Assembly: GCA_027063785.1 (NCBI GenBank)
Contig: JAMORC010000005.1
Location: 1 to 64,000 of the forward strand
Direction: 5' to 3'
Source of the DNA: Desulfurobacteriaceae bacterium
GTDB taxonomy: Bacteria; Aquificota; Aquificia; Desulfurobacteriales; Desulfurobacteriaceae
DNA: 64,000 nt
The translations under genes were made by a program, and so were the position numbers. Positions 1-64,000 of this stretch are shown piece by piece (positions within the stretch are counted from its first letter, which is position 1; each line of letters begins with the position of its first letter). Under the pieces are notes generated by a model. The model was not told the origin of the DNA and made no database searches. It saw nothing but the letters and a program-made list of their open reading frames with translations.

Positions 1-2
1 AG

Positions 3-155
3 CAGGATGTTGGAAGTTATGAGAGAACGAAAAGTTTCCATATAGCACAGTTGTTTGTTTTGGCGAAATTTATCCTCTTTAATCTGGGAGTTCTCTTTTT
101 GGTATGGTGGATTTTTCAAACAGTCTCCACGTTTTCTTTACATTTTTGGAAATAA
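3..155 (+). CDS. C-terminal end of a possible membrane protein (5' end outside window)
   Basis: An open frame enters from the left edge and runs about 50 codons to a TAA at 153-155. Its translation contains a hydrophobic stretch (AQLFVLAKFILFNLGVLFLV) that looks like one transmembrane segment, followed by a short basic tail ending in HFWK. The last 40 bases overlap, tail to tail, the 3' end of the next minus-strand gene. The short tail overlap resembles other convergent junctions in this window, which is mild support. No family can be named from this fragment, and it could be a chance frame. Confidence 0.35.
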   Translation, partial: QDVGSYERTKSFHIAQLFVLAKFILFNLGVLFLVWWIFQTVSTFSLHFWK

Positions 156-460
156 GATGTAATTTTAAATGTAGCAAAATCAGAGTTTTCAATATTTTTC
201 AATTCTCTTTCAGCCTTCCAGAATACGAATGGAGTTATGGAGAGCGACTCTAAAAATTCTTCAAATTTGTTTTCTTCAATGTAATTTTTTAAGAAAAGCG
301 TGTCATAATAGGCTATATTTTTGTTATTTTTATAGAAGTTTACGTTGCACGATATTTCGAAATCGTCTAATCTGCTTTGGTCGTATAGTTTTTTCAAAAG
401 GGCATATTCTTCTTTGGCTTTTTCAAAAATCTTTCCTGCCAGCTTTTCAACATTCAACAC
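116..460 (-). CDS. Hypothetical 114-residue protein
   Basis: I do not recognise this small, charged, probably helical protein. It starts with GTG at 460, preceded by a good ribosome-binding site (GAAGGAGG, seven bases upstream). It has no signal peptide, membrane segment or cysteine motif; two cysteines occur but not in a metal-binding pattern. The sequence is rich in Lys, Glu, Phe and Asn, in keeping with the AT-rich island. It is transcribed divergently from the nucleotidyltransferase gene about 100 bases away, so the two could share a control region. Confidence 0.6.
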   Translation of the reverse strand: MLNVEKLAGKIFEKAKEEYALLKKLYDQSRLDDFEISCNVNFYKNNKNIAYYDTLFLKNYIEENKFEEFLESLSITPFVFWKAERELKNIENSDFATFKITSYFQKCKENVETV

Positions 461-566
461 GGAAAAGCCTCCTTCAATTGCTTTCTAAAGAGTTTAAGGG
501 TTTAGTAAGACGTTGAATGTCCTATAAAGTGATTAAATTTGTTTCCAAATTTTGGGAGGCCGAATT

Positions 567-1139
567 GTGAAAAGTATTCCTAAATCTGCTTTTGAAGATT
601 TCGGTAACGTTGAAAAGGTTATTAAAATCCTTAGATTGGTTTCAGAAGAATTTAGTGGCAATTATGCAGTCATAGGCGGTCTGGCGGTTCGGATTTATGT
701 AGGGGAAATCAGAAAATTAACTCCCGACATTGATTTACTCATAAAACCGGAGGTTGAAAAGAAAATTCCTTTTCTATTTTCAGAAAATTTAAGAAAAAAC
801 GTTTTTTGCGATTCTGTTTGGTTTGTAGGCAGCGCAGAAGGGGTGCAGATTGACTTCCAGATTGCAATAAAAGATTATGAAAAGGAAATTATTGAAAGTG
901 CAGAAGCTTTCAGCATCGGCGATTTTTCTGTAAAAGTAGCTAAGCCCGAATACTTAGTTTTGATGAAGCTTGGTGTTTTAAGAGAAAAAGATGAAAGAGA
1001 CATAGTTTTGCTTTTGAAGCACGGGAACCTAAACTTGAAAAAGCTATTTCAGGTTGTGAAAAGTTATCTACCTTCTGAAATCGATACGCTGGAGCAACTT
1101 GTTTTGATAAGTAAATTGAAATTTAATCAAGAATTTTAA
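567..1139 (+). CDS. Nucleotidyltransferase of the AbiEii / DUF6036-like type
   Basis: Nucleotidyltransferase-fold protein of about 190 residues. Near residue 36 it has the motif VIGGLAVRIY, then T-P-D-I-D-L-L, matching the hGG...DxD core of the polymerase-beta superfamily, and a third Asp in GVQIDFQIAI. The later stretch LVLMKLGVLREKDERDIV resembles the K...R.KD..D signature of AbiEii/DUF6036-type enzymes, many of which are toxins or antitoxins in phage defence. I prefer the GTG at 567, seven bases after a GGGAGG site; a TTG at 552 lies before that site. Ten bases separate it from the next gene, so the pair is probably co-transcribed. Substrate unknown. Confidence 0.75.
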   Translation: MKSIPKSAFEDFGNVEKVIKILRLVSEEFSGNYAVIGGLAVRIYVGEIRKLTPDIDLLIKPEVEKKIPFLFSENLRKNVFCDSVWFVGSAEGVQIDFQIAIKDYEKEIIESAEAFSIGDFSVKVAKPEYLVLMKLGVLREKDERDIVLLLKHGNLNLKKLFQVVKSYLPSEIDTLEQLVLISKLKFNQEF

Positions 1140-1150
1140 GGAGGGAAATT

Positions 1151-1924
1151 ATGGGATGGATGAAAATATTCGGCGTCGGGCAGAATAGTTGTGAACTAAT
1201 TTCTAAGTTAAGTCCTTTAGTAGAGAGGGTACGGGGGTATGATGGTAGTGAGTTAATAGAGAGAAAAGATTTAATCTGCATAAAAGGGGTTCGTGGATTG
1301 GAAGAACTTTCACACTATGTTAAAAATGGAGAATATTGCTGGTTTGTGCTTGATAAAGGTTTGGCTTTTCAGGAAGTTTTTAGAGTTGCCTGGAGAGAAA
1401 TTAAAGAGAAGATTGATTTTTGCTTAGTATTCCATCTTTTTGGAGCGCCGGATGAAAAGTTTTATTATGAATTATTGGCATATGATTCTGTAAATCATCT
1501 AATTGAACTTGCTGATGGAAATGCATCTGATACTAAAAAGAAGGCTTATGAAGTTTTAAAAGGATTGTTTCATTTAATGCTTGTTCCTTCTATAATTTGT
1601 ATGGATGTTGCCCTTATCAAATATGCTTTTTCCCGTTCTTTCCTCATAAAAGCTACATCGTTAAAGTTTAAGTTTGGCGAGTTTAAGAGCACTATAGATA
1701 AATGGTTATCCATGCTTGACTCTCAACCTAAGTTCTTATTACTTGCAGTATTTGCTTCAAATAGTGCGACCATAGATGAGATTTATGAATTTATGGGCTA
1801 TTTAGTTTCCGGTGTTTCCTCTATGGGCGAGAATTTTGAAAAAAAGAAAGATTTCTTTTGGAGCTTTTTTATAGAAGATGAGCTTCTTCCAAATCACTAT
1901 CAAATAACTTTGTTTTGGGCTTAG
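1151..1924 (+). CDS. Divergent FtsZ/tubulin-fold-like protein lacking the GTP-binding loop
   Basis: No family is obvious at first sight, but several blocks align by eye with FtsZ. The start KIFGVGQNS matches the FtsZ opening KVIGVGGGG. Residues near 140-165 (EVLKGLFHLMLVPSIICMDV) match the FtsZ helix and strand ending in PGLMNVDFADV. The end, IEDELLPNHYQITLFWA, matches FtsZ DxxLGDEVRVTVIATG. The tubulin signature GGGTGTG is absent; its position seems to be taken by LDKGLAFQEVF. At 257 residues it is shorter than FtsZ (about 320-400). I infer a degenerate, probably non-GTPase relative. ATG at 1151 follows AGGAGGG. It is likely co-transcribed with the upstream nucleotidyltransferase. Confidence 0.45.
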   Translation: MGWMKIFGVGQNSCELISKLSPLVERVRGYDGSELIERKDLICIKGVRGLEELSHYVKNGEYCWFVLDKGLAFQEVFRVAWREIKEKIDFCLVFHLFGAPDEKFYYELLAYDSVNHLIELADGNASDTKKKAYEVLKGLFHLMLVPSIICMDVALIKYAFSRSFLIKATSLKFKFGEFKSTIDKWLSMLDSQPKFLLLAVFASNSATIDEIYEFMGYLVSGVSSMGENFEKKKDFFWSFFIEDELLPNHYQITLFWA

Positions 1925-2012
1925 TTTTTGTTGCCGAATTGGTTATAAGTTATGCTTTGAGTTTGAAATTCAGGTAATTAGGCAATAATTCTATGTCCTC
2001 TATGTTACTTTT

Positions 2013-5000
2013 TTAGTTATTTTTGATTATTTCTGCTTTTTTAAATATTTTATTAATGTATGAATTATCATCTAAAAATAGTATGTTGTGCTTTTCAAAA
2101 TCATCTTTTGTGTACTTTCCTTCTCCAAATATAGTTTTGATATCCTCATAAGAAGAAGCGGATATGATAAAAGCGTTCAGTGTCAAAGTAACGGGTTCCT
2201 GTTTTCTCTTTAATTCTTTATTAATCCTCTCCTCTATTTCTTTTATATAGGAAGTGCATAGTTGAATCTTATCATCATTAAAATTCCCGAGATTTCTGAT
2301 GCCTTTTGGGTCAATAAAGACCATATTTTGTTTCTTTTCATTTCTAACCCACATAATAAAGTCAGGATAAAATCCGGAATTTATAAAAAATCCTATTCCT
2401 CGCTTTGAAAGATTTCTGAGCAGGAATACCTCTGCATTTTTGGGTAGAGTGTTACTTTTGGAAACCAGGAATTTTTTTAAATCCCTCACGAATTTTGATT
2501 CACCTTCATTCAATTTTACCGGAATTGACTTAATTTCTTCTTTATGTTTCTCCCAGATGATAAGTGGAGTATATAAATGATTGCCGAAATGTACTATGAA
2601 GGAGTTCCATTCTTTCCACTTTTCGGGAATTTTTTTGCTATCGGGATTGTAATTCTTTAGCTGTTCTACAATTTCTATTATGGTGTCTATTGACTTTTTG
2701 GGGATTTTAATAATAATTCTATTGTCCTCCGGAAACATAGTGGAATGTTTTTCCCTGTCTAAAGGTTTTGCTTCTATGTAATTCATAATTTTCCTTTTTT
2801 CTTCTTTCCTGTAGAATTTTTGAATGTAATCCCTCAAAACCATTAGAATTAAATCGTGTAGTTTCCTAATCCCATCAAAAGATGTTATTCTCAATACGGG
2901 TTTTTCATCGTCAACTTCGACTTTTAATCCTGTGGATTCGGTAATAAAAATTTCATATTTCTTAGATTTCTTAATTATATCTTTAAGCTTTTCTTTGTCT
3001 ATGATTAAGTTGAACATTCCTTTACTGATTTTGTAATTTGCAATTTCTGAATAAATTGAGTCCCAATCAAGGAGTTCAAAATAATCATCCGGTATTTCTA
3101 CGGATTTATCAATAATAGTGTCTGCATTTTTAACCTTAAAACCTCGAGCAATCGTAATTTTCGGTCTTAAGTCTATTTTAACTTTCCTTAAGATATTTTC
3201 ATCAACTTCAAGTTTTACAGTATGTTTAAGGAAGTCAAAGTCTTCTTTTGTTTCGATTGTATAAATTTTCCTTTCCCATTTTCTTGATTCGTTGAAGATA
3301 ATTGGAATGATTATTTCTTCATAGTTCACTTCTTCTTTTTCTATTGTGTTAAGGAATGTATTCATGTAATTAGCATTTAAGCCGAAAATGAAAAGGGTTT
3401 GCAGTATTTTTAGTTTATAATCCGGATTTTCTTCTCTTTTTAGCGAATAGTTTTTGCCTTTAAGTCTTACTCCTCTGCCAAATAGTTGAATAATCTGAGG
3501 ACCTTCGCTCTTTCCTATATTTATTAAACACATGTTTGAAACTCTCCAGGAGTTCCAACCTTCAATAAATTTTTTAGAACCGATGAGAATGTTTATGGGA
3601 GAATCAGTTTCATTTATTCTAAAAAACAGGGATTCAGTAAAATGGTCTGTATCTATTTTGACTTCAATCCCTGATTCCTCGATTAGCTTCTTCTTTAAGG
3701 AACGTACGTCTCCAACGTTAATAACACCGAAATACTCTTTGTCTGTTTTAAGTCCTATTTCTCCTTCGGCGTTTTTTATTTCGTAAATTTTTAATTTTCC
3801 CTTTCCTCCGAAAACTTTTTGATAAATATCTTCGGTAACTTCATTTACGGGCAACTTTCTTATAAGTTCAAATTTGCCTTTAAAGATATCATTTCCTTCA
3901 TTGTCTATGAGACCCGATTTTCCCTCTGTGATTTTTGCTATATTTTCTTTTAGATAATTTTCATCGCTTGTTATCCTGTTTAAAAACCGAATTATTTCAA
4001 CTATGTCGGAATTTATGCCTTTTCCGGAAACTTTGCTTCCGACAAAAATCCATAGCGGTTTTTCTATGTTATACTCTTTTAATTCCTCTTTATATTTGTC
4101 ATAAATGAATAACTGTTCGTAAAAAGACAATAATCCTGCGGTGAGCAATAAATCTTTTGGGATTTCCGTATAAGCGTTCTCTTTAATATTGTAAACATAA
4201 AAGTCTTTTCCGTATCCGTCTGTGTAGAAGTATTTGTAGGAGTAATCAAAAATTATTGCTTTTCCGTACTCCTCAAGTAGGTCTTTGTTTTTCCCTATGA
4301 TTTGCCCAAAGGTGGCTGAATATTCAAAGATGAATCCGTTTTTGCCAATTTCCTCTCTTAACTTTTTCCACTTTTGTTCCTCTGATTTTTGCCCCTTGTG
4401 TCCTTCATCAATAAAAACTAAGTTTTTGCCGTCAAAATAAGAGATATCAATACTTACACCTTCTCCTTTCTTCTCTTGTGTAAGTTTATGAATGTCTATG
4501 ATAAAGATTTCCCCTTTTTTTGTTTTTAAATTGTCAATATTTCCGTCGTAGAGTTTACAGGGAATTCCACTCTGTTTTAGTTCTTCATGGTGCTGTCTGG
4601 AGAGACCTTCGTTCGGAGTTATTAAGATTATATTGTCCCAGCTGTTTTGAGAGTATTTAAGAATCTGCCAGTAATTTATGTGCATTATCAGAGTTTTTCC
4701 GCTTCCCGTTGCCATCCAGAAGGCGATTTTTCTAAGGTCTTTTTCTGTGAAAGGTGGTATTTTCGTTTTGTTTTCTCTATTGAACGCTTCTAAAAATTCG
4801 TTTAGTTCTTTTAAAAATCCTTCTTTGTCATTATAGAGCCTGTGAAGAAAAATTTCTGCAAATAAAACCGCCAGATATTGAAAATATTTTAAATTAAAAT
4901 TTGGCTGTTTTCTGTTTTTTCTAAGTGTTTCGACATATTCTCTAATTGCTTTATCAAAGTTTATAAGCTGAACTTCCCATTCAGGTTTAAGAGCGACCAG

Positions 5001-5147
5001 AATATCAACAAAAAAGCTTCTTCCTGCGCTATCGTATCCTTCTGCGGTATCTTTTAACTTTTTACTTAATTCGTTAAAACTATTAAATCCAAAAAGATTT
5101 AGGAGGTATTTGTTTAAAACAAGATGCTTTTCAAGATTCAAGCTCAT
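2013..5147 (-). CDS. res: Type III restriction enzyme, Res (helicase-nuclease) subunit
   Basis: Superfamily 2 helicase-nuclease that translocates on DNA and cleaves with the Mod partner. Walker A is WMATGSGKT (about residue 147), the Walker B/DEAD-box equivalent is VFIDEGHKG, and a late helicase motif is QLFGRGVRLKG. Near the C terminus, YPDFIMWV followed by MVFIDPKG forms a PD-(D/E)xK nuclease core. The length of about 1044 residues is normal for Res. Start choice is uncertain: ATG 5147 has AAGG and GGGAGG upstream, while an in-frame TTG at 5189 would extend it by 14 residues; both overlap the 3' end of hepT. It is the last gene of the mod-mntA-hepT-res operon. The Walker and nuclease motifs look intact. 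Confidence 0.9.
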   Translation of the reverse strand: MSLNLEKHLVLNKYLLNLFGFNSFNELSKKLKDTAEGYDSAGRSFFVDILVALKPEWEVQLINFDKAIREYVETLRKNRKQPNFNLKYFQYLAVLFAEIFLHRLYNDKEGFLKELNEFLEAFNRENKTKIPPFTEKDLRKIAFWMATGSGKTLIMHINYWQILKYSQNSWDNIILITPNEGLSRQHHEELKQSGIPCKLYDGNIDNLKTKKGEIFIIDIHKLTQEKKGEGVSIDISYFDGKNLVFIDEGHKGQKSEEQKWKKLREEIGKNGFIFEYSATFGQIIGKNKDLLEEYGKAIIFDYSYKYFYTDGYGKDFYVYNIKENAYTEIPKDLLLTAGLLSFYEQLFIYDKYKEELKEYNIEKPLWIFVGSKVSGKGINSDIVEIIRFLNRITSDENYLKENIAKITEGKSGLIDNEGNDIFKGKFELIRKLPVNEVTEDIYQKVFGGKGKLKIYEIKNAEGEIGLKTDKEYFGVINVGDVRSLKKKLIEESGIEVKIDTDHFTESLFFRINETDSPINILIGSKKFIEGWNSWRVSNMCLINIGKSEGPQIIQLFGRGVRLKGKNYSLKREENPDYKLKILQTLFIFGLNANYMNTFLNTIEKEEVNYEEIIIPIIFNESRKWERKIYTIETKEDFDFLKHTVKLEVDENILRKVKIDLRPKITIARGFKVKNADTIIDKSVEIPDDYFELLDWDSIYSEIANYKISKGMFNLIIDKEKLKDIIKKSKKYEIFITESTGLKVEVDDEKPVLRITSFDGIRKLHDLILMVLRDYIQKFYRKEEKRKIMNYIEAKPLDREKHSTMFPEDNRIIIKIPKKSIDTIIEIVEQLKNYNPDSKKIPEKWKEWNSFIVHFGNHLYTPLIIWEKHKEEIKSIPVKLNEGESKFVRDLKKFLVSKSNTLPKNAEVFLLRNLSKRGIGFFINSGFYPDFIMWVRNEKKQNMVFIDPKGIRNLGNFNDDKIQLCTSYIKEIEERINKELKRKQEPVTLTLNAFIISASSYEDIKTIFGEGKYTKDDFEKHNILFLDDNSYINKIFKKAEIIKNN

Positions 5148-5496
5148 CCTCCCAGCCTTCATTTTTGATAATATTTCTGAGCTTTTCAAAAAGTACAGGG
5201 ATATCCTCGTTTACTATATCCCAAACAACTTCTTTATCAATACCAAAATAAAAGTGTATAAACTTATCCCTTGTGCGTGCTATTTCGTTCCATTCTACAT
5301 CTGTATGTTTTTTCCTAAATTCCTGTGATATGTTTTTGACCGCTTCTCCGAGGATTTCAATATTCCTGATTACAGCATCTACAGTTTTACTGTCTTTTTC
5401 AAAATCCTTAAACGACAAACCTTTAGTATATTCTAAAATTTTCTGGCATGATAAAAACATGTCCAGAACAAACTCTTTATCTCCTCTGTTATACAT
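5131..5496 (-). CDS. hepT: HepT-family toxin (HEPN ribonuclease, former DUF86)
   Basis: A 121-residue all-helical HEPN protein. The catalytic Rx4HxY motif of HepT RNases is present as RDKFIHFY near residue 81. In characterised pairs the cognate MntA antitoxin adds AMP to the Tyr of this motif and so neutralises the toxin. The ATG at 5496 overlaps the end of mntA by eight bases, and its 3' end overlaps the start of res. The order antitoxin-toxin, both inside a type III restriction operon, suggests the pair was inserted into or co-evolved with the operon. No truncation is visible. Confidence 0.9.
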   Translation of the reverse strand: MYNRGDKEFVLDMFLSCQKILEYTKGLSFKDFEKDSKTVDAVIRNIEILGEAVKNISQEFRKKHTDVEWNEIARTRDKFIHFYFGIDKEVVWDIVNEDIPVLFEKLRNIIKNEGWEDELES

Positions 5497-5791
5497 ATTC
5501 CACCTCTCTTTTTATTCTTTCTCTCACAGATTTAATCCTTATGCTTTCAATTCCTCCCGGCGTTAGAATATCTATTTCTCTATGGAAAAGGTTTTCTAAA
5601 AACTCGATCAACCCACCAAAATTCTTAAAAGTAGCTTTCCCCTCTTCAAATTCAACAACAAAATCAATATCGCTTTTTTCGTTAGCTTCATCTCTCACCA
5701 CAGAACCAAAAAGTCCTATTCTCTTTACACCGTATTTTTCTATATCCTTTCTGTGTTTTCTTAAAAGTTCTATAACCTCTTTCTTCCTCAT
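5489..5791 (-). CDS. mntA: MntA-family antitoxin (minimal nucleotidyltransferase)
   Basis: A 100-residue minimal nucleotidyltransferase. The defining GSx10DxD motif is exact: GSVVRDEANEKSDID near residues 29-43, with a later Asp in HREIDILT completing the metal triad. In studied systems it AMPylates HepT using ATP. Its ATG forms an ATGA overlap with the stop of mod and follows GAGAGGG, so translation is probably coupled to the methyltransferase. Its tail overlaps hepT by eight bases. All active-site residues visible here are retained. Confidence 0.9.
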   Translation of the reverse strand: MRKKEVIELLRKHRKDIEKYGVKRIGLFGSVVRDEANEKSDIDFVVEFEEGKATFKNFGGLIEFLENLFHREIDILTPGGIESIRIKSVRERIKREVEYV

Positions 5792-8700
5792 GTTTCCACC
5801 CTCTCAAACATTAATGATTTAAACAAAGGTTCTATGTGCCTGAATCCTTTGACAAGTGCGTCTCCGTTAATGTAAATTTCGTCGGGATTAAAATCTTTCA
5901 GGTTCTCTTCAATGATTTCCCTATCTCTTTCAAAGTTAATATCCTTAATACTTCTCCAGACAACTGCCACTTTCTTCCTGTCTTTTTCTCCGAAAACAAA
6001 GACATATCTTCTGCCGTTTTCTTTCAGCATTCTATAGCCTTTTAAATGAAGTCCTAAAAGGTAGTTGAAAGTTTCAACTAAATCAACATTAACTGTTTTT
6101 TGCCGGTAATTTTCGATGATTTTGATTTTGTAGTTAAACGGGTCTTTCAGTTCTTTAAGATTTAAGAAGGTTTTATTCTCTTTTGTCTCCCACTCAAGCA
6201 TGTATTTAACAAAGTAGTCGGGAAGCTCTAAAAGAATCTTCTTTTGCCTTTCGTCCTGCTTTTCTTCAAATTCAATGTTTTCTAATGCATCTTCGTATTG
6301 TTCCAATGTGTGGTATTGGAAGAAAACTCCTGTTCCGTCCATATCTTGTGGTTTTCCTTCTTTCCAGTTAAGCGAGTATGCAATCTTCTTAATTCGTGGA
6401 ATAACTACCGTGTCAAAGTAGTCGGCTAATTCCACAAGAATAAATTTTCTTTTTCCGCCGTCTTCCTTATTTAGTTTTATAACGGCATGAGCAGTTGTTC
6501 CAGAACCTGCAAAGAAATCAAGAATGAGACTATCTGGATTATGTGAGACGGCTCCGATAAGTTCCATGTAAAGAGAAACTGGATGGCAATATGGGAAATT
6601 CTCAAGTCCCAATGCATCAAGGTCAGCTTTTCCACGTTTAGCATCTTGAATAACTGAAGTAATTTGCCTTTTATACTCCTCAGTCAAAAGTTTTTTCTGT
6701 CTTGGCTGAGTAGTTTCATCCGGCCCAAAAACAATCTCTCCTCTTTTTACCATTGCTTGAAGGGTCTCTGGAGTGCGGGAAAAACCGTTTGGCGGGACAG
6801 GACAAGGTTTCCCCGTAACTGGATGAATTAAAGGGATAAAGAATTTAGGGTCAGTTCTCGGTTCAGGAGCTCTTAGACTTACTGTTTGGTATATGCGTCC
6901 ATCGTCATCTAAATATCGATAAGCCTTTTCTCCTCCGCTCAAATTGGGATTCTTTGTAACCCATTCTGCGTATTCCTTTTTCGCTTCTTCGGTAACACCT
7001 CCATATTTTTCTACTATTTCTCTTGCCTTGTTGAGCATGAGCTTTATGTTCCTATTTCTTAAATAGATTGGTTTCTTGGTATTTGTCCTCCAGATGATAT
7101 ACTCATGTTGAAGAGCAACACCACGACTTGCAGTCATCGGATTCCTTTTATCCCATACTACCGTTCCAGCATTCGCAAGTGGAAATTGTTCGAACAAAAG
7201 ATGAAGCCTTTCATACTCGTTTTCGTCTATATGGCATTGAAAAGAACCTTCCGGTTTTAGTAGAGGAATACTTATGGAAATTCTGTTTTCCATCATTGTA
7301 AGCCAACTGGAGTGGCGATAATTGTTTTTGTAAAGGAAGCCACTTGTCAAAGTGTTATAAGGAGGGTCAATGTGAATGCAGTCAATTTTTTCTTTAAACT
7401 TGTTAGTTAAAAGATTCAACGCCTGCCAGTTTTCTGATTTGATTAAAGTTCCGTCAAGGATTTCATCTAAATCGTTATTTCTGCTTAAAGCAACCAGTAA
7501 CTTCCACTTAAAATCGTCGTTAAAATACTTCGTATCAAGCGGTAACTTTTTCCACTCTTTGCCGTTTAACTGCAGTTGTTCGTTGTTCTCAAGCAAGTCA
7601 TCTTTACTTTTAACTTCAATTCCAAATAATTCTTTCCATTCTTCTAACTGCTTTTTGTTATTTAGAATTTCATCTAAAATACTTTCTAAAAACTCTTCTC
7701 CCGCATATTCTTTAATCTTATCCAAAGTAATTACGTAATGCGTATCAATAACAAATTTTTTCTTCTCCCACAGTTTCTTCTGAAAGTTTTCAATCTGTGC
7801 CAGAAATTCAATTATCTTTAAAGCAATCTTTCTAAACGCTCTAACTCCAATTAAATAGAGTCTCAATCTGTCAAAATAACCGCTTTCTTCCAAAATTCTT
7901 AAATCTTCCAGATTTAAAAACTCATTTTTAATGTAAAAATCCAATTCTCTTTCCAGAAAGCCTTTTAAATCTTTGTGAATGAAATAGTCTGTTGTGTTTC
8001 TTCTTGTGTATTTGTAAAGGTGCTTTTCAATATACGTTTTTCCGGTTTTAGAATTTGGGTCTTTTTCAAAAATCAATCTTGCCACGCTGTTTTTCGGTAT
8101 TTTTTTCTTTAAAATCTCCACTGTCCCTTCGTTTATCTTATCCTGAGAGGCTGACTGTCCGTGTTTGTATTTCTCTTTTTCCTTTTCGGTTAATCCTCTA
8201 TATTCAAAATAGATATTTAGCTCTCTCTTCTCTTTGTCAAAATCAAAAACTTTTTTGCTTAAAACGAAAAATTTCTTCTCAGATGACTTAACATTTCCCT
8301 TTTCTTCCTCAGCTTCCACAACTCTAAAATTTACAGTTAAGTCTTTGACTTTAAAAGAATATCTTCTGAAATATTCCGTAGTTTTGATGTAATATTGGTC
8401 TTTATTAGCCCAGTAAAGTAAAACCTCTTCACCGTTATAGGGAATAACATATTTTTCGTTCTTTCCGTATCTTCTTTTGCTTATAAAGTCTCCTTTGTCG
8501 TAATACCTTGAGAAGAAGTTAATTAAATGATTATAAATTTCCTTCTCTAAATCTTCCGAAATTTTTATTTCTTCTATCTGTCTTTTTCTCTCGTAATATT
8601 CCCTTCCCAAAGGGGTGTTTTTGAACTCCTCTTTTAACTCTCCATTTACAAAAGCATTTTCTCCAAGAGCTTCTTTTATCTTTTGTTTTATTTTCTCAAA

Positions 8701-8916
8701 CTCCGCTTTTATCTTTTCTATTTCTTCTTCTCCAGCCAACTCTAACTGTTTTACGACTTCTTCAATTAGCTCTTTTTCAATAAATTTCTCAATCTCCTTG
8801 CGCTTATAGTTCATTATTCTGTAAATTCCGAAATCTAAATCCTCATTCTCAAATTGAAAGATTTCCCTAAGTTTTGCTTTCAATTTTTCTTTCAGTTCGG
8901 TTTTGCTGTCCAACAT
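5788..8916 (-). CDS. mod: Type III restriction-modification DNA methyltransferase (Mod)
   Basis: Adenine-specific DNA methyltransferase and specificity subunit. The catalytic motif IV appears as HIDPPYNTL around residue 520, and the SAM-binding motif I as LDFFAGSGTTAH around residue 790. DPPY before FxGxG is the beta-class order typical of Mod. About 450 N-terminal residues, mostly helical, precede the catalytic core, making this longer (about 1042) than many Mods. I prefer ATG 8916, eight bases after GGAGGT; an ATG at 8931 precedes that site. It heads the mod-mntA-hepT-res operon. TRD boundaries cannot be set from sequence alone, so the recognition site is unknown. Confidence 0.9.
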   Translation of the reverse strand: MLDSKTELKEKLKAKLREIFQFENEDLDFGIYRIMNYKRKEIEKFIEKELIEEVVKQLELAGEEEIEKIKAEFEKIKQKIKEALGENAFVNGELKEEFKNTPLGREYYERKRQIEEIKISEDLEKEIYNHLINFFSRYYDKGDFISKRRYGKNEKYVIPYNGEEVLLYWANKDQYYIKTTEYFRRYSFKVKDLTVNFRVVEAEEEKGNVKSSEKKFFVLSKKVFDFDKEKRELNIYFEYRGLTEKEKEKYKHGQSASQDKINEGTVEILKKKIPKNSVARLIFEKDPNSKTGKTYIEKHLYKYTRRNTTDYFIHKDLKGFLERELDFYIKNEFLNLEDLRILEESGYFDRLRLYLIGVRAFRKIALKIIEFLAQIENFQKKLWEKKKFVIDTHYVITLDKIKEYAGEEFLESILDEILNNKKQLEEWKELFGIEVKSKDDLLENNEQLQLNGKEWKKLPLDTKYFNDDFKWKLLVALSRNNDLDEILDGTLIKSENWQALNLLTNKFKEKIDCIHIDPPYNTLTSGFLYKNNYRHSSWLTMMENRISISIPLLKPEGSFQCHIDENEYERLHLLFEQFPLANAGTVVWDKRNPMTASRGVALQHEYIIWRTNTKKPIYLRNRNIKLMLNKAREIVEKYGGVTEEAKKEYAEWVTKNPNLSGGEKAYRYLDDDGRIYQTVSLRAPEPRTDPKFFIPLIHPVTGKPCPVPPNGFSRTPETLQAMVKRGEIVFGPDETTQPRQKKLLTEEYKRQITSVIQDAKRGKADLDALGLENFPYCHPVSLYMELIGAVSHNPDSLILDFFAGSGTTAHAVIKLNKEDGGKRKFILVELADYFDTVVIPRIKKIAYSLNWKEGKPQDMDGTGVFFQYHTLEQYEDALENIEFEEKQDERQKKILLELPDYFVKYMLEWETKENKTFLNLKELKDPFNYKIKIIENYRQKTVNVDLVETFNYLLGLHLKGYRMLKENGRRYVFVFGEKDRKKVAVVWRSIKDINFERDREIIEENLKDFNPDEIYINGDALVKGFRHIEPLFKSLMFERVET

Positions 8917-8940
8917 ACCTTTTACCTCCATCTGATTCCG

Positions 8941-8967
8941 GCAGAAATCCTTCTCTGGAATTTCTGC
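8941..8967. repeat. Inverted repeat upstream of mod
   Basis: GCAGAAATCC (8941-8950) and GGAATTTCTGC (8957-8967) are near-perfect inverted arms with a six-base gap TTCTCT and one unpaired base. They lie 10-36 bases upstream of the outer mod start, so this could be an operator or a leader hairpin of the restriction operon. There is no T-run, so it is not a convincing terminator. The rest of 8932-9118 shows nothing I can name. Confidence 0.45.
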
Positions 8968-9118
8968 ATTTTAGAAAACGTCTGAAAAGGCGGACTTAAC
9001 GGTTTTATAAAAATGATAAGCGCTTACTGTGAACATTACCGCAAGTTACTCTGCAGAAAAGAACCTTCGCCATTCCTTGTCTCCCGGAAGCACTGCAAGA
9101 GATTATAACACGATACTT

Positions 9119-10198
9119 TCAGAACCCTATTTTCTGAAAATGTTTCCATTCTTTTTTGGAAACACTTGAATCTTTCAGATAATTCTTAACGGTTTTGCTG
9201 CGGGTAATAAAGTCCAGTATTTCCGCAACCTTTAATTCTCTCTTTCCGTTAAAAGCTTTAAGTCCCGGAGAGAGTTGAGGATACTTTTTGCACACATTTT
9301 CAAAATGTTCCTTAGGAATCGGTTTTAATTCTAAAACGTCAAATAGTCTGCTTGGTCGTAAAAGTGCCGGGTCTATCTCTTTAAATGTTTTGTTTGTGCT
9401 TATTATTATCTTAGCTCTTTTGGGCAAAAAACCGTCCGTTGCAGATAAAATAGTTGATATTACGCTTGAAATTTCATCGTTCCCGTCCCTCTTAAGAGAG
9501 ACAAAATCAAAATCATCGAGAACAACGATATCGTTATCAAGATAAACGTTTATACTGTCTGCAGAATCTTTGATGTTTTCAATTCCTTTCATTATTAGAA
9601 CGTTAACTTTTCTTCTGAAAACTTGAGGGCTTTTACCTAAAATGTATTGAATTAATTTACTTTTGCCGGTTCCGGGTTCGCCGAAAATTAGTAAAATACT
9701 TTGAGGCGACTTTAGAAAACTTTCAGATAAGTTTTCAACATCTATACCGTAAAATAGTTCCGGAGTTAATGGGTCTAACAGCTCTTCCGGAGAAATAAGA
9801 TATTCTGTATTTCTTCCCCATCTTCCGAAAAGTATTAGTTTTACATACTTAGAGCTGATTGTTCTTTTCTGTGCGTATTTTTTAACGAGTTTGAATAATT
9901 CTTCTCCGTCTTCTGTTGGAGAATAGAAAAGAGTAACTCTTATGAATTTCTCTTCATACATTGAGGATTCATTGTTAACATGTATGGCTCCTATTAACTG
10001 ATTATCTTTCAGGATAACTGCACTTTCTAATGTTTCCCTGTCTTTTAATACAACCTTTCTTTCGTAAACGTCAAACTTGGGTTTGAGTTTATTTAATATT
10101 TCTGTGATGATTTCATGGTTAACTTCTTCAAAGATGAAATCGGCATAAGGAAAATTCTCTCTAAAGTGGATTTCCGATTTTAAATTCTGCTTTCTCAT
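9119..10198 (-). CDS. AAA+ ATPase
   Basis: A 359-residue protein with a C-terminal AAA+ module. Walker A is GEPGTGKSK near residue 173, Walker B is VVLDDFDF near 223, sensor 1 is IISTNK near 262, and ALLRPSRLFD carries the arginine region typical of classical AAA domains. The first 150 residues match no family I recognise; they may be a partner-binding domain. ATG at 10198 follows GGGAGG. It sits between the type III restriction operon and the WYL-regulator pair, and defence loci often include such ATPases, but there is no direct evidence of function. It is divergent from the next gene. Confidence 0.8.
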   Translation of the reverse strand: MRKQNLKSEIHFRENFPYADFIFEEVNHEIITEILNKLKPKFDVYERKVVLKDRETLESAVILKDNQLIGAIHVNNESSMYEEKFIRVTLFYSPTEDGEELFKLVKKYAQKRTISSKYVKLILFGRWGRNTEYLISPEELLDPLTPELFYGIDVENLSESFLKSPQSILLIFGEPGTGKSKLIQYILGKSPQVFRRKVNVLIMKGIENIKDSADSINVYLDNDIVVLDDFDFVSLKRDGNDEISSVISTILSATDGFLPKRAKIIISTNKTFKEIDPALLRPSRLFDVLELKPIPKEHFENVCKKYPQLSPGLKAFNGKRELKVAEILDFITRSKTVKNYLKDSSVSKKEWKHFQKIGF

Positions 10199-10248
10199 GA
10201 GTCCTCCCGATTGAAGGTTACTGTGTCTTAAAAATTAAGTAATTGTGA

Positions 10249-10281
10249 GACAAATTTTGACCAATTTAAGGACAAATTTTG
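10249..10281. promoter_or_regulatory. Direct repeat pair, candidate operator
   Basis: The 11-mer GACAAATTTTG occurs at 10249-10259 and again at 10271-10281, exactly 22 bases apart (about two helical turns). It lies in the divergent region between the AAA ATPase and the small gene that leads into the WYL regulator. This spacing suits tandem binding on one DNA face. The WYL protein encoded downstream is an obvious candidate binder, but that is inference. Confidence 0.4.
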
Positions 10282-10286
10282 CGAGG

Positions 10287-10700
10287 ATGAAGGGCAAATG
10301 GATAGGCGAAATAACAAAGTTGGAAGATTTTTCGTTCAGTGAAGCTTTTGTGTGGGACGGTAAAGAATTTAAAAGTAAGTTGGGAGAGTCGGACACTTTT
10401 TTTGTCCGTAATAAAGTTGTTAGAGCAAAGAGTTCTCCCTTTTTCAAAATTGTTGTGCATAATCTTTCTTACAAAATACATTTACCAGGGAATTTTCAGA
10501 GTTGGCTTTTAACGATTGATTTAGAGGGAGTGGGTTTTTCTCTCCTTGAAGGGAAATCTAAATTCAGAAATTGGCTTTTTAGAAACGGAATTTGGAGACC
10601 GAAGAACAGAAGTTTTCCGGCTTATAAGGTGAGTGGTAAAATTCCTTATTGGGCAGCACTAATAACTGTTTTGGAGATTAATAGTTGGTTGACAGGTTAA
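10287..10700 (+). CDS. Hypothetical protein, partner of WYL regulator
   Basis: Unrecognised protein of about 137 residues, rich in Phe, Trp and Lys, with no signal peptide or membrane segment. The C-terminal part PYWAALITVLEINSWL could be an amphipathic helix. ATG 10287 is my preferred start; an in-frame GTG at 10245 would place the repeated GACAAATTTTG elements inside the coding sequence, which is less likely if they are an operator. Its 3' end overlaps the start of the WYL regulator by 16 bases, so the two are co-translated. Confidence 0.6.
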   Translation: MKGKWIGEITKLEDFSFSEAFVWDGKEFKSKLGESDTFFVRNKVVRAKSSPFFKIVVHNLSYKIHLPGNFQSWLLTIDLEGVGFSLLEGKSKFRNWLFRNGIWRPKNRSFPAYKVSGKIPYWAALITVLEINSWLTG

Positions 10701-11767
10701 AGTTGGCTTTTGAGATTATTAATTTTCTTTTTTCCAAAGGGACTTTTGTTTCAACGACCGAGATTCACGAATATCTTTTTAAACGAGGATTTTTAAAGGA
10801 TTCTTCTCCTTACAGCTCTGAGAGAAGAAAGCTTAATCGTTTGCTTGCCGATTTAGAATTGATAGACTGTATTGAGTCAGAAAGTGCCTCCCCCAAAGGG
10901 AGGAAAGCTCAAAAATGGAGGATAAACTATAAGGCGTTCCCTTCTTTGATATCCATTACTGATGAAGAGTTAATATCTCTTTTAACTTTCGCTACTTTTG
11001 TTCCTGATGCCTATAGAAAACTTCCTTTGTTTTCACCTTTTTATCAGCTTATTTTACGTTTGAGCGAAAGAATAGACGAGAAGAAAAGGAAATTAGTGGA
11101 GAAATCTTTTGTCTATGAAAGTCAGTTTCTGGAGAAGTTTATTGAGTTTGATGAAACCCAGCTCCGCCAGGTGTATGATGCTGTTATAGAAAACAGGGCT
11201 TTAAGAGTTAAATATAAAAACTCTGACGCTTTTAAGATTTTTCCCGTAAAAATCTTCGTTTATAACGGAATCATTTATGTGGGTGCCGTAAGAGAGGATA
11301 AAAAATACAGAACTTATCATCTGGCGGGTTTGAGAATTCTTGAAAAGCTTAATGAAACTCTTCCTGCCTATTACAGGAAAAAATATGAAGAGGTTACCTT
11401 CTTTATGGAAGATGAAAAACCGTTTGTTTTCGGTGTTAAAATTCCCATTAAAGAAAGTTTAGATTATTTTCAAACTCCTCACATCTTTCCTACCCAGTTT
11501 TTCTTTGAAAGGAAAGATGATTATTACCTTGTGTATCTTGTCGGTTTTCCGGGTCCCCGCTTTACAAGTAGATTTTTGGTTGAAGAAGTGATTGAGATAA
11601 TTTCGCCCTCTGAAGATATGTTGAATTTTGCCAAAGATCACTCTTTAAGAAAGAAGTTTCCGGAAATTTCCTATAGTTTAAAAGAAAACAAAAGGAGATT
11701 TGAGAAATTTATGGAAGACTTTAAGCTTTTCCTTGAGCAGAGACGGCAAGCTATTGGTGGTTTTTAA
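10685..11767 (+). CDS. WYL-domain transcriptional regulator
   Basis: A 360-residue protein with an N-terminal winged-helix segment (residues 1-75; for example STTEIHEYLFKRG and SSERRKLNRLLADLE) and a central WYL-like region with ALRVKYKN, IFPVKIFVYNGIIYVGA and KYRTYHLAGLRILE (about residues 175-230). WYL regulators commonly bind nucleic-acid ligands and control defence or DNA-damage genes. The TTG start at 10685 lies inside the upstream gene. Its place at the right end of the restriction/toxin island suggests it controls some of these genes. The ligand is unknown. Confidence 0.8.
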   Translation: MVDRLKLAFEIINFLFSKGTFVSTTEIHEYLFKRGFLKDSSPYSSERRKLNRLLADLELIDCIESESASPKGRKAQKWRINYKAFPSLISITDEELISLLTFATFVPDAYRKLPLFSPFYQLILRLSERIDEKKRKLVEKSFVYESQFLEKFIEFDETQLRQVYDAVIENRALRVKYKNSDAFKIFPVKIFVYNGIIYVGAVREDKKYRTYHLAGLRILEKLNETLPAYYRKKYEEVTFFMEDEKPFVFGVKIPIKESLDYFQTPHIFPTQFFFERKDDYYLVYLVGFPGPRFTSRFLVEEVIEIISPSEDMLNFAKDHSLRKKFPEISYSLKENKRRFEKFMEDFKLFLEQRRQAIGGF

Positions 11768-11836
11768 GAATAGTGTCGTTTCCCGGAGGGGCAGAAAGGT
11801 TTATACTTTCGAAAATTTCCTGGAAAGGAGAGGGCT

Positions 11837-13024
11837 ATGGACGTTTTCGAGAAGACCGAGAAGTACGTTATGAAGACTTACAACCGCTATCCGGTTTCTT
11901 TCGTGAAAGGAGAAGGGTGCTGGCTTTACGATGATAAAGGCAGAAAATACCTTGATATGCTTGCAGGGATTGCCGTCTGCAACTTGGGGCACTGTCACCC
12001 GAGGGTTTCTGAGGCCGTTTGCGAGCAGGCGAAGAGGCTGATTCACGTTTCTAACCTTTTCCACATTGAGACTCAGGCGGAGCTTGCAAGGCTTATCTGC
12101 GAGAATTCATTCGGTGATAAGGTCTTTTTCTGTAATTCCGGGGCGGAGGCCAACGAGGGAGCTATAAAGCTTGCAAGGCGGTACGGAACGGAAAAAAGAG
12201 AGGATAAGTACGAAATCGTTGCCTTCAGGCAGTCTTTTCACGGAAGGACGATGGCAGCGGTTTCCGTTACGGGACAAGGTAAGTACAGCGAAGGGTTTGG
12301 CCCGATGCTATCCGGCGTGAAGTTTGCGGATTTTAACGACCTTTCTTCTGTTGAATCTGTTATCAGTGAGAGGACTGCGGGGATAATTGTTGAGCCGGTT
12401 CAGGGGGAGGGAGGCGTCATTCCTGCAGAAGGGGAGTTCCTAAAGGGACTCAGGGAAATAGCCGACAGCGTTGATGCCGTTTTAATTTTTGACGAGGTTC
12501 AGACGGGGATAGGGAGAACGGGTAAGCTTTTTGCCTATCAGCACTACGGCGTAGAGCCTGACGTTATGACCTTGGCGAAAGCCCTCGGGAACGGCGTCCC
12601 CATAGGGGCAATTGTTGCAAATGAAAAAGCGGCAGATGTGTTGAAGCCCGGTCTTCACGCTTCGACTTTTGGCGGTAATCCCCTCTCTACGGCGGCGGGC
12701 ATTGCCGTTATGGAGGAGGTGCTGAAGCCCGGATTCCTGGAGGAAGTGGAAGAAAAAGGTAGTTATCTTAAAAAGAGGCTTGAAGAAATCGTGGAAGAAT
12801 TTCCAAATCTCTTAGATGGAGTTAGAGGAAAAGGATTAATGCTGGGAGTTGTTTGCAAGGTTTCCTGCGGTGATATAGTGATGACAGCTCTAGAAAGGGG
12901 ACTTATTATTAACTGCACGGCCGGTAACGTTTTGAGGTTTGTTCCGCCTCTTATAATTACTAAAGAGGAGATGGATTACGGCCTTGAAATATTGAGAGGA
13001 GTTTTAAAGGAACATGCAGATTAG
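11837..13024 (+). CDS. argD: Acetylornithine aminotransferase
   Basis: PLP-dependent class III aminotransferase converting N-acetylglutamate semialdehyde to N-acetylornithine in arginine synthesis. Diagnostic segments are FCNSGAEANEGAIKLAR (cofactor phosphate region, near 100), IFDEVQTGIGRTG (Asp for the pyridine nitrogen, near 220) and TLAKALGNGVPIGA (Schiff-base Lys, near 250). The length of 395 is standard. ATG 11837 follows AAAGGAGAGG. A possible -10 (TATACT) lies upstream. It is the first gene to the right of the AT-rich island and its base composition is clearly richer in G+C. The 3' end overlaps the next gene by 11 bases. ArgB lies further right at 59 kb. Confidence 0.96.
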   Translation: MDVFEKTEKYVMKTYNRYPVSFVKGEGCWLYDDKGRKYLDMLAGIAVCNLGHCHPRVSEAVCEQAKRLIHVSNLFHIETQAELARLICENSFGDKVFFCNSGAEANEGAIKLARRYGTEKREDKYEIVAFRQSFHGRTMAAVSVTGQGKYSEGFGPMLSGVKFADFNDLSSVESVISERTAGIIVEPVQGEGGVIPAEGEFLKGLREIADSVDAVLIFDEVQTGIGRTGKLFAYQHYGVEPDVMTLAKALGNGVPIGAIVANEKAADVLKPGLHASTFGGNPLSTAAGIAVMEEVLKPGFLEEVEEKGSYLKKRLEEIVEEFPNLLDGVRGKGLMLGVVCKVSCGDIVMTALERGLIINCTAGNVLRFVPPLIITKEEMDYGLEILRGVLKEHAD

Positions 13025-14753
13025 GGAGACTGCTTCATCTCTCTTTTTTGAGTCAGAGGAACTTTCTCAAGAAGTTGTTATCGATGTCCTTTCTTTTTTT
13101 ATCGACAGGCTTGAAAAAATTGGTTGCAGGCTTGATGCCCTTTATCCGGGGGATCCCTTTTCCCTTCCTTTCCTTATGTTTCTTTCCGATAAACTTTCCG
13201 TTCCTATAAAAACCGAGCAGTTTCTGTCTGCAGATGAGAAAGTGCTTGTTGTTTTCTCTTTCCTTCCCTTGAAGGGAGTTTCCGAGAGGTACGTTGCAAG
13301 GAAGCTGAAGGTTTTCAGGGGAAGGTTCCCTAACTCTCCTTCTTTGCTCATAGCTTCCGATGAGAAAGTGGATTTTGTCGACTTTCAGCTTTTAAAGGCT
13401 CCGCTTGAGAAGGTTTTCTCTTACCGCTTTCTTGCCGAGGGAGAAAGAAACTTCTTTTATCCCCTTGAGGGGGAATTTACCCATTTTTCACAGGAGTTCT
13501 GGGAACTTTCGAAGAAAGAGCTTTCTCACTTCCTGCGGGCGAAAAGGATCAGGGACAGCGCCAGGAAATACCTTAAGGAGGAAGATTTAGAAAGGCTCAA
13601 GGTTGTTGATTCAGACCTTGATCTTGCCCTGTGGGAGAGGTTTGAGAAGGGTATTCTGACTTTTCCTTCTCTGAGAGAAGAGACTGATGAAGAGTTTGTG
13701 CTGAGGGTTGAGAAGCTCTTTCAGATTGAGGATAAGGTGTTAAGCTCTGCCGTTACTTCTGTTCTTGAATATCTCGCTCAGGGCCTTGAGTATAAGTTTC
13801 CTACTTACCTTGCTTATTCCAACGTTGAGGTAAGCGAAAGAGAGGGAGTTCTTATCATTCCGCGAGCTGTTCAGGAGCTAGACGGTGTTGACCTGAGGAT
13901 TGAAGTAGTTGTAAGGCTTAAAAACATTGATAGATCTTTTCGGGAAGTCAGGGATTTACTTCTGAAATCCCTTTCTGAATTGATGGAGGAGATGTTTAAA
14001 AGGAAAGGGTTTAAGCCTTCGGTAGATTCAGTAGTGGAGTCGGAGCTTGGCAAAGCTACAATCTACCTGAACTGGTTTATCGATAGTGAGATGGCGCGGA
14101 AGCTGTATAAGAAGATAAACAGGCGCTGGCTTATGACGAGGCTTCTTTATCGAAAAAGGATAAAGAGTGAGGTTTCTGAGGCACTAAAGCTTCTGAAGGA
14201 GTTTGTTTTTACTCCGGATAACTTTGAGCTTCTTTTCTCAAAGCTTGAGCACATATGGAAAGTTAATCCCGTTTTCCTGAAAATGAAAAAGAGGGAGATA
14301 AAATCCGTCCTTGATGAGCGGAAGCTCTGGCCTATTGTGGGAGTTTACGGGCTTAAGCTGATGGGGTCTGTTAAAAGTTTAAAAAAGGAGCTTCTCTCCT
14401 TTCTCCTTTCCCTTAAAGGTTATGAGAACATTCACCATTTCTTCGCGGAGGAGCTTCGCTTCTTCCTCCCCGTTAAGACAAAAAGAATTTACAGACCCAA
14501 CTGGGAAAGGGTAATAAGGGAGAAGGAAGAGGTAGTTCTCAAGGAGGAGCCTCTCAACCCCAACTCTCCCGTAACCTTTGTCCTTCAGAGCAGGAGCGGT
14601 AAATTCCTCGGAACGCTTCCGGAAACGGTATCTCACTATCTGGCCGCCAGGAAGGCTTCGGGTTATAAGCTTTCTTGTCGTGAGCTTTACTTTGATCCTG
14701 CTATCTTTTCGGAGAATTCTTACTGGATAGAGGTCGAATGTCTCTCGTTGTAG
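13014..14753 (+). CDS. Protein of unknown function with a possible C-terminal HIRAN-like domain
   Basis: I do not recognise this 579-residue protein as a whole. It is rich in Leu, Phe, Lys and Glu, has no signal or membrane segment, and is probably mostly helical after a 130-residue alpha/beta start. The last 75 residues resemble a HIRAN fold: LKEEPLNPNSPVTF, then GKFLGTLPETVSHYLA, then a beta-rich tail, matching the family pattern of L-x-R-E-P-x-N-P-x-D and G-x-x-L-G-Y-L-P. HIRAN domains bind DNA ends or damaged DNA. That assignment is tentative. It overlaps argD (11 bases) and the ABC ATPase (16 bases), so all three are probably co-expressed. Confidence 0.65.
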   Translation: MQIRETASSLFFESEELSQEVVIDVLSFFIDRLEKIGCRLDALYPGDPFSLPFLMFLSDKLSVPIKTEQFLSADEKVLVVFSFLPLKGVSERYVARKLKVFRGRFPNSPSLLIASDEKVDFVDFQLLKAPLEKVFSYRFLAEGERNFFYPLEGEFTHFSQEFWELSKKELSHFLRAKRIRDSARKYLKEEDLERLKVVDSDLDLALWERFEKGILTFPSLREETDEEFVLRVEKLFQIEDKVLSSAVTSVLEYLAQGLEYKFPTYLAYSNVEVSEREGVLIIPRAVQELDGVDLRIEVVVRLKNIDRSFREVRDLLLKSLSELMEEMFKRKGFKPSVDSVVESELGKATIYLNWFIDSEMARKLYKKINRRWLMTRLLYRKRIKSEVSEALKLLKEFVFTPDNFELLFSKLEHIWKVNPVFLKMKKREIKSVLDERKLWPIVGVYGLKLMGSVKSLKKELLSFLLSLKGYENIHHFFAEELRFFLPVKTKRIYRPNWERVIREKEEVVLKEEPLNPNSPVTFVLQSRSGKFLGTLPETVSHYLAARKASGYKLSCRELYFDPAIFSENSYWIEVECLSL

Positions 14754-15673
14754 ATAACCTGAGGATTTCTGCCGGACCGCTCCGAATTGTTAAAGGTAGC
14801 TACTGTTCTGTTTCCCGCGGGGAGAGGGTTGCCCTTGTCGGGGAGAGCGGAAGCGGGAAAAGCTTGACGGCATTGTCGGTGTTAAAGCTCTTACCTGATA
14901 ACTTAACGGCAGAAGGAAAGGTTGAAGTCGACGGCGTTGAAGTCCTCTCCTTGAGGGGGGAAAGGCTCAGGCAGTTCAGGTGGGAAAAGGTTTCAATGGT
15001 CTTTCAGGATCCTTCCTCTTCTCTCAATCCCCTCATGACCGTCGGGAAACAGGTGGAAGAAGCTCTTAAGTATCACGGGTTTGAAGGGAACTTGAGGGAA
15101 AGAGTTGTGGAATTGTTCGAGATGGCCGAAATTCCGGAACCTGAAAAGAGGGTTGATGCTTACCCGCACCAGCTTTCTGGCGGTTTGAAACAAAGGGTTG
15201 CCATAGCTATGGCCCTTGCCTGTAATCCCGGTTACGTTGTAGCCGATGAGCCCACCACGGCGCTTGACGTTACGGTCCAGAAGAAGATCCTCGAGTTAAT
15301 GGTAAAGCTGTCTGTTGAAAAGGATGTGGGTATTTTGCTGATAACTCACGATATCGGAGTTGTTGCAGAGTTTTCGGAGAAGCTCTTCGTTATGTATGCA
15401 GGGTATACCGTAGAGGCGGGAAGGACTGAAGAAGTTTTAAGAAATCCCGTTCATCCCTATACAAAAGGGCTGATAGAGTGTTTTCCCAAACTGGACGGCG
15501 GTGTTAAGAGGAAATTGAAATCCATACCGGGAAGAGTTCCGGAGCCTGGAGAGATAGAAACGGGATGTCCCTTTTACCCGCGCTGTCCGTTTGCGAAGCC
15601 TGTTTGTAGGGAGGAAATGCCCCCCATAGTTGAGGAAGGGGGACGGTGGTTTAGGTGCTTCAATCCCCTTTGA
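14738..15673 (+). CDS. Peptide-type ABC transporter ATP-binding protein (DppD/OppD family)
   Basis: ATPase subunit of the dipeptide/oligopeptide/nickel importer family. Walker A is GESGSGKS near residue 38, the Q-loop is VFQDPSSSLNP, the signature is LSGGLKQR and Walker B is YVVADEPTTALD. The C-terminal extension has the oligopeptide-family pattern HPYTKGL and four cysteines in CPFYPRCPFAKPVC (an iron-sulfur-like motif known in OppD/DppD). No permease, binding protein or second ATPase is nearby, so its partners must be elsewhere. A nickel importer role would fit an organism with many hydrogenases, but this is speculation. Confidence 0.88.
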   Translation: MSLVVDNLRISAGPLRIVKGSYCSVSRGERVALVGESGSGKSLTALSVLKLLPDNLTAEGKVEVDGVEVLSLRGERLRQFRWEKVSMVFQDPSSSLNPLMTVGKQVEEALKYHGFEGNLRERVVELFEMAEIPEPEKRVDAYPHQLSGGLKQRVAIAMALACNPGYVVADEPTTALDVTVQKKILELMVKLSVEKDVGILLITHDIGVVAEFSEKLFVMYAGYTVEAGRTEEVLRNPVHPYTKGLIECFPKLDGGVKRKLKSIPGRVPEPGEIETGCPFYPRCPFAKPVCREEMPPIVEEGGRWFRCFNPL

Positions 15674-15689
15674 AAAGCAGTTTTCTACT

Positions 15690-15716
15690 AAAAAGTCCCC
15701 CAACGGGGGACTTTAA
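15690..15716. terminator. Bidirectional intrinsic terminator
   Basis: Perfect stem AAAGTCCCCC / GGGGGACTTT (15692-15701 and 15705-15714) with the three-base loop AAC, between the convergent ABC ATPase and glnA genes. Five A residues at 15690-15694 give a T-run for the minus strand, so termination of glnBA is best supported. The plus strand has a shorter T-run. Confidence 0.88.
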
Positions 15717-15718
15717 AG

Positions 15719-17137
15719 TTACACGTCGTAGTAGAGCATGAACTCCATCGGGGTTGGTCTGAGCCTTACGGGGTCTATTTCCTCTTTGCGCTTGTACTCT
15801 ATGTAATCTTCAATGAACTGCTCTGTCATTACGCCGCCCTTTGTGAGAAATTCGTAGTCTTTCTCAAGGGCGTCAACGGCTTCCTCAAGGGAAGCGGGAA
15901 CAGTAGGAATGTCTTTAAGCTCCTCCGGCGGAAGGTCGTAAAGGTTTTTGTCAACAGGCTCTCCGGGATGGATTTTGTTTTCGATTCCGTCAAGTCCCGC
16001 CATCAACAGGGCGGTAAATGTCAGGTAAGGTGCGCCGGCGGGATCCGGAAATCTCGCTTCAATCCTTTTTGCTTTTGGGGATACAACGGCGGGTATCCTG
16101 ATGGCTGCTGACCTGTTCCTTGCAGAGTAGCACAGGTTGACGGGAGCTTCGTATCCGGGAACCAATCTCTTGTAGGAGTTAACCGTCGGGTTTGTAAATG
16201 CACAAACGGCCTTTGCGTGCTTAATGATTCCTCCGATGAAGTAAAGGGCTGTTTCGGAAAGGCCTGCGTAGCTGTCGCCGTGGAAAAGGTTTTCTCCGTT
16301 TTTCCAGAGGGAAATGTGGGTATGCATCCCGCTTCCGTTGTCGCCGAAGATCGGTTTCGGCATAAACGTTGCAGTTTTTCCGAACATCTTGGCAACGTTT
16401 TTAACAATGTACTTAAGCCACTGGACGTTATCGGCAGCTTCTACGAGATTTCCGTATCTGAAATCGATTTCACACTGCCCGCCGGTTGCAACTTCGTGGT
16501 GGAGCGTTTCGATTACGAGGCCGGCTTCCTCCATCTTCATGGACATTATCTTCCTTATATGGTCAAGCTGATCCGTAGGCGGTACGGGGAAGTATCCCCC
16601 CTTGACTTTTATCTTGTGGCCGAGGTTCGGGTTTTCATCCCTTCCTGTTCTCCACGCTCCTTCAACACTATCTACTTCAAAGAAGGAGTAGTTCATTCCG
16701 ACGTCGTATTTAACGTCATCGAATATAAAGAACTCCGGTTCGGGGCCGCAGTAAGCAGTATCGGCAATACCAGTTGATTTCATGTACTCTATTGCTTTTT
16801 TGGCTATGTTCCTGGGGTCTTTGTGATAAGGTTCTTTGGTAACGGGGTCTACGATATCGGCAATGATTACAAGCGTGGGGATTTCCGAGAGGGGATCGAC
16901 TTTTGCAGTTGTTGGGTCGAGTTTGAACATCATGTCGCTTGCGTTTATCGGTTGCCACTGTCTGATTGATGAGCCGTCAAAGTAAAGTCCCTGTTCGAAA
17001 CTCTCTTCGGAAATTTCGTGGGCGGGGAATGTAATGTGGTGCCAGGTACCGAACATGTCGGTAAACCTGAGGTCAACAAACTTGATGCCCATTCTTTGTA
17101 TGAGCTCTACTACTTCTTTGGGATTTTGTGGCCTCAT
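15719..17137 (-). CDS. glnA: Glutamine synthetase, type I
   Basis: ATP-dependent ligation of ammonia to glutamate. Family landmarks seen: [10 protein letters not shown] near residue 52, [10 protein letters not shown] near 131, [13 protein letters not shown] near 262, and NRSAAIRIP near 343. Residues NLYDLPPEE near 396 carry the Tyr adenylylated in GSI-beta enzymes, so control by adenylylation is possible. The length of 472 is normal. ATG 17137 follows AAGGAGGA. It is 18 bases downstream of glnB, forming a glnBA operon under a sigma-54 type promoter. A strong terminator follows the gene. Confidence 0.97.
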
Positions 17138-17155
17138 GCTTCCTCCTTAGGTTAT

Positions 17156-17527
<372 letters not shown>

Positions 17528-17529
17528 TT

Positions 17530-17545
17530 AACAAAGAGCGTGCCA
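17530..17545 (-). promoter_or_regulatory. Sigma-54 type -24/-12 promoter of glnBA
   Basis: On the minus strand the sequence is TGGCACGCTCTTTGTT, matching TGGCACG-N4-TTGCW with the GG and G(C/T) dinucleotides ten bases apart; the only deviation is GT for GC at -12. The predicted start is near 17520, giving a 26-base leader with the glnB ribosome-binding site. An NtrC-like palindrome lies about 100 bases upstream. Confidence 0.8.
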
Positions 17546-17610
17546 GAACTTTATAGCGTTTGATAAAACGGGCTGTTTCCCTATTAGAAAGGGATCGGGT
17601 AGCATAAGAA

Positions 17611-17627
17611 TGCACATAAATTGTGCA
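17611..17627. promoter_or_regulatory. NtrC-type enhancer palindrome
   Basis: TGCACATAAATTGTGCA is a 17-base near-perfect dyad with outer arms TGCAC/GTGCA, the same size and outer bases as the enterobacterial NtrC site TGCACCAAAATGGTGCA. Its centre is about 99 bases upstream of the predicted sigma-54 start of glnBA, a typical enhancer distance. It also lies just past the stop codon of the Fur-family gene. The binder is inferred; no NtrC gene is in the window. Confidence 0.65.
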
Positions 17628-17631
17628 TCAG

Positions 17632-18036
17632 CTACTTGTTTGTGTCCAGTTTTTCAGCACACTTACTGCATAGACCGTAGAACTTGTACTCTATTTCGTC
17701 TACGATATACCCCTTTTGCTCCACTTTCCTGCAGGTGTAGCGACACAAGGGGGTTTCTATATCCTCGATTTTCCCGCACTCCCTGCATATGAAATGGTGG
17801 TGAAAGTCCGTTCTCCTGTCAAAGTGGGACTGTTTGTTGACTATGATTTCCCTGATCTTCCCCTCCGATGCCAGTTCCTTTAGGACTCTGTAGACGGTTC
17901 CCAGGCTTAGTGTAGGAATTTCCTTCTTTGCCCTTTCATATATTTCTTCTGCCGTGGGGTGGTCGTGGGAGTCTTTTACTACTTGAAAAATAACGGCTTT
18001 TTGCCTCGTGTTTCTCTTTCTCTTTTTTACTTCCAA
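17632..18036 (-). CDS. Fur-family metal- or peroxide-responsive repressor
   Basis: A 134-residue Fur/PerR-type regulator: N-terminal winged helix with LSLGTVYRVLKELASEG (recognition helix near residues 43-58), then the metal-binding stretch RTDFHHHFICRECGKI and a CxxC pair repeated at the end (CSKCAEKL), giving the structural zinc site. Fur, PerR and Zur cannot be separated safely; the Asp in RTDFHHHF is compatible with PerR. The start is TTG 18036 after AGGAGGAAGGA. A dyad just upstream may be its own operator. Confidence 0.9.
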   Translation of the reverse strand: MEVKKRKRNTRQKAVIFQVVKDSHDHPTAEEIYERAKKEIPTLSLGTVYRVLKELASEGKIREIIVNKQSHFDRRTDFHHHFICRECGKIEDIETPLCRYTCRKVEQKGYIVDEIEYKFYGLCSKCAEKLDTNK

Positions 18037-18063
18037 TCCTTCCTCCTGTTTCCGTTCGTCAAG

Positions 18064-18086
18064 TTAATAATAACCATTACTGTTAA
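18064..18086. promoter_or_regulatory. Candidate Fur/PerR-type box
   Basis: TTAATAATAAC and, inverted, TTACTGTTAA form an imperfect AT-rich dyad of 23 bases (about 8 of 11 positions symmetric), 28 bases upstream of the Fur-family start codon. AT-rich dyads of this kind are typical of Fur and PerR operators, so autoregulation is plausible. Confidence 0.45.
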
Positions 18087-18175
18087 AGTAGGGAAGTGCT
18101 CGGAGTATAGTTTTGATAGTTTAGGAGGTGTTCAAAATAAATTAGGCCTTTAAGGATTTGATTTGATCTATCGAA

Positions 18176-18181
18176 TATAAT
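18176..18181 (+). promoter_or_regulatory. -10 element upstream of the hdrA-mvh operon
   Basis: A perfect TATAAT lies about 40 bases before the preferred hdrA start codon, predicting transcription from about 18188. No good -35 is visible, so an activator may be needed. The site argues against the upstream in-frame ATG at 18187, which would be at the transcript 5' end with no ribosome-binding site. Confidence 0.5.
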
Positions 18182-18216
18182 ATTTTGTGCATAACCTATA
18201 TTTGGAGAGGTGGTCG

Positions 18217-20526
18217 ATGGAAGAGCCGAGGATAGGAGTTGTTCTCTGCACCTGCGGTGATGTTCTCAAATCAAAAATAGATTTTGATTCTCTTAAAGCC
18301 TTTGCCGAAAGCCTTCCAGGTGTAGAAAAGGTAATAGTTACAAAGGACTTTTGCAAACAACCGGAAAAACAAGCAGCAGAACTAAAAGGTAGGGTGGATG
18401 CTTTAATCTTCGGGGGGTGTTCCGAAAGGTCGTCACTTCAGTTCAACGAAGACCGCATAGAAAAACTCATGGTAGCTTTGGGTTTAGACCCTGCGGCATG
18501 GGAAACGCTCAACCTGAGGGAACAGTGCTATTACATCCATGACGACGTAGAACAAATAAACAACAAAGTAAAAGACATGCTTTTAATGGCTTACGAAAAA
18601 GTTAAAACGAACGTTCCGGCGTTAAAAGAGGAAAATCTGAAGAAAAAAGTTTTAGTAGTTGGTGGAGGAGTGGCAGGTCAACGCTGCGCTCAAGCTTTAT
18701 CTGATTTGGGAATTGAAACCACGTTAGTTGAAGAGAAACCTTACCTCGGCGGCAACGCAGCGAGGATAGCTTTGCTGTGGCAGTCCGAATCTTCACCGTC
18801 ATTCTGCACAAGCGAGTGTGTAATTCCCGTTGTAGGCAGAGATACAATGATAAAAGATAACATTAAAGTAATGGTTAACTCTGAAATTGCCGGCGTTGTA
18901 AAGGAAAACGGCGATTTCAAAGTGAGAATACTGCAAAAAGCACAAAAAGTTGACCCGGCAAAGTGCATTTCCTGCGGTGAATGTGCAAAAGTATGTCCTG
19001 TTGAAATTCCTAATCCGTTTAATTTGGGTAAAACAAAGAGAAAAGCTATCGATAAAGATTTTCCCCTTGCAATTCCAGACTCTTACAACATTGTTGATTC
19101 AGCCTGCACTAATTGTGGAAAATGCGTAGAGGTTTGTCCGACAAACGCTATAGACCTAAACGCCGAAGATAAATACGTCGAAGACGAATTCGGCGCAATT
19201 GTGATAGCTACAGGAATCGGCGGGAAGGATATGAGTGCCTATGAAGAACTGGGATACAAGTATCCTGAAGTTGTAACGCTATTTGAATATGAAAGATACG
19301 TAGCAAACAACTTTTTCGGAAGAAAACCGAAAGAAATAGCCTTTGTTTTATGTAAAAAAGATGATGTGGGTTACTGTTCAAGACTTTGTTGTCTTGCTAC
19401 CGTTAAGGTAGCAGCAATACTTGCCAAAAATCATCCGGATGTGAAGGTGAAAGTCTTTTACAGAAGTTTGAGAACGACGGGAAGAGCGTTCGAAGAACTG
19501 AGAAGAAGAGCCGAAAAAGGCGGCGTTGAATTCATAGAAGAGGTAATAGAAAGGATAGAAAAGGACGAGAACGGAAGGCTTCTAATTAAAGGAGAAAAAG
19601 GAACTTACTCATCGGAAATGGCTGTTTTGGCAGAACCTTTAATTCCGTCTCAAATAAAACTTACCAACATGCTTAACGTTCAAACTGACCAATTCGGATT
19701 TCCTCTGGAATTCCAACCAAGGGTAATTAACCCTATAGAAACATACGTTGAAAGAGTTTTCGTAGCAGGAAGTGCAAAAGGATTCAAAGATGTTCAGGAA
19801 AGTATTGAATCAGGCTTAGGGGCAGCAGTTAGGGTTTATAAGGCGTTAAAAGGGCAGAACAAGAAGTATTACTCGATAATAGACCAGGAGAAGTGTTCAA
19901 GATGCGAAACATGCTTAATGTGCTGTCCCCACGGTGCTATAAGCCTTAAAAATGCTGAAAGTGAAGAAAAAACAATCGTGGAAATAGACCCCAATTTGTG
20001 TAGAGGATGCGGTCTTTGTTACTCAGCATGTCCTTCAAAGGCAATTAAGTTTTCCAACCTCGAAGATGAACAACTAATAAAAATGGCTGAAGTTGCATTT
20101 AAACACCTACCGAAAGACAAGCCGAGAATTCTGGCATTCCTGTGTTACTGGTGTGCATACGGAGCGGCAGACCTTATGGGTATGAAGCTAAAAGAAAAGC
20201 TACCGGAAAACTTTAGGAGCATAAGGGTAAGGTGTTCTGCTTCTTTAAGCCTTGACGTCATAGCCGAAATTATTGAAAGAGATTTGGCTGACGGAATTAT
20301 TGTTGCGGGATGTCCCAAAGATAACTGCCACCACATCTGGGGCAACTACATGCAGGAAAACAGGATAGAAATGTTCAATGAATCCTTAAAAATGTTGGGA
20401 GTGAACGACAAAATCGTTCGCTGGGAGTACATCGGTGTTCCAAACGGTAAGAAACTTGCCAATGCGATAAGGGAAGTTAACGAAATTCTCCTAAAAGTTA
20501 AAGGAGGTAGCCATGTCGAAGCCTAA
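18217..20526 (+). CDS. hdrA: HdrA-like flavin/iron-sulfur subunit fused to an MvhD domain
   Basis: Heterodisulfide-reductase A homologue, a flavoprotein that can bifurcate electrons in methanogens and related bacteria. The FAD motif VLVVGGGVAGQRCAQ is near residue 145. Ferredoxin-type cluster motifs are CISCGECAKVCPVE, CTNCGKCVEVCPTNA, CSRCETCLMCCPHG and CRGCGLCYSACPSK. The C terminus (from about residue 635, FLCYWCAYGAADLMG) is an MvhD/FrhD module that links HdrA to hydrogenase. I choose ATG 18217, preceded by GGAGAGG. It overlaps the hydrogenase small-subunit gene by 14 bases. HdrB and HdrC are missing from the window, so the second electron acceptor is unknown. Confidence 0.92.
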   Translation: MEEPRIGVVLCTCGDVLKSKIDFDSLKAFAESLPGVEKVIVTKDFCKQPEKQAAELKGRVDALIFGGCSERSSLQFNEDRIEKLMVALGLDPAAWETLNLREQCYYIHDDVEQINNKVKDMLLMAYEKVKTNVPALKEENLKKKVLVVGGGVAGQRCAQALSDLGIETTLVEEKPYLGGNAARIALLWQSESSPSFCTSECVIPVVGRDTMIKDNIKVMVNSEIAGVVKENGDFKVRILQKAQKVDPAKCISCGECAKVCPVEIPNPFNLGKTKRKAIDKDFPLAIPDSYNIVDSACTNCGKCVEVCPTNAIDLNAEDKYVEDEFGAIVIATGIGGKDMSAYEELGYKYPEVVTLFEYERYVANNFFGRKPKEIAFVLCKKDDVGYCSRLCCLATVKVAAILAKNHPDVKVKVFYRSLRTTGRAFEELRRRAEKGGVEFIEEVIERIEKDENGRLLIKGEKGTYSSEMAVLAEPLIPSQIKLTNMLNVQTDQFGFPLEFQPRVINPIETYVERVFVAGSAKGFKDVQESIESGLGAAVRVYKALKGQNKKYYSIIDQEKCSRCETCLMCCPHGAISLKNAESEEKTIVEIDPNLCRGCGLCYSACPSKAIKFSNLEDEQLIKMAEVAFKHLPKDKPRILAFLCYWCAYGAADLMGMKLKEKLPENFRSIRVRCSASLSLDVIAEIIERDLADGIIVAGCPKDNCHHIWGNYMQENRIEMFNESLKMLGVNDKIVRWEYIGVPNGKKLANAIREVNEILLKVKGGSHVEA

Positions 20527-21463
20527 ATTTGCTTATTACTTAGCCGGCGGATGCGCCGGATGTGATACGTCATTAGTGGATACTTCGAAGAAGTTAGTGG
20601 AATTTTTGGAAAACGTTGAGTTAGTGTTTTTTGCACCGACAATAGCGGACTTTAAATATAAAGATTTAGAAGCGCTTCCGGACAATTCTATAGATTTCGG
20701 GTTTTTCAGCGGAAACGTTAGAAGTTCGGAGCATGAGCACATAGCAAAATTAATGAGAAGAAAATGTAAAACGCTTGTCGCTTTCGGTATATGCGCAAGT
20801 TTAGGCGGAATAAAAGGACTCGTTAATCTTCATTCACAAAAGGAGCTTATGGAAAAAGCTTATGTTGATACTCCTTCAACGGACAATCCAGAAAAAATCC
20901 TCCCCACCCCCCACTGCACCGTTGACGGCAAATACGACCTTGAACTGCCCGTTCTTAAACCGGCCAAAGCGTTAGACCAAGTAGTAGAAGTTGACTACTA
21001 CGTCGGCGGATGTCCGCCGTCTTACGGCCACATTAAATGGATTCTAGAAAAGCTGTTGTCTGGTGACCTACCGCCTAAAGGCAGCTGGCTTACAATGGGT
21101 AAAGCCGTCTGTGACGTTTGTCCCAGAAACCCCATAAGACACGGCGGTATCAAAAAACGCCCAACAGAAGTTAAAAGAGTTTTGGGTGAAATGCCGGAAG
21201 ATGTCTGTTTACTTGAAGCAGGTTACCTCTGCCTCGGACCTGTAACCTTGGGCGACTGCGATGCAGCATGTTTGAAAGTAAACATTCCATGTAGGGGGTG
21301 CGGCGGTCCAATACCGGGAGTGAGGGACTTCGGCGTTAAAGCCATAAGCACCATAGCTACAGCTATGGGAAGCCTTGATGCCCTCAAGAAAGTTCCAGAC
21401 CCAATGCACCTGTTCTACAGGTACAGCTTGCCGAAATCATCGGTACTTAAACCAAAAGAATAG
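20513..21463 (+). CDS. mvhG: [NiFe]-hydrogenase small subunit, MvhG-like (group 3c)
   Basis: Electron-transfer subunit of a cytosolic hydrogenase. Proximal-cluster ligands appear in GGCAGCDTSL, FGICASLGG and VGGCPPSYGHI; further cysteines in VCDVCPRNP, CLGPVTLGDCDAAC and CRGCGGPIPG supply the other two [4Fe-4S] clusters. No twin-arginine signal is present, so it is cytoplasmic. The length of 316 fits MvhG/VhuG. ATG 20513 follows AAAGGAGG. It passes electrons to the MvhD end of the adjacent HdrA fusion. Confidence 0.92.
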   Translation: MSKPKFAYYLAGGCAGCDTSLVDTSKKLVEFLENVELVFFAPTIADFKYKDLEALPDNSIDFGFFSGNVRSSEHEHIAKLMRRKCKTLVAFGICASLGGIKGLVNLHSQKELMEKAYVDTPSTDNPEKILPTPHCTVDGKYDLELPVLKPAKALDQVVEVDYYVGGCPPSYGHIKWILEKLLSGDLPPKGSWLTMGKAVCDVCPRNPIRHGGIKKRPTEVKRVLGEMPEDVCLLEAGYLCLGPVTLGDCDAACLKVNIPCRGCGGPIPGVRDFGVKAISTIATAMGSLDALKKVPDPMHLFYRYSLPKSSVLKPKE

Positions 21464-21475
21464 TTGGAGGAAGCG

Positions 21476-22933
21476 ATGAGAAAGGCCGAAATAGAACCAA
21501 TCACAAGACTTGAAGGTCACGGCAAAATAACAGTTTTCCTTGACGATAACGGAAACGTTGAAAATGCCTTCCTTCAAGTTGTCGAATTTATGGGATACGA
21601 AAAGTTCCTACAAGGAATGCCCATAGAAGAAGTTCCGAGAACCGCAAGCACTATTTGCGGTGTTTGCAGAGCCGTTCACTTCTCTGCGGCTTTAAAAGCC
21701 GCCGATCAAATATTTTCCGCCGAACCCCCTCCTGCGGCAAAGAAAATCAGAGAACTCCTGCTTTTGGCCCATCACGTAGAAGACCATACAGAAATTCTTT
21801 ACGCGTTAGGTTTACCAGATTTCATTTGCGGACCGACAGCACCGCCTCAGGAAAGAAACTTAATTGGCGTGGCTAAAAAGGTAGGAAAGGAATTGGTAAA
21901 AGACGTTCTCCAAAAACGCTTCTCTGCGGCAAAAATAGTAGAAATTTTAGGCGGCAAACCTGTTCATCCCGTTGCTGCAGTGCCGGGCGGTTGGTCCAAA
22001 AAGGTAACCGAAGAGGAAAAAGCCGAAATAGAAAAGCTTTCCGATGACCTTTTAGAACTCGGGAAGATGACGGTTGAACTGTTTAAAGAAGTTGTAGTTA
22101 AAAACCCCGAATACTCAAAACTCCTGAAAGAGGAAAGCTTTAACGTTGTTACAAACTATATGGGAACGGTTGACGAAAATAACAAGGTTACCTATTACGA
22201 CGGCACCCAAGTAGTTGTATCCCCGGAAGGCAGGGAAATAGTCAGGTTCAAAGGGAAAGAATACTTAGACGTTTTAGCAGAAAAAACGCTTCCTTGGAGC
22301 TATGCTAAATTCCCATATCTCAAACGGAAAGGCTGGAGAGGGCTGGAAGACGGAAAAGATACTCACCTGTGCAGTGTAGGACCTTTGGCGCGATTCAACG
22401 CTTCAGACGGTTATTCAACACCTTTAGCCCAAAAAGCGTACGAAGAAATGATCGAGTTCTTCGGAGAGAAACCAGTCTACAACATTTTCGCCTACCATTG
22501 GGCAAGGGCAATAGAAATTCTTAACCAGGCGGAACTGATAAAAGAACTGCTTAAATCACCGGAGCTTACAGACGAAAAAGTTGTAACACCTCCGGGTAAA
22601 GTTACCGGTGAAGGCGTTGGAATTATCGAAGCGCCAAGGGGAACGCTCATTCATCACTACCGGACAGATGAAAACGGACTCGTAACAGACGCCAACCTGA
22701 TAGTGCCGACCACCATAAACAACGGCTCAATTCAGGTAGCTGTAAGAAAAGCTGCAAAATATTTCATCAAAGACGGTAAAGTTGACGAAGGGACTCTTAA
22801 CCTGATAGAAATGGCTCACAGACCTTACGACTTGTGTTTAGCCTGTGCAACCCACGCTTACCCGGGACACTATCCTACAAACGTTATTATCTATAAAAAC
22901 GGCAAGAGAATAAAGGAATTGAGGAACTATTGA
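21476..22933 (+). CDS. mvhA: [NiFe]-hydrogenase large subunit, MvhA-like (group 3c)
   Basis: Carries the NiFe active site. The N-terminal ligand pair is TICGVCRAVH near residue 57 and the C-terminal pair is CLACATH near residue 461, preceded by D-L rather than the usual D-P. About 25 residues follow the His; these are expected to be cut off by the maturation protease encoded next. I prefer ATG 21476, just after GGAGGAAGCG; a TTG at 21464 precedes that site. Both C-terminal ligands are ordinary cysteines here, unlike the selenoprotein HydA elsewhere in the window. Confidence 0.92.
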   Translation: MRKAEIEPITRLEGHGKITVFLDDNGNVENAFLQVVEFMGYEKFLQGMPIEEVPRTASTICGVCRAVHFSAALKAADQIFSAEPPPAAKKIRELLLLAHHVEDHTEILYALGLPDFICGPTAPPQERNLIGVAKKVGKELVKDVLQKRFSAAKIVEILGGKPVHPVAAVPGGWSKKVTEEEKAEIEKLSDDLLELGKMTVELFKEVVVKNPEYSKLLKEESFNVVTNYMGTVDENNKVTYYDGTQVVVSPEGREIVRFKGKEYLDVLAEKTLPWSYAKFPYLKRKGWRGLEDGKDTHLCSVGPLARFNASDGYSTPLAQKAYEEMIEFFGEKPVYNIFAYHWARAIEILNQAELIKELLKSPELTDEKVVTPPGKVTGEGVGIIEAPRGTLIHHYRTDENGLVTDANLIVPTTINNGSIQVAVRKAAKYFIKDGKVDEGTLNLIEMAHRPYDLCLACATHAYPGHYPTNVIIYKNGKRIKELRNY

Positions 22934-23388
22934 AAATAGTAGTTGTAGGAATTGGAAACCCCTCTTTCGGAGACGATGGGGCAGGGTTTGAAGTCATCAA
23001 GAAATTAAAAAGGAAGGTGGCTGCGTGCCACCTTCTTTCTCCTTCTCTTGAACTCTTAGAGAAAATCAAAAGTTACGATTTAGCAATCTTAGTTGATGCC
23101 GTTGATATAGGGTTAAAACCCGGTGAAGTGATTGAGTTTTCAATTGAAAAGGGAAAAAACAAAGAGCGCTTCGGCGGTTTAACCCACACCCTTTCAATGG
23201 AAGAAATAGTTACGACCGGTTACGAACTCTTTCCCGACGAAATGCCCCAAAAAGTCATCTTCATCGGTATTCAGGTGGAAGGCATACTGCCTTTCACGAA
23301 GGGATTGAGTCTGCCTGTTAAAAAAGCAGTTGAAGAAGTTGCAGATAGAATCGAATGTATTTTCGGGAGGACTTTGAAAACTTTTTAA
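22930..23388 (+). CDS. Hydrogenase maturation protease (HycI/HyaD family)
   Basis: A 152-residue endopeptidase that removes the C-terminal peptide of the large subunit after nickel insertion. The start VVVGIGNPSFGDDGAGFEV has the GxGNxxxxDDGxG signature with the metal-binding acidic residue, and ILVDAVDIGLKPG holds the second. The TTG start overlaps the mvhA stop by four bases, so it most likely serves MvhA. A terminator-like hairpin lies inside the gene. Confidence 0.9.
   Translation: MKIVVVGIGNPSFGDDGAGFEVIKKLKRKVAACHLLSPSLELLEKIKSYDLAILVDAVDIGLKPGEVIEFSIEKGKNKERFGGLTHTLSMEEIVTTGYELFPDEMPQKVIFIGIQVEGILPFTKGLSLPVKKAVEEVADRIECIFGRTLKTF
23013..23040 (+). other. Terminator-like hairpin inside the hydrogenase protease gene
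   Basis: GAAGGTGGC (23013-23021) pairs perfectly with GCCACCTTC (23027-23035) across the loop TGCGT and is followed by TTTCT. It sits about 85 bases into the protease coding sequence. It may lower expression of the protease relative to the hydrogenase, or be chance. Confidence 0.4.
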
Positions 23389-23438
23389 AAACGAATATAC
23401 AGGGTTCATGTCAAATCTTTCTATTTTCCGATTCCTTT

Positions 23439-23447
23439 TGATATGAT
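23439..23447 (+). promoter_or_regulatory. Extended -10 promoter element
   Basis: TGATATGAT is an extended -10 element (TGn plus TATGAT) 27 bases before the lipoprotein gene start; transcription would begin near 23454. No good -35 is seen, which is usual for extended -10 promoters. Confidence 0.45.
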
Positions 23448-23473
23448 TTCCGAAACTCCTCCGGAGAGGAAAG

Positions 23474-25153
23474 ATGAGAAAGCTGTTGACTTTAGTTCTT
23501 CTTTTTACCGCTTCATGCAGCCTTAACAGCCTTAATCCGTTTTCGAAAAAAGAGCAGCATACCTATCAGCCTTACGTTCCGAAGCAGGAGTTAGAGCCGG
23601 TAAACAGTAATCTTAAAGGGGTTGATAACGTTGTTTTTTACATAAGAAGGGAATTTTCTCCTGCCGAAGGAGAAATAGTCCTCAACAGTTACGACGGCTT
23701 CATCATTGATCTCGGTTCCGAGCAGGGTGTACACGTGGGAGATCGGTTTATAAGCGAAAGCGGTGCCATACTTAAGGTGAAGGAAGTTAAGAAGAACTAT
23801 TCTATTGCCCTTCCCACTCTGGGGAACCCACAGGTGGGTGAAAGCGTAAGGAAGTACACTTTCAACAGGGTGCTTCTTATAAACTTTGCAGGTGAGAAAG
23901 GGAAGAAGCTTTACGAAAGGTTAAAGGAGAAAGTTCCTCGGATTCCCCTTGCTGATTACGATAAAGGGGAGAGCTTCAAGAAAACTTTCAAGCTTAAGTT
24001 CCCCGCAGATTTCAAGCGGAAAGTCCCTGTAAATGAACTGACCGGTTACGACGGCTACCTCGTTGTTACTGAGCAGGGGGTTGAGCTTTTTGACGGAACG
24101 AAGAAGCTCCTCAGAGTTTATCCCTGGGAGGGGGCACCCGCTTCGACTTTTTCCCTGTCTCCGGAAATGAGCTTCAAAGTAGTCCTTGACCTTAAAGGTC
24201 ACGGAACGAGCCTCTTTATAGGAAATGTTGACTCAAGTCCCGACAGTGAACTTGTCCTTACTACCGAGAACGATGTCAGGATTTATAAGCTGAAACCTTA
24301 CGGCCTGAAGCTGGTAAAGCGGTTTAAGAATCCTTTCCCCGGTTCTTACCTGTTCCACGTTTCTCCGGTTGACCTGAACGGTGATGGGAAGTTTGAGTTT
24401 GTCATAGACGGCTTCTACCAGGATACAAAAAGCGTTTCCGGCGGTCTCTTCAAGGTTAACAAAGGAAAGCTTGAGAAGATAGCGTCGACCAACCTGATAC
24501 TTTCCACCTTCGATACCGACGGTGACGGGATCAATGACCGGATCTGGGGTCAGAGAGTAAGTACCGAGAGCGACAAGCTCTTTAGCGGTGATGTTTGGGA
24601 ACTTGAGCTTTCCGACGGGAAGCTGAAGAAAGGTAACAAGATTGACGTTCCGAAGGAATTCCAGGTTACAAGTGCTCAAGTTTTTGTAAGCGGAGGGAAG
24701 AAATACTTTGCTTACTATGACCTTGATTACTACTTTAACGTTTCCCTCGGCAAGGAGAGGGTGTGGCGTTCCCCCATACAGATCGGAGCTTCCCCGAACT
24801 GCCTCTACTGGACGATTGAGGATAACCTTGTTAGTTACTACATAACCCCCAAGCCGAAGCCCATAGATATGGACGGTGACGGGAATGAAGAAGTTCTCTT
24901 TTCTCAGAATAAGAATGCGGTTCCCGGTATACTGAGAAACATCTATACCTTTGACGGCGGAAGGGTTCTTCTCCTTTACAGGAACGGTTCTTCCTTTAGC
25001 TGGGAAGAAGCGACGAATCCGCTTTACAAACACGGAGGGATTGAGGAGTTTGATTATGCACCGGATTACGACGTCTTTATTTCTATATTTACCGAGGTAA
25101 ACATACTGAAGAATCCTGAATCGAAAGTTATTTTCCTGAGGCCCAAGATATGA
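23474..25153 (+). CDS. Predicted lipoprotein with FG-GAP/EF-hand-like calcium motifs
   Basis: A 559-residue exported protein. Residues 1-15 are a signal peptide ending in TASC, a plausible lipobox, so it is probably anchored in a membrane. Residues near 65-110 (IIDLGSEQGVHVGDRF) resemble a small beta domain found in some outer-membrane assembly proteins. Three DxDGDG-type loops occur: DLNGDGKFEFV, DTDGDGINDRI and DMDGDGNEEVL, as in FG-GAP/VCBS calcium-binding beta-propellers. ATG 23474 follows GGAGAGG. It overlaps the purine nucleoside phosphorylase gene by four bases. The specific function is unknown. Confidence 0.8.
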   Translation: MRKLLTLVLLFTASCSLNSLNPFSKKEQHTYQPYVPKQELEPVNSNLKGVDNVVFYIRREFSPAEGEIVLNSYDGFIIDLGSEQGVHVGDRFISESGAILKVKEVKKNYSIALPTLGNPQVGESVRKYTFNRVLLINFAGEKGKKLYERLKEKVPRIPLADYDKGESFKKTFKLKFPADFKRKVPVNELTGYDGYLVVTEQGVELFDGTKKLLRVYPWEGAPASTFSLSPEMSFKVVLDLKGHGTSLFIGNVDSSPDSELVLTTENDVRIYKLKPYGLKLVKRFKNPFPGSYLFHVSPVDLNGDGKFEFVIDGFYQDTKSVSGGLFKVNKGKLEKIASTNLILSTFDTDGDGINDRIWGQRVSTESDKLFSGDVWELELSDGKLKKGNKIDVPKEFQVTSAQVFVSGGKKYFAYYDLDYYFNVSLGKERVWRSPIQIGASPNCLYWTIEDNLVSYYITPKPKPIDMDGDGNEEVLFSQNKNAVPGILRNIYTFDGGRVLLLYRNGSSFSWEEATNPLYKHGGIEEFDYAPDYDVFISIFTEVNILKNPESKVIFLRPKI

Positions 25154-25935
25154 GAGCGGCCGAGTTTTTAAGGGAAAAGTTTGGAGAAGACCGATTCGAA
25201 GTTGCTGTTGTCGGTGGTTCGGGCATTAACTTGGGGTCTGGAGAGTCAGAAATCGGCTATTCGGAAGTTCCCGGTATGCCCACTCCCAAGGTTCCCGGCC
25301 ACTCCGGGAGGTTGAAAAAGCTTAAAATCGGTGATAAGCGGGTTCTCTTTTTTGAGGGAAGGTTTCACTACTATGAAGGCAGAAGTGACCGGGAGATACG
25401 GTTCATCCCCGAGCTGTCGTCAGAGCTGGGAGTCAAGCTGTTTATACTTACCTGTTCTTCGGGTGCTGTGTCGAGGAGGGCTGTTTCTTCCGAAATCGGC
25501 GTTGTTTACGATCACGTTAACTTCATGGGCAGGAATCCGCTGGTCGGGCTGATATCCGAATTTGGAGAAAGGGTATTTTTTAATCCGAAGGAGCTTTACG
25601 ATAGGGAATTTTCCGATATTTTCTTGAAGGTCGCTCTTTCGGAAGGGATAAGGGCTGTCCCCGTTGTTCTCGGTGCTACCCTCGGTCCTTCCTATGAGAC
25701 TTTTTCGGAGGTCAGGCTTCTCCAGGTTGCCGGCGCTGACTGCGTTAGTATGTCAACGGTTCCGGAAGCGCTGGTTGCCGGCTTTCTGGGGATGAGGGTG
25801 GTGGCTTTGACCGTTTTCACAAATGATGTGCTTTCACCTGCGGCGGATCATAAAGAAGTTTTGAAAGTTGCCTCGGAACGTTCGGGTAAATTGAGCCTTG
25901 TCCTCAGGAAGGGGATAGAAGCTTTGTTGCTTTAG
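25150..25935 (+). CDS. Purine nucleoside phosphorylase (trimeric PNP/MTAP family)
   Basis: Phosphorolysis of purine nucleosides or methylthioadenosine. Family motifs: VVGGSGIN at the phosphate-binding start, GHSGRLKKL, FEGRFHYYEG, YDHVNFMGRNPLVG, and AGADCVSMSTVPEALVA with the purine-site Met. The length of 261 is typical. Which substrate is preferred (guanosine/inosine or methylthioadenosine) cannot be decided here. The ATG overlaps the lipoprotein stop. Its TAG stop shares bases with the stop of the convergent archaemetzincin gene (TTAG). Confidence 0.92.
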   Translation: MRAAEFLREKFGEDRFEVAVVGGSGINLGSGESEIGYSEVPGMPTPKVPGHSGRLKKLKIGDKRVLFFEGRFHYYEGRSDREIRFIPELSSELGVKLFILTCSSGAVSRRAVSSEIGVVYDHVNFMGRNPLVGLISEFGERVFFNPKELYDREFSDIFLKVALSEGIRAVPVVLGATLGPSYETFSEVRLLQVAGADCVSMSTVPEALVAGFLGMRVVALTVFTNDVLSPAADHKEVLKVASERSGKLSLVLRKGIEALLL

Positions 25936-26453
25936 AGAATTTTTAGTCTTCTCTTGACCGCATCCAGCTTTTTTTTGCAGGCGGGGCAGAAGTCTTCGCC
26001 TTTCCTGTCGGTGTCGGCCAGGGAGTTGGAAAAGTGCATGACGCAGTGCGGGTTCGGGCAGTGGGGAAGGCCGAAGACGTGGCCCATCTCGTGGGTAACT
26101 TCCTTTCTTACTCTTGAGAAAAAAAGGTCTCTATTCTCTGAAAGGAGTCTTGCGTAGGAGACTATTGCGCCTTTAAAGGGGAAAGCAACTCCGAATACAA
26201 AGTTCAGTCCCCTCGAGTAAAGGTCGTAGGGAGTCACTGCAAGGGCAAATAGGGCTTCATTCGGCTTTTCAAGTAAGACATTTTGAAGCTGTCTTTCCGC
26301 CAGCAGCTGTCCTTCCCTTGAGGCCGTAGGGTCGGGGGGTATGGATCCCTCGTAAGCGGGCTCGAGGTCAAACTTCCTGATGAGCACTTCCTCGGTTTCT
26401 GAGATTACCTCGGGAAGGGAGTAGCCGACGGAAAGTATGGAGCAGATGGCCAT
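25932..26453 (-). CDS. amzA: Archaemetzincin-family zinc metallopeptidase
   Basis: A 173-residue predicted protease. The active-site motif HEMGHVFGLPHC-x4-C-V-M matches the archaemetzincin pattern HExxHxxGx3Cx4CM, and a later FCPACKKKL gives the CxxC of a second zinc site. These proteins are found in archaea and scattered bacteria; the physiological substrate is unknown. It is the last gene of the long minus-strand run and starts at the stop codon of hslO. Confidence 0.93.
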   Translation of the reverse strand: MAICSILSVGYSLPEVISETEEVLIRKFDLEPAYEGSIPPDPTASREGQLLAERQLQNVLLEKPNEALFALAVTPYDLYSRGLNFVFGVAFPFKGAIVSYARLLSENRDLFFSRVRKEVTHEMGHVFGLPHCPNPHCVMHFSNSLADTDRKGEDFCPACKKKLDAVKRRLKIL

Positions 26454-27454
26454 TAGTTTTCTCCTTTCTCCTTTTCATTTAAGATTTCTTCAAGTTCTTC
26501 CTTTGTAAAGAAGTATTCTTCTCCGCAGAAGTTGCACTTGATGGAAGCTCCCCCTTCTTTTATAAGTTCCTTAAGCTCTTCTGCGGGCATTGCAAGTAGG
26601 CCTCCCCGTGCGATCTCCTTAGAGCACTTGCATTTGAATGAGAGTTCTTTAAGGGCTAACAGCTCTACGGTAAAGCCTTCAAACAGCAGTTCCGATATTT
26701 CTTCCGGCCTTTTTCCTTCTTTTATGAGTGAGCTTATCGGGGGCATTTTCTTGACGTTCTCTTCTAATTTTTCGACGGCCTTTTCTGAAGCTCCGGGAAG
26801 GGGCTGGGCTATGAAGCCTCCGGCTGCCTCTACCTTTCCCGTTTCCCCGACGAGGACTCCGATGGACACTGCAGAAGGTATCTGTTCAGACTTTAGCAGG
26901 TAATAGGCTATGTCCTGGGCTATCTCTCCTGAAACGAGGGGAACGGAGCTTTCATAAGGTGTCCCGAATCCGAGGTCTTTAACTACCGTTAGAACTCCTC
27001 TGCCGACCGCCTTGCCTATGTCAAACTTCCTTCTTCCGTTTTCTTCCTTGACAAACGTTGGTACGTTAGGGTTCTGAACGAATCCCCTAACTTCTCCTTT
27101 TGCATTTGCCTCGGCGACGACAAGCCCTATCGGGCCGTCTCCTTCAATTCTGAGGAGGACTCTCTGCTGGGTTCCGTGCTTGAGGAGGGATGTCAGCAGT
27201 ATGGCTCCCGTTAAAGCCCTTCCGAGGACTGCGGTTGCCATCGGAGAGAGTTTATGCCTCAGCCTGGCTATTTCACACAGGTTTGTTGTTCTGACAATTA
27301 AAGCCCTCAGTGCATCCTCTTTCGTCAGGACAACAACTCCGTAATCTCTGTCCAGGAAGTATTTCTTTAGATCATCCTTGACTCGGTCTGTGAGTTCTTT
27401 AACAAACTGCTCCCTTTGGGAAAGATTTCCGATTTTTTTCTTCTCCATTTTCAC
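26453..27454 (-). CDS. hslO: Hsp33 redox-regulated chaperone
   Basis: Holdase chaperone switched on by oxidation. The C-terminal zinc switch is present: CKC near residue 278 and CNFC near residue 311. The core has RTTNLCEIARLRHKLSPMATAVLGR and GPIGLVVAEANAKGEVRGFV. The N terminus is about 35 residues longer than usual, and a later start is possible, but ATG 27454 gives an ATGA overlap with the upstream gene. It fits an anaerobe meeting bursts of oxygen, together with cytochrome bd. Confidence 0.95.
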   Translation of the reverse strand: MKMEKKKIGNLSQREQFVKELTDRVKDDLKKYFLDRDYGVVVLTKEDALRALIVRTTNLCEIARLRHKLSPMATAVLGRALTGAILLTSLLKHGTQQRVLLRIEGDGPIGLVVAEANAKGEVRGFVQNPNVPTFVKEENGRRKFDIGKAVGRGVLTVVKDLGFGTPYESSVPLVSGEIAQDIAYYLLKSEQIPSAVSIGVLVGETGKVEAAGGFIAQPLPGASEKAVEKLEENVKKMPPISSLIKEGKRPEEISELLFEGFTVELLALKELSFKCKCSKEIARGGLLAMPAEELKELIKEGGASIKCNFCGEEYFFTKEELEEILNEKEKGEN

Positions 27455-28254
27455 CTCTGTCTTACTACCGATAGGTTATCCAAATCTATAATCATGTTGT
27501 CGTAGGCGGCCAGCGTCTTTATTCCCGTTTTTTCCGTTATTTCCCTTGCCACTTCCCAGGGCTTGGCTTTCAGCATTGTTCTTCCAAAGTGGGTCATTAC
27601 AGCCAGTTTCGGCTTTATGTGGGAGATTATCTTTACGGCATCGGGAACTGATAGGTGGTCAATGGCGGGATTAGGGAGAAGGAGCGTAACGTTGAGTATT
27701 AGGAGCTCGGATCCGGCATAAGCTTCAAGGAGTCCGTCAAAATAGGATGTGTCGGCCATGTATGAAGTTTTTAGCTTCCACTCAAAGGTAATTCCATAAG
27801 TTTCTACTCCGTGGATGTGTTTTTTCGGGAAGAAAATAGAGAGATTGTTGTTAACGCTGTAACGCAGACCTTCCGAGATTATTACTGTTTCTTTTATATT
27901 TTTCCTCGTGTAATTGAGGACAACGGGATCATCTTCGATAGCATCCGAGGGGCACAGGAGTGTTCCTCTTTTGTTTTTTCCTCCCAGGGTCATAGCTTCC
28001 AATATGTGGTTGACGTCGGCGCAGTGATCAAGGTGCCTGTGGGAGAGTATAACGAAGTCTGTCCAGAAGGGTTCTATCCCCTTCCTGTGGGAGTGAACGA
28101 AGGCTCCGGGCCCGGGATCGACGTGGAAGTTAATTCCTTCAAAGTTAAAGTAGAGGCCTCCGGCCTGTCTTTCAAAGCCGAAAGCAACGTAGCGGGCGCC
28201 TGCTGTGCCGAGGAATACCAGCTTATTCCTTAAGGTTTCTCTTGTTAGCTTCAA
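27451..28254 (-). CDS. Metallo-beta-lactamase-fold hydrolase
   Basis: A 267-residue metal-dependent hydrolase. The metal motif is LSHRHLDHCAD near residue 70, preceded by NFHVDPGPGAF; later ligands include a His in KKHIHGVET, the Asp in YMADTSY near 170 and the His in VMTHFGRTML near 230. No RNA-processing beta-CASP domain is present. The substrate cannot be named. The start is TTG 28254, overlapping the lpxA stop. Confidence 0.85.
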   Translation of the reverse strand: MKLTRETLRNKLVFLGTAGARYVAFGFERQAGGLYFNFEGINFHVDPGPGAFVHSHRKGIEPFWTDFVILSHRHLDHCADVNHILEAMTLGGKNKRGTLLCPSDAIEDDPVVLNYTRKNIKETVIISEGLRYSVNNNLSIFFPKKHIHGVETYGITFEWKLKTSYMADTSYFDGLLEAYAGSELLILNVTLLLPNPAIDHLSVPDAVKIISHIKPKLAVMTHFGRTMLKAKPWEVAREITEKTGIKTLAAYDNMIIDLDNLSVVRQR

Positions 28255-29027
28255 GCCGGGCAGATACCTCTCCTGCTCTTTTTTATAAAGTCAATGAATT
28301 CTATAACTTCCGTTAAAGTGCCGAATTCTTCAAGAACTTTTTCAAGGGCAAGCTGAATGGGTTCGTCGGTCTTGAATACCATTTCGAAAACGGTGGTAAG
28401 CGTTCTTATAGTTTCTTTGGAGAAGCCTCTTCTTTTAAGGCCTACGATGTTTATTCCCTCGAGCCTTGCCCTGTTTCCCTGGGCAACAACAAAGGGAGGG
28501 ACATCTCTGTGGACGGCGGAAGCTCCTCCGATCATTGCGTGCTTGCCGATTCTTACAAACTGGTGGATTCCTGTAAGGCCCCCGATAACTGCAAAGTCCC
28601 CGATTTCGACGTGACCGGCGATCTGGACTGCGTTTGCTACTACGACGTTATTTCCTATGGTGACGTCGTGAGCTACGTGGGTATAGGCCATCAGCAGGAC
28701 GTCGTTCCCTATTTTTGTTATGCCTCCTCCTCCTTCCGTTCCCTTGTGGATCGTTACGTACTCCCTGACTTTTACCCTGTCTCCGATGATGACTTTTGTT
28801 TCCTCTCCTTTAAACTTCAGGTCTTGGGGATCTACTCCTATGTGGGAAGCGTAAATGACGCAGTCCTTTCCTATTTCTGTGTCTCCTTCTATTACAGCTC
28901 CTTTCCTAATCAGGGTATTTCTGCCCACTTTTACGCCTTTGCCGACGTACGCGAAGGCTTCAACTGTTACGCCTTCGTCAAGTTCTGCCCCACTTTCCAC
29001 TATTGCCAGTGGATGAATGTTTACCAT
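28251..29027 (-). CDS. lpxA: UDP-N-acetylglucosamine acyltransferase
   Basis: First step of lipid A synthesis, transferring a 3-hydroxyacyl chain from ACP to UDP-GlcNAc. The sequence is a left-handed beta-helix of hexapeptide repeats (IRKGAVIEGDTEIGKDCVIY, IGNNVVVANAVQIAGHVEIG), with the catalytic His in YTHVAHDVTIGN, and a helical C-terminal tail. The start is ATG 29027, reading MVNIHPLA and overlapping the fabZ stop as TAATG; an upstream in-frame start has no support. FabZ and LpxA adjacency is a classical arrangement because they use the same hydroxyacyl-ACP pool. Confidence 0.96.
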   Translation of the reverse strand: MVNIHPLAIVESGAELDEGVTVEAFAYVGKGVKVGRNTLIRKGAVIEGDTEIGKDCVIYASHIGVDPQDLKFKGEETKVIIGDRVKVREYVTIHKGTEGGGGITKIGNDVLLMAYTHVAHDVTIGNNVVVANAVQIAGHVEIGDFAVIGGLTGIHQFVRIGKHAMIGGASAVHRDVPPFVVAQGNRARLEGINIVGLKRRGFSKETIRTLTTVFEMVFKTDEPIQLALEKVLEEFGTLTEVIEFIDFIKKSRRGICPA

Positions 29028-29461
29028 TACTTCCTCGTAACCATTGCCATGATTTCTGCGTTGCACACGAGGTCTTCCCCGACAAAGGCTTCTCCCTTCA
29101 TTTTTGACATTTTTGATTTAATGACGGTAGGTTCTAAGACAAACTTTACCGTATCACCGGGTCTGACCGGTTTCCTGAAGCGTGCTTTATCGATTCCCAT
29201 AAAGTAAACAACGTATTCTTTCGGAGATAGGTTGAAGGACTTAAACATCAAGATGCATCCCACCTGTGCCATTGCCTCGATGAGCAAGGCTCCCGGAAAG
29301 ATGGGGTGACCGGGGAAATGCCCCTGGAAGAAGGGTTCGTTCATCGTTACGTTCTTTATGCCGACAATTCTCTTTTTCGGTTCAAGTTCGACGATTCTGT
29401 CAACGAGGAGAAAGGGGTATCGGTGAGGGATAACTTCCATTATCTCCACTATGTCCATCAT
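29027..29461 (-). CDS. fabZ: 3-hydroxyacyl-ACP dehydratase FabZ
   Basis: Dehydratase of type II fatty-acid synthesis, hot-dog fold. The catalytic stretch [23 protein letters not shown] contains the active His and Glu; only part of it is needed for assignment. The length of 144 is normal. Either of two adjacent ATG codons at 29461/29458 may be used; both overlap the ispF stop. It is co-transcribed with lpxA. Confidence 0.96.
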
Positions 29462-29952
29462 TGAGTGCCTCCCTTGGGGATTTTTGAGAGGAGAACAACC
29501 GCTTGAGCCGATATACCTTCTTCTCTGCCTTCAAATCCGAGCCCTTCCGTGGTTGTAAACTTTACGGATACTTTATCTATCGGGGTATTTACTGTTTCAG
29601 AAATGTTTTGTCTCATTTGTTCTCGGTAGGGCTTCAATTTCGGTTTCTGAGCAACGACAATGGAGTCAAGGTTTTCTATTCTGTATCCTCTTTTTTCGGC
29701 AAGTTCCACTACTTTTTTTAGAAGGGTCAAACTTGAAATTCCCCTGTATTTCTCATCGCTGTCCGGGAAGTGCTCTCCGATATCCCCGAGAGCTAACGCT
29801 CCGAGGATAGCGTCACAGATGGCGTGTACGAGAACATCGGCGTCAGAGTGCCCTTTTAACCCTTTGGGATAAGGTATTTTTACCCCTCCAATTATGAGGG
29901 GTAAGTTATCTTCGAGCCTGTGAGCGTCATAACCTATTCCGATTCTAAACAT
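29458..29952 (-). CDS. ispF: 2-C-methyl-D-erythritol 2,4-cyclodiphosphate synthase
   Basis: Isoprenoid (MEP) pathway enzyme forming the cyclic diphosphate. Metal ligands are in GYDAHRLED (Asp8, His10) and [15 protein letters not shown] (His42). Other landmarks are [11 protein letters not shown] and the C-terminal [16 protein letters not shown]. The length of 164 is standard. It is adjacent to the response regulator; ispG, acting next in the same pathway, lies 9 kb upstream in the same gene run. Confidence 0.96.
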
Positions 29953-30816
29953 TCAAGCAAGCCTGCTCTTTATGAGTTTTTCTACTTCTTCCTTTATTAC
30001 TCTTTCTGCTATTTCGGGGATAACTTCCCAGGCGATTTCCCTTATGATTTCTTCCACCTTTTCGTCGGGTAGGGAGGGAGTAACTTGGGCCTTGCTAATG
30101 GCTTCCTTAGCTTCTTCTGCTACTCTTTCAACCGGCTGTGGTGCAGGCTTTTCTGCTTCTTCCGATTCTACCGGAAGCGGTTGTGGTTCTAAAGGTATAG
30201 ACTCTTGAGAGCTGATCGGTGTTTCTGTCGGGGTTGCTTCCTGCTGAACGGGTTCCAAAATTATGGGTTCCTCAGCCGTTTCTAATGGTTCTATCGGAAT
30301 TATTTCCTGCTGGGCTGATTCTGCAGTTTCTTCCAGGTTTATAACCGGAAGTTCTTGAGGAGAAACGGTTTCTTCCGAGCTAACAATTTCCGGTTCTTCT
30401 GTCGGTAAGGTAAGAACTTCACCGGAAGAGGGAAGGACAAGCTCCAATTTCTCTTCAACGGCCGGTTTTTCCTTCCCGGCCTTTTGAAGCTTCGAAATCA
30501 ACTCTTCTACCGTGAACGGTTTTTCGAGGGTGTCTACGGCACCCTTTGCTTTGGCCTTTTCCGGGTCAAATCCTTCGAGTCTGTATCCGGTAACGATAAC
30601 CGGACAGCCTGTTCTTTTAAGGTCTTCCAGAACGTCAAGAGCTGTTCCGTTTCTGAGAGTATAGTCAAGGAGTACGACGTCAGGTTTTTCCTTGTTGGCA
30701 AGGTTTATAACATCCCTCGGTGTGTAGGCGTGAATAACTTCTACCAGCCTCGAGGAGAGGACTTTTTCTATAAGCTGGTGCCAAGTTGCTTTATCATCTC
30801 CGTAAAGAACTTTCAT
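29953..30816 (-). CDS. Response regulator with Pro/Glu-rich linker and conserved C-terminal helix
   Basis: Residues 1-118 are a receiver domain: acidic pair GDD near 7, phospho-acceptor Asp in VVLLDYTL near 51, conserved Lys in TLEKPFT near 99. Residues 120-235 are a Pro/Glu/Ser-rich disordered linker. The last 40 residues (EIIREIAWEVIPEIAERVIK) match a helical tail seen in myxobacterial-type response regulators; its role is not known to me. There is no DNA-binding domain. The start overlaps the stop of the preceding membrane coiled-coil gene. Confidence 0.85.
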   Translation of the reverse strand: MKVLYGDDKATWHQLIEKVLSSRLVEVIHAYTPRDVINLANKEKPDVVLLDYTLRNGTALDVLEDLKRTGCPVIVTGYRLEGFDPEKAKAKGAVDTLEKPFTVEELISKLQKAGKEKPAVEEKLELVLPSSGEVLTLPTEEPEIVSSEETVSPQELPVINLEETAESAQQEIIPIEPLETAEEPIILEPVQQEATPTETPISSQESIPLEPQPLPVESEEAEKPAPQPVERVAEEAKEAISKAQVTPSLPDEKVEEIIREIAWEVIPEIAERVIKEEVEKLIKSRLA

Positions 30817-31511
30817 TTTGCAACTCCTTCAAGCTCTTTCTTAACATTTTCGATCAGTATAACTAGTTCTTTGGATGTAATGACTTGCCTGTCAAGGTCT
30901 TTTAGTACCTCACTTCTGTCGGGTTCTTTGATTACGTTAGAAAGAACAAGCATTTCATCTTTAACTAATCCCTGGTTTAGGCTTTTTGCCATTGAAAGTG
31001 CTGATTCTATTGATTGGATAACCTGAGAGAGCTTTTCCTCTGAAAAGTGCGTTTCTTGTTGACCTGCCTCATTCATCTGGAGGTTTTGAAGGTCGTTTCT
31101 TATTATCATGAGGTTGTCCTTAACCTGCGTTAGGAGAGATGTGTCGCAGGAGGGAAGGGATAGGTCAATTTCTTTTAACAATTTCTCTGCTGTTTCAAGT
31201 GCTGACCTGCTGTCGGAAGAAAGGGGAAGGTTCCGGGAAGTTTCTTTAAGTCTTGAGATTTCTTTCGCCAGTTCCGACAAGAAATTCCTCAACTGAAGGA
31301 GTTTTTCTTCTTTTAGGGAGGAAATTTCTTTCTGGAGATCGTTAAGTAAATTTTCAACCTTTCCGGAAATCGCCTTCAACTCCTCTTCCAAGGGAGTAAA
31401 GTCCTGTTTGGTCTTATGTCCTAAAAGCTTTGTCAGAGCAAATCCGAGGATAAGACCTATTACCGTGAAAGTAGCTGCAACTATTGTAGTTAAGACTCCC
31501 CAGTCCATCAC
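30813..31511 (-). CDS. Single-pass membrane protein with coiled coil
   Basis: Unrecognised 232-residue protein. Residues 5-30 (LTTIVAATFTVIGLILGFAL) form one transmembrane helix; the rest is charged and heptad-like (LKEEKLLQLRNFLSELAKEI), suggesting a long coiled coil in the cytoplasm. It overlaps the response-regulator gene by four bases, so the two may act together, for example in a signalling or motility complex. That link is only from position. Confidence 0.75.
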   Translation of the reverse strand: MMDWGVLTTIVAATFTVIGLILGFALTKLLGHKTKQDFTPLEEELKAISGKVENLLNDLQKEISSLKEEKLLQLRNFLSELAKEISRLKETSRNLPLSSDSRSALETAEKLLKEIDLSLPSCDTSLLTQVKDNLMIIRNDLQNLQMNEAGQQETHFSEEKLSQVIQSIESALSMAKSLNQGLVKDEMLVLSNVIKEPDRSEVLKDLDRQVITSKELVILIENVKKELEGVAK

Positions 31512-31526
31512 TGCTCCAGCTTTTCT

Positions 31527-32099
31527 TTATTCAAATTCCAACTTAAGTATATCGTAAATTCTGCCAATTGGTAAACCCATAACGTTAAAGAAATCTCCCT
31601 CTATTCTTTCTATGAAAAGCGCGCCGTAGCCCTGAATACCGTAGGCTCCAGCCTTGTCGAGCGGTTCTCCGGTGCTTATATACCACCTGATCTCTTCTAA
31701 GGTTAAGCGTTTGAACTTTACTCTGCTTTCCTCAAAAGCAGATATAAGTTTTCCGCCGGGAAGGCGTAAGGCAAAGCCTGTCAGTACTCTGTGCCATGTC
31801 CCCGATAATCTTTTGAGAAAGTCTACAGCCTCTTCCTTATCCTTAGGTTTTCCGAGTATCCTGTTTTCCGAAACGACAATTGTATCGGCAGCCAAGGCGA
31901 TTTCTCCCGGGAAAAGCTCTTTGGCCGATAAAACTTTCAGTTCGGCGTTTTTTACGGCTGTTTCTTCGGGTGTGTTGAAGAGCTTTTCTTCCGTTTCGCC
32001 CTTTACCACTCTGAAGTTGAAGCCGGTCATTTTTAGTATTTCCCTTCTCCTGGGGGAAGAGGAAACGAGAGCAATCCTAACGCTTATCGGCTGTATCAT
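31527..32099 (-). CDS. maf: Maf-family nucleoside triphosphate pyrophosphatase
   Basis: House-cleaning pyrophosphatase acting on non-canonical or pyrimidine nucleotides. Motifs: LVSSSPRRREILK at the start, AADTIVV near 70 with the catalytic Asp, GKPKDKEEA, and DKAGAYGIQGYGA. The length of 190 is typical. The ATG overlaps the end of rnc by 23 bases. Which Maf subfamily (dTTP/UTP or m7GTP) is not certain. Confidence 0.94.
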   Translation of the reverse strand: MIQPISVRIALVSSSPRRREILKMTGFNFRVVKGETEEKLFNTPEETAVKNAELKVLSAKELFPGEIALAADTIVVSENRILGKPKDKEEAVDFLKRLSGTWHRVLTGFALRLPGGKLISAFEESRVKFKRLTLEEIRWYISTGEPLDKAGAYGIQGYGALFIERIEGDFFNVMGLPIGRIYDILKLEFE

Positions 32100-32811
32100 C
32101 TATAACTCCCAAGGCTTTAAGCATTTCCTTTGCTGCTTCCTGTTCTGCTCCCTTTTTAGATTTACCGACACCTACGGTTTTAATCTCCTTGACCCTGCAC
32201 TCTACGAAAAAGGTTTTATCGTGTTCGGGACCTTCGGATTTTATCAGGATGTAGTCGGGAATTACTTTGTATTCCTTCTGGGTTACTTCCTGAAGGAAGC
32301 TCTTAAAGTCTTTATACGTTACTGCCCTATCCAGGATGTCCCACATCCTTTTTAAAAAGTTTTTCTTGAAAACTTCCTTTGCCGTTTCGAAGTTACTGTC
32401 TAGGTAAATCGCTCCGAAAACAGACTCAAAAACGTCGCAGAGAATTGATGACTTTTCCCTGCCACCGGTTTTCCTTTCTCCCCTGCCCAGCAGCAGGTAT
32501 TTACCCAGGTCTATATCCCTGGCAAGTTCCGAAAGGACGGTTTCGCTAACAAGGTAAGCCCTTATCTGGGAAAGTTCCCCTTCGCTCTTGTCCGGATACT
32601 TATTTATCAGCTCTTCACTGACGATTAAACCTATCACTGCATCTCCGAGGAATTCCAGTACCTCGTAGTTTTCTCCTGTTTCCTTTTCAAAAGCAAAAGA
32701 TCTGTGTATAAGGGCACGTTTGAGGAGGCCTTTATCCTTAAAGGAATATCCGAGCTTCCTTTCAAGCTCTACTATTTCTGCCTCTCCTAAACCTTTTTCA
32801 GTACCAGGCAA
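32077..32811 (-). CDS. rnc: Ribonuclease III
   Basis: Double-strand-specific endoribonuclease for rRNA and mRNA processing. The signature [15 protein letters not shown] has the catalytic Glu and Asp near residues 45-55; the second acidic site is [15 protein letters not shown]-terminal dsRNA-binding domain starts near residue 165 ([16 protein letters not shown]) and ends in [16 protein letters not shown]. The start overlaps fabF by 25 bases. The order fabF-rnc is common in bacteria, usually preceded by acpP, which is not in this window. Confidence 0.96.
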
Positions 32812-34028
32812 GCGTTAGTTCCCCCAAATCCGAAAGAGTTTTTAAGGACATAGGTTATATCTGCCTTAACTGCCTTATTGGGAGTGTAGTCAAGGTCACA
32901 CTCGGGATCCGGCTCTTCGTAGTTTATTGTTGGCGGAATAGTTCCCGTCCTTATTGCCATGACGGAGGCTACTACCTCAACGCCACCTGCTGCTCCGAGG
33001 AGATGACCGATCATTGACTTTATGCTGCTTATCTTTACTTTGTAGGCATGCTCTCCAAAGACGCTCTTTATTGCCATTGTCTCATAAAGGTCGTTGAACT
33101 TGGTTGAAGTTCCGTGGGCGTTTATGTAATCAATGTCTTCCGGTGAGATACCGGCATCTCTTAAGGCGTTACTCATAGCCCTTGCAGCCCCTTCGCCTCC
33201 GGGAGCGGGAGCGGTCATGTGGTAGGCATCTCCGCTTGTTCCGTAGCCTACGATTTCTGCGAGGATTGGTGCGCCCCTCCTCTTTGCGTGCTCGTATTCC
33301 TCCAGAATGACGATGCCGGCTCCTTCTCCCATAACAAAGCCGTCCCTGTTTTTGTCAAAGGGCCTGCTGGCCTTTTCGGGGTCATCGTTCCTTGTTGAGA
33401 GGGCCTTTGCTGCTGCAAATCCTGCAATAGAAAGGGGAGTTATACAGCTCTCTGCGCCTCCTGCAACCATTACGTCGGCATCGCCGTAAAGGATTGTCCT
33501 GTAGGCTTCACCTATGGCATGAGTCCCGGTAGCACAGGCAGTAACAACCGAGATATTGGGGCCTTTAAATCCGAATCTTATTGACACGATTCCGGAAGCC
33601 ATATTTATGATTTCCATTGGAACGCAGTAAGGTGAAACCCTCCTGGGGCCCTTGTTTAAAAGAACTGAGTGTTGTTCTTCAATAGTCGTAAGTCCTCCTA
33701 TTCCGGAACCTATAAGGACGCCGACCCTTTCTTTGTCTACGTCGGCCGAATCCAGTCTGGCACTTTTTACGGCCTGAGTTGCCGCTCCGACGGCAAACTG
33801 GATGAAGGGATCCGTTCTTCTGGCTTCTTTTCTGTCAAAGTAGTCGGAAGGGTTAAAGTCTTTAACTTCTCCCGCTATCTGAACCGGAAATCCCTCAGGA
33901 TTAAACTTCGTTATTCTTCCGATTCCGGACTTCCCGGCTGTTATGTTTTCCCAGAACTTTTCAACGCTACTTCCTACCGGTGAGACTACTCCAAGTCCTG
34001 TAATAACTACTCTTCTCCTCTTTTCCAT
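32787..34028 (-). CDS. fabF: 3-oxoacyl-ACP synthase II
   Basis: Condensing enzyme of fatty-acid elongation. The Cys-His-His triad is visible: [10 protein letters not shown] near 165, [11 protein letters not shown] near 303 and [12 protein letters not shown] near 340. The glycine-rich end [14 protein letters not shown] is present. The length of 413 is standard. ATG 34028 follows GAGAGGGG. It lies with rnc, fabZ and lpxA in one gene run, grouping lipid synthesis functions. Confidence 0.97.
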
Positions 34029-34040
34029 TATCCCCTCTCT

Positions 34041-34601
34041 TTAAAACTTTATGAGAGAAAAGACGGGGTATCCCCTTTCTGATATTTTCTTTCTTCCGCC
34101 GAGGAAGGTAAGCTCAAGAAGGAAATCAACGCTTATTATGTTTCCTCCGAGCCTCTCGACAAGATCAATTGCTGCACTCATCGTTCCGCCTGTGGCGAGG
34201 ACATCGTCGATGAGGACTACTTTCATTCCCTCCTGGATTGCGTCTTCGTGAACTTCTATGCTGTCTTCTCCGTATTCCAGAGTATAGGTAGCCTTTATCG
34301 TTTTATAAGGAAGCTTTCCCGGCTTTCTTATGATTGCAAGCCCTGCTCCTATCTTGTATGCAAGGGCTGCGGCCAGCAGGAATCCCCTTGACTCTATTCC
34401 TGCAACGATGTCAATACCGAGACCTATATACCTGTTCCCTATGTAATCAATGACTTTCTGGAAAGCCCACGGTTTGTGGAGAAGGGGTGTTATATCCTTA
34501 AAAACAATGCCGGGCTTTGGAAAATCCGGAATATCCCTTATTAGGGATTTTAGTTCGAGTATCTCCTTATGTATGTCCAGGTCGGTCTCCCTGTTAGCCA
34601 T
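34041..34601 (-). CDS. apt: Adenine phosphoribosyltransferase
   Basis: Salvage of adenine to AMP using PRPP. The PRPP-binding loop is VVLIDDVLATGGTMSAA near residue 125; other family segments are FPKPGIVFKDITPLL and GIESRGFLLAAALAY. The length of 186 is slightly above the usual 170-180 owing to a short N-terminal extension. The start overlaps metH by eight bases, suggesting coupling; adenine arises from SAM-cycle by-products, so the pairing with metH makes metabolic sense. Confidence 0.95.
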   Translation of the reverse strand: MANRETDLDIHKEILELKSLIRDIPDFPKPGIVFKDITPLLHKPWAFQKVIDYIGNRYIGLGIDIVAGIESRGFLLAAALAYKIGAGLAIIRKPGKLPYKTIKATYTLEYGEDSIEVHEDAIQEGMKVVLIDDVLATGGTMSAAIDLVERLGGNIISVDFLLELTFLGGRKKISERGYPVFSLIKF

Positions 34602-37110
34602 TTGCGGCCTCCTCTGATTTAAGAAGTTGTTTCACTATTTTAACAGCTTCCTGAGCATCTCCTCCGTAAATTCCCCCAATTGACTCCGCGTATTCGGGAG
34701 TCACAACGGCTCCTCCGACTATTACTGGGATGTCAAGGCCGGCACTTCTTAGAGCCTTTATTGTTTCCTCCATTGCAGGTAGGGTTGTTGTCATGAGTGC
34801 ACTGAGGCCGACAATATCGGCTTTTTCCTCTTTTGCTGCTTCAACAACCTTTTGAGGAGGGACGTTTGTTCCCAAGTCAACTACTTCAAAACCGCTGTTT
34901 TCAAGCATTGTTATAACAATGTTTTTTCCAATTTCATGAACGTCACCGTGAACCGTTGCCATTACTATCTTACCTTGGGTTTTAACGTCACCGCCCTTTT
35001 TCTTTATTTCTCTCTTGAGCACTTCAAAGGAAGCCTGGACAGCCTGGGCAGATCTCAGCATTTGGGGAAGGAAAATCTCTCCCTTTTCGAACTTTTTACC
35101 TATTACGTCCAAAGCAGGGATGAGGGCTTTATCACTTATCTCCATAGGTTCAAATTTTTTCAAAGCTTCCTCTGTTAGGGGAACTATACCGCCCTTATCT
35201 CCCTCCAGTACTTTCTTGAAAATTTTCCCGAGGACTCCGGGAGGAGCTTCCTCAGCTTCCGACTCGTCTTCCTTTTTCTCCTCTCCCTTTTCTACCTTTA
35301 CTTCTTCTCCGAGAAAACCGCACGAGAGCTGACAAATCTTTTTGAGGACTTCCCTGCATTGAGTATCGATTCCCTTTGGTTTGTAATTTTGGAATTTCTC
35401 AACGAACCGTTTAGCCCCTTTGTCTTTCCCGACGAGAACATCGGAAGCATAAATAGTCTCTACCATTCTTGAATCTCCGGGATTAACTATCCCGGAATCA
35501 AGTCCCGCCTCTATTGCCATTGCCATAAATGCGGAGTTGATGAGGGGACGGGCGGGAAGGCCGAAGGAAACGTTACTTACTCCTAAAGTTGTGGGAAGTT
35601 TAAGCTTTTCTTTAACCATCCTGATTGCCTTCAGGGTTTCAACAGTCGATTCCGGCATTGCGCTGACTGCCAAGTTCAAAACGTCAACGATGATGGAGTT
35701 TTTGCTGATCTTAAGCTTTTCACACTCTTTAATCAGCTTTTCAACGACCGATACTCTGTCCTCTGCCTTTTCTTTAAGTCCCTCATCGTCTATTGCGAGT
35801 AAAAGGACGTTTGCTCCGTATTTTTTAACCAGCGGAAGGATGTTCTCTATGTCTTTTTTTTCTCCCGAACAGGAGTTAACTATGGGTCTGCCGTCGCAGT
35901 ACTTGAGGGCTTCTTCTACGGCTTCCGGATCCTTACTGTCTATCATTATCGGAACGGAAACCGATTCGATTACCGTTTTTACGGCCTCCTTCATTGCCGC
36001 TCTCTCGTCTATTCCGGGAACGCCGACGTTGACGTCTAAGAGGTCTGCTCCTTCTTCAACCTGTTTTTTCGCTTCTTTTTTAATCAAGGAAAAATCACCA
36101 GATTTTAGCGCTTCTTGAAGCCTCTTCTTACCCGTAGGATTAATCCTCTCACCGATTATCCTTGTTGGGTGTCCGGAGCCGATAATGACAAGCTCAGTCC
36201 TGCTTGCAACTTTTAATCCCTTGACCGGATTTCTCTTTACCGGCTTTAAGCCTTTAACGGCTTCTTTTATTGCCCTTATGTGTTCGGGGGTTGTTCCGCA
36301 GCAACCGCCTATTATGTTTGCTCCGGCCTTTACGAACTCGACTGCATACTTACCGAAAGTTTCCGGAGGTTCGGGATATATGGTTTTCCCATCTTTTAGT
36401 ATTGGAAGGCCGGCGTTGGCATAGACTATTATCGGTGTTTCGGTTACGGAAGCCGTTTTTTTGATTATTTCAACGAAGCTTTCAGGACCGAGGGAACAGT
36501 TTGCCCCTACGGCGGCAACTCCGAAGCCTTCGAATATGGCGGCAGAAACTTCGGGAGGTGTGCCGAGAAGGGTTCTTCCGTCTTCTTGATAAGTCAGGCT
36601 GACCATTACCGGAAGGTTACATACCTCCTGGGCTGCGACAACTGCGGCTTTTGCTTCTTTTGTATCGGACATGGTTTCTATCAGGATAAGGTCTGCTCCC
36701 GCTTCTGCTCCGGCTTCTATCTGTTCCCTGAAGACGTCAACGAGTTGATCGAAAGTATAGTCTCCGACGGGTTCTGCAAAGACACCGGTAGGACCTACCG
36801 AGAGTGCTACCAATGCCCTGCCTTCAGATGCTTCCTTTGCCAGTTTGACTCCTGCGGCCGTAAGTTCTTTTACTCTGTCCTCGAGGCCGTAGTGAGAAAG
36901 CTTTATCCTGTTACTGCCGAAAGTGTTTGTTTCTATTATGTCGGCTCCCGCTTCTATGTATTCCTTGTGAATTTCTATGAGGACTTCGGGGTGCTCTACG
37001 TTTAGAAGCTCGGGGGCGTAATTGACGTTAAGCCCCTTTTTCATTAGCATTGTTCCCATTCCGCCGTCAAGAACCCATATCTTCTCTTCTGAAAGGAAGG
37101 GATTTTCCAA
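34594..37110 (-). CDS. metH: Cobalamin-dependent methionine synthase without reactivation domain
   Basis: Methyl transfer from methyltetrahydrofolate to homocysteine. Domain order: homocysteine-binding (1-290, zinc motif GGCCGTTPEH), pterin-binding (about 310-570, starting near RIIGERINPTGKK), a Glu/Lys-rich linker, cobalamin cap (about 630-700) and B12-binding (about 710-838, DVHEIGKN with the cobalt-ligand His). The SAM-binding activation domain of E. coli MetH is missing, so reactivation must use another protein or is not needed. The start is TTG 37110 after GGGAGG. No cobalamin riboswitch was seen in the 45-base upstream gap. Confidence 0.95.
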   Translation of the reverse strand: MENPFLSEEKIWVLDGGMGTMLMKKGLNVNYAPELLNVEHPEVLIEIHKEYIEAGADIIETNTFGSNRIKLSHYGLEDRVKELTAAGVKLAKEASEGRALVALSVGPTGVFAEPVGDYTFDQLVDVFREQIEAGAEAGADLILIETMSDTKEAKAAVVAAQEVCNLPVMVSLTYQEDGRTLLGTPPEVSAAIFEGFGVAAVGANCSLGPESFVEIIKKTASVTETPIIVYANAGLPILKDGKTIYPEPPETFGKYAVEFVKAGANIIGGCCGTTPEHIRAIKEAVKGLKPVKRNPVKGLKVASRTELVIIGSGHPTRIIGERINPTGKKRLQEALKSGDFSLIKKEAKKQVEEGADLLDVNVGVPGIDERAAMKEAVKTVIESVSVPIMIDSKDPEAVEEALKYCDGRPIVNSCSGEKKDIENILPLVKKYGANVLLLAIDDEGLKEKAEDRVSVVEKLIKECEKLKISKNSIIVDVLNLAVSAMPESTVETLKAIRMVKEKLKLPTTLGVSNVSFGLPARPLINSAFMAMAIEAGLDSGIVNPGDSRMVETIYASDVLVGKDKGAKRFVEKFQNYKPKGIDTQCREVLKKICQLSCGFLGEEVKVEKGEEKKEDESEAEEAPPGVLGKIFKKVLEGDKGGIVPLTEEALKKFEPMEISDKALIPALDVIGKKFEKGEIFLPQMLRSAQAVQASFEVLKREIKKKGGDVKTQGKIVMATVHGDVHEIGKNIVITMLENSGFEVVDLGTNVPPQKVVEAAKEEKADIVGLSALMTTTLPAMEETIKALRSAGLDIPVIVGGAVVTPEYAESIGGIYGGDAQEAVKIVKQLLKSEEAANG

Positions 37111-37155
37111 GGAAGACCTCCCGGAAGAGCTGGTTTAGTGGCAATTATACAAGAC

Positions 37156-37776
37156 TTATTGAGAATCTTTCTCAAAGAACTCAAGTGTTCTTTTCGATTC
37201 CTCCGTGATTTGCCCGAGGAGCCACTCTAACTTAGGTTTCCCTTTCTGACAGTATCTTTCCTTTTCGGAGTAGATACAGCCGCAGTACTGCTGTCTGTAA
37301 AGCCCGTAGTCCTTTGAAATCTCTATCCCTTCCTTCCATCCTTCCCTGAAGTCGATGTCGAGGAAGGGAACCGAGAACTTTGAAGATGCGCTTTCTGCAA
37401 GTGGAAGCATTAATTCTCTGTTTTGGAATTTACTGTAAAAGAGGGTTGAAGTGAAGGCATCAAACTTACCTTTTTTGGCAACCGAGGCAGCAGTCTCAAG
37501 CCTCATTGCGTAGCAGATCTGGCATCTTGTCAGCTTTTCTTCCCTGAATGCAACGGCCCTTAACCACTTTTCGGGTTCATAGGAGTCAAGGTAAATGACT
37601 TTTATTCCTTCTATTTCTTCGAGCTTCTTAACCGCGGCCATTCGTTTTGCAAATTCGGTGCAGGGGTGAATGTTGGGGTTATACCAGAGGCCCGTGATCT
37701 CGTAACCTTTTTCCTTCAGCACCTTTATCGGATAGCAGGCACAGGGGGCACAGCAGATGTGAAGGAGTACCCTCAC
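37156..37776 (-). CDS. queH: Epoxyqueuosine reductase QueH
   Basis: Last step of queuosine tRNA modification, the non-QueG enzyme. Cysteine motifs match the QueH (former DUF208) family: HICCAPCACYP at the start, LTRCQICYAMRLE near 90 and YRQQYCGCIYSEKE near 165, which bind a [4Fe-4S] cluster and a metal. The length of 206 is typical. GTG 37776 overlaps the stop of the diguanylate cyclase gene. Confidence 0.94.
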   Translation of the reverse strand: MRVLLHICCAPCACYPIKVLKEKGYEITGLWYNPNIHPCTEFAKRMAAVKKLEEIEGIKVIYLDSYEPEKWLRAVAFREEKLTRCQICYAMRLETAASVAKKGKFDAFTSTLFYSKFQNRELMLPLAESASSKFSVPFLDIDFREGWKEGIEISKDYGLYRQQYCGCIYSEKERYCQKGKPKLEWLLGQITEESKRTLEFFEKDSQ

Positions 37777-38852
37777 TCCTCAAGCTCCACGTCAAGGTCT
37801 GTTTTAACCTGATTTTTTCCGGATCTTTTGGCAAGGTAAAGTGCCTGGTCGGCCTTCTCTATGAGGGAAGTTTCATCGAGACCTTCTCTCATAACGGCCA
37901 GTCCGATGCTTACCGTTACTGGAATTTGAACATCGTTGTATTTGAAAAGATGCTTTTCAACGGATTTCCTGAGCCTTTCTGCAATTCTTACTGCTTGGCT
38001 GAAAGTCGTTCCCGGAAGGAGAATTGCAAACTCTTCACCTCCATATCTGGCTATTATATCCCTCGCTCTAAGCTGACTTTTGAGGAGTTTTGCAAGTTCT
38101 TTTAGTACGTAGTCTCCGGCTTGGTGACCGTAGGTGTCGTTTATCTTTTTAAAGTTGTCTATGTCTATCATTAGGAGGGCAAAGGGATAGTTTCGGGAGT
38201 AGAAGTCCTGAACCATGTCCGATATGGCTCTATCGAAGCTCGCCCTGTTTGCAACTTGTGTCAAGAAGTCTGTTGTTGCTTCCTTTCGTGACTTTTCGAG
38301 TTCCTCGGAAAGCTTTTTAATCTGGCTGTTTGCTTCCTCAAGTTTTGACTTAAGGTTTTCGTTTTGCTTTCTTATGTGGGAAAGTTCGGAAAGCACCTGA
38401 TTCAGGAGATTTCTTATCGTTTCATTATCAGCCCTGTTTCTCAACTCTACGAATGATTTTTCTCTCTTCTCGAGATTTATTTGGTACTTTGAGATGCTCT
38501 CTATGACCGACTCTATTTCTTCGGAAATGGCCTGAGCAATTTCCTTGACAAGCTCTTTTTCTTCGGGCTCAATCTCTACCAGAACGCTTTCGACATTTTG
38601 GGCAGTGGGGTACTTCTCCTTGAAAAGTCCTATTATCTCAAGGTCTGAAAGTTCCAGGTTATTTTCCACTATGTAGCAGAAAATCTCAAACCAGAGTATG
38701 TAGTTTTCCGGTATGAGGGGGATGTTGTTCCTTGCCAAGAACTTGAGTTCTTCCTTGGCAATTTTTGTTATGAGCTGAAGCTCTGATGATGAAACCTTTT
38801 TCTGCTCCCTTATCTTCTTGAGCACGGTACACTCTATTTTTCTCTCTTCCAC
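37773..38852 (-). CDS. Diguanylate cyclase (GGDEF domain)
   Basis: Makes cyclic di-GMP. Residues 1-115 are a helical sensor-like segment with NNIPLIPENYILWFE, a motif common in such N-terminal domains; residues 135-192 are a coiled coil; the GGDEF domain follows. The active site is GGEEF at 271-275, and an RxxD inhibitory site (RARD, 262-265) is intact, so product inhibition is expected. No transmembrane segment. It lies between folB-like and queH and overlaps both. Confidence 0.94.
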   Translation of the reverse strand: MEERKIECTVLKKIREQKKVSSSELQLITKIAKEELKFLARNNIPLIPENYILWFEIFCYIVENNLELSDLEIIGLFKEKYPTAQNVESVLVEIEPEEKELVKEIAQAISEEIESVIESISKYQINLEKREKSFVELRNRADNETIRNLLNQVLSELSHIRKQNENLKSKLEEANSQIKKLSEELEKSRKEATTDFLTQVANRASFDRAISDMVQDFYSRNYPFALLMIDIDNFKKINDTYGHQAGDYVLKELAKLLKSQLRARDIIARYGGEEFAILLPGTTFSQAVRIAERLRKSVEKHLFKYNDVQIPVTVSIGLAVMREGLDETSLIEKADQALYLAKRSGKNQVKTDLDVELEE

Positions 38853-39166
38853 CTTAGCTCTACCCCCGCCCTCTCAAAACTGTGCTGAAAGGGAATTGAA
38901 AGTTTGACAACTCTTATTATAACCGATTCGGGGTTCCATTTATCGATGATTTTTTCGAGGAGCTTTTCCTCAAATTCTTCTATGTATGTAAAGGTATTTT
39001 TTGAAATTTCGAGAACGGTCAGGTAGAGCTGTTGGTAATCCACAAATTCACTAGAAGTAACTTTTACATCAAGTTCAACCTGGACGCCGAGGCTTTTTTC
39101 CTCTTCATAAACACCGCATTTAAGGTAGAGTTTCAACCTCTCTATAAAAACGCTGAACTCTTTCAC
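38834..39166 (-). CDS. folB: Dihydroneopterin aldolase-like protein (FolB family)
   Basis: A 110-residue T-fold protein. IERLKLYLKCGVYEEEKSLG at the start matches the FolB pattern with the Glu of the pterin site, and FTYIEEFEEKLLEKI matches the later YxxLE region in a looser form. The C-terminal half is divergent, so another T-fold enzyme is possible. It overlaps ispG upstream by four bases and the cyclase gene downstream by 19. Confidence 0.75.
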   Translation of the reverse strand: MKEFSVFIERLKLYLKCGVYEEEKSLGVQVELDVKVTSSEFVDYQQLYLTVLEISKNTFTYIEEFEEKLLEKIIDKWNPESVIIRVVKLSIPFQHSFERAGVELRWKREK

Positions 39167-40233
39167 TTCTCCTCCGCCAACTTTTCGACTTCAGAGACAA
39201 GCTTTTCCAGAGCTTCCTCTTGCGAAAGCTTTTCTATCACCTTACCCTTAACGAAGAGAATAAAGTAATCTCCAGCTCCTGCAATTCCGACGTCTGCAAA
39301 CCTTGCTTCCCCGGGGCCGTTTACCGCACATCCCATGACGGCTACCTTAAAGGGCTTTTCAATATGCTCAAGCCTTTTTTCGACTTCTTCTGCCAGAGTT
39401 TCAACGTCGACAAGGCAGCGTCCGCAGGTCGGACAGGAGATGACCTCCACTCCCCTTTTTCTTAATTCAAGGGCAGAAAGTATTTTGTAGGCAACTTTTA
39501 CTTCTTCTTTCGGGTGCGTTGAGAGGGATATCCTGACAGTGTCGCCTATCCCTTCGTAAAGTAGTATCCCTACGCCGACGGCGGATTTAACTGCTCCGGA
39601 CAGGAGAGTTCCGGCTTCGGTAATTCCGATGTGTATCGGGTAATCAACCTTGCCGGCAAATAGCCTATTGGCCAGAACCGTTGTCCTTACGTCGGAACCT
39701 TTCAGGGAGAACTTTATGTTTAAGAAATCGTTGTCCTCGAAGAATTTGGCGTAGTTAATGGCTGTCTCTGCAAGGGCTTCCGGTGTCGGAGAACCGTACT
39801 TTAAGAGGATCTCCTTGGGAATCGACCCCGAGTTGACTCCGATCCTTATGGAAATTCCCTTTTCCCTTGCAAGCGTAATGATCTCCTTTACTTTCCACTC
39901 CGCCCCGATGTTACCGGGGTTTATCCTGATGCAGTCGGCTCCGTTTTCTATCGAAAGCAGGGCAAGCCTGTGGTCAAAGTGGATGTCGGCAATGAGAGGG
40001 ATGGATATTCTTCTCTTGATTTCCGGCAGGGCCTCGGCGGCCCTTGCCGACGGGACGGCAACCCTGACTACTTCACAGCCGACCCTTTCAAGCTCTTTGA
40101 TCTGGGCAACGGTGGCGTCTATATCTTCGGTGAACGTGTTGGTCATTGACTGAACGACGATAGGATGGTCACTGCCAATCGGAACGTTTCCGATCCAAAC
40201 GGTTCTCGTCTTCCTTCTTTTTATCCAGTCCAT
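39163..40233 (-). CDS. ispG: 4-hydroxy-3-methylbut-2-enyl diphosphate synthase
   Basis: Penultimate enzyme of the MEP isoprenoid pathway, a [4Fe-4S] enzyme. Landmarks: PIVVQSMTNTFTEDIDAT near the start, DIHFDHRLAL, RINPGNIG, and cluster ligands in SCPTCGRC (near 262) and VMGCAVNGPGEA (near 300). The length of 356 is typical of the short bacterial form. The ATG follows GGAGGA. It heads the long minus-strand run; only 33 bases separate it from the divergent bioC. Confidence 0.96.
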   Translation of the reverse strand: MDWIKRRKTRTVWIGNVPIGSDHPIVVQSMTNTFTEDIDATVAQIKELERVGCEVVRVAVPSARAAEALPEIKRRISIPLIADIHFDHRLALLSIENGADCIRINPGNIGAEWKVKEIITLAREKGISIRIGVNSGSIPKEILLKYGSPTPEALAETAINYAKFFEDNDFLNIKFSLKGSDVRTTVLANRLFAGKVDYPIHIGITEAGTLLSGAVKSAVGVGILLYEGIGDTVRISLSTHPKEEVKVAYKILSALELRKRGVEVISCPTCGRCLVDVETLAEEVEKRLEHIEKPFKVAVMGCAVNGPGEARFADVGIAGAGDYFILFVKGKVIEKLSQEEALEKLVSEVEKLAEEK

Positions 40234-40266
40234 AAAATTCCTCCGGAAAACTATATTTTAACTCCT

Positions 40267-40962
40267 ATGAAAGATGAGATAAGGAAAAACTTCTCTAAAG
40301 CTGCATCGAGATATGACGATTACGCCACTGTTCAGAGGATTTGTAGAGGGAGACTGTTAAGAAAAGCTTCTCTGCTTGAAGGCGTTGAGCCGATACTTGA
40401 TATAGGTGCCGGAACGGGTTCTCCTTTTCCTTCGGCATTTACCGTTGATATTGCATATGGTATGGCGAAGACCTGTTACTTAAAGGGACACAGGAGTGTA
40501 TGTGCAAACGGGGAGGAGCTTCCCTTCCGACCGGAAAGCTTCCAAATGGTGGTTTCAAACTTTTCCCTCCAGTGGACCGATTTTAGAAAAGTTTTTTTTG
40601 AAGTCGGCAGAGTTCTTAAAAGAGGAGGATTCTTTTTCCTGTCCCTTCCCGTTGAGGGAAGTCTGAGGACGATTTACTTTAATTGGGAAAAAGCAACCGG
40701 GAAACCCATTCCGTTCCGTTTTCCCGATCCGGTGGACGTCTATACTGCCTTAAGCAGGGACTTTGAAGTTATTGAGTATGAACTGATGGAATTCAATATG
40801 AAGTTTTCAAACCCCCTCGATGCCTTAAAATCGGTAAATAAGATAGGAGCAAGAGTGCCCCTCAAAGCAAAAGTGGGAGATCTTAGAAAATTCCTCTCCC
40901 TGTATAGCAGGAATCCCGTTGTTGGCTATAAAGTCCTTTTCCTGACGGCAGTTAAACCTTAG
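40267..40962 (+). CDS. bioC: Malonyl-ACP O-methyltransferase (BioC-like)
   Basis: SAM-dependent methyltransferase of biotin synthesis. The N terminus IRKNFSKAASRYDDYATVQ is the BioC opening (x-F-x-x-A-A-x-x-Y-D-x-x-A-x-x-Q). The SAM site is DIGAGTGS near residue 45, followed by SFQMVVSNFSLQW. I choose ATG 40267 for this 231-residue protein, because an upstream in-frame start would run into ispG. Biotin supports carboxylases. The stop shares TTAG with the convergent fumarase gene. Confidence 0.85.
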   Translation: MKDEIRKNFSKAASRYDDYATVQRICRGRLLRKASLLEGVEPILDIGAGTGSPFPSAFTVDIAYGMAKTCYLKGHRSVCANGEELPFRPESFQMVVSNFSLQWTDFRKVFFEVGRVLKRGGFFFLSLPVEGSLRTIYFNWEKATGKPIPFRFPDPVDVYTALSRDFEVIEYELMEFNMKFSNPLDALKSVNKIGARVPLKAKVGDLRKFLSLYSRNPVVGYKVLFLTAVKP

Positions 40963-41804
40963 ATTTCGATTTCCTTGTGTCTTGAAGCGTGACATTGAAT
41001 GTTGACAGCAACGGGCAGTGACGCTATGTGACAGGGGTACCACTCAATTTTAACATCAAGGGCAGTAACCTTTCCACCGAATCCGGAAGGTCCAATCCCC
41101 AGCTTGTTTATCTCTTCCAGCAGTTCTTCTTCTAAAGCCGCATACCGGGGATCGGGATTCCTGTGACCTATCGGTCTGAGGAGGGCTTTTTTTGCGAGAA
41201 ATGCAACTTTCTCGAAAGTTCCACCTATGCCCACTCCAACCGTTATGGGAGGACAGGGGTTTGGACCTGCGTCGCTGACCGTTTTGAGTACAAATTTCTT
41301 TACTCCCTCGATGCCGTCGGCCGGCTTCAGCATTGCCAAACGACTCATATTCTCGCTGCCGCCTCCCTTTGCCGCAACTGTTATCTTAACTCTATCTCCG
41401 GGAACTATCGAGTAATGAATAACGGCCGGCGTATTGTTCCCGGTATTTTTCCTGTCAAAGAGGGGGTCTGAGACTATGGATTTCCTGAGGTAGCCTTCGG
41501 TGTAACCTTCGGCCACTCCTTCGTTTATGGCTCCTTCCAGGCTTCCGCCGACAAACCTTACGTCCTGTCCGATTTCAACAAAAACGACGGCAAAACCGGT
41601 ATCCTGACAGTAAGGGATTTCCTCCTGAGCGGCGATTCTGGCATTCTCCTGGAGTATGTCAAAGACGTTCTTTCCGACCGGAGAGATTTCCTTTTCTTTT
41701 CCTTCTTTAAAGGCTTTAAGAACATCATCGGGCAGGTAGTAGTTGGCTTCCATGCAGAGCCTTTTTACTGCTTCTTTAATCCTATCAACGTGTACTTCCC
41801 TCAT
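40959..41804 (-). CDS. fumA: Fumarate hydratase class I, alpha subunit
   Basis: Iron-sulfur fumarase subunit, two-subunit type. Cluster cysteines are in IPYCQDTGFAVVF, GPNPCPPITVGVGIGG and NIQCHASRH. The length of 281 is the usual alpha size. The beta subunit is not in the window, so it must be encoded elsewhere. Malate dehydrogenase is two genes upstream on the same strand, consistent with the malate-fumarate section of a reductive TCA cycle. Confidence 0.95.
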   Translation of the reverse strand: MREVHVDRIKEAVKRLCMEANYYLPDDVLKAFKEGKEKEISPVGKNVFDILQENARIAAQEEIPYCQDTGFAVVFVEIGQDVRFVGGSLEGAINEGVAEGYTEGYLRKSIVSDPLFDRKNTGNNTPAVIHYSIVPGDRVKITVAAKGGGSENMSRLAMLKPADGIEGVKKFVLKTVSDAGPNPCPPITVGVGIGGTFEKVAFLAKKALLRPIGHRNPDPRYAALEEELLEEINKLGIGPSGFGGKVTALDVKIEWYPCHIASLPVAVNIQCHASRHKEIEI

Positions 41805-43435
41805 TTTCTCTCCTCTATTTTGTAGAGGTAATCTTCAATTTCTTCTCTTAAAGCCCTTCTCGTTGGATAACTTTCAATGAGTTTCATTAGAAAGTTTATT
41901 ATCCGTTCTTTATCGGATATTTTTAGAATTTCATCGAGAGCGGACAGGAATTTTCTGTAAAAATCTCGATAAGTTCTGGTTTTAAAAAGTTGAAAAGATG
42001 AATCTAAAAGTATTTCAATACCTTTATTTCTTAGTTCTTCTGGTAGTTTTTTGACAATAGAAACTCCTTTTTTGAAAAATTCAAGGTCGTTGCCGAAGCT
42101 GTCTTTAAGTTTTTCTAGTTCTTCAACTATTTCTTCATAGTCTTCTTCCTCCAATAAAAACTCGATTAAAGGAAAACCATGTAGTGATTTTTTGATTTTC
42201 TTTTTGATCTCTTTCCATTCTTTTTTGGATGCCAGTTCCTTTGCTTCCAGGATATAGTTGAAAGAACGGGTTAGTGCAAAAAGTTCCAGATAGGTTTGAA
42301 GAGCTTCCTCTCTTTTTCCGAGTTTTTTAAGAACAGTGGCTTTGTGAGACAAAAATAGATCACGGTACGGAGGTGATAAGGAGAGGACGTAGTTTACATA
42401 GTTCAGAGCTTTTTCGTAGCTTTTCTCCTCCATGAGCTTTTCTATATGAAACTTTGCAATTTCCCAGTTATGGGCTTGTTCTTTAACAAACTTTTCGTAC
42501 TCTTCGGGGAAGAATTTTAGAAGCAACTTTGCCTTTCTCCCATCATTAAAGTTCAGCATTTCAAGAAAGCTTAAAACCTTTTTTGCCTTTTCCGGCGAAT
42601 CTGCTATTTCGACAAGAGCATCGGCGAAATCAAAATCTATACCGTAATCTCCGTAAATTTGTTTTTTTCCTTCCTCAATCAGGAAGTTAAACACTTCCTC
42701 TTTTCCGGCTCTGTAAAGGTTTACAAGAAGTTCGAAGGCAGCGCTCATTACAAAGGAGGTTGGACCTGCAGAGTCGTCCATGTTATTCAGGTTCTTCGTC
42801 CAGTTCCTTATTACAGTTTTTGCTATGATGAATGCCTCATCTAAATTTCCCATTTTAAGGAGAATTTCTCCCGAAGAAATCATCCTTTCGACTTGATTGC
42901 CGAAGTCAATGGCATCGTAGTAGTCTATGAACCCGTCTTTCTTGTACCTGCTGAGGAGATTTCTAAAAATAGCATTGTACTTTGCTTCGAGGCTTTTTGT
43001 TCCCACATCCGCATAATAGGAGAACTGTGCGAGCAGAGCATCTCTTAAACTTTTGTCAAAATGAAGAAAGTTTTTTACAAACTTTTTAAGTTCTTCCGGA
43101 GGAATTTTATCCACTATTTCTTCAGCGAGGTCATTTTTGGTTTTTCTCTTTCTCCTTTTTATCTCGATATTTCTTGATCGAGCTACTTCAAGAAGAACAG
43201 CCACCACGTGTTTGCATATATCGCCGTCATAGGGGCAGGTGCAGTTCCAATCTATTATGTCTGTATCTTTCATTTTGATTCTAACTATATATTCCGAGCG
43301 ATAGCTCCCCCTTATACGGGCTTTAATGCCGTTTTTGCCTTCATCTATTTCCAAAATTCGCTCTTCTTCCAGCAGTTCTTTTCCTCTGTCAAATATCCTT
43401 TTTGGGACTTTCTTGAGGATTTCTTCAACTTTCAT
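41801..43435 (-). CDS. SWIM zinc-finger protein with helical repeats
   Basis: A 544-residue protein. Near residues 60-90 it has WNCTCPYDGDICKHVVAVLL, the CxCxnCxH SWIM zinc motif, which binds DNA or proteins. The rest is helical and looks repeat-like (for example LGKREEALQTYLELFALT, a TPR-like helix pair). No enzymatic motif is seen. It sits between mdh and fumA and overlaps fumA by four bases, an odd place for a probable nucleic-acid or scaffold protein. The function is unknown. Confidence 0.85.
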   Translation of the reverse strand: MKVEEILKKVPKRIFDRGKELLEEERILEIDEGKNGIKARIRGSYRSEYIVRIKMKDTDIIDWNCTCPYDGDICKHVVAVLLEVARSRNIEIKRRKRKTKNDLAEEIVDKIPPEELKKFVKNFLHFDKSLRDALLAQFSYYADVGTKSLEAKYNAIFRNLLSRYKKDGFIDYYDAIDFGNQVERMISSGEILLKMGNLDEAFIIAKTVIRNWTKNLNNMDDSAGPTSFVMSAAFELLVNLYRAGKEEVFNFLIEEGKKQIYGDYGIDFDFADALVEIADSPEKAKKVLSFLEMLNFNDGRKAKLLLKFFPEEYEKFVKEQAHNWEIAKFHIEKLMEEKSYEKALNYVNYVLSLSPPYRDLFLSHKATVLKKLGKREEALQTYLELFALTRSFNYILEAKELASKKEWKEIKKKIKKSLHGFPLIEFLLEEEDYEEIVEELEKLKDSFGNDLEFFKKGVSIVKKLPEELRNKGIEILLDSSFQLFKTRTYRDFYRKFLSALDEILKISDKERIINFLMKLIESYPTRRALREEIEDYLYKIEERK

Positions 43436-43460
43436 AGTTTTCTCCTAAAATAGTTTTCCC

Positions 43461-44402
43461 CTAAATCGGTAACTTTTCCACAAGCCTCCTTACAGATTCT
43501 ACCGACTTTTTCCAGTCAGCCCACTCTTCTTCGGTAAGGTCGAGCTTGATTATTTCCTCTACTCCGTCTTTTCCGATGACTATCGGTACGCCGACGCAAA
43601 GCCCGGAGGCGCTGTAATACTCTCCGACTTCGCCATCAAGGTAAACGCTGGCCGATAAGATTTTCCTTTTGTTCCAGAGTATCGAGAGAACCATTTCCAT
43701 AATAGAGGCAGCCGGGGCATAGAAAGCACTGCCGGTTTTGAGAAGCTGGACTATTTCTCCTCCGCCGAACCTTGTTCTTTCTATTACCTCTTCAAGCTCT
43801 TCCTTTGAGAGAAAATCGGTTATCGGAAGACCGGCAATAGTAGTGTACTTCCTGAGGGGAACCATGTCATCGCCGTGTCCCCCTATAACAAAAGCGTTTA
43901 TGTTTTCAACAGATATGTTGGTCTTCTCGGATATAAAGTAGGCAAACCGTGCGGAGTCAAGAACTCCGGCCATTCCCATAACCCTCTCTTTAGGGAAACC
44001 GGTAACCTTTAATGCTGTGTAAGTCATGGCGTCAAGGGGATTTGTAACAACTATGACAAAGGCATCCGGAGAGTATTTCTTTATTTGTTCGGAAACGCTC
44101 TTTACGACTTCAAAGTTCTTAAAAAGGAGGTCGTCCCTGCTCATTCCCGGCTTCCTCGGGAAGCCTGCCGTTATTATCACTATATCGGAGTTTGCCGTGT
44201 CTTCGTAGTTTCCCGTTCCCGTGACTTGGGCGTTAAAGCCGAGAATCGGGGAGGCTTCCATAATGTCAAGGGCTTTGCCTTTTGCGACTCCCTCATTTAT
44301 ATCTATCAGCGTGATATCTGCCGTTTCCCTTCTGGCGAGGAGAAGTGCCAGTGTAGCTCCTATGTTTCCCGCGCCTACTATTGTTATTTTTTTCCTTTCC
44401 AA
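43461..44402 (-). CDS. mdh: Malate dehydrogenase
   Basis: NAD-dependent oxaloacetate-malate interconversion. The Rossmann start is VGAGNIGATLALLLA and the Asp in LIDINEG sets NAD preference. Substrate-binding arginines are in GFPRKPGMSRDDLL (which reads as malate rather than lactate type), and the catalytic His is in IGGHGDDMVP near residue 174. The length of 313 is standard for the LDH-like MDH class. The start is TTG 44402 after GGAGG. Confidence 0.95.
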   Translation of the reverse strand: MERKKITIVGAGNIGATLALLLARRETADITLIDINEGVAKGKALDIMEASPILGFNAQVTGTGNYEDTANSDIVIITAGFPRKPGMSRDDLLFKNFEVVKSVSEQIKKYSPDAFVIVVTNPLDAMTYTALKVTGFPKERVMGMAGVLDSARFAYFISEKTNISVENINAFVIGGHGDDMVPLRKYTTIAGLPITDFLSKEELEEVIERTRFGGGEIVQLLKTGSAFYAPAASIMEMVLSILWNKRKILSASVYLDGEVGEYYSASGLCVGVPIVIGKDGVEEIIKLDLTEEEWADWKKSVESVRRLVEKLPI

Positions 44403-44494
44403 GTTTACCTCCGCACTGAATGAAGTTCACTTTATTTTAACACGGTTTTAACAATTCTTTTAATGATAGGTGTCAACGGTAAAGTTTAGAGTGA

Positions 44495-44508
44495 ATTAAT
44501 AAATTAAT
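44495..44508. other. AT palindrome in the mdh upstream region
   Basis: ATTAAT-AA-ATTAAT lies between the divergent mdh and a small coiled-coil gene. It is the only symmetric element noticed in 44403-44536. The rest of this gap is AT-rich and may hold promoters for both genes, but no clear -35/-10 pair was found. Confidence 0.25.
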
Positions 44509-44536
44509 ACTTGAGGAATCATATTCGGAGGATGTC

Positions 44537-44827
44537 GTGAAAACTGCCGAGGAACTTAGGAAGCTCCTGTTAGAGGAGAATGAGCTGTTGAAAAGCATAC
44601 TTTCGAAATCTGCAATTTCAAAAGAGGTTCTCGGGAAACTTAGTGATATACAGAGCAGGAAACGATCTCTTCTGGAGGCTCTGAAAAAAAACCTTCCTGA
44701 AACGCCGTCTCTTGAAACCTTAAAGGAGATTCGTTCGCTCGCTGCTGCCAACAGAAAGCTGGTTACACAGCTTGTCAGGCAAATTACTTTTTCCGCTTTG
44801 CTCTTTCTGCCAGGAACTTCCTTTTAG
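44537..44827 (+). CDS. Small coiled-coil protein, possibly FlgN-like
   Basis: A 96-residue helical protein (LRKLLLEENELLKSILSK; IQSRKRSLLEALKK). The pattern of leucines and the E-x-x-L-L...K-x-x-L spacing resembles FlgN-type flagellar chaperones, but the resemblance is weak. GTG 44537 has GGAGG a few bases upstream. The 3' end overlaps the convergent Ech-type ferredoxin gene by 44 bases. The opposite-strand frame in the same place lacks a ribosome-binding site and looks like a shadow. Confidence 0.6.
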   Translation: MKTAEELRKLLLEENELLKSILSKSAISKEVLGKLSDIQSRKRSLLEALKKNLPETPSLETLKEIRSLAAANRKLVTQLVRQITFSALLFLPGTSF

Positions 44828-45185
44828 ACTCCTCTGCTTTCCTCTCTATTAAGTTCCATTCCGGTATATCTTGAGCTACCGCCGGTTCTGCCGTGTTCTC
44901 GACTTGAGTTAAGCATCCGGGTTTCGGACAGGCCCTTACGCACTCTCCGCAGTAGATGCATAGGTAAGGGTTATAGTGAAATTCCTTCTTTCCGTTATCC
45001 TTATAGGTGAACTTAATAGCTCCCGGAGGACAGACCATTTCACACTTGGTGCAAAATATGCAGAGGCTCTCATCGTAGACTATGAGTCCCCTGTAGCCGA
45101 TTGGAGGAGGAGAAGGTTCTTCGGGATACTTAACGGTAACGGGCTTTGAAAAAAGGTTTTTAATAGTTGCCTTTAACATTTCCTT
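44784..45185 (-). CDS. Ferredoxin-like subunit of membrane-bound hydrogenase (EchF/NuoI-like)
   Basis: Two [4Fe-4S] motifs, CIFCTKCEMVCPPGA and CIYCGECVRACPKPGC, in a NuoI/EchF-like protein of about 133 residues. It takes electrons to or from the small subunit. I prefer TTG 45185 after GGAGGTG, or ATG 45179; a longer upstream frame would run deep into the cytochrome gene. It is the last cistron of the 10-kb hydrogenase operon and overlaps the cytochrome gene by 26 bases. Confidence 0.88.
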   Translation of the reverse strand, partial: KEMLKATIKNLFSKPVTVKYPEEPSPPPIGYRGLIVYDESLCIFCTKCEMVCPPGAIKFTYKDNGKKEFHYNPYLCIYCGECVRACPKPGCLTQVENTAEPAVAQDIPEWNLIERKAEESKRKFLAERAKRKK

Positions 45186-45504
45186 CAAGGCTTCCACCTC
45201 CGATGAGCTTGTTGAGAATTTCCGAGTTTTCAAGTCCTTTGTGACATTTAACGCACTTCTGGATAACTTTGTGGGCAGGTGATAAGGAGAGAACTTTTTT
45301 ATAGTCGTGACACTCAAAACAGTCGGCACCGCATCCCGACTCTAAAGGCTTTTCATCGTGTTCAGAGTGGCACTGAGTACAGGTCTTCAAAACGGTGTGG
45401 TTTTCGTCCTTGGGAATGTTTATGTGACACTGATAGCAGTCACTGCTACAGGGAAATGCCGAAAAGGGTAAAAGCAAGAAGATTAAAATCAGTACTCCCA
45501 TCAT
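45160..45504 (-). CDS. Exported tetraheme cytochrome c
   Basis: Signal peptide of about 17 residues (MGVLILIFLLLPFSAF), then four heme-binding CxxCH motifs: CYQCH, CTQCH, CFECH and CVKCH, with spare His residues for axial ligation. The mature protein is about 95 residues and should be periplasmic or membrane-tethered. ATG 45504 or 45501 follows GCGAGGTG. It lies between the large subunit and ferredoxin subunit genes of an Ech-type hydrogenase, which normally has no cytochrome. The partner is unknown; it might link the membrane complex to a periplasmic donor or acceptor. Confidence 0.9.
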   Translation of the reverse strand: MMGVLILIFLLLPFSAFPCSSDCYQCHINIPKDENHTVLKTCTQCHSEHDEKPLESGCGADCFECHDYKKVLSLSPAHKVIQKCVKCHKGLENSEILNKLIGGGSLEGNVKGNY

Positions 45505-46589
45505 CACCTCGCCGTGCAGGACAAGCAAGGATCAAAGCTTATTACGGTTGCAGGAACATCGGAATAGTCCATACCTATAAACAGTTTTTTCATAACGGGA
45601 ATATTGGCAAAGGTGGGAACCCTTATCCTTACCCTGTCAAGAACCATTTTCTTTGTCCCTTTTATGTAGTAAAAAAGCTCTCCCCGTGGAGCTTCAACCC
45701 TCACGAAAGTTTCTCCTTCGGGAAGTCCCTTTACCGGCACCTTTATTTCACCTTCCGGAAGTCCGTCAAGGACGTTCTTCACCATTTCTATTGAATTTAT
45801 TACCTCCTCAGCCCTTACCAAGTTCCTGTCGTAGATATCTCCTCCTCTCCTAGTAATAAGTTTGAAACCGACCTCTTCAAAAGGCAGGTAGTTAAACTCA
45901 GCCCTTACGTCGGTTTCAAGACCGGCCGCCCTTGCGGGAGGTCCTACAACGTTCATCTCCTTAGCCATCTCCTTCGTAACAACACCGACCCCTTTCCACC
46001 TAAGGTTAAGCGAGAAGTCGTTTTCAAAAACATCTTTCAACCAGAGGCATTTTTCCTCAAGCTCTTTAAGCTTTTTCCTTATTTCCTTTTCAAGTTCGGT
46101 CGTCATATCCCTGTTAACGCCTCCGGGGCAAACATAGTCAAACTGAACTCTGTTTCCCGTTATAAGCTCCAGAAGCTCCATTACAGATTCTCTGTACCTA
46201 AAAGTCTGCATAAAGAGGTTTTCGTAACCGGCAACCTCGGCGGTATGTCCCATTGCAAGGAGGTGGGAATGTATCCTGTCAAGCTCGCTGACCAGAACTC
46301 TCAGGTAGAGTGCCCTTTTCGGAACTTCAACCTCCATAAGCCTTTCGATGGCCGTAACGTATCCGAGGGTATGGGATATGGCACAAAGGCCGCAGACCCT
46401 TGCGACAACGTAGCCGACCTGCATATACTTAAACCTTGTTGAGCAGGCCTTCTCAATGCCCCTGTGGACGTATCCCACGTCCACCTCAACGTCGACTATC
46501 CTCTCGTTTTCTGTCTGAAAAACGAACCTTACAGGTTCGGGAAGTGCAACGTGCTGACTTCCGAAAGGAACGGTTATCCTCTTTCCCAT
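45504..46589 (-). CDS. Membrane-bound [NiFe]-hydrogenase large subunit (EchE/NuoD-like, group 4)
   Basis: Related to NuoD but keeps the nickel ligands: RVCGLCAISH near residue 65 and DPCLSC near residue 355, so it is a hydrogenase, not a complex I subunit. The protein ends only three residues after the last Cys (TAR), with no cleavable C-terminal peptide, unlike MvhA and HydA in this window. Cytoplasmic side of the membrane complex. ATG 46589 is one base after the EchD-like stop. Confidence 0.93.
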   Translation of the reverse strand: MGKRITVPFGSQHVALPEPVRFVFQTENERIVDVEVDVGYVHRGIEKACSTRFKYMQVGYVVARVCGLCAISHTLGYVTAIERLMEVEVPKRALYLRVLVSELDRIHSHLLAMGHTAEVAGYENLFMQTFRYRESVMELLELITGNRVQFDYVCPGGVNRDMTTELEKEIRKKLKELEEKCLWLKDVFENDFSLNLRWKGVGVVTKEMAKEMNVVGPPARAAGLETDVRAEFNYLPFEEVGFKLITRRGGDIYDRNLVRAEEVINSIEMVKNVLDGLPEGEIKVPVKGLPEGETFVRVEAPRGELFYYIKGTKKMVLDRVRIRVPTFANIPVMKKLFIGMDYSDVPATVISFDPCLSCTAR

Positions 46590-46590
46590 C

Positions 46591-46935
46591 TTAACCTCTC
46601 CTCAGCGGTGCCTTTGGACTATCGGGGTCAAGGAAAAGTCCTTTCTTGGCTCCTTCTACTTTCAAATCGAAAAGATCTGCAAGTTCCCACTCGGCAATCC
46701 ATGCGGAGGGGATAAGGTAGGTAATTGTCGGAATTTCATCGTCGTAACCGGCTTCTGCCGTAACGACTTTAAAAGTTTCTTTCTCTCCGTACTTACAGAA
46801 AAACCACTTCAGCTCAACCTTTCCGCCTAAATCCGTCCCGTTGACGGTTATAAAGTGCCAGACATTAGGGTCGTAAAATTCCTTTATTGTCCTCCTCACT
46901 TCCCTCAGGGGGACTTTAACTTCTTCTACCCGCAT
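46591..46935 (-). CDS. Membrane-bound hydrogenase subunit (EchD/NuoC-like)
   Basis: A 114-residue NuoC-type subunit. WHFITVNGTDLGGKVELKWFF and ITYLIPSAWIAEWELADLFD resemble the NuoC core (late motif usually ending with ERExxDxFG). It is short, as in Ech and Mbh complexes. It overlaps the EchC-like gene by 20 bases. The assignment rests on both sequence and position. Confidence 0.85.
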   Translation of the reverse strand: MRVEEVKVPLREVRRTIKEFYDPNVWHFITVNGTDLGGKVELKWFFCKYGEKETFKVVTAEAGYDDEIPTITYLIPSAWIAEWELADLFDLKVEGAKKGLFLDPDSPKAPLRRG

Positions 46936-47446
46936 TAATCACCTCCAAACACCTCTCAAGGAGTTTCCTCCTGTTGAGCTTCTCTCCCTCAGGAACTTTG
47001 CAGTAAGGCGGGAGTTCTATTTCCTTTTTCTTTTTCTCAAGAATTTCAAGGGCTTTTACAACACCGTCTATTATCGATTCAGGCCTTGCAGCACAGCCGG
47101 GGACGTAAACGTCAACGGGAATAATGGAATCAACGCCGTTTTCGACGTTATACATGTGCCTGAAGACTCCCCCGGTGCAGGCGCACGCTCCGACGGCAAC
47201 TACAACCTTAGGTTCAGGCATCTCAAAGTAAAGCCTGAGAAGCCTTTCCTTTGCCCTCTTTGTTACGGGGCCCGTCACGAGGAGAATGTCGGACTGCTTG
47301 GGGTTACCCCTGTTGAGAATTCCGAACCTTTCAAGGTCGTATTTAGGTGCAAGACAAGCAAGGATTTCAATATCACAGCCGTTACAACTTCCGGTGTTAT
47401 AGTGGAGAATCCAGGGAGACTTTTTCCTGAATTTCTTTAACTCCAT
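46916..47446 (-). CDS. Membrane-bound hydrogenase small subunit (EchC/NuoB-like)
   Basis: NuoB-family subunit with the proximal [4Fe-4S] cluster: NTGSCNGCDIEI near residue 20, VGACACTGG near 83 and YVPGCAARPESI near 113 supply the cysteines. The length of 176 is typical. The start directly abuts the EchB-like stop. It connects the NiFe subunit with the ferredoxin subunit. Confidence 0.92.
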   Translation of the reverse strand: MELKKFRKKSPWILHYNTGSCNGCDIEILACLAPKYDLERFGILNRGNPKQSDILLVTGPVTKRAKERLLRLYFEMPEPKVVVAVGACACTGGVFRHMYNVENGVDSIIPVDVYVPGCAARPESIIDGVVKALEILEKKKKEIELPPYCKVPEGEKLNRRKLLERCLEVINAGRRS

Positions 47447-48286
47447 TTAACCCCTCCAGAGAGCAAGTAGCATAAGGTTTATCACGACAAGAGGAATGAG
47501 AACATACCAGTGAAAGGCGACCATTTGCCTGAAGTTAACCCTTGCAGTAACGTTATCCAGCAGGTTAAAGAAGAAGAAGGCAAAGAGAACAAGAAAAGCA
47601 CCGAGGAGATGATTGCCGCCGCCGAAAAGGAAAATCAAGAAAAAGACGTAAACGTATTCAATCCACTTTGCCGTATAGACAGCTTCATAGAACTTACCGG
47701 AGTATTCGATTTCGGGACCGCCGATTATCTCCTGGTGAGCTTCTGCAATATCAAAGGGAGACTTTTTCAAGAGAGTGGGGAGAGAGAGGAGAATCGAGAC
47801 AAAGACAAGCGGAAGTACAAAGAGGGGAACCTCATTTGAATTAAGTATCTCAGAAATCTGAAAAGTTCCGGTAACTAAGTAAAGCCCGGCGGCAGTCAAA
47901 ACGTAAAGGGGTTCGTAGGCAACCATGTGGAGAAGCTCTCTCATCGCTCCCAATATCGAGTATGGAGAACGGACGCTAAAACCACCCACCACGAGAAAGG
48001 CCAGAGAGAGAACGTGGAAAAATATTGCGATGAGGAGGTCCCCACCCGAAAGGAGGACATAAAGAGAAAACCACGTTCCCACTAAATACATAATTCCCAT
48101 AAAGGCGTGGAAAGAGTGGATAACGATGGAACGTTTATCCATAAGTTTCAGGAAATCGTAAAAGGGTTGAAGAACCGGAGGTCCAACTCTTCCCTGCATT
48201 CTTGCCCTGACAACCCTTTCAAGCCCGTAGATAAATCCGCCGATAACGGGAGAAAAAAGTGTAAAGACGAGAGCCTCCCAGTTCAT
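47447..48286 (-). CDS. Membrane-bound hydrogenase membrane subunit (EchB/NuoH-like)
   Basis: A 279-residue polytopic protein of the NuoH/HycD family with about seven or eight hydrophobic segments. Family motifs include RMQGRVGPPVLQPFYDFLKL at the first loop and SPFDIAEAHQEIIGGPEIEY near residue 180, the Glu-rich loop linking quinone/hydrogenase modules to the ion channel. The ATG overlaps the NuoL-like stop as ATGA. Confidence 0.93.
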   Translation of the reverse strand: MNWEALVFTLFSPVIGGFIYGLERVVRARMQGRVGPPVLQPFYDFLKLMDKRSIVIHSFHAFMGIMYLVGTWFSLYVLLSGGDLLIAIFFHVLSLAFLVVGGFSVRSPYSILGAMRELLHMVAYEPLYVLTAAGLYLVTGTFQISEILNSNEVPLFVLPLVFVSILLSLPTLLKKSPFDIAEAHQEIIGGPEIEYSGKFYEAVYTAKWIEYVYVFFLIFLFGGGNHLLGAFLVLFAFFFFNLLDNVTARVNFRQMVAFHWYVLIPLVVINLMLLALWRG

Positions 48287-50142
48287 ATCAGGCCACCTCC
48301 GAGAACGAGAGTGATAATGAAGAGGGCAACTGCCGCCGTTTCAATGAGGGGCTCAACCTGGGAAACGCAGAAGAAGTTGTAAGTTCCCAGTGTCGTCTCT
48401 ACCCTTTCTCCACAGGTATACTCGTAAACCCTGTCAACCTCCGGAAAGTGAACAAAGTAGGCAAAAATCGGAACTATTAAGAGGAGGATAAAAGCTCCGA
48501 TAATCTGCCAGCCGTAAACTTCCGAAAGAGGAGTAATCAGAGTAAGGCCGGAAGCTTTAACCGGAGCCGGAGATGAAGATATCGAAGCAACAACAGCATT
48601 TACAAAATCGGCAGAGAGGTGGGCTATGAAAATTGAACCGACTATCGTAAAGAGGGCAAGAAGCCCTGCTGTAGAAAGGTAAATAAAGGGCAGTTTCTCG
48701 AGCTTAAAGCGCATAAATTCACCCCTTTTCCTTGTCATAACGCCGATAACCTTAAAGTAAAGGAGGGTCAGGATTACGCTGCCGGTAGCGATGAAGATAA
48801 TTGAACCGACGTAAGCGCCGTGGGAGAGGAAGTTTGAAGCTTCTTCAAGGGTAAGCCACTTGGCCATAAAGATTCCATAAGGAACGATTGTCATACTCAT
48901 AAAGCCGATGGAGATAAAGACAACCGTTATCGGAGCTTTCTCAACAAGACGCCTGATTTCCTCTATGTACTTTGCCTTAAAGAGCTTCTCTATAACGCCG
49001 GCTTCCATAAAGAGGAGGGCCTTGACAACTGCGTGAAAGAGTATCAGGAGAAGAGAAGCCAGAACGGCAGTAGGACTTCCCATGGAGGCCGTCAGCATCA
49101 TAAGGCCGAGGAGGGAAATCGTAGAGTAAGCAAGGATTTTCTTGAAATTATCCTGGGTAAGGGCAAGTAACCCCGCAGAAACGAAGACGAAGCCTGTTGT
49201 AACGATTAAGAGCTTTGCGAGGAGCGTTCCTTTTATTACCGGAGAAAGCCTTAGTATCAGGTAGGGGGCTATCTTAACCATCGTTGCAGAGTGGAGAATT
49301 GCACTGACGGGAGTCGGAGCTACCATCGCACCAAGGAGCCAGCGATGAAACGGCATCTGGGCTCCTTTAACGAGGGCTGCAATGGCAAGAAATCCCAGCG
49401 GGATCATCGACGTAACGGCAGGGTTAACCTTTAAGATATCTGTAAAGCTGTAAACGCTGTAGTACTTTATGCCGAAGAGGAGTGCAAGGAGAATTGCTAT
49501 CCCCCCTATCTGGTTCATCCAGAGGGCTTGGAGGGCGTTCGAGATGGAAACCGAATCCCACCTGAACCTGATCAGCACGTAAGAGGCAAGCGTTGTTGTC
49601 TCAAATAGGGCAAAGAACCATTCGACATTGTTAACAGAGACCGCAAAGTTCATAACGCCAAGAAACCAAAGAAGCGCGGCAACGAAACGGTTTTCCCTGT
49701 CCAGATCTTCCTGCTCCATGTACTTGGTGGCATAGATGCAGATCAGAGAACCGACAGTTGCGACGATGAAGTACATAAAAGTAGTGAGGCCATCAACGTA
49801 TATGGGCGGGGTTTCCCCGTGAGGGATAATAAGGAGAACCCAGGAGAGCAGAAAAAGCTGGGCAGCGGCAAGAACGGAAACGAGGAAGTTCCTGAACTTT
49901 ATCCCCTGATAGAGGAAGTAGAGAAGAAGTCCGTAATCAAAGAGAGTAACGGCGAGATTTACCCATTCAGGAGGCGTAATGAAAAGCGGAAGCTTTAAGT
50001 TCCAGACCTTGAAAGAGAGGTAGGTTAGAATCGGGAAAGAGAGAAAAGTAATGAGCTGTCTCAACCTGTGAAAGGGAGAAACAAAGACGAGGAGTGCAAG
50101 GAGCCAGGGAAGCAAGAAGAGGGAATAAATCACCTTCTCCAT
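48283..50142 (-). CDS. Membrane-bound hydrogenase antiporter-like subunit (EchA/NuoL/HyfB-like)
   Basis: A 619-residue protein with many transmembrane helices, of the Mrp/NuoL antiporter family, expected to move protons or sodium. Conserved spots include VNNVEWFFALFETTTLASYVL with its membrane Glu, LVKGAQMPFHRWLLGAMVAP (the Lys of TM7 and the PFHxWLxxAM signature) and ILHSATMVK. The lateral helix of full NuoL is not evident. The start overlaps the cNMP-binding gene by 13 bases. Confidence 0.92.
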   Translation of the reverse strand: MEKVIYSLFLLPWLLALLVFVSPFHRLRQLITFLSFPILTYLSFKVWNLKLPLFITPPEWVNLAVTLFDYGLLLYFLYQGIKFRNFLVSVLAAAQLFLLSWVLLIIPHGETPPIYVDGLTTFMYFIVATVGSLICIYATKYMEQEDLDRENRFVAALLWFLGVMNFAVSVNNVEWFFALFETTTLASYVLIRFRWDSVSISNALQALWMNQIGGIAILLALLFGIKYYSVYSFTDILKVNPAVTSMIPLGFLAIAALVKGAQMPFHRWLLGAMVAPTPVSAILHSATMVKIAPYLILRLSPVIKGTLLAKLLIVTTGFVFVSAGLLALTQDNFKKILAYSTISLLGLMMLTASMGSPTAVLASLLLILFHAVVKALLFMEAGVIEKLFKAKYIEEIRRLVEKAPITVVFISIGFMSMTIVPYGIFMAKWLTLEEASNFLSHGAYVGSIIFIATGSVILTLLYFKVIGVMTRKRGEFMRFKLEKLPFIYLSTAGLLALFTIVGSIFIAHLSADFVNAVVASISSSPAPVKASGLTLITPLSEVYGWQIIGAFILLLIVPIFAYFVHFPEVDRVYEYTCGERVETTLGTYNFFCVSQVEPLIETAAVALFIITLVLGGGLI

Positions 50143-50615
50143 TGTAAACCTCCCGGAACCGAGAAGAATCCGCAGACCTGAGAGAATTTCATGTCTTCCG
50201 ACTTGAGTCTCTCAGAGAGGATTTTGACTATAAGCTCTAAGAGTTTAAGAAGAACAGAAGGAGCTTCCTCCTTTAAGCAGGAAAAGCTCTTCCTATCAAT
50301 CCTGAAAGCTTTCACTTTCGACTCTGCAACAGCCCGTAAAGAGTGAGGCTTACCGAGGAGAAAAGCACATTCTCCGAGGGGCGTTCCTCCGTAAACAACG
50401 GCTATTTTCGTCCACCTGCCGAAGTTATCGCTCCTGTAAAGGCCGACCTTACCTTCCTTTAAAAGGTAAAAGGCATCTGCCGGGGAAAATTCATCAAAAA
50501 GAATTTCTCCTTCCTCAAAACTCACCCTCTCCAGATAGCAGGAAAGGATTTCTTTCTCTTCATCGCTCAGGCCTTCGAGAAGCCTGCACTCCTCAATCTC
50601 CCTCCTGTCTATCAC
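50130..50615 (-). CDS. Cyclic-nucleotide-binding-domain protein without DNA-binding domain
   Basis: A 161-residue protein with one CRP-like beta-roll (LSDEEKEILSCYLERVSFEE, then LLKEGKVGLYR and the phosphate cassette PLGECAFLLGKPHSLRA). No helix-turn-helix follows; the last 50 residues are a helix and short tail. So it is probably a ligand-sensing regulator of protein activity rather than a transcription factor. The GTG start at 50615 (AAGGAGG upstream) lies within the read-through tail of hydA. It sits exactly between two hydrogenase modules. Confidence 0.85.
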   Translation of the reverse strand: MIDRREIEECRLLEGLSDEEKEILSCYLERVSFEEGEILFDEFSPADAFYLLKEGKVGLYRSDNFGRWTKIAVVYGGTPLGECAFLLGKPHSLRAVAESKVKAFRIDRKSFSCLKEEAPSVLLKLLELIVKILSERLKSEDMKFSQVCGFFSVPGGLQWRR

Positions 50616-51918
50616 GATTCCTCCTTATCCTTACCGTTTCAAACTTTCCACCAAACTGGTGGACTGCACAGGCTATTCAGGGGTCGTAAGCCCTGACGAG
50701 CATTTCCGCCCGCTTTTTAAGCTCGGAATCGGGGAGATGCAGGTCTTTTTCAACGAGGGAAGCAAGGTTTTCCTCTATAACGGCCTGAAGCTGAGCCGTC
50801 GGCGTAATTATGTTTGCTCCGATGCACCTGCCGTTTTCATCAAAAGCGTAACGGTGGTAAAGGGTTCCCCTCGGTGCTTCCTTTACTCCGTAACCTTCAC
50901 CCTTTTTCGGCTCAAGGGGAACTTCCGGTTCAAAGGGGTAAGCGTTAAGCAACCTCTCTACGGTTTCGATACCGAGAAATCCGGCTTCCAGTAACTCAAC
51001 TGCCCTGGCAAGGTTAGAAAGGAACGGATTACTGGAAGGGAGAGCATTCTTGAGCTTTTTGATTTCCTCTTTCACGGAGGGATGGTAGGAATCTAAAGCC
51101 CTATTGACTCTTGCCAAGGGTCCGATTAGAAAGGCTTTTCCTTTAATTGTTGACCTTTTGGCAGTGCTGTAAGGAGAAACCTCCTCTTCTACAAAGAATT
51201 CATACTCTCTCTTTGTAAAAACTGTTCCGTCGGAAATCTCTAATTCTTCGCAGAGAGAGCCGAAATGTCCTCCTTTTAGTGAAAGTTCATAATTATGGGG
51301 TGAGTTAGCCTCAGGATAGTTGAGGGAATCGAAGAGCGAAAGAGTTGCCTTCAGCTCCGGAATAATCCCGTAAAGGTCATCCCTTATCCTCTCAAGCTGT
51401 TCTTTTTCCGGAATCGATTTAAAACCGCCGGCAAGGACGTTTTCGCCGTGAACGGTCTTGCCGGCTATTGTCTTCATTATCCGGTTGCCTACCTCTTTTA
51501 TTGCAAATCCCCTCTTAACAATGTTGGGGTAATCTTTTGCCATCTCTATTGCACTGCCGTAGCCCATGTAATCAGGAAGTGCTAAGAAGTAAAGGTGAAG
51601 GGCGTGGCTCTCAAGGTATTCTCCGACTATAAGGAGCTTCCTGAGAAGCTTTATCTCTTCCGTAACTTCAACGCCAAAGGCGTCCTCTATCGCCATAGAA
51701 GAAGCAAGCCTGTGGGAAACGTAGCAGATACCGCAGATTCTCGAGACGATTTTCGGAATTTCTGTGTAGAGCCTTTCTCTGGTTATGTATTCAAAGAACC
51801 TCGGGCCTTCGGTAAACCTGAGTCTTATCTCTTTCAAGGCACTACCGTCGATAACTATGTCAACGGCACCGTGCCCTTCCACTCGCGAAAGGTGGTTAAC
51901 GTTAAGCTCCCTTTTCAT
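50593..51918 (-). CDS. hydA: [NiFeSe]-hydrogenase large subunit HydA (group 3b sulfhydrogenase), selenoprotein
   Basis: NAD(P)-linked hydrogenase catalytic subunit. N-terminal nickel ligands are in SRICGICYVSH near residue 63. The frame reaches LVRAYDP and then TGA at codon 414 (50677-50679); the frame continues I-A-C-A-V-H, giving DPU-x2-C-x2-H, the C-terminal nickel motif with selenocysteine for the first Cys. A 7-bp hairpin follows (see SECIS). Read-through ends at TGA 50593, leaving a 21-residue tail after the His, as expected for protease processing. ATG 51918 follows GGGGAG. The order hydB-G-D-A equals that of Pyrococcus hydrogenase I. Annotation software would likely truncate it at the TGA. 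Confidence 0.9.
50647..50679 (-). promoter_or_regulatory. Selenocysteine UGA codon and bacterial-type SECIS hairpin
   Basis: On the transcribed strand, UGA is followed by 13 bases and then UCCACCA-GUU-UGGUGGA (50663-50647): a perfect seven-base-pair stem with an apical loop holding G-U. The apical loop is about 20 bases after UGA, within the usual range for SelB-dependent insertion in bacteria. No selA, selB, selC or selD is in this window. Confidence 0.8.
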
Positions 51919-52675
51919 CCACTACTCCCCTAACCTTTATTTCTTTGGCTGTATAGCCCCTGAAAACCTTGAGGAACTTGACGGCGTCTTCGACGGAAAG
52001 TCCCCTCTGAGTTAAGAGAGAAACCATTTCTTCAAAGTTGGGAAAGTCACAGTTGCCCCTACACCCCTGGCATCCGACTCCGGCGGACGTGCACGGAGCG
52101 CCGCACCCGGAAAAAGTAACCGGGCCTTGGCAGGGAATTCCTTTAAGGATCAGGCACTCGTTCTCCGACAGCTTGCACTCGTGACAGACGGGAATCTTCG
52201 GGAAGAACGGCTTAACTCCGCTAAGGAGTGAAGCAACGGTGTAAACAAACTGCTTCTTATCGAGGGGACAGCCGGGAAGTTCGTAATCTACCTCAACAAC
52301 CTCTGAAACAGCCCTGGGCTTTGAGACCTTAACAGGAACTCCCTTTTCCCCGTAAACTGCTTTGACCATTTCCGTTAGGGAAACCTCATCGTTTCTCTGA
52401 GACTGAACGCCTCCGTAACAGGCACAGCTTCCGATAGCAACGAGGAGAGAAGAAACTTCCCTGCCTTTCTTTACTTTTCTTTCATCTTCTTCCGTCGTTA
52501 CAGAACCTTCGACAAAAAGGATGTCAAGATCTTCTAAAGAGTTATCGTCCTGTGCGAGAGGAAAGAAGTTTATTGAGACCCGTTTAAGCATCTTCAGGAG
52601 GGCTTCCTGACAGTTTAAAATTTCACACTGACAACCGGAACAGCCGGTTAGTCCCATAATTCCTATCCTGACCAT
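51902..52675 (-). CDS. hydD: Sulfhydrogenase small (delta) subunit
   Basis: A 257-residue iron-sulfur subunit. Proximal-cluster Cys are in LTGCSGCQCEIL, AIGSCACYGG and YELPGCPLDKKQF; other cysteines in VCHECKLSENEC and CQGPVTFSGCGAPCTSAGVGC (spread from residue 165) bind two further [4Fe-4S] clusters. No export signal, so it is cytoplasmic. Its start touches the hydG stop and its end overlaps hydA by 17 bases. Confidence 0.92.
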   Translation of the reverse strand: MVRIGIMGLTGCSGCQCEILNCQEALLKMLKRVSINFFPLAQDDNSLEDLDILFVEGSVTTEEDERKVKKGREVSSLLVAIGSCACYGGVQSQRNDEVSLTEMVKAVYGEKGVPVKVSKPRAVSEVVEVDYELPGCPLDKKQFVYTVASLLSGVKPFFPKIPVCHECKLSENECLILKGIPCQGPVTFSGCGAPCTSAGVGCQGCRGNCDFPNFEEMVSLLTQRGLSVEDAVKFLKVFRGYTAKEIKVRGVVDEKGA

Positions 52676-53553
52676 CAGATCATCTCCGGAAGGTTTTTTG
52701 TGTCCCAGAGTGGAAAGACCGGACCGTCAATGCAGGCAAACTTGTAGCCTATCTGACAGTGTCCGCACTTGCCGATACCGCACTCCATTTTTCTCTCAAG
52801 GGAAACAAAAATCTGGCTTTCCGGATAACCATGCTTTAGAAGCTCCTTTCCGATAAACCTGTAAGCAACGGGAGGTCCGCAAACGGCAACGAAAGTCTCG
52901 GACGGTTCAAGCTCGACCATAGGAATCAGCTCGGTAAGAAGCCCTTTCCTGTCGGCCCACCTCCTGTCTTCTTCAGTTTCGAACTTGTCGAGGGTATAGA
53001 GACATTTCAGGTCATTCCTTTCCCTCAACCGTTTTAACTCCTCTTTGTAGAGGACATACTCGTAACTCCGTGTTCCGTATAGGATGTAAACCTCCTTGAA
53101 GCGGTGGCGCCTGTCCAGTATGTACCAGATGAGTGAACGAAGGGGCGCTATGCCGAGACCTCCGGCTATAATTAAGACGTTATGTCCCTCCATAATTCCG
53201 ACGGGAAAGCCGTTACCGTAAGGTCCCCTGATTGCGACGTAGTCCCCGGGTTTCAACCTGTGGAGGACTTCCGTTTTTCTACCGACTTTCCTTACGGTTA
53301 GCTCCACAGTTCCTTTTCTGGTCGGGGAAGAACAGATGGAAATGGGAATTTCTCCGGCTCCAGGAACCGTCAGCATTACAAACTGGCCGGGAATGTGATT
53401 CCAGGAGTCGTTAACTGATTCGTCGCAAAAGGCAAAGGAGAACTTTTTGTGATCGGGAGCAAGCTCTTCAATGTCCGTAATTACTGCCCTCTGGGGCATA
53501 AAAGGGTCAACGGGAAGAGGCTTGTTCAGTAGCTTCTCTAAGCTCTTTTTCAT
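52675..53553 (-). CDS. hydG: Sulfhydrogenase gamma subunit (FAD/NAD(P) and [2Fe-2S])
   Basis: Ferredoxin-NADP reductase-type protein of 292 residues. The FAD region has GQFVMLTVPG and PISICSSP, the pyridine-nucleotide region has IIAGGLGIAPLRS near residue 130 and VCGPPVAYRFIG, and the C terminus binds a [2Fe-2S] cluster through MECGIGKCGHCQIG and a final Cys (FACIDGP). It exchanges electrons with NAD(P)H. ATG 53553 follows GAGGGG and overlaps hydB by 47 bases. The family includes AsrB of sulfite reductase, but the hydrogenase context decides. Confidence 0.92.
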   Translation of the reverse strand: MKKSLEKLLNKPLPVDPFMPQRAVITDIEELAPDHKKFSFAFCDESVNDSWNHIPGQFVMLTVPGAGEIPISICSSPTRKGTVELTVRKVGRKTEVLHRLKPGDYVAIRGPYGNGFPVGIMEGHNVLIIAGGLGIAPLRSLIWYILDRRHRFKEVYILYGTRSYEYVLYKEELKRLRERNDLKCLYTLDKFETEEDRRWADRKGLLTELIPMVELEPSETFVAVCGPPVAYRFIGKELLKHGYPESQIFVSLERKMECGIGKCGHCQIGYKFACIDGPVFPLWDTKNLPEMI

Positions 53554-54589
53554 CTATACCCCTCAAGCGGTTTATTGTTTCGACGATGCTTATCCCAGCC
53601 GGACACTCGGCACTGCACCTACCGCAGCCGACGCAACCGAGCTTTTCTATCTGGTACGGATAACCGACAAACTTGTGATAGTAACGGTGTTTAAACCTGC
53701 TGGCTCTATCGGGTTTGAAGTAGTGCCCTCCGGCAACGAGAGAGTAGTAGGGATATTGACAGGAAGTTGTAAACTCGATTCTCTTGACTTTCTTTCCGTC
53801 TAAAGTTGGAACGTCAACGCTCGTGTAACAGAAGCAGGTGGGACAAACATTGGTGCAGGTTCCGCATCCTAGGCATCTTTCCGATCCCTCTTTCCATACT
53901 TCTGAGTCGTATTCAAGCTCTATTAGCTGTGAAATCCTTTCGAGGTCGGGAAGTTTCTCAAGCTTAAAGGCCTTTTTCTTCTTGGAAGTTGATTCTTTAT
54001 AAAGGTAAAGGTCTTTTTTCTCTATATCCTTAAACAACTTCCTCAACTTTAAAACAATTTCGTCTCCCTTGGGGCTTCCTATGGTAACGAAGTAGTCGGC
54101 ACCTATGTCGGTAAGGAATAAGTCCCAGTTAGCACCGTCGGGAAAGGCCGTTCCCGTAGAGAGGCAAAAGCAAAATTCATCGGGCATACAGGAAATTCCT
54201 ATAAGGACTGTCCTTTTTCTAATTTCCAGGTAGCGGGGATCGGGATTTTCCTTTAAGTAAACCGAATCGAGAATGGATATTCCGTGAAGGTCACAGGAAT
54301 GAACTCCGAAAATAATCTGGTCTCTGACTTTAAATTCTTTATTAAACTGAAGAGTATCGGTAGAGTAGGAAAACCTTTCCCTCCTGTAAGGCACCAGAAA
54401 CTTCTTGGGAGGCAAAATTGTCCTTGTATAGTTAACCGCTACATCTGAAACTTTTTCTATCTCAGAAAAGATGAACTTATCACCCTTTTTTACCGGGGCA
54501 ATAAGAGTCGAGAGGTTCTTCAAACCTTCCAGAAATTTCGCTAAATTGGATTTGGGCAGAACCTTTGCCCTTTCTATGTGGAAATCCAA
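53507..54589 (-). CDS. hydB: Sulfhydrogenase beta subunit (iron-sulfur, AsrA-like)
   Basis: A 360-residue protein with two ferredoxin-type motifs, CLGCGTCTNVCPTCFC near residue 240 and CVGCGRCSAECPAGI near 325, plus a Cys-rich middle part (GISCMPDEFCFC). In Pyrococcus this subunit carries electrons between the NAD(P) and NiFe sites and has sulfur-reducing activity. I choose TTG 54589 with GGAGG five bases upstream; a longer frame starting at 54637 would include the promoter -10. First gene of the 10-kb operon. Confidence 0.9.
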   Translation of the reverse strand: MDFHIERAKVLPKSNLAKFLEGLKNLSTLIAPVKKGDKFIFSEIEKVSDVAVNYTRTILPPKKFLVPYRRERFSYSTDTLQFNKEFKVRDQIIFGVHSCDLHGISILDSVYLKENPDPRYLEIRKRTVLIGISCMPDEFCFCLSTGTAFPDGANWDLFLTDIGADYFVTIGSPKGDEIVLKLRKLFKDIEKKDLYLYKESTSKKKKAFKLEKLPDLERISQLIELEYDSEVWKEGSERCLGCGTCTNVCPTCFCYTSVDVPTLDGKKVKRIEFTTSCQYPYYSLVAGGHYFKPDRASRFKHRYYHKFVGYPYQIEKLGCVGCGRCSAECPAGISIVETINRLRGIDEKELREATEQASSR

Positions 54590-54622
54590 CTTTTCCTCCG
54601 CGAAGCGGTTGTTAGTAAGATT

Positions 54623-54651
54623 TTTATATAACATCAAATTTATTTAGTCAA
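54623..54651 (-). promoter_or_regulatory. Sigma-70 type promoter of the hyd operon
   Basis: On the minus strand TTGACT (54651-54646), a 17-base spacer and TATAAA (54628-54623) form a near-consensus promoter. Transcription should start near 54616, 27 bases before the preferred hydB start codon. No other good promoter was seen down to 44784. Confidence 0.7.
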
Positions 54652-54775
54652 GCTTTTATTGAAGTCTAATATTCATAAAGTCAGCTTTATATAAAAAAGG
54701 CTGTATATAAGGTTTTTTAGATATGTCGGACGGAAGAGTAGAATTTGGAAAATCAAAATAGATGCGGAGGGAAAG

Positions 54776-55279
54776 TTGATAAAGAGGGCTATCTATCCCG
54801 GAACCTTTGACCCTGTAACCCTGGGACACCTTGACATAGTAAGGAGAGGGCTTGAACTTTTTCCGGAACTGATAATAGGAATAGCGGAAAATCCCAAGAA
54901 AAGGCCTCTTTTTACCCTGGAAGAAAGAAAGAAGATGTTTGAAGAAAGCTTAAAAGAGGTCGGACTCTCCGGAAAGGTAGAAGTAAAGACATTCAACTCA
55001 CTCCTCGTCGAGTTTGCAAAAAAGGAGGGAGCGGTGGCAATACTGAGGGGTATCAGGATAGTTTCGGATATGGATCACGAGTTTACAATGGCCTCCTTAA
55101 ATAGGAAGCTCTATCCGGAGATAGAAACGATATTTCTTATGCCTTCCGAGGAGTACGCCTACCTATCTTCTTCGGCAGTAAGGGAGATAGCCTTTTACGG
55201 GGGAGATGTTTCCCAGTTTGTAACGGATTTTGTAAAGAAAAGGCTTGAGGAGAAATTTAAGAAAGGTCAAAGCAGATAG
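54776..55279 (+). CDS. coaD: Phosphopantetheine adenylyltransferase
   Basis: Penultimate step of coenzyme A synthesis. The nucleotidyltransferase motif is YPGTFDPVTLGHLDI near residue 7; other landmarks are RGIRIVSDMDHEF and the C-terminal YLSSSAVREIA. The length of 167 is standard. The start is TTG 54776 with GGAGGGA upstream. The upstream gap (54652-54775) is AT-rich with TATATA-like runs but no clear promoter. The 3' end overlaps the convergent aldehyde dehydrogenase gene by 23 bases. Confidence 0.96.
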   Translation: MIKRAIYPGTFDPVTLGHLDIVRRGLELFPELIIGIAENPKKRPLFTLEERKKMFEESLKEVGLSGKVEVKTFNSLLVEFAKKEGAVAILRGIRIVSDMDHEFTMASLNRKLYPEIETIFLMPSEEYAYLSSSAVREIAFYGGDVSQFVTDFVKKRLEEKFKKGQSR

Positions 55280-56675
55280 TCTTTATCTCCGTCATTTCCT
55301 CAATTGCGAACTTCGGCCCTTCCCTGCCTATTCCGCTTTCCTTAACGCCTCCGTAGGGCATCTGGTCTACTCTAAAGGTCGGAATCTCGTTAACCATTAT
55401 GCCGCCGCACTCAACTTCTTCGGCAAACTTGAAAGCCGATTTAAGGTCGTTAGTGAATATCCCCGCCTGGAGACCGTAAGGGGAATTATTGATTTCCTTT
55501 ATTCCTTCCTCTAAAGAGGAAACCTTATTTACAAGGATAACAGGACCGAAGACCTCTGATGAAAAGAGCCTGGCCTCGTGGGGGACGTTCTTAACGATTG
55601 TAGGCTCTATGAGGGTATCGGACAGTCTCCTACCGCCGCAGACTACTTTTGCTCCCATCCTGACGGCTTCTTCTATCCAGTCAACTATCCTGTCGGCAGC
55701 TCCCTTGTCTATTACGGGTCCTACATCTGTTTCTTCTTCAAGGGGATTCCCGACTTTTAAGGTCTTTGTGAACCTGCATATCTCTTCAAGGAAATCGCCG
55801 TAGACCTCCTCGTGAACAAAAACCCTCTGGACCGATATACAGACCTGACCTGCAAGGGCAAAGCCTCCCCGCGCGACCTTTTCTGCAATCTCCTTGATTC
55901 TGAAAGACTGGTCCTTATCGATGTAAACTCCGGCGTTTGAGCCGAGCTCCATTGCGTACTTTTTAAGGCCACCCCTGCTCATTATTATCTTTCCGGTTTC
56001 GACGCTGCCAGTAAAAGTAATCATTCTTACATCTTTGTTCCTGACAAGGGCATCTCCGGCTTCTTCTCCGTAGCCCGTAACGACATTGACGGCTTCGGGC
56101 GGGAAACCGGCTTCAATCAGAACTTCGGCGAGTTTTATGACCGTTAACGAGGTATTTTCAGAGGGTTTAATAACAACGGCATTACCGGCTGCGAGGGCAG
56201 GAGCAACCTTGTGACAGGTAAGGTTTAGGGGAAAGTTAAAGGGGGTAATGCAGCCGATTACGCCCAGGGGAACTCTCCTGAAAAAGCCGATTTTGTTCTT
56301 TACGCCTGGAGCGGCGTCAAAGCGAACCTCTTCTCCGAAGATTCTCTTTGCTTCTTCAGCAGATAGTGTAACGGTGTTGACGGCTCTTCCAACTTCTCCC
56401 ATGGATTCCTTTATCGTTTTTCCGACTTCAAGGGTCAGGAGTTCGGCAAACTCCTTGGATTTCGATGCTATGAGTCTTGCAGCTTTCTGAAGGGCTTGTG
56501 CTCTGTCGAAGGCCGTCATTCCCTTTAGTTTTTCGTATCCTATTTTTGCTGCTTCAACTGCGATTTCAATGTCTTTCTCATCTCCCCTCGGTATGGTTCC
56601 GACTAGACTGTTGTCGTAAGGAAAACGTATTTCAATCTCTTCCTGCTTGTAAACCTTCTTTCCGCCTATAAGCAT
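55257..56675 (-). CDS. Aldehyde dehydrogenase, NAD(P)-dependent
   Basis: ALDH-superfamily enzyme of 472 residues. The cofactor region shows TPFNFPLNLTCHKVAPALAAGN and FTGSVETGK; the catalytic Glu is in AMELGSNAG near residue 245 and the catalytic Cys in LAGQVCISVQRVFV near 280. The ELGSN variant is seen in archaeal lactaldehyde and non-phosphorylating glyceraldehyde-3-phosphate types; the substrate is not certain. ATG 56675 follows AAGGTGAAAGG; a GTG at 56687 is less well placed. It follows the phosphoesterase gene closely. Confidence 0.9.
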   Translation of the reverse strand: MLIGGKKVYKQEEIEIRFPYDNSLVGTIPRGDEKDIEIAVEAAKIGYEKLKGMTAFDRAQALQKAARLIASKSKEFAELLTLEVGKTIKESMGEVGRAVNTVTLSAEEAKRIFGEEVRFDAAPGVKNKIGFFRRVPLGVIGCITPFNFPLNLTCHKVAPALAAGNAVVIKPSENTSLTVIKLAEVLIEAGFPPEAVNVVTGYGEEAGDALVRNKDVRMITFTGSVETGKIIMSRGGLKKYAMELGSNAGVYIDKDQSFRIKEIAEKVARGGFALAGQVCISVQRVFVHEEVYGDFLEEICRFTKTLKVGNPLEEETDVGPVIDKGAADRIVDWIEEAVRMGAKVVCGGRRLSDTLIEPTIVKNVPHEARLFSSEVFGPVILVNKVSSLEEGIKEINNSPYGLQAGIFTNDLKSAFKFAEEVECGGIMVNEIPTFRVDQMPYGGVKESGIGREGPKFAIEEMTEIKTICFDLS

Positions 56676-56688
56676 GTAGCCTTTCACC

Positions 56689-57405
56689 TTAGACCCCCAC
56701 TACAAGTCTTGCCGCAAGAAACTTCGGAAGACCGGCTCTTAGGATTTCCCTTGCGGCTGCCTTTACATCGTATTCTACCCTGTAAACGGTAAAAACTTCC
56801 CCGTCAAGTACGGCAAAGGATGCCCAGGGATTCCTGTCACGGGGCTGTCCTACACTTCCCGGGTTTAACAGGTACCTTCCGCCGCTAAGCCTTACGGTCT
56901 TGGGAGATAGTCTGTCAACTCCGCTTCCAAATAGGCGATAGACGGCGGGGATGTGAGTGTGGCCGAAGAGTGCAATTTCCTTTTTCTGTTTCAACAGTGC
57001 CCTGTAGGCTTGTTCTTTGGAGAGTATGTATTCCATACTTCCCGGAGAGGAGGGTGTGTCGTGAACTAAGTGACAGCACTTATTGATTTCCTGAACGTTA
57101 AGTTCAGAGAGGTAGTCAACCGATTCCTTTGTTAGTTTTCTCCGTGTCCAGGTGATTGATTTTGCTGCGAACTCGTTGAGCATGGAAATGTCAACAAGTC
57201 CCAGAACAGCAAGTTCGTGGTTTCCGAGTATTACCGTTGAACAATTTTCCTTGACCCACTTTAAACACTCTTCCGGGAAGGCTCCGTATCCCACGGTGTC
57301 ACCGAGACACCAGACCTCTTCCACTCCTTTTTTGTCGAGTTCTCTTTCTACGGCCTTGAGGGCGTGGAAGTTCCCGTGGATGTCGGATACTATTCCTACT
57401 TTCAT
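56689..57405 (-). CDS. Metallophosphoesterase (YfcE/MJ0936-like)
   Basis: Calcineurin-like phosphoesterase of 238 residues. Metal motifs: IVSDIHGNFHAL (DxH), LGDTVGYG (GDxxG), ILGNHELAVLG (GNHE for the usual GNHD), LVHDTP and ALFGHTHIPAVY (GHTH). The product may be cleaved cyclic or bis-phosphate nucleotides, but this is not known. No strong ribosome-binding site is visible in the 26-base gap before the divergent epmA-like gene. Confidence 0.9.
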   Translation of the reverse strand: MKVGIVSDIHGNFHALKAVERELDKKGVEEVWCLGDTVGYGAFPEECLKWVKENCSTVILGNHELAVLGLVDISMLNEFAAKSITWTRRKLTKESVDYLSELNVQEINKCCHLVHDTPSSPGSMEYILSKEQAYRALLKQKKEIALFGHTHIPAVYRLFGSGVDRLSPKTVRLSGGRYLLNPGSVGQPRDRNPWASFAVLDGEVFTVYRVEYDVKAAAREILRAGLPKFLAARLVVGV

Positions 57406-57431
57406 TATTTATCTTTTAAATAGGGGTTCCG

Positions 57432-58376
57432 ATGAAAGAAATCATAATCCAGAGGAGCAGAGTTTTAAAGTCGATAAGGGAGTTTTTCGACTCCGGAGAT
57501 TTTGTAGAGGTTGAAACACCGAACCTTATTCCTTACGAGAATCCCGATGATAATGTGGAGAATGTGAGGGTTTCTTTTGAAGATTTCCGGGGGAGGGAAT
57601 ACCGCTGGTTTCTCCATACCTCGCCGGAGTTCTTTATGAAGAGGCTTGTCTGGTATGGGTTTGATAGGATTTATCAAGTTTGCAAGGTTTACAGGAATGG
57701 GGAGGTAACCGAGCTTCACAACGTGGAATTCACCATGATTGAGTGGTATAGGAAAGGCGCTACCTATAAAGAGGGGATTGAGGAGACGTTGGAGCTGATA
57801 TCTGCATCTGCGGAGTCATTGGGTAAAAAGGTTATTGAATGGAAAGGGTTAAAGGTTAATCTGTTTGAAAGGGAGGAGTTGACGGTAGAGGAGGCTTTTA
57901 AGGAGTTTGCAGGGGTGAAGAACGTTTTTGACAGAGATGAAGTTGAGGCTGTAACTCGGGAGGATTACAGGACTGGTTTTTTTAAACTTCTCGTTGAGAG
58001 GGTAGAACCGGCCATTTCTAAAATTCCGAGCCCTGTTGTTCTTAAAGATTATCCTCCCGAATTTTCTGCAATGTCTCAGGTTAGAAACGGTGTGGCTGAG
58101 AGGTTTGAGGTTTACGTTGCGGGAATTGAGCTGGCAAACGGGTATACCGAGCTGAGGCACTATGAGGACTACCTGAAGAAAATGAAAGAGAAGGGAGAAA
58201 GAGCAGTTGACAGGGGGTTTTTGAACTTACTGAAAGTCAGGCCGCTTCCTCAGTGTGAAGGTGTAGCCCTTGGTCTTGACAGGCTTCTTATGGTTCTGGC
58301 CGGAAAGAGGTCAATAAGAGAGGTTATACCTTTCAGCTTTCATCTCCTTGAGGGGGAAGTCCTTCCCACTCCTTAA
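57432..58376 (+). CDS. epmA: EF-P lysine ligase-like protein (EpmA/PoxA/GenX family)
   Basis: Class II lysyl-tRNA-synthetase paralogue without anticodon-binding domain. Motif 2 is in RIYQVCKVYRNGEVTELHN near residues 77-95 and motif 3 in GVALGLDRLLMVLAG near 275. The length of 314 fits EpmA, which attaches beta-lysine to a Lys of elongation factor P. No EpmB (lysine aminomutase) or efp is in the window. The C-terminal part overlaps the convergent ubiX gene by 44 bases. Confidence 0.88.
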   Translation: MKEIIIQRSRVLKSIREFFDSGDFVEVETPNLIPYENPDDNVENVRVSFEDFRGREYRWFLHTSPEFFMKRLVWYGFDRIYQVCKVYRNGEVTELHNVEFTMIEWYRKGATYKEGIEETLELISASAESLGKKVIEWKGLKVNLFEREELTVEEAFKEFAGVKNVFDRDEVEAVTREDYRTGFFKLLVERVEPAISKIPSPVVLKDYPPEFSAMSQVRNGVAERFEVYVAGIELANGYTELRHYEDYLKKMKEKGERAVDRGFLNLLKVRPLPQCEGVALGLDRLLMVLAGKRSIREVIPFSFHLLEGEVLPTP

Positions 58377-58929
58377 TTAGGCCGAACCTTTTGCCCAGCA
58401 GGCTGTGTAAAGCCCTTTCGACGATAAAGTCAACGAGATCTTCTATTCTCTGAGGGTGCGAGTAGAATGCCGGTGAGGCCGGGAGAACGGTAGCTCCGGC
58501 GGTTATTAGCTTTAGGATATTTTCGGCATGGATTCTATTTATTGGAGTTTCTCTGAAGACGATAGTTAACGGCCTGCCTTCCTTGAGGCATACGTCTGCT
58601 GCCCTGTGAATCAGGTTTGACGTTGTGCCGTTGGCTATGTGACCCAATGTTCCCGCAGAGCAGGGGATTATCACCATGCCTGAAGTCCTGTAAGAGCCGC
58701 TTGAAGGGGGGGCAAATAGGTCATCTGCCCGGTAGAGCTTGACGAGGTCCTGAGGCAGGGAGGAGATAAACGTTTCCGGTGAAATTCCTGTTTCGAAAGT
58801 GAAGACTTTTTCGCCTGTCCGGGAAAAGATCAGGTCAACCCCGATGCCGTTTGCAACTAAGACCTCAACGCACCGTTTTCCGTAAGTTGAACCGCTTGCT
58901 CCGGTAATGCCGACGATGACCCTTTCCAA
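58333..58929 (-). CDS. ubiX: Flavin prenyltransferase UbiX
   Basis: Makes prenylated FMN for UbiD-type decarboxylases. The FMN-binding start is VIVGITGASGSTYGKR; VIIPCSAGTLGHIANGTTSN and RPLTIVFRETP are family blocks. The length of 198 is standard. The start is TTG 58929 after GGAGG. No ubiD is in the window. Convergent overlap with the epmA-like gene. Confidence 0.95.
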   Translation of the reverse strand: MERVIVGITGASGSTYGKRCVEVLVANGIGVDLIFSRTGEKVFTFETGISPETFISSLPQDLVKLYRADDLFAPPSSGSYRTSGMVIIPCSAGTLGHIANGTTSNLIHRAADVCLKEGRPLTIVFRETPINRIHAENILKLITAGATVLPASPAFYSHPQRIEDLVDFIVERALHSLLGKRFGLIKEWEGLPPQGDES

Positions 58930-58996
58930 TTCAGCCTCCGGTCGGTTGATTGGTGGTAATATAACACGGTGATAAAGTTGTATTTCGGAGGAAGCG

Positions 58997-59875
58997 GTGG
59001 AAAAGCTTATTGAGAAGGTTTCAACTCTTCTTGAAGCTCTACCTTACATAAGGAAATTTTACGGGAAGACGGTCGTTATTAAGTACGGCGGGAATGCGAT
59101 GGTTAATGAAGAGCTGAAAGAGGCTTTTGCTCAAGATGTCGTCCTGCTCAAGTACGTCGGGATAAATCCGGTTATCGTTCACGGGGGAGGACCTCAGATA
59201 GGGGAACTTTTAAAAAAACTTAACATAGAGAGTCGGTTTGTAGGGGGAATGAGAGTAACCGACAGGGAAACGATGAACGTCGTAGAGATGGTTCTTGTTG
59301 GAAAGGTTAACAAGGAAATAGTGAAACTTATAAACTCTCACGGAGGCAACGCCGTAGGTCTATCGGGAAAAGACGGAAACCTGATAGTGGCAGAAAAAAT
59401 AGATTACAGGAAGTACTTAACTGAAGTAAAAGCTCCGGAAATAATAGATTTGGGATTTGTAGGAAAAGTTAAGAAAGTTCAGCCTGATATTGTCATGAAG
59501 CTCCTTGAATCTAAATTTATTCCCGTAATAGCACCGGTCGGCATGGGGGAGGATATGGAAGCATACAACATCAATGCCGACCTTGTTGCGGGGGGAATAG
59601 CTGCAGCTCTTAAAGCAGAAAAACTGATAATGCTTACTGATGTTGAGGGGATAAAGGACAAAGAGGGAAAGCTGATCAAGAGCCTTGATAGGAAAGACCT
59701 TTCTGATCTTATATCTCGGGGCGTAATCAGCGGGGGGATGATTCCGAAAGTTAAGGCCTGCGAAAGAGCACTAACGGCGGGAGTTTCCAAGGCCCACATC
59801 ATAGACGGCAGAGTAAAACACTCAATTCTACTCGAAATGTTTACCCAGGAAGGTATTGGAACAGAGATAATATAA
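58997..59875 (+). CDS. argB: Acetylglutamate kinase
   Basis: Second step of arginine synthesis, phosphorylating N-acetylglutamate. Landmarks: [10 protein letters not shown] near residue 25, [11 protein letters not shown] near 60, [15 protein letters not shown] near 185 and [13 protein letters not shown]. Lys residues for ATP are present. The N-terminal helix ([18 protein letters not shown]) is the type found in arginine-inhibited hexameric NAGKs, and it is also the surface contacted by PII in some organisms; PII (glnB) is encoded at 17 kb. The start is GTG 58997 after GGAGGAA. Confidence 0.96.
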
Positions 59876-59926
59876 GGATTATGTAATATTTAGCCGAGTT
59901 AATTATTTATGCACTTTAACAGTCTT

Positions 59927-59935
59927 TGATATAAT
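59927..59935 (+). promoter_or_regulatory. Extended -10 promoter of the cyd operon
   Basis: TGATATAAT is a strong extended -10 (TGn plus TATAAT) about 58 bases before the cydA start; transcription should begin near 59942. No clear -35 is present. No oxygen-sensor box was recognised in 59876-59992. Confidence 0.6.
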
Positions 59936-59992
59936 CTGTAACTAGTAAGGTGAACGCAAAACAAGGAATAAACCTTTCAGGGAGGTGCCGCA

Positions 59993-61402
59993 ATGACAGT
60001 AGATCCCTTCGTACTGCTGGTCTCGCGACTACAGTTCGCGATGACAGCCTTTTTCCACTTCGTCTTTGTCCCGCTTACCCTCGGACTCTCAACGCTATCC
60101 GCAATTATGCTCACCCTCCACTACGCCACCGGTAAAGAGATTTACCGGGACATGGCAAAGTTCTGGGCAAAGCTCTTTGCCATTAACTTTGCCCTCGGAG
60201 TTGCTACGGGTCTGGTTCACGAGTTTGAGTTCGGTATGAACTGGTCTGTCTATTCAAGGTTTATGGGCGATATCTTCGGAGCGCCGCTTGCTATTGAAGC
60301 TCTTCTGGCCTTCTTTATGGAATCAACTTTCATGGGAGTATTCCTTTTTGGTTGGGACAGAGTTCCGAAATCTGTTCATCTTCTTGCAGCATGGCTTTCA
60401 TCCATCGGTTCGAACCTTTCGGCTCTCTGGATCTTGATTGCTAATGGATGGATGCAGCACCCGGTTGGAGCAAAAGTTGAAATGGCAGTGGCCGGTAAAA
60501 GAGCAGTTTTGGCTGACTGGTGGGCAGTTGTATTTAATCCTGTTGCAGATGTTAAGTTCTGGCATACTACAACTGCTGGAATGATTCTGTCTGCGATTTT
60601 CGTCCTTTCGATAAGTGCTTATCACCTGCTCAAGAAACAGCACGTTGAGTTCTTTAAAAAGTCTGCTTACATTGCACTTATATTTGGACTTATAGCCTCT
60701 GTTGGTGAGGTTGTAATCGGAGATATTCACGCTCATGAGGTGGCAAAAACACAGCCCACTAAGCTTGCTGCGATGGAAGCTCTTTGGGAGAGTAAGTCTA
60801 ACGCCAATATACTTCTTGCGGTTTGGGCAGATCAAGAAGCCCAGAAGAACATTGTGGAAATTCCCCTTCCCATTCCGGGACTTCTCAGTCTCCTTGCCGC
60901 TCATGACTTTAACGCCAAAATACCCGGTGCTAAGGAACTTCAGGAAAAATTCCAGGCTCAGTTTGGAGACGGGAATTACATTCCGCCCGTTAACTTCATG
61001 TTCTGGGCATTCCACATAATGGTTTATCTTGGATTCTTCTTTGTGGTCCTTTTCATCTGGGGACTTGCAAAATACAAGGATCTTGAAAATGCGACCACCT
61101 TCCTCAAAGTTGCGCTTTACTCTCTGCCTCTTCCTTACATAGCCTGCTGGCTCGGATGGGCAGTTGCTGAGGTTGGAAGACAGCCCTGGATAGTCTATCC
61201 ACCTGTAGATGACTACGGAAAAATCTTAATGCCCGAACTCGGCCTTAAAACGGCCCAAGCCGTTTCACCGCTTACAAGCATTGAGGTAATCATCACTTAC
61301 GTTCTCTTCGCCCTTACCTTCACCGGACTTGCAATCGCAGACTTCTACCTGCTTGCCAAGTTCGCGACAAAAGGTCCAGAGAAAGAAGCAGAACTCTACT
61401 AA
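59993..61402 (+). CDS. cydA: Cytochrome bd oxidase subunit I
   Basis: Quinol-oxidising, oxygen-reducing subunit with about nine membrane helices. Heme-ligand candidates: His in MTAFFHFVFVPL near residue 19 and a Met near 190; GRQPWIVYP is the CydA signature near residue 385. The periplasmic Q-loop is short. A 469-residue length fits the short-Q-loop type. ATG 59993 follows GGGAGG. In a hydrogen-oxidising anaerobe this likely removes oxygen or supports microaerobic growth. Confidence 0.95.
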   Translation: MTVDPFVLLVSRLQFAMTAFFHFVFVPLTLGLSTLSAIMLTLHYATGKEIYRDMAKFWAKLFAINFALGVATGLVHEFEFGMNWSVYSRFMGDIFGAPLAIEALLAFFMESTFMGVFLFGWDRVPKSVHLLAAWLSSIGSNLSALWILIANGWMQHPVGAKVEMAVAGKRAVLADWWAVVFNPVADVKFWHTTTAGMILSAIFVLSISAYHLLKKQHVEFFKKSAYIALIFGLIASVGEVVIGDIHAHEVAKTQPTKLAAMEALWESKSNANILLAVWADQEAQKNIVEIPLPIPGLLSLLAAHDFNAKIPGAKELQEKFQAQFGDGNYIPPVNFMFWAFHIMVYLGFFFVVLFIWGLAKYKDLENATTFLKVALYSLPLPYIACWLGWAVAEVGRQPWIVYPPVDDYGKILMPELGLKTAQAVSPLTSIEVIITYVLFALTFTGLAIADFYLLAKFATKGPEKEAELY

Positions 61403-61417
61403 AGGAGGAGGTGGGTT

Positions 61418-62620
61418 ATGCATTTTGACCTGCAAACTATTTGGGCAATCTTGATTGCCATACTGCTTACCGGATACATACTCACAGACGGATTTGACCT
61501 TGGAGTGGGGATTCTCCACCCCTTTGTAGCAAAGACAGACATTGAGAGAAGGGTAAACATCAACGCAATAGGTCCAGTTTGGGACGGAAACGAGGTTTGG
61601 TTCATCACTGCAGGCGGTGCAGCTTTTGCCGCCTTCCCGGAAGTTTACGCAGCCTTGTTCAGCTCTCTCTACATAGCTCTCTTCGTTGTTCTGCTTGCCT
61701 TAATCTACAGGGCGGTATCCTTTGAGTTCAGGAGTAAAGAGGAAAGTGAAGGATGGAGGAAATTCTGGGACCAGAGCATCTTCTGGTCTTCCTTTATCAC
61801 AGCCCTCCTAATCGGTGTAGCCCTCGGAAACATATTCGCAGGCCTTCCGATCGTTAATTCTGCAATTAAAGGAGAGCCTCTTCTTGGCTTTGTCTATGCC
61901 GAAAAGTTCCCAATTAGTTTCATCAACCTGATTAACCCATTTACTTCCCACGGGCTTTTCGGAATTCTCGTTGGAATTGCAACGGTTCTCTTCATCGTAA
62001 TGCACGGTGTTTCATGGCTTCTGTGGAAAACGGAAGGAAGTATTGCCGAAAGGGCAAGAAATATTGGTCTTAAAGTTTGGCTTCCTTTTGTTGTTATGTA
62101 TGTTGTGTGTACGGGCTTTGCTTATACAGTTTCTTTTAAGGCAGGGGATCTTGAGCTTGTAAAAAGGACACTTCAACTTCCACCTGATATGTTCCAGCAA
62201 ATTGCAAGTATGATTGATAATAACGGCGTTCTGCACCACGCTCTCTTTAGATTTCCTGTAATTGAACTAATATTCATAGTTCTTGCAGCTCTCTGTTCTG
62301 TAGGATGGCTCTTTGCAGTTAAGGCGGCAAACGGAGCAAAAGCATTCCTCTTCTCGGTTCTTACCTTCCTATTTGCTGCCTTTGCAGTTACGTTTGGGGT
62401 CTATCCCTTTGCAGTTCCTTCAAGCATTGCCCTTGAACATTCAATCACCATCTACAACGGGGCTTCAAGTCAGCTTACACTAACAGTTATGCTCGTTGCT
62501 GCACTAATCTTTACACCGATCGTAATTGCTTACCAGGCTTGGGTTTACAAGATGTTCCTCTTCAAGATCTCTCCTGAATCTATCAGGAAGGAACTTGAAG
62601 AAGCCAAAGAACAGTACTAA
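61418..62620 (+). CDS. cydB: Cytochrome bd oxidase subunit II
   Basis: A 400-residue partner of CydA with about eight membrane helices. Family blocks: YILTDGFDLGVGILHPFV near residue 20, GPVWDGNEVWFITAGGAAFA near residue 50 and FGVYPFAVPSS near residue 325. ATG 61418 is preceded by AAAGGAGG, 15 bases after the cydA stop. The reading frame is intact. Confidence 0.95.
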   Translation: MHFDLQTIWAILIAILLTGYILTDGFDLGVGILHPFVAKTDIERRVNINAIGPVWDGNEVWFITAGGAAFAAFPEVYAALFSSLYIALFVVLLALIYRAVSFEFRSKEESEGWRKFWDQSIFWSSFITALLIGVALGNIFAGLPIVNSAIKGEPLLGFVYAEKFPISFINLINPFTSHGLFGILVGIATVLFIVMHGVSWLLWKTEGSIAERARNIGLKVWLPFVVMYVVCTGFAYTVSFKAGDLELVKRTLQLPPDMFQQIASMIDNNGVLHHALFRFPVIELIFIVLAALCSVGWLFAVKAANGAKAFLFSVLTFLFAAFAVTFGVYPFAVPSSIALEHSITIYNGASSQLTLTVMLVAALIFTPIVIAYQAWVYKMFLFKISPESIRKELEEAKEQY

Positions 62621-62634
62621 AGGAGGTAAAGAAA

Positions 62635-62727
62635 ATGTGGCTAATAATAGCCTTTATCTGGTGGGTAGGTGTGGCCTGGTTAACCTATACTCTTGCAAAG
62701 TCTAAGTTTGAGGGAGAAGGGGTGTAA
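62635..62727 (+). CDS. cydX: CydX-like small subunit of cytochrome bd
   Basis: A 30-residue single-helix protein starting MWLIIAFIWWVGVAWLTY, with a charged tail (AKSKFEGEGV). It is 14 bases after cydB and has its own strong site AAAGGAGG. CydX and related peptides (about 30-40 residues, Trp near the start) stabilise bd oxidase. The sequence is not close to E. coli CydX, so the name rests on size, topology and position. Its last codons form one arm of a terminator. Confidence 0.75.
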   Translation: MWLIIAFIWWVGVAWLTYTLAKSKFEGEGV

Positions 62728-62743
62728 TTCCCCTTCTCTTTTT
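62714..62743 (+). terminator. Intrinsic terminator of the cyd operon
   Basis: GAGAAGGGG (62714-62722) pairs perfectly with CCCCTTCTC (62730-62738) across a seven-base loop and is followed by TTTTT. The first arm lies within the cydX coding sequence. The next gene starts 12 bases further on. Confidence 0.85.
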
Positions 62744-62754
62744 GAGGATAAGCT

Positions 62755-63168
62755 ATGTCTGCAATAATCGGGCTGAAAGAAGGATTTATAAAAGGTAGAA
62801 AGGAGCTTTTGGAGAAGGCCGAGGAGCTTTACAGGAGCGGAAAGGATTGGGCAGAGGTTGAAGCTTTTGTGAAAAAGGAGCTTAGAGGAGAGCTGAGTTT
62901 TTTAAAACCCAACCTGTTTACTTACTTCCTGGTTATATGCGCTCCTCTTCTTCTCCCCCTTCTTTATATGTGGAAAGTTCTTTTTGAACCCGGAACAACG
63001 GCCCATTTCTTGAGCAGGCTGGCTTTTATCATCTGCGCAATGCTGGCCTTAAAAGGAATAGTCGGCCACTACGTTGTAGTTTTCTTGAACAGGGACAGGT
63101 TTGAGGCAGAACTCAAAGCTCTAAAAGCACTTATCGAAGGAGGGAAGGATGGAAAACAGCCCTATTAA
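62755..63168 (+). CDS. Membrane protein of unknown function (two helices)
   Basis: A 137-residue protein: a helical, charged N-terminal half (residues 1-60), then two membrane helices (YFLVICAPLLLPLLYMW and LAFIICAMLALKGIVGHYVV), and a short charged tail. ATG 62755 follows GAGGAT. It begins only 12 bases after the cyd terminator, so it must depend on read-through or on a promoter inside cydX. I do not recognise a family. Confidence 0.8.
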   Translation: MSAIIGLKEGFIKGRKELLEKAEELYRSGKDWAEVEAFVKKELRGELSFLKPNLFTYFLVICAPLLLPLLYMWKVLFEPGTTAHFLSRLAFIICAMLALKGIVGHYVVVFLNRDRFEAELKALKALIEGGKDGKQPY

Positions 63169-63253
63169 AAAATTGCTCTTTTTCGGAGTTTTCGGTATAT
63201 ACATCTTCATAGTTCTGGTAACTTCCTTTGTTATCGTAACGACTAAATTCTAA
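63149..63253 (+). CDS. Small single-helix membrane protein
   Basis: A 34-residue reading frame with ATG at 63149 and a good site AAGGAGGGAAGG just before it. A short basic start (MENSPIKKL) is followed by one hydrophobic helix (FGVFGIYIFIVLVTSFVIV). It overlaps the end of the previous gene by 20 bases and is followed by a terminator. The stop codon shares CTAA with the convergent rqcH-like gene. It probably partners the upstream membrane protein. Confidence 0.6.
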   Translation: MENSPIKKLLFFGVFGIYIFIVLVTSFVIVTTKF

Positions 63254-64000
63254 TTCCGGGGCGCTTTTCGGCGCCCTTTCTCCATAACCTCTTTGAACAT
63301 TTGCGGAGATACGTAAATGGTTTTTTCTTTTTTATAGATCACGAGTCCTGCAGGTGTTCCAGAAGGCTTTCTGAGATTCTTTGCTTCCGTGTAATCGACA
63401 GGTACTTTGCCGGACTCCCTTGCCTTGCTGAAATAAGCTGCAGCTGAGGCTGCCGTCAGTATGTCCTCTTCCGAGGCCTTTTCCCCTTTTTTAAGGCGTA
63501 GGAGAACGTGTGATCCGGGGATTTCTTTTGCGTGGAACCAGATATCCCAAGGATTTGCAAGCTTAAGGGAGACAAGTTCGTTACCCCTTGAATTTTTCCC
63601 GATTATCAACTTTTTTCCCGAAGGAAGGGTAACCGTAAAGAACGGGAAGTCCTTTTCAGTATGTTTTGTGCTTTTTTCTTTCGAAACGGGAGGTAAAAGT
63701 TCCTCTAAGGCTTTTCCGCTTATGGCAGCTTCAATAAGAGTTTCTACCTGTTCTATCTCTTCTTCCAATTTTCCTTTGAGTTCTTCAACTTTTTCAGCCT
63801 TTCTTTTTAGCTTCTTGTATGCTTTGAAATACTTTTCTGCGTTCTCTTTTGGGGAAATGGACGGATCTATCGGGATTTCCTCTTCTTTCCCCGTGTAGTA
63901 GTTGTAGAGCCGTACGGCTTTAGCTCCCGGCTTGACGGCAGAAAGGTTATATTTAAGAAGTTCGCCCCTCATTCTTTCTATTTCCGCCTGCTTTTCAAGT
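63250..64000 (-). CDS. rqcH: RqcH/NFACT-family ribosome quality-control protein (3' part; 5' end outside window)
   Basis: The frame stays open to the right window edge, so only the C-terminal portion (about 249 codons) is present. Visible parts: coiled-coil arm (KKLKRKAEKVEELKGKLEEE), then the NFACT-R domain with GRNSRGNE-like GKNSRGNELVSLKLA, WFHAKEIPGSHVLLR, DILTAASAAAYFSKAR and VDYTEAKNLRKPSG. RqcH adds Ala tails to stalled nascent chains on the 50S subunit. An internal ATG at 63972 is not the real start. Confidence 0.9.
   Translation of the reverse strand, partial: LEKQAEIERMRGELLKYNLSAVKPGAKAVRLYNYYTGKEEEIPIDPSISPKENAEKYFKAYKKLKRKAEKVEELKGKLEEEIEQVETLIEAAISGKALEELLPPVSKEKSTKHTEKDFPFFTVTLPSGKKLIIGKNSRGNELVSLKLANPWDIWFHAKEIPGSHVLLRLKKGEKASEEDILTAASAAAYFSKARESGKVPVDYTEAKNLRKPSGTPAGLVIYKKEKTIYVSPQMFKEVMEKGRRKAPRN
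63259..63281 (+). terminator. Intrinsic terminator
   Basis: GGGCGC (63259-63264) and GCGCCC (63271-63276) form a stem with loop TTTTCG, followed by TTTCT. It lies inside the last codons of the convergent rqcH-like gene, whose tail is therefore part of the hairpin. Confidence 0.7.

Follow-up and report, generated by a model that had tools for sequence, protein, structure and literature searches.

A four-gene HdrA-MvhAGD module without dedicated HdrBC in a Desulfurobacteriaceae bacterium, a possible H2:ferredoxin oxidoreductase

We found that a vent bacterium of the Desulfurobacteriaceae carries, at 18217-23388 (+) of the 64,000-nucleotide stretch of DNA analysed here (the window), a module of four genes coding for a HdrA-MvhD fusion, MvhG, MvhA and a maturation protease, and that no dedicated hdrBC pair is detected by CCG and Fer4_8 profile scans in its 98.9%-complete genome. 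The best reading, to which we give a probability of about 0.4, is that the module is an H2:ferredoxin oxidoreductase which works independently of HdrBC and supplies the reductive TCA cycle. The HdrABC-MvhADG complex bifurcates electrons from H2 to ferredoxin and heterodisulfide, and a sequence-only reading of the window had called the high-potential acceptor unknown in the absence of HdrBC; a missing acceptor is not a necessary conclusion, as the pattern also fits a pure H2 to ferredoxin enzyme.

The gene content proposed in that reading, with no HdrBC, was confirmed by open reading frames and profile matches. The FlpD/MvhD domain of the fusion (2.9e-33), the Oxidored_q6 domain of MvhG (5e-20), the NiFeSe_Hases domain of MvhA (5.7e-30) and the HycI domain of the protease (1.9e-12) all scored over the Pfam cut-offs. 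The best NCBIfam matches were HdrA2 (NF040770, 2.9e-153, 511.8 bits, under the curated cut-off of 1100 bits), VhuG (4.3e-52) and VhuA (3.1e-107), also under their curated cut-offs, and TIGR00072 for the protease (4e-27, over its cut-off). The fusion may start at GTG 18187 or at ATG 18217, the latter behind GGAGAGGTGG. A promoter and terminator scan gave fewer matches than in shuffled sequences. The module was present in 10/24 genomes of the order and 10/136 of the phylum, with the HdrA-MvhD fusion and the order hdrA-mvhG-mvhA constant in the ten carriers.

Table 1 Features of the module in the window
Feature	Position	Strand	Basis
HdrA (HdrA2/type Ia-like)-MvhD fusion, 769 aa from ATG 18217	18217..20526	+	ORF and profile matches
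HdrA residues 184-201	18766..18819	+	W[QH]SE[SY]xPSxCT[ST]xC in ten carriers
Inserted ferredoxin domain, 8 Cys, usual exit to ferredoxin	18964..19137	+	8/8 Cys invariant, 10/10
HdrA stretch R360-C387	19294..19377	+	28 residues in all ten carriers
Non-canonical [4Fe-4S] site of the flavin domain (Cys379, 387, 391, 392)	19351..19392	+	Cys alignment
Lys397 (K409 equivalent)	19405..19407	+	K in 10/10 carriers
C-terminal ferredoxin domain, 8 ligand Cys, input from MvhD	19894..20031	+	8/8 invariant, 10/10
MvhD domain, five conserved Cys	20113..20523	+	FlpD match 648-768; Cys invariant 10/10
MvhG, hydrogenase small subunit	20513..21463	+	ORF, Pfam, NCBIfam; 14-base overlap with hdrA end
MvhA, [NiFe] hydrogenase large subunit, group-3c-like	21464..22933	+	Pfam, NCBIfam; L1 STICGVCRAVH
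MvhA C-terminal nickel-ligand motif DLCLACATH	22829..22855	+	Sequence
MvhA C-terminal 25-residue peptide	22856..22930	+	Comparison with L049, L050
Hydrogenase maturation protease, 152 aa	22930..23388	+	Pfam, NCBIfam

The window HdrA, which matches 5odc_A at 8.7e-100, exhibits four CxxCxxCxxxC motifs (Cys 250-260, 297-307, 560-570 and 595-605), to which must be added an N-terminal cluster site and the CC-type site 379/387/391/392, both absent from the earlier list. The FAD domain, the two ferredoxin domains, the N-terminal cluster and the Cys197 equivalent are all present, as in HdrABC-MvhADG, and the module resembles the complex of hydrogenotrophic methanogens (5ODC/8RVU) in its HdrA cluster sites, FAD residues, MvhD, MvhG and MvhA; it differs in that no dedicated HdrB or HdrC was found, MvhD is fused, the exit stretch is about 14-15 residues shorter and MvhA reads D-L-C. 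Where canonical HdrA has DKTFPTxDCSxC, the carriers have the motif listed for residues 184-201 in Table 1, and Cys201 aligns with Cys197, the ligand bridging to the other HdrA (PMC9012536). The C-terminal MvhD fusion that characterises HdrA2 (type Ia), as in HdrA2B2C2 of Methanosarcina acetivorans, is present; however, the HdrA2 profile lacks the exit shortening of the window HdrA, in addition to the score under its cut-off noted above. HdrA2 of M. acetivorans works with HdrB2C2 and F420H2 (PMC5296606). An AlphaFold2 model of HdrA built from a 4-row alignment had a mean pLDDT of 56.3, which is too low for structural conclusions.

The non-canonical cluster of the flavin domain is the normal exit to HdrBC (PMC9012536). 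In the ten carriers, the input and ferredoxin-output clusters have cysteine at each of their 26 putative ligand positions, whereas at the exit site 3 of the 40 cells, from two sequences, are non-Cys: the four cysteines are retained in the window and seven relatives, one is missing in L049 and two in L050. These two sequences form one clade in the MvhA tree, so that the cysteines may have been lost essentially once. With 28 residues, the stretch R360-C387 is moreover 14 residues shorter in every carrier than the 42 of the canonical L032 HdrA, whose gene has hdrC and hdrB as neighbours, and alignment with five solved HdrAs opens gaps at this position. Fragments placed on the HdrA2 profile ruled out that the short stretch, and with it the short cysteine spacing of all ten carriers, is a mere HdrA2 trait. 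The invariance of the other ligands, set against this shortened and eroded exit, favours the HdrBC-independent reading. Against a linear transfer from H2 to ferredoxin count the exit cysteines retained in the window, Lys397 and Glu359, the latter two equivalent to K409 (near FAD N5) and E356, which were proposed as marks of bifurcating HdrA (PMC12054007). The E356 equivalent is E in 7/10 carriers and Q in 3/10, and the conservation of the exit cysteines in the window and 7/9 others across about 70% identity suggests selection.

The L1 motif of MvhA, ICGVCRAVH, fits the ICGxCxxxH of group 3c [NiFe] hydrogenases (PMC6085437), whereas L2 reads PYDLCLACATH and departs from AYDPCxxCATH with both cysteines and the histidine retained, and the subunit is for this reason named group-3c-like. 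Reading of the C-terminus, RPYDLCLACATH followed by 25 residues, upheld the D-L-C instead of D-P-C reported earlier. In L049 and L050, where the module was seen without a protease gene, MvhA ends with the His before that peptide, which is presumably cut off by the protease. D-L-C was ruled out as a mark of altered function and is not tied to the absence of HdrBC, since it is common to the ten carriers and to Thermodesulfobacterium hydrogeniphilum (hdrA-C-B/mvhGA, L029), the closest relative found outside the family (MvhG 68%), where a protease also follows. Unlike the window module, the latter has adjoining hdrC and hdrB, a HdrA unfused to MvhD and a canonical exit stretch; its HdrA has an in-frame TGA at the Cys197 position. 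T. hydrogeniphilum was not separated from the carriers in the MvhG tree, so that a single origin of the module rests on the MvhA tree.

The search for hdrB and hdrC elsewhere in the genome located no dedicated pair outside the module, and none of these genes within the window; the assembly consists of 63 contigs and could still hide a gene in a gap. The CCG scan gave 6 matches in three proteins: FrdE1 and FrdE2, which sit in two FrdABE operons, and a GlpC/HdrD-like protein on contig C57, beside a PyrK-like flavoprotein. Of 13 matches in the Fer4_8 scan, 7 fell under the cut-off and 6 over it; the evaluation covered five of the latter (the GlpC-like protein, FrdB1, FrdB2, HdrA and the beta subunit of a sulfhydrogenase also encoded in the window), the sixth being a match on C9. 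Genome-wide, there is one FlpD domain and one full-length HdrA match. In the stretches seen around the module in the ten carriers, tblastn with three HdrBs, three HdrCs, FrdB1/2 and FrdE1/2 retrieved no such gene near the module, and the same search recovered the hdrBC of L029 and L032; the nearest CCG gene on any module contig, a homologue of the C57 protein, lies about 12 kb off in G004. The claimed absence of an HdrBC partner thus holds for a dedicated pair, in the genome and beside the module of nine relatives, and is accompanied by an alteration of HdrA at the HdrBC exit. It does not hold for HdrB/HdrC-like proteins as such, which are present in the two fumarate reductases and the GlpC-like protein, so that a borrowed high-potential partner is possible.

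The main rival, which we judge rather unlikely, is that HdrA-MvhAGD docks in trans on FrdB-FrdE, in place of HdrC-HdrB, and bifurcates H2 electrons to fumarate and ferredoxin. FrdB and FrdE of this genome have HdrC- and HdrB-like domains, as do TfrAB (thiol:fumarate reductase) and SdhE/MfrE-type fumarate reductases, but they are encoded in separate operons on another contig, and no Frd gene is linked to the module in any carrier. With TIGR03288, FrdE1 (184.9 bits) and FrdE2 (208.5) are about as HdrB-like as the HdrBs of hdr clusters (L029 223.6, L030 190.8, L032 205.0), all under the 345-bit cut-off, and among solved structures they match HdrB chains best (9.4e-41 and 3.3e-51). However, FrdE2 is closer to the SdhE model of 8-methylmenaquinol:fumarate reductase (NF042965; 289.0 bits, 179.4 for FrdE1, cut-off 500), and FrdB1, which has a stretch resembling HdrC (5e-5), has SdhB/FrdB as best solved relatives (2.2e-40). 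Besides the intact exit site and the Lys397 and Glu359 of the window HdrA, the standing of FrdE1, FrdE2 and the GlpC-like protein as the only CCG proteins found argues for this pairing, and fumarate, with a couple at +30 mV, would be a strong acceptor, although the same source has menaquinol feeding Frd in its model for a relative (PMC12724263). The erosion of the exit cluster in 2/10 carriers speaks against it.

Co-occurrence with FrdABE was uninformative, since non-carriers have it too: among the Frd regions fetched for 14 of 23 relatives, both operons were present in 5/6 non-carriers, with diverged pieces in the sixth, and CCG proteins occur in 24/24 genomes. Hosts that all possess such a partner could make use of it without co-evolution, which counts against the argument for HdrBC independence. 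No carrier-specific Frd residue was found in 13 genomes, including this one (G014 and G026, diverged or unlinked, were left out), and shuffled labels also gave near nil (means 0.04-0.08), so that this test has little power.

A second alternative, also unlikely, is bifurcation through the altered exit onto another acceptor: the C57 protein, NAD(P)+, a quinone or a thiol/disulfide carrier. The retention of the exit cluster in 8/10 carriers, the HdrC-HdrB domain order of the C57 protein (Fer4_8, two CCG) and the proximity of its homologue in G004 are in its favour; the best family matches of this protein, however, are LdhH (lactate dehydrogenase, 288 bits), TfrB (245) and GlpC (161), all under cut-off, and the module has no NAD(P)- or quinone-binding subunit.

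Evolutionary distances bear on both alternatives; they were compared in 8 carriers for Frd and 7 for the GlpC-like protein (G038 and G026 were left out of both, and G034 of the latter, its contig being cut inside the gene). HdrA distances correlate with those of MvhG (0.95) and MvhA (0.96), and the three genes have a common history. FrdA, B and E of operon 1 correlate with one another (0.82-0.92) and with the GlpC-like protein (0.84-0.87), but HdrA matches neither FrdB/FrdE (0.08-0.35) nor the GlpC-like protein (0.07). The two Frd operons do not match each other either (FrdA1-FrdA2 -0.21, FrdE1-FrdE2 0.40), so that non-matching distances alone are no proof of independent transfer and this test of history is weak. 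Taken with the lack of HdrB, HdrC or Frd genes near the module, the separate history of HdrA favours the HdrBC-independent reading. As a further limit of this test, neighbouring genes are partly common to some carriers; in G002 and G022, of one genus, the module lies beside the same genes, with HdrAs 63% identical. The exit is eroded in the modules of G022 and G026.

Group 3 hydrogenases are commonly bidirectional, which would allow reverse operation as an H2-evolving safety valve for reduced ferredoxin. This reading appears improbable: the relative Thermovibrio ammonificans is described with H2 as sole electron donor (PMC5441870). An assembly artefact or a decaying cassette can practically be dismissed, given four intact genes, the gene order conserved in all carriers and the assembly of G002 in one contig, and no support for either was found.

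In the preferred HdrBC-independent H2:ferredoxin oxidoreductase, a self-contained cytosolic enzyme, H2 would be split at MvhA and electrons would pass through MvhG, the fused MvhD and the C-terminal ferredoxin domain to the FAD of HdrA, then through the N-terminal cluster and the inserted ferredoxin domain to ferredoxin, the reduced form of which would drive those carboxylations of the reductive TCA cycle that depend on it. Dedicated HdrBC would not be needed, and the old HdrBC exit would be an altered arm, being lost in at least one sub-lineage. We infer the direction of flow, the product, the physiological role and a linear rather than bifurcating transfer. By our own Nernst estimate the H2 couple lies near -0.48 V at 75 C, pH 7 and 1 bar H2, which makes unassisted ferredoxin reduction at high H2 plausible. 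The host also has membrane-hydrogenase-type genes; as their products could reduce ferredoxin, they count against this reading.

The module bears on how strictly anaerobic bacteria using the reductive TCA cycle make low-potential ferredoxin from H2, and a heterodisulfide reductase was already flagged as missing ('Hdr?') in T. ammonificans (PMC5441870). If FrdB/FrdE were borrowed, hydrogen, ferredoxin and fumarate chemistry would meet in one enzyme, and one flavin would serve the reduction of fumarate as well as that of ferredoxin, each a reductive step of the cycle. If the module works without HdrBC, HdrA would be a freestanding H2-to-ferredoxin device, and the sub-lineage with the eroded exit a natural experiment on the need for flavin bifurcation.

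The module runs exactly from 18217 to 23388, as the sequence-only reading had placed it, with a purine-rich ribosome site preceding the ATG of the first gene and mvhG, mvhA and the protease gene following hdrA-mvhD, neighbours overlapping or touching. The identities given there for HdrA, MvhD, MvhG, MvhA and the protease were each borne out by family scan, with Pfam matches above cut-off and the NCBIfam matches of HdrA, MvhG and MvhA below theirs. By its nearest named relative, a Desulfurobacteriaceae MAG with 97% identity in MvhG, the genome groups with the Desulfurobacteriaceae.

The host genome, 98.9% complete in 63 contigs totalling 1.57 Mb, contains one full-length HdrA match and one MvhD/FlpD domain. 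HdrB-type CCG domains were found in three proteins, and HdrC-type Fer4_8 domains scored above cut-off in both fumarate reductase (Frd) systems, the CCG protein of contig C57, HdrA itself, the beta subunit of the window's sulfhydrogenase and one place on contig C9. From these whole-genome domain scans, no dedicated hdrBC was found; HdrB/HdrC-like domains do occur, as parts of other enzymes. The HdrB model gave 184.9 bits for FrdE1 and 208.5 for FrdE2, and 223.6, 190.8 and 205.0 for the HdrBs of the hdr clusters L029 (Thermodesulfobacterium hydrogeniphilum), L030 and L032, all below cut-off. FrdE2 reached 289.0 with the SdhE model of menaquinol:fumarate reductase, above its HdrB score, yet below cut-off, and the best solved relatives of FrdE1 and FrdE2 are HdrB chains. 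The order's second family has the FrdE/HdrB-like gene, which adjoins unrelated genes, on a separate contig from frdB.

Features located in the window and in the genomes compared
Feature	Location	Strand	Remarks
HdrA-MvhD fusion	window, start ATG 18217	+	769 residues
Membrane hydrogenase/complex I-like cluster	window 44784-50142	-	NuoD/FpoD-type large subunit
Group 3b-type sulfhydrogenase large subunit	window 50593-51918	-	best matches ShyA/HydA, below cut-off
Group 3a-like (FrhAGB-type) hydrogenase	L026:5190-8024		same genome as window; FrhB_FdhB_C match
Two CCG proteins	contig C63		last genes of divergent frdA-frdB-frdE operons
Third CCG protein	contig C57		fused Fer4_8 + two CCG; adjoins PyrK-like flavoprotein
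FrdE/HdrB-like gene and frdB, second family of order	L075:4257-5099 and G026:C17:20076-21008
Mature-end MvhA genes	L049:10675-12060; L050:5355-6770		CSTH/CATH, then stop

The HdrA-MvhD fusion was present in 10 of the 101 genomes searched of the class, 10/24 of the order and 10/136 of the phylum. The order hdrA-mvhD, mvhG, mvhA is kept in all ten carriers, with the protease next in eight. Queried by tblastn with HdrB (three sequences), HdrC (three), FrdB (two) and FrdE (two), the stretches of 11.7 to 64 kb around the module (with flanks of only 2.7-4.3 kb at locus L027) yielded no HdrB-, HdrC-, FrdB- or FrdE-like gene in any carrier; two matches near the module were HdrA's own ferredoxin domain, and hdrC and hdrB were detected in the controls L029 and L032. 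Outside the family, the closest relative in the search was T. hydrogeniphilum, which has hdrA, hdrC and hdrB directly upstream of mvhGA. Flanking genes are common in part to L028/L047, to L027/L044/L045 (partly) and to L046/L049, and are otherwise different. The last two, from genomes G002 and G022 of one genus, have the same neighbour genes, yet their HdrAs share only 63% identity and belong to different sub-clades. The MvhA tree groups the ten carriers in a single clade next to T. hydrogeniphilum (99/99), and G022 and G026 in a single sub-clade (99/99); the MvhG tree does not resolve this arrangement, and in the HdrA tree, for which a distant sequence served as root, G022 and G026 are separate long branches.

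Pairwise-distance correlations over eight carriers were 0.95-0.96 within HdrA-MvhG-MvhA, 0.82-0.92 within Frd operon 1, and 0.85 (E-B), 0.56 (A-B) and 0.52 (A-E) within operon 2. HdrA gave 0.25 with FrdE1, 0.35 with FrdB1, 0.46 with FrdA1, 0.08 with FrdE2, 0.20 with FrdB2 and 0.07 with FrdA2. What can be concluded from this is limited by a control: distances in one Frd operon likewise fail to track those in the other (FrdA1-FrdA2 -0.21, FrdE1-FrdE2 0.40). The GlpC-like protein, the CCG protein of contig C57, compared over seven carriers, correlated at 0.84-0.87 with Frd operon 1 and 0.07 with HdrA; for the same seven, HdrA gave -0.01 with FrdE1, -0.36 with FrdE2, 0.18 with FrdB1 and -0.29 with FrdB2. 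In a low-power test, no column of any Frd protein separated the eight carriers from five non-carriers. The simplest reading of these sequence distances is a cassette with its own history, unlike that of any HdrB/HdrC-like host protein; it may have moved horizontally, and a protein common to all hosts might still act as its partner.

Published structural work places the HdrBC exit at the flavin-domain iron-sulfur cluster and the ferredoxin exit at the inserted ferredoxin domain, via the N-terminal cluster with Cys197 from the other HdrA (accessible text of PMC9012536). The 26 putative ligand positions of the N-terminal, inserted, C-terminal and MvhD clusters were invariant in all ten HdrAs. For the flavin-domain cluster, the ligand numbers that we take to apply agree with the HdrA alignment; L049 (G022) has lost one of these Cys and L050 (G026) has lost two. 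All ten carriers have 28 residues from R360 to C387, versus 42 in the canonical L032, with gaps at the same place against five solved HdrAs, and in 10/10 the segment leading up to the bridging Cys reads W[QH]SE[SY]xPSxCT[ST]xC in place of the canonical one. In the fragment placement on the HdrA2 profile, 38 model positions (357 to 395) are spanned by 23 residues (363 to 386), so that HdrA2, the partner of HdrB2C2, lacks the shortening seen in the carriers. The equivalent of K409 is kept in 10/10 and that of E356 in seven, with Q in three; both are proposed bifurcation marks, and among 401 HdrAs 61 lack K409 and 87 lack E356, according to the part of PMC12054007 available. The window HdrA keeps its four exit Cys, and these, with K409 and E356, count against a simple loss story for the HdrBC exit. 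Chiefly because of this intact cluster, two readings are still entertained: bifurcation onto fumarate through FrdB/FrdE, which we consider unlikely, and bifurcation onto another acceptor, which ranks just below it. In the HdrA of T. hydrogeniphilum, an in-frame TGA (L029:6690-6692) occupies the bridging Cys197 position (DCSA-TGA-IITPKM), probably encoding selenocysteine, which is reported in the HdrA of some archaea (PMC12054007 and PMC11291895, in the text available).

The MvhA of G022 and G026 ends precisely with the His that follows the last Cys ligand, so the cleavage point in the window MvhA is presumed to lie after 22855. These proteins show that D-L-C is kept even in MvhA made without a C-terminal peptide; no protease gene was recognised in the module of either genome. 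MvhA without this peptide occurs in the same sub-clade whose HdrBC-exit cluster is eroded.

Concerning the other hydrogenases, an in-frame TGA at 50679-50677 (minus strand) stands exactly at the first Cys of the C-terminal nickel-ligand motif in the large subunit of the sulfhydrogenase (DP-U-IAC-AVH). Among the 18 full-length orthologues from the order, with the window's own copy counted, 14 have TGA here and the other four TGT/TGC; the 14 have a hairpin-forming CCACCAGTT[TC]GGTGG 3' of the TGA, whose bases also encode conserved residues, and the host genome has a tRNA-Sec (83.4 bits). The enzyme is very likely, judging from its gene, a selenocysteine [NiFeSe] group 3b hydrogenase, of which a limited search of partly accessible literature returned no description. 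The membrane cluster lies downstream of the sulfhydrogenase operon, and the two resemble the Ech-Hyd pair described for Desulfurobacterium thermolithotrophum HR11 in the accessible text of PMC12724263, which also lists HydBCDA, Ech, Hyn and an [FeFe] enzyme, as well as two operons for fumarate reductase whose subunits included some that were more abundant at low H2. The group 3a-like hydrogenase adjoins hypF; such an enzyme is reported in Thermovibrio ammonificans, which lacks F420 synthesis genes (PMC5441870, text available). The hydrogenases described there for T. ammonificans are Hyn, Frh-like, Hyd and Ech, with 'Hdr?' marked as missing. No published description of the module was recognised in the literature searched, which covered few subscription journals.

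We tentatively favour, with a probability of about 0.4, a self-contained H2:ferredoxin oxidoreductase. Electrons would follow a conserved path from H2 through MvhA, MvhG, MvhD and the C-terminal ferredoxin domain to FAD, and onward through the N-terminal cluster and the inserted ferredoxin domain to ferredoxin. By a Nernst estimate, this transfer would be close to equilibrium at ~75 C and high H2.

Follow-up and report, generated by a model that had tools for sequence, protein, structure and literature searches.

In a 64,000-nucleotide stretch of DNA from a Desulfurobacteriaceae bacterium (GCA_027063785.1, contig JAMORC010000005.1; hereafter the window), a hydrogen-handling enzyme of hot-vent bacteria is seemingly cut short by a stop codon. 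Is the hydrogenase large subunit HydA encoded there a truncated protein, or does the UGA at its end carry another meaning? The HydA frame comprises 413 codons (51918..50677, minus strand) and ends in LVRAYDP, directly followed by a TGA at 50679-50677. Past this TGA the frame reads IACAVHQFGGKFETVRIRRNRDRQEGD and stays open for 27 more codons up to a second in-frame TGA at 50595-50593, the left edge of the interval flagged in an earlier interpretation made from the letters alone (the sequence-only reading). That reading had placed the first TGA between LVRAYDP and IACAVH, where the nickel motif has its first Cys; it was correct in all details that we checked (Table 1). Its proposal that HydA is a hidden selenoprotein is supported by the presence of sel genes and by the conservation of UGA, IACAVH and a hairpin in relatives. 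With a probability of about 0.95, the product of hydA is the large subunit of a group 3b hydrogenase that is linked to NAD(P) and carries selenocysteine (Sec) at a terminal nickel ligand, where relatives have Cys.

Table 1. Features of the hyd locus and of other probable selenoprotein genes; positions refer to the window unless a locus or contig is named.
Feature	Position	Strand	Remarks
hydB, beta subunit, 4Fe-4S	53507..54637	-	Start codon uncertain; NCBIfam ShyB 316, HydB 313 bits; Pfam Fer4_22
hydG, gamma subunit, FAD/NAD(P)-binding	52675..53553	-	NCBIfam PRK08345 329, ShyC 270, HydG 258 bits
hydD, delta (small hydrogenase) subunit	51902..52675	-	NCBIfam sulfhyd_HydD 195 bits, below cut-off; Pfam Oxidored_q6
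hydA, group 3b hydrogenase large (alpha) subunit	50593..51918	-	413 codons + predicted Sec414 + 27 codons + stop
HydA N-terminal nickel motif CGIC (C62, C65)	51724..51735	-	Alignment columns invariant
hydA UGA codon 414, predicted Sec	50677..50679	-	First Cys of C-terminal DPCxxCxxH nickel motif
hydA coding part past UGA: IACAVH (remaining nickel motif) and C-terminal tail	50596..50676	-	IACAVHQFGG invariant in 14 UGA genomes
bSECIS hairpin UCCACC-AGUUU-GGUGGA	50647..50663	-	7 bp, loop GUU, if A-U closes
hydA true stop TGA	50593..50595	-	
Ferredoxin-like protein, 4Fe-4S domains	L153:100-708; G000 contig 39:40100-40708	+	UGA codon 85, FCKIVCPEDAFL-U-GINCSS
Giant multihaem CxxCH proteins, 1489 and 1323 aa	L163:5498-9964, contig 9; L233:4090-8058, contig 15 (G000)	-	
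Sec peroxiredoxin (TFV-U-PTE)	L237:12333-12971, G000 contig 23	-	7-bp hairpin, loop GGUC

The assignment to group 3b, also made by the sequence-only reading, holds by sequence, structure and operon. A profile search against solved structures gives 361-366 bits for the sulfhydrogenase alpha subunits of Pyrococcus furiosus and Thermococcus kodakarensis, with the next group, MvhA, at 229, and Foldseek with the AlphaFold model of HydA (pLDDT 84, tail disordered) ranks P. furiosus soluble hydrogenase I (SHI) first at a TM of 0.89/0.94. The large subunit is closest to characterised 3b enzymes, and its operon, in the order hydBGDA, places an Fe-S beta subunit, an FAD/NAD(P) gamma subunit (Pfam FAD_binding_6, NAD_binding_1 and DHODB_Fe-S_bind) and a delta subunit ahead of hydA, with an Ech-type cluster downstream. 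The same hyd/Ech-type arrangement occurs in Thermovibrio ammonificans, whose hydABCD was assigned to group 3b; the authors of that genome considered HydA unique to the family, and Sec in HydA goes unmentioned (PMC5441870). One rival grants the insertion of Sec but places the enzyme in a group with known [NiFeSe] members, 3a or 3c. It can draw on NCBIfam scores (ShyA 344 bits, HydA 311 bits; Pfam PF00374) that both lie under the 3b equivalog cut-offs, and on a lineage that sits on its own branch; but the profile, sequence and structure matches all lead to sulfhydrogenase alpha, the FAD/NAD(P) subunit stands ahead of hydA, and the published classification agrees, leaving this rival very improbable. 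As HydA falls below the cut-offs of the characterised sulfhydrogenases, the exact electron partner of the group 3b enzyme is presumed.

How does HydA compare with hydrogenases that are already understood? Its closest counterpart is the soluble hydrogenase I (sulfhydrogenase, 3b; PDB 9nez, 9nf0, 9e15, 5yxy) of P. furiosus and T. kodakarensis, which likewise has four subunits including an NAD(P)-binding one and whose DPCISCSVH aligns with DPUIACAVH, but which carries Cys at the U414 position, has no SECIS and is about 38% identical in the structural match. The group 1a [NiFeSe] enzymes (Desulfovibrio HysA, Desulfomicrobium baculatum) share with HydA the position of Sec at the C-terminal ligand and bacterial UGA/SECIS decoding, whereas they are periplasmic, have other subunits and are only about 21-23% identical in the structural match. 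The methanogen [NiFeSe] enzymes Frh and Vhu (3a, 3c) are likewise Sec-containing members of group 3 (HydDB Table 1, PMC5037454) but differ in an archaeal SECIS that usually lies in the 3' UTR (PMC13188914), in F420 or heterodisulfide reductase partners and in clearly lower scores against HydA.

The strongest argument for Sec comes from the relatives. Across 22 genomes of the family, UGA at codon 414 with IACAVH behind it is found in 14, spanning 6 genera. A sister genus (g4, G010-G013) has TGT or TGC at this codon in all 4 genomes; of the remaining family genomes, one has a hydA sequence that breaks off ahead of codon 414, and three lack a full-length homologue. The g4 enzyme, a Cys-type group 3b HydA, is 57% identical and has a recognisably homologous C-terminal tail (MFGA.FETLK..R), but it has no hairpin. 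UGA 414 aligns with the Cys of this genus and of the P. furiosus and T. kodakarensis enzymes, so that the predicted Sec codon of this putative [NiFeSe] enzyme lies on a conserved nickel-ligand Cys. In the rest of the phylum, no homologue that reaches the nickel motif has an in-frame stop, and Cys is found in all phylum homologues read directly as well as in the named archaeal and bacterial loci reaching the motif; sampling of group 3b in other phyla consisted of one genome-contig scan with 30 loci, in which every locus from outside the Desulfurobacteriaceae that extends to the motif has Cys. The HydA homologues thus include the Sec/Cys pair by which a bacterial selenoprotein gene is recognised. 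The U/C exchange among relatives that the sequence-only reading had suggested looking for was found, with IACAVH kept behind the UGA instead of proteins that simply end at DP. A sequencing or assembly error was rejected as the source of the UGA, as 14 separately assembled genomes agree and one of them (G009) is a single contig.

The codons themselves carry a further signal. The 14 UGA genes share 170 codons with an invariant degenerate residue, of which 7 use a single codon throughout; five of these seven are codons 417, 419, 420, 421 and 423 (TGT, GTC, CAC, CAG, GGT), and 419, 420, 421 and 423 are inside the hydA hairpin or at its margin, the hairpin covering Val419 to Gly424. None of 20000 residue-matched random draws was as conserved as codons 419-424. 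Codons 415, 416, 418 and 422 vary synonymously, as is expected of translated sequence past the UGA. These observations bear on a rival reading, in which the UGA truly terminates translation and leaves HydA truncated, decayed or non-catalytic. In its favor, a gene caller does terminate HydA at this ordinary stop codon, but two nickel ligands would then be lost, and yet IACAVH is invariant in 14 genomes, synonymous changes continue past the UGA, the rest of the protein is 66-70% identical among UGA genomes and the Sel genes are present, which makes a real stop very hard to believe.

In the tree, the putative Sec hydA genes form one clade with a support of 100/100, which, as few non-3b references were included, speaks for a single Sec clade and not for the hydrogenase group. 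A single gain of Sec in HydA fits these sequences best. An earlier gain, in the ancestor of the whole family and followed by reversion to Cys in g4, is a less favored history that keeps some likelihood, as the position of g4 in the tree has weak support (85/75).

Decoding UGA as Sec calls for dedicated machinery. The source genome has a tRNA-Sec (83 bits; ARAGORN anticodon TCA), and its selA, selB and selD score above curated cut-offs; all four sel genes, selA, selB, selC and selD, are therefore present, and the absence that the sequence-only reading had named as evidence against Sec was not seen. The machinery is found nearly throughout the family, with tRNA-Sec in 20/22 genomes, selD in 21/22, and selA and selB similarly widespread. 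That tRNA-Sec occurs in Desulfurobacteriaceae was already known (PMC4227106). SelD is itself a selenoprotein (ASG-U-GAK; L175 around 17294, minus strand, G000 contig 21), as are all 21 SelD of the family, each selD gene holding one TGA. Sec formate dehydrogenase occurs in only two family genomes (L105 in G015 and L106 in G009). The other fdhA matches of the family, including both of the source genome, are without TGA, and formate dehydrogenase was thus rejected as the reason for Sec in the source genome. The g4 genomes keep selA, selB, tRNA-Sec and the Sec-type selD.

But what would direct Sec to this particular UGA? The hairpin UCCACCAGUUUGGUGGA (50663-50647) starts 13 nt past the TGA and has a 7-bp stem and a GUU loop, as the sequence-only reading had described it; folding bears this out with -9.0 kcal/mol. 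Published rules for a bSECIS ask for a loop of 3-9 nt, a stem of 4-16 bp, a G at loop position 1 or 2, a distance of 16-37 nt between UGA and loop, and an MFE <= -7.5 (PMC13188914). The hydA hairpin satisfies every one of them, with the loop AGUUU (5 nt), a 6-bp stem, G in second place, a distance of 19 nt and a core of -9.0 kcal/mol. Rfam has no model that matched it, and the 53-nt fold at the hydA UGA has z = -1.15, the wider fold being not unusually stable. A 6-bp hairpin follows 42/2007 TGAs of the window and a 7-bp one 11/2007; the hairpin alone was rejected as proof of Sec, as 6-7 bp stems occur at such a distance after 0.5-2% of TGAs. The hairpin is present in 14/14 UGA hydA genes, with the loop AGUUU or AGUUC, and in 0/4 Cys genes. 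Its near invariance among homologues means that base-pair covariation cannot be demonstrated. We regard this comparative conservation, beyond the hairpin of one sequence, as strong evidence. Near-cognate tRNAs do cause some UGA read-through in bacteria, but decoding by a Trp or Cys tRNA into an ordinary [NiFe] enzyme has next to no probability here, as the site is a metal-ligand Cys that Trp would destroy, a dedicated tRNA-Sec and SelB exist, and the SECIS-like hairpin accompanies the UGA genes and is missing from the Cys genes. We conclude that the hydA UGA almost certainly inserts Sec.

The hydA hairpin resembles those of the other Sec genes in the family. In selD the loop is GGUC or AGUU at 17 nt past the UGA (21/21 genes), in Sec-fdhA GGUCU at 18 nt (2/2 genes) and in hydA AGUUU or AGUUC at 19 nt. 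Of 2006 window TGAs, a single one, the hydA UGA, is followed at 17-20 nt by an RGUY-loop hairpin, although this rule derives jointly from selD, fdhA and hydA, partly after seeing the hydA hairpin, and is not independent of hydA. Applied as for hydA to 1.5697 Mb of the source genome with 47753 TGAs, the hairpin rule gave 37 matches. The matches flanked on either side by long open frames are HydA, SelD, a peroxiredoxin, two giant multihaem cytochromes and a ferredoxin. SelD and the peroxiredoxin belong to known selenoprotein kinds (for the latter, NCBIfam PrxU is closest, below cut-off), and their recovery counts in favor of the rule.

The ferredoxin and the giant cytochromes are probable selenoproteins by their conservation. 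The ferredoxin UGA is kept in 18/18 family genomes with the gene, most with a SECIS-like hairpin; none was matched in L274, L283 and L285. In the giant cytochromes, the UGA stands in W-U-PPSYRQLAAKK, the hairpin CCGCCAGTTGGCGG is invariant, and the UGA is found in 14/14 genomes with the main form and in the paralogue, family-wide save g4. In the g4 genomes (G010-G013), neither fdhA nor the ferredoxin nor the giant cytochrome was matched. Multihaem selenoproteins are already known (ExtKL, TIGR04315), and the giant cytochromes are possibly a new selenoprotein family. Measured against the 2026 review, which does not list the ferredoxin kind, the unlisted kinds are group 3b HydA, the 8Fe-type U85 ferredoxin and the W-U-PPSY giant multihaem cytochromes (PMC13188914). 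The conservation of ferredoxin and cytochromes supports a common hairpin code and the view that HydA is one of several unreported probable selenoproteins. It is likely that in the Desulfurobacteriaceae one such code, an RGUY loop 16-19 nt past the UGA, serves a set of redox selenoproteins, these unlisted kinds included.

Sequence and comparison provide the UGA on the Cys site, the conserved peptide and hairpin, the sel genes, the operon and the single Sec clade; the mechanism that we infer would then be as follows. SelB with Sec-tRNA(Sec) would decode the in-frame UGA, with the hairpin 13-29 nt downstream offering the kind of RGUY loop also seen in selD and fdhA of the family. Past the UGA, translation would add IACAVH and the tail, the Se of Sec414 would bind nickel, and a maturation protease would cleave after His420, removing HydA from Gln421 on. 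By analogy with Pyrococcus SHI, the tail is probably cleaved off during maturation: the solved chains have 428 and 424 residues, and the 424-residue form ends at the motif His, which fits cleavage at this point. After the motif His, the P. furiosus and T. kodakarensis enzymes have 3-4 residues, as against 21 after His420 here; the tail is short in other 3b enzymes too. As the hairpin covers Val419 to Gly424, it would lie mostly within the part probably removed, where an RNA element would cost little protein function. The physiological direction of the enzyme we likewise infer.

The Pyrococcus soluble hydrogenase, studied for NADPH-driven hydrogen production, belongs to group 3b. With a naturally occurring Se form and its Cys sisters in one family, the effect of Se could be tested directly at the [NiFe] site of a cytoplasmic, NAD(P)-linked enzyme. 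The lineage also offers an exchange between Sec and Cys in which a SECIS hairpin was gained or lost within a probably cleaved tail. If annotation pipelines stop at the UGA, they yield a large subunit without two nickel ligands, seemingly defective. The sequence-only reading's view that Sec was not known in a bacterial group 3b enzyme is consistent with HydDB, which has [NiFeSe] variants under groups 1a, 3a and 3c and none under 3b (PMC5037454), and with the 2026 review, which restricts [NiFeSe] hydrogenases exclusively to sulfate reducers and methanogens and has no 3b enzyme in its table (PMC13188914); among the open-access papers searched, none was found to report a Sec group 3b enzyme. [NiFeSe] enzymes would thus extend past the limits set by that review. 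The higher activity and oxygen tolerance also proposed by that reading is conjecture: Sec engineered into a [NiFe] enzyme had a mixed effect, with O2 tolerance up and H2 oxidation down (review PMC9961374), and any advantage of Se in HydA is presumptive.

Other parts of the data deserve mention. Stops (TAA, TAG, TGA) inside other hydrogenase matches were rejected as Sec codons, being ordinary stops directly after the motif, and an FrhA-like protein was rejected as a selenoprotein because its C-terminus reads DPCIVCAAH-stop. The window holds a second [NiFe] hydrogenase, Vhu/Mvh-like (group 3c type), with small and large subunits at 20513-22933 (plus strand) and an ordinary Cys in DLCLACATH. Between hydA and the Ech-type cluster sits a protein with a cNMP-binding domain (50130-50615, minus strand), whose predicted GTG start gives a 23-nt overlap with the end of the read-through hydA frame.
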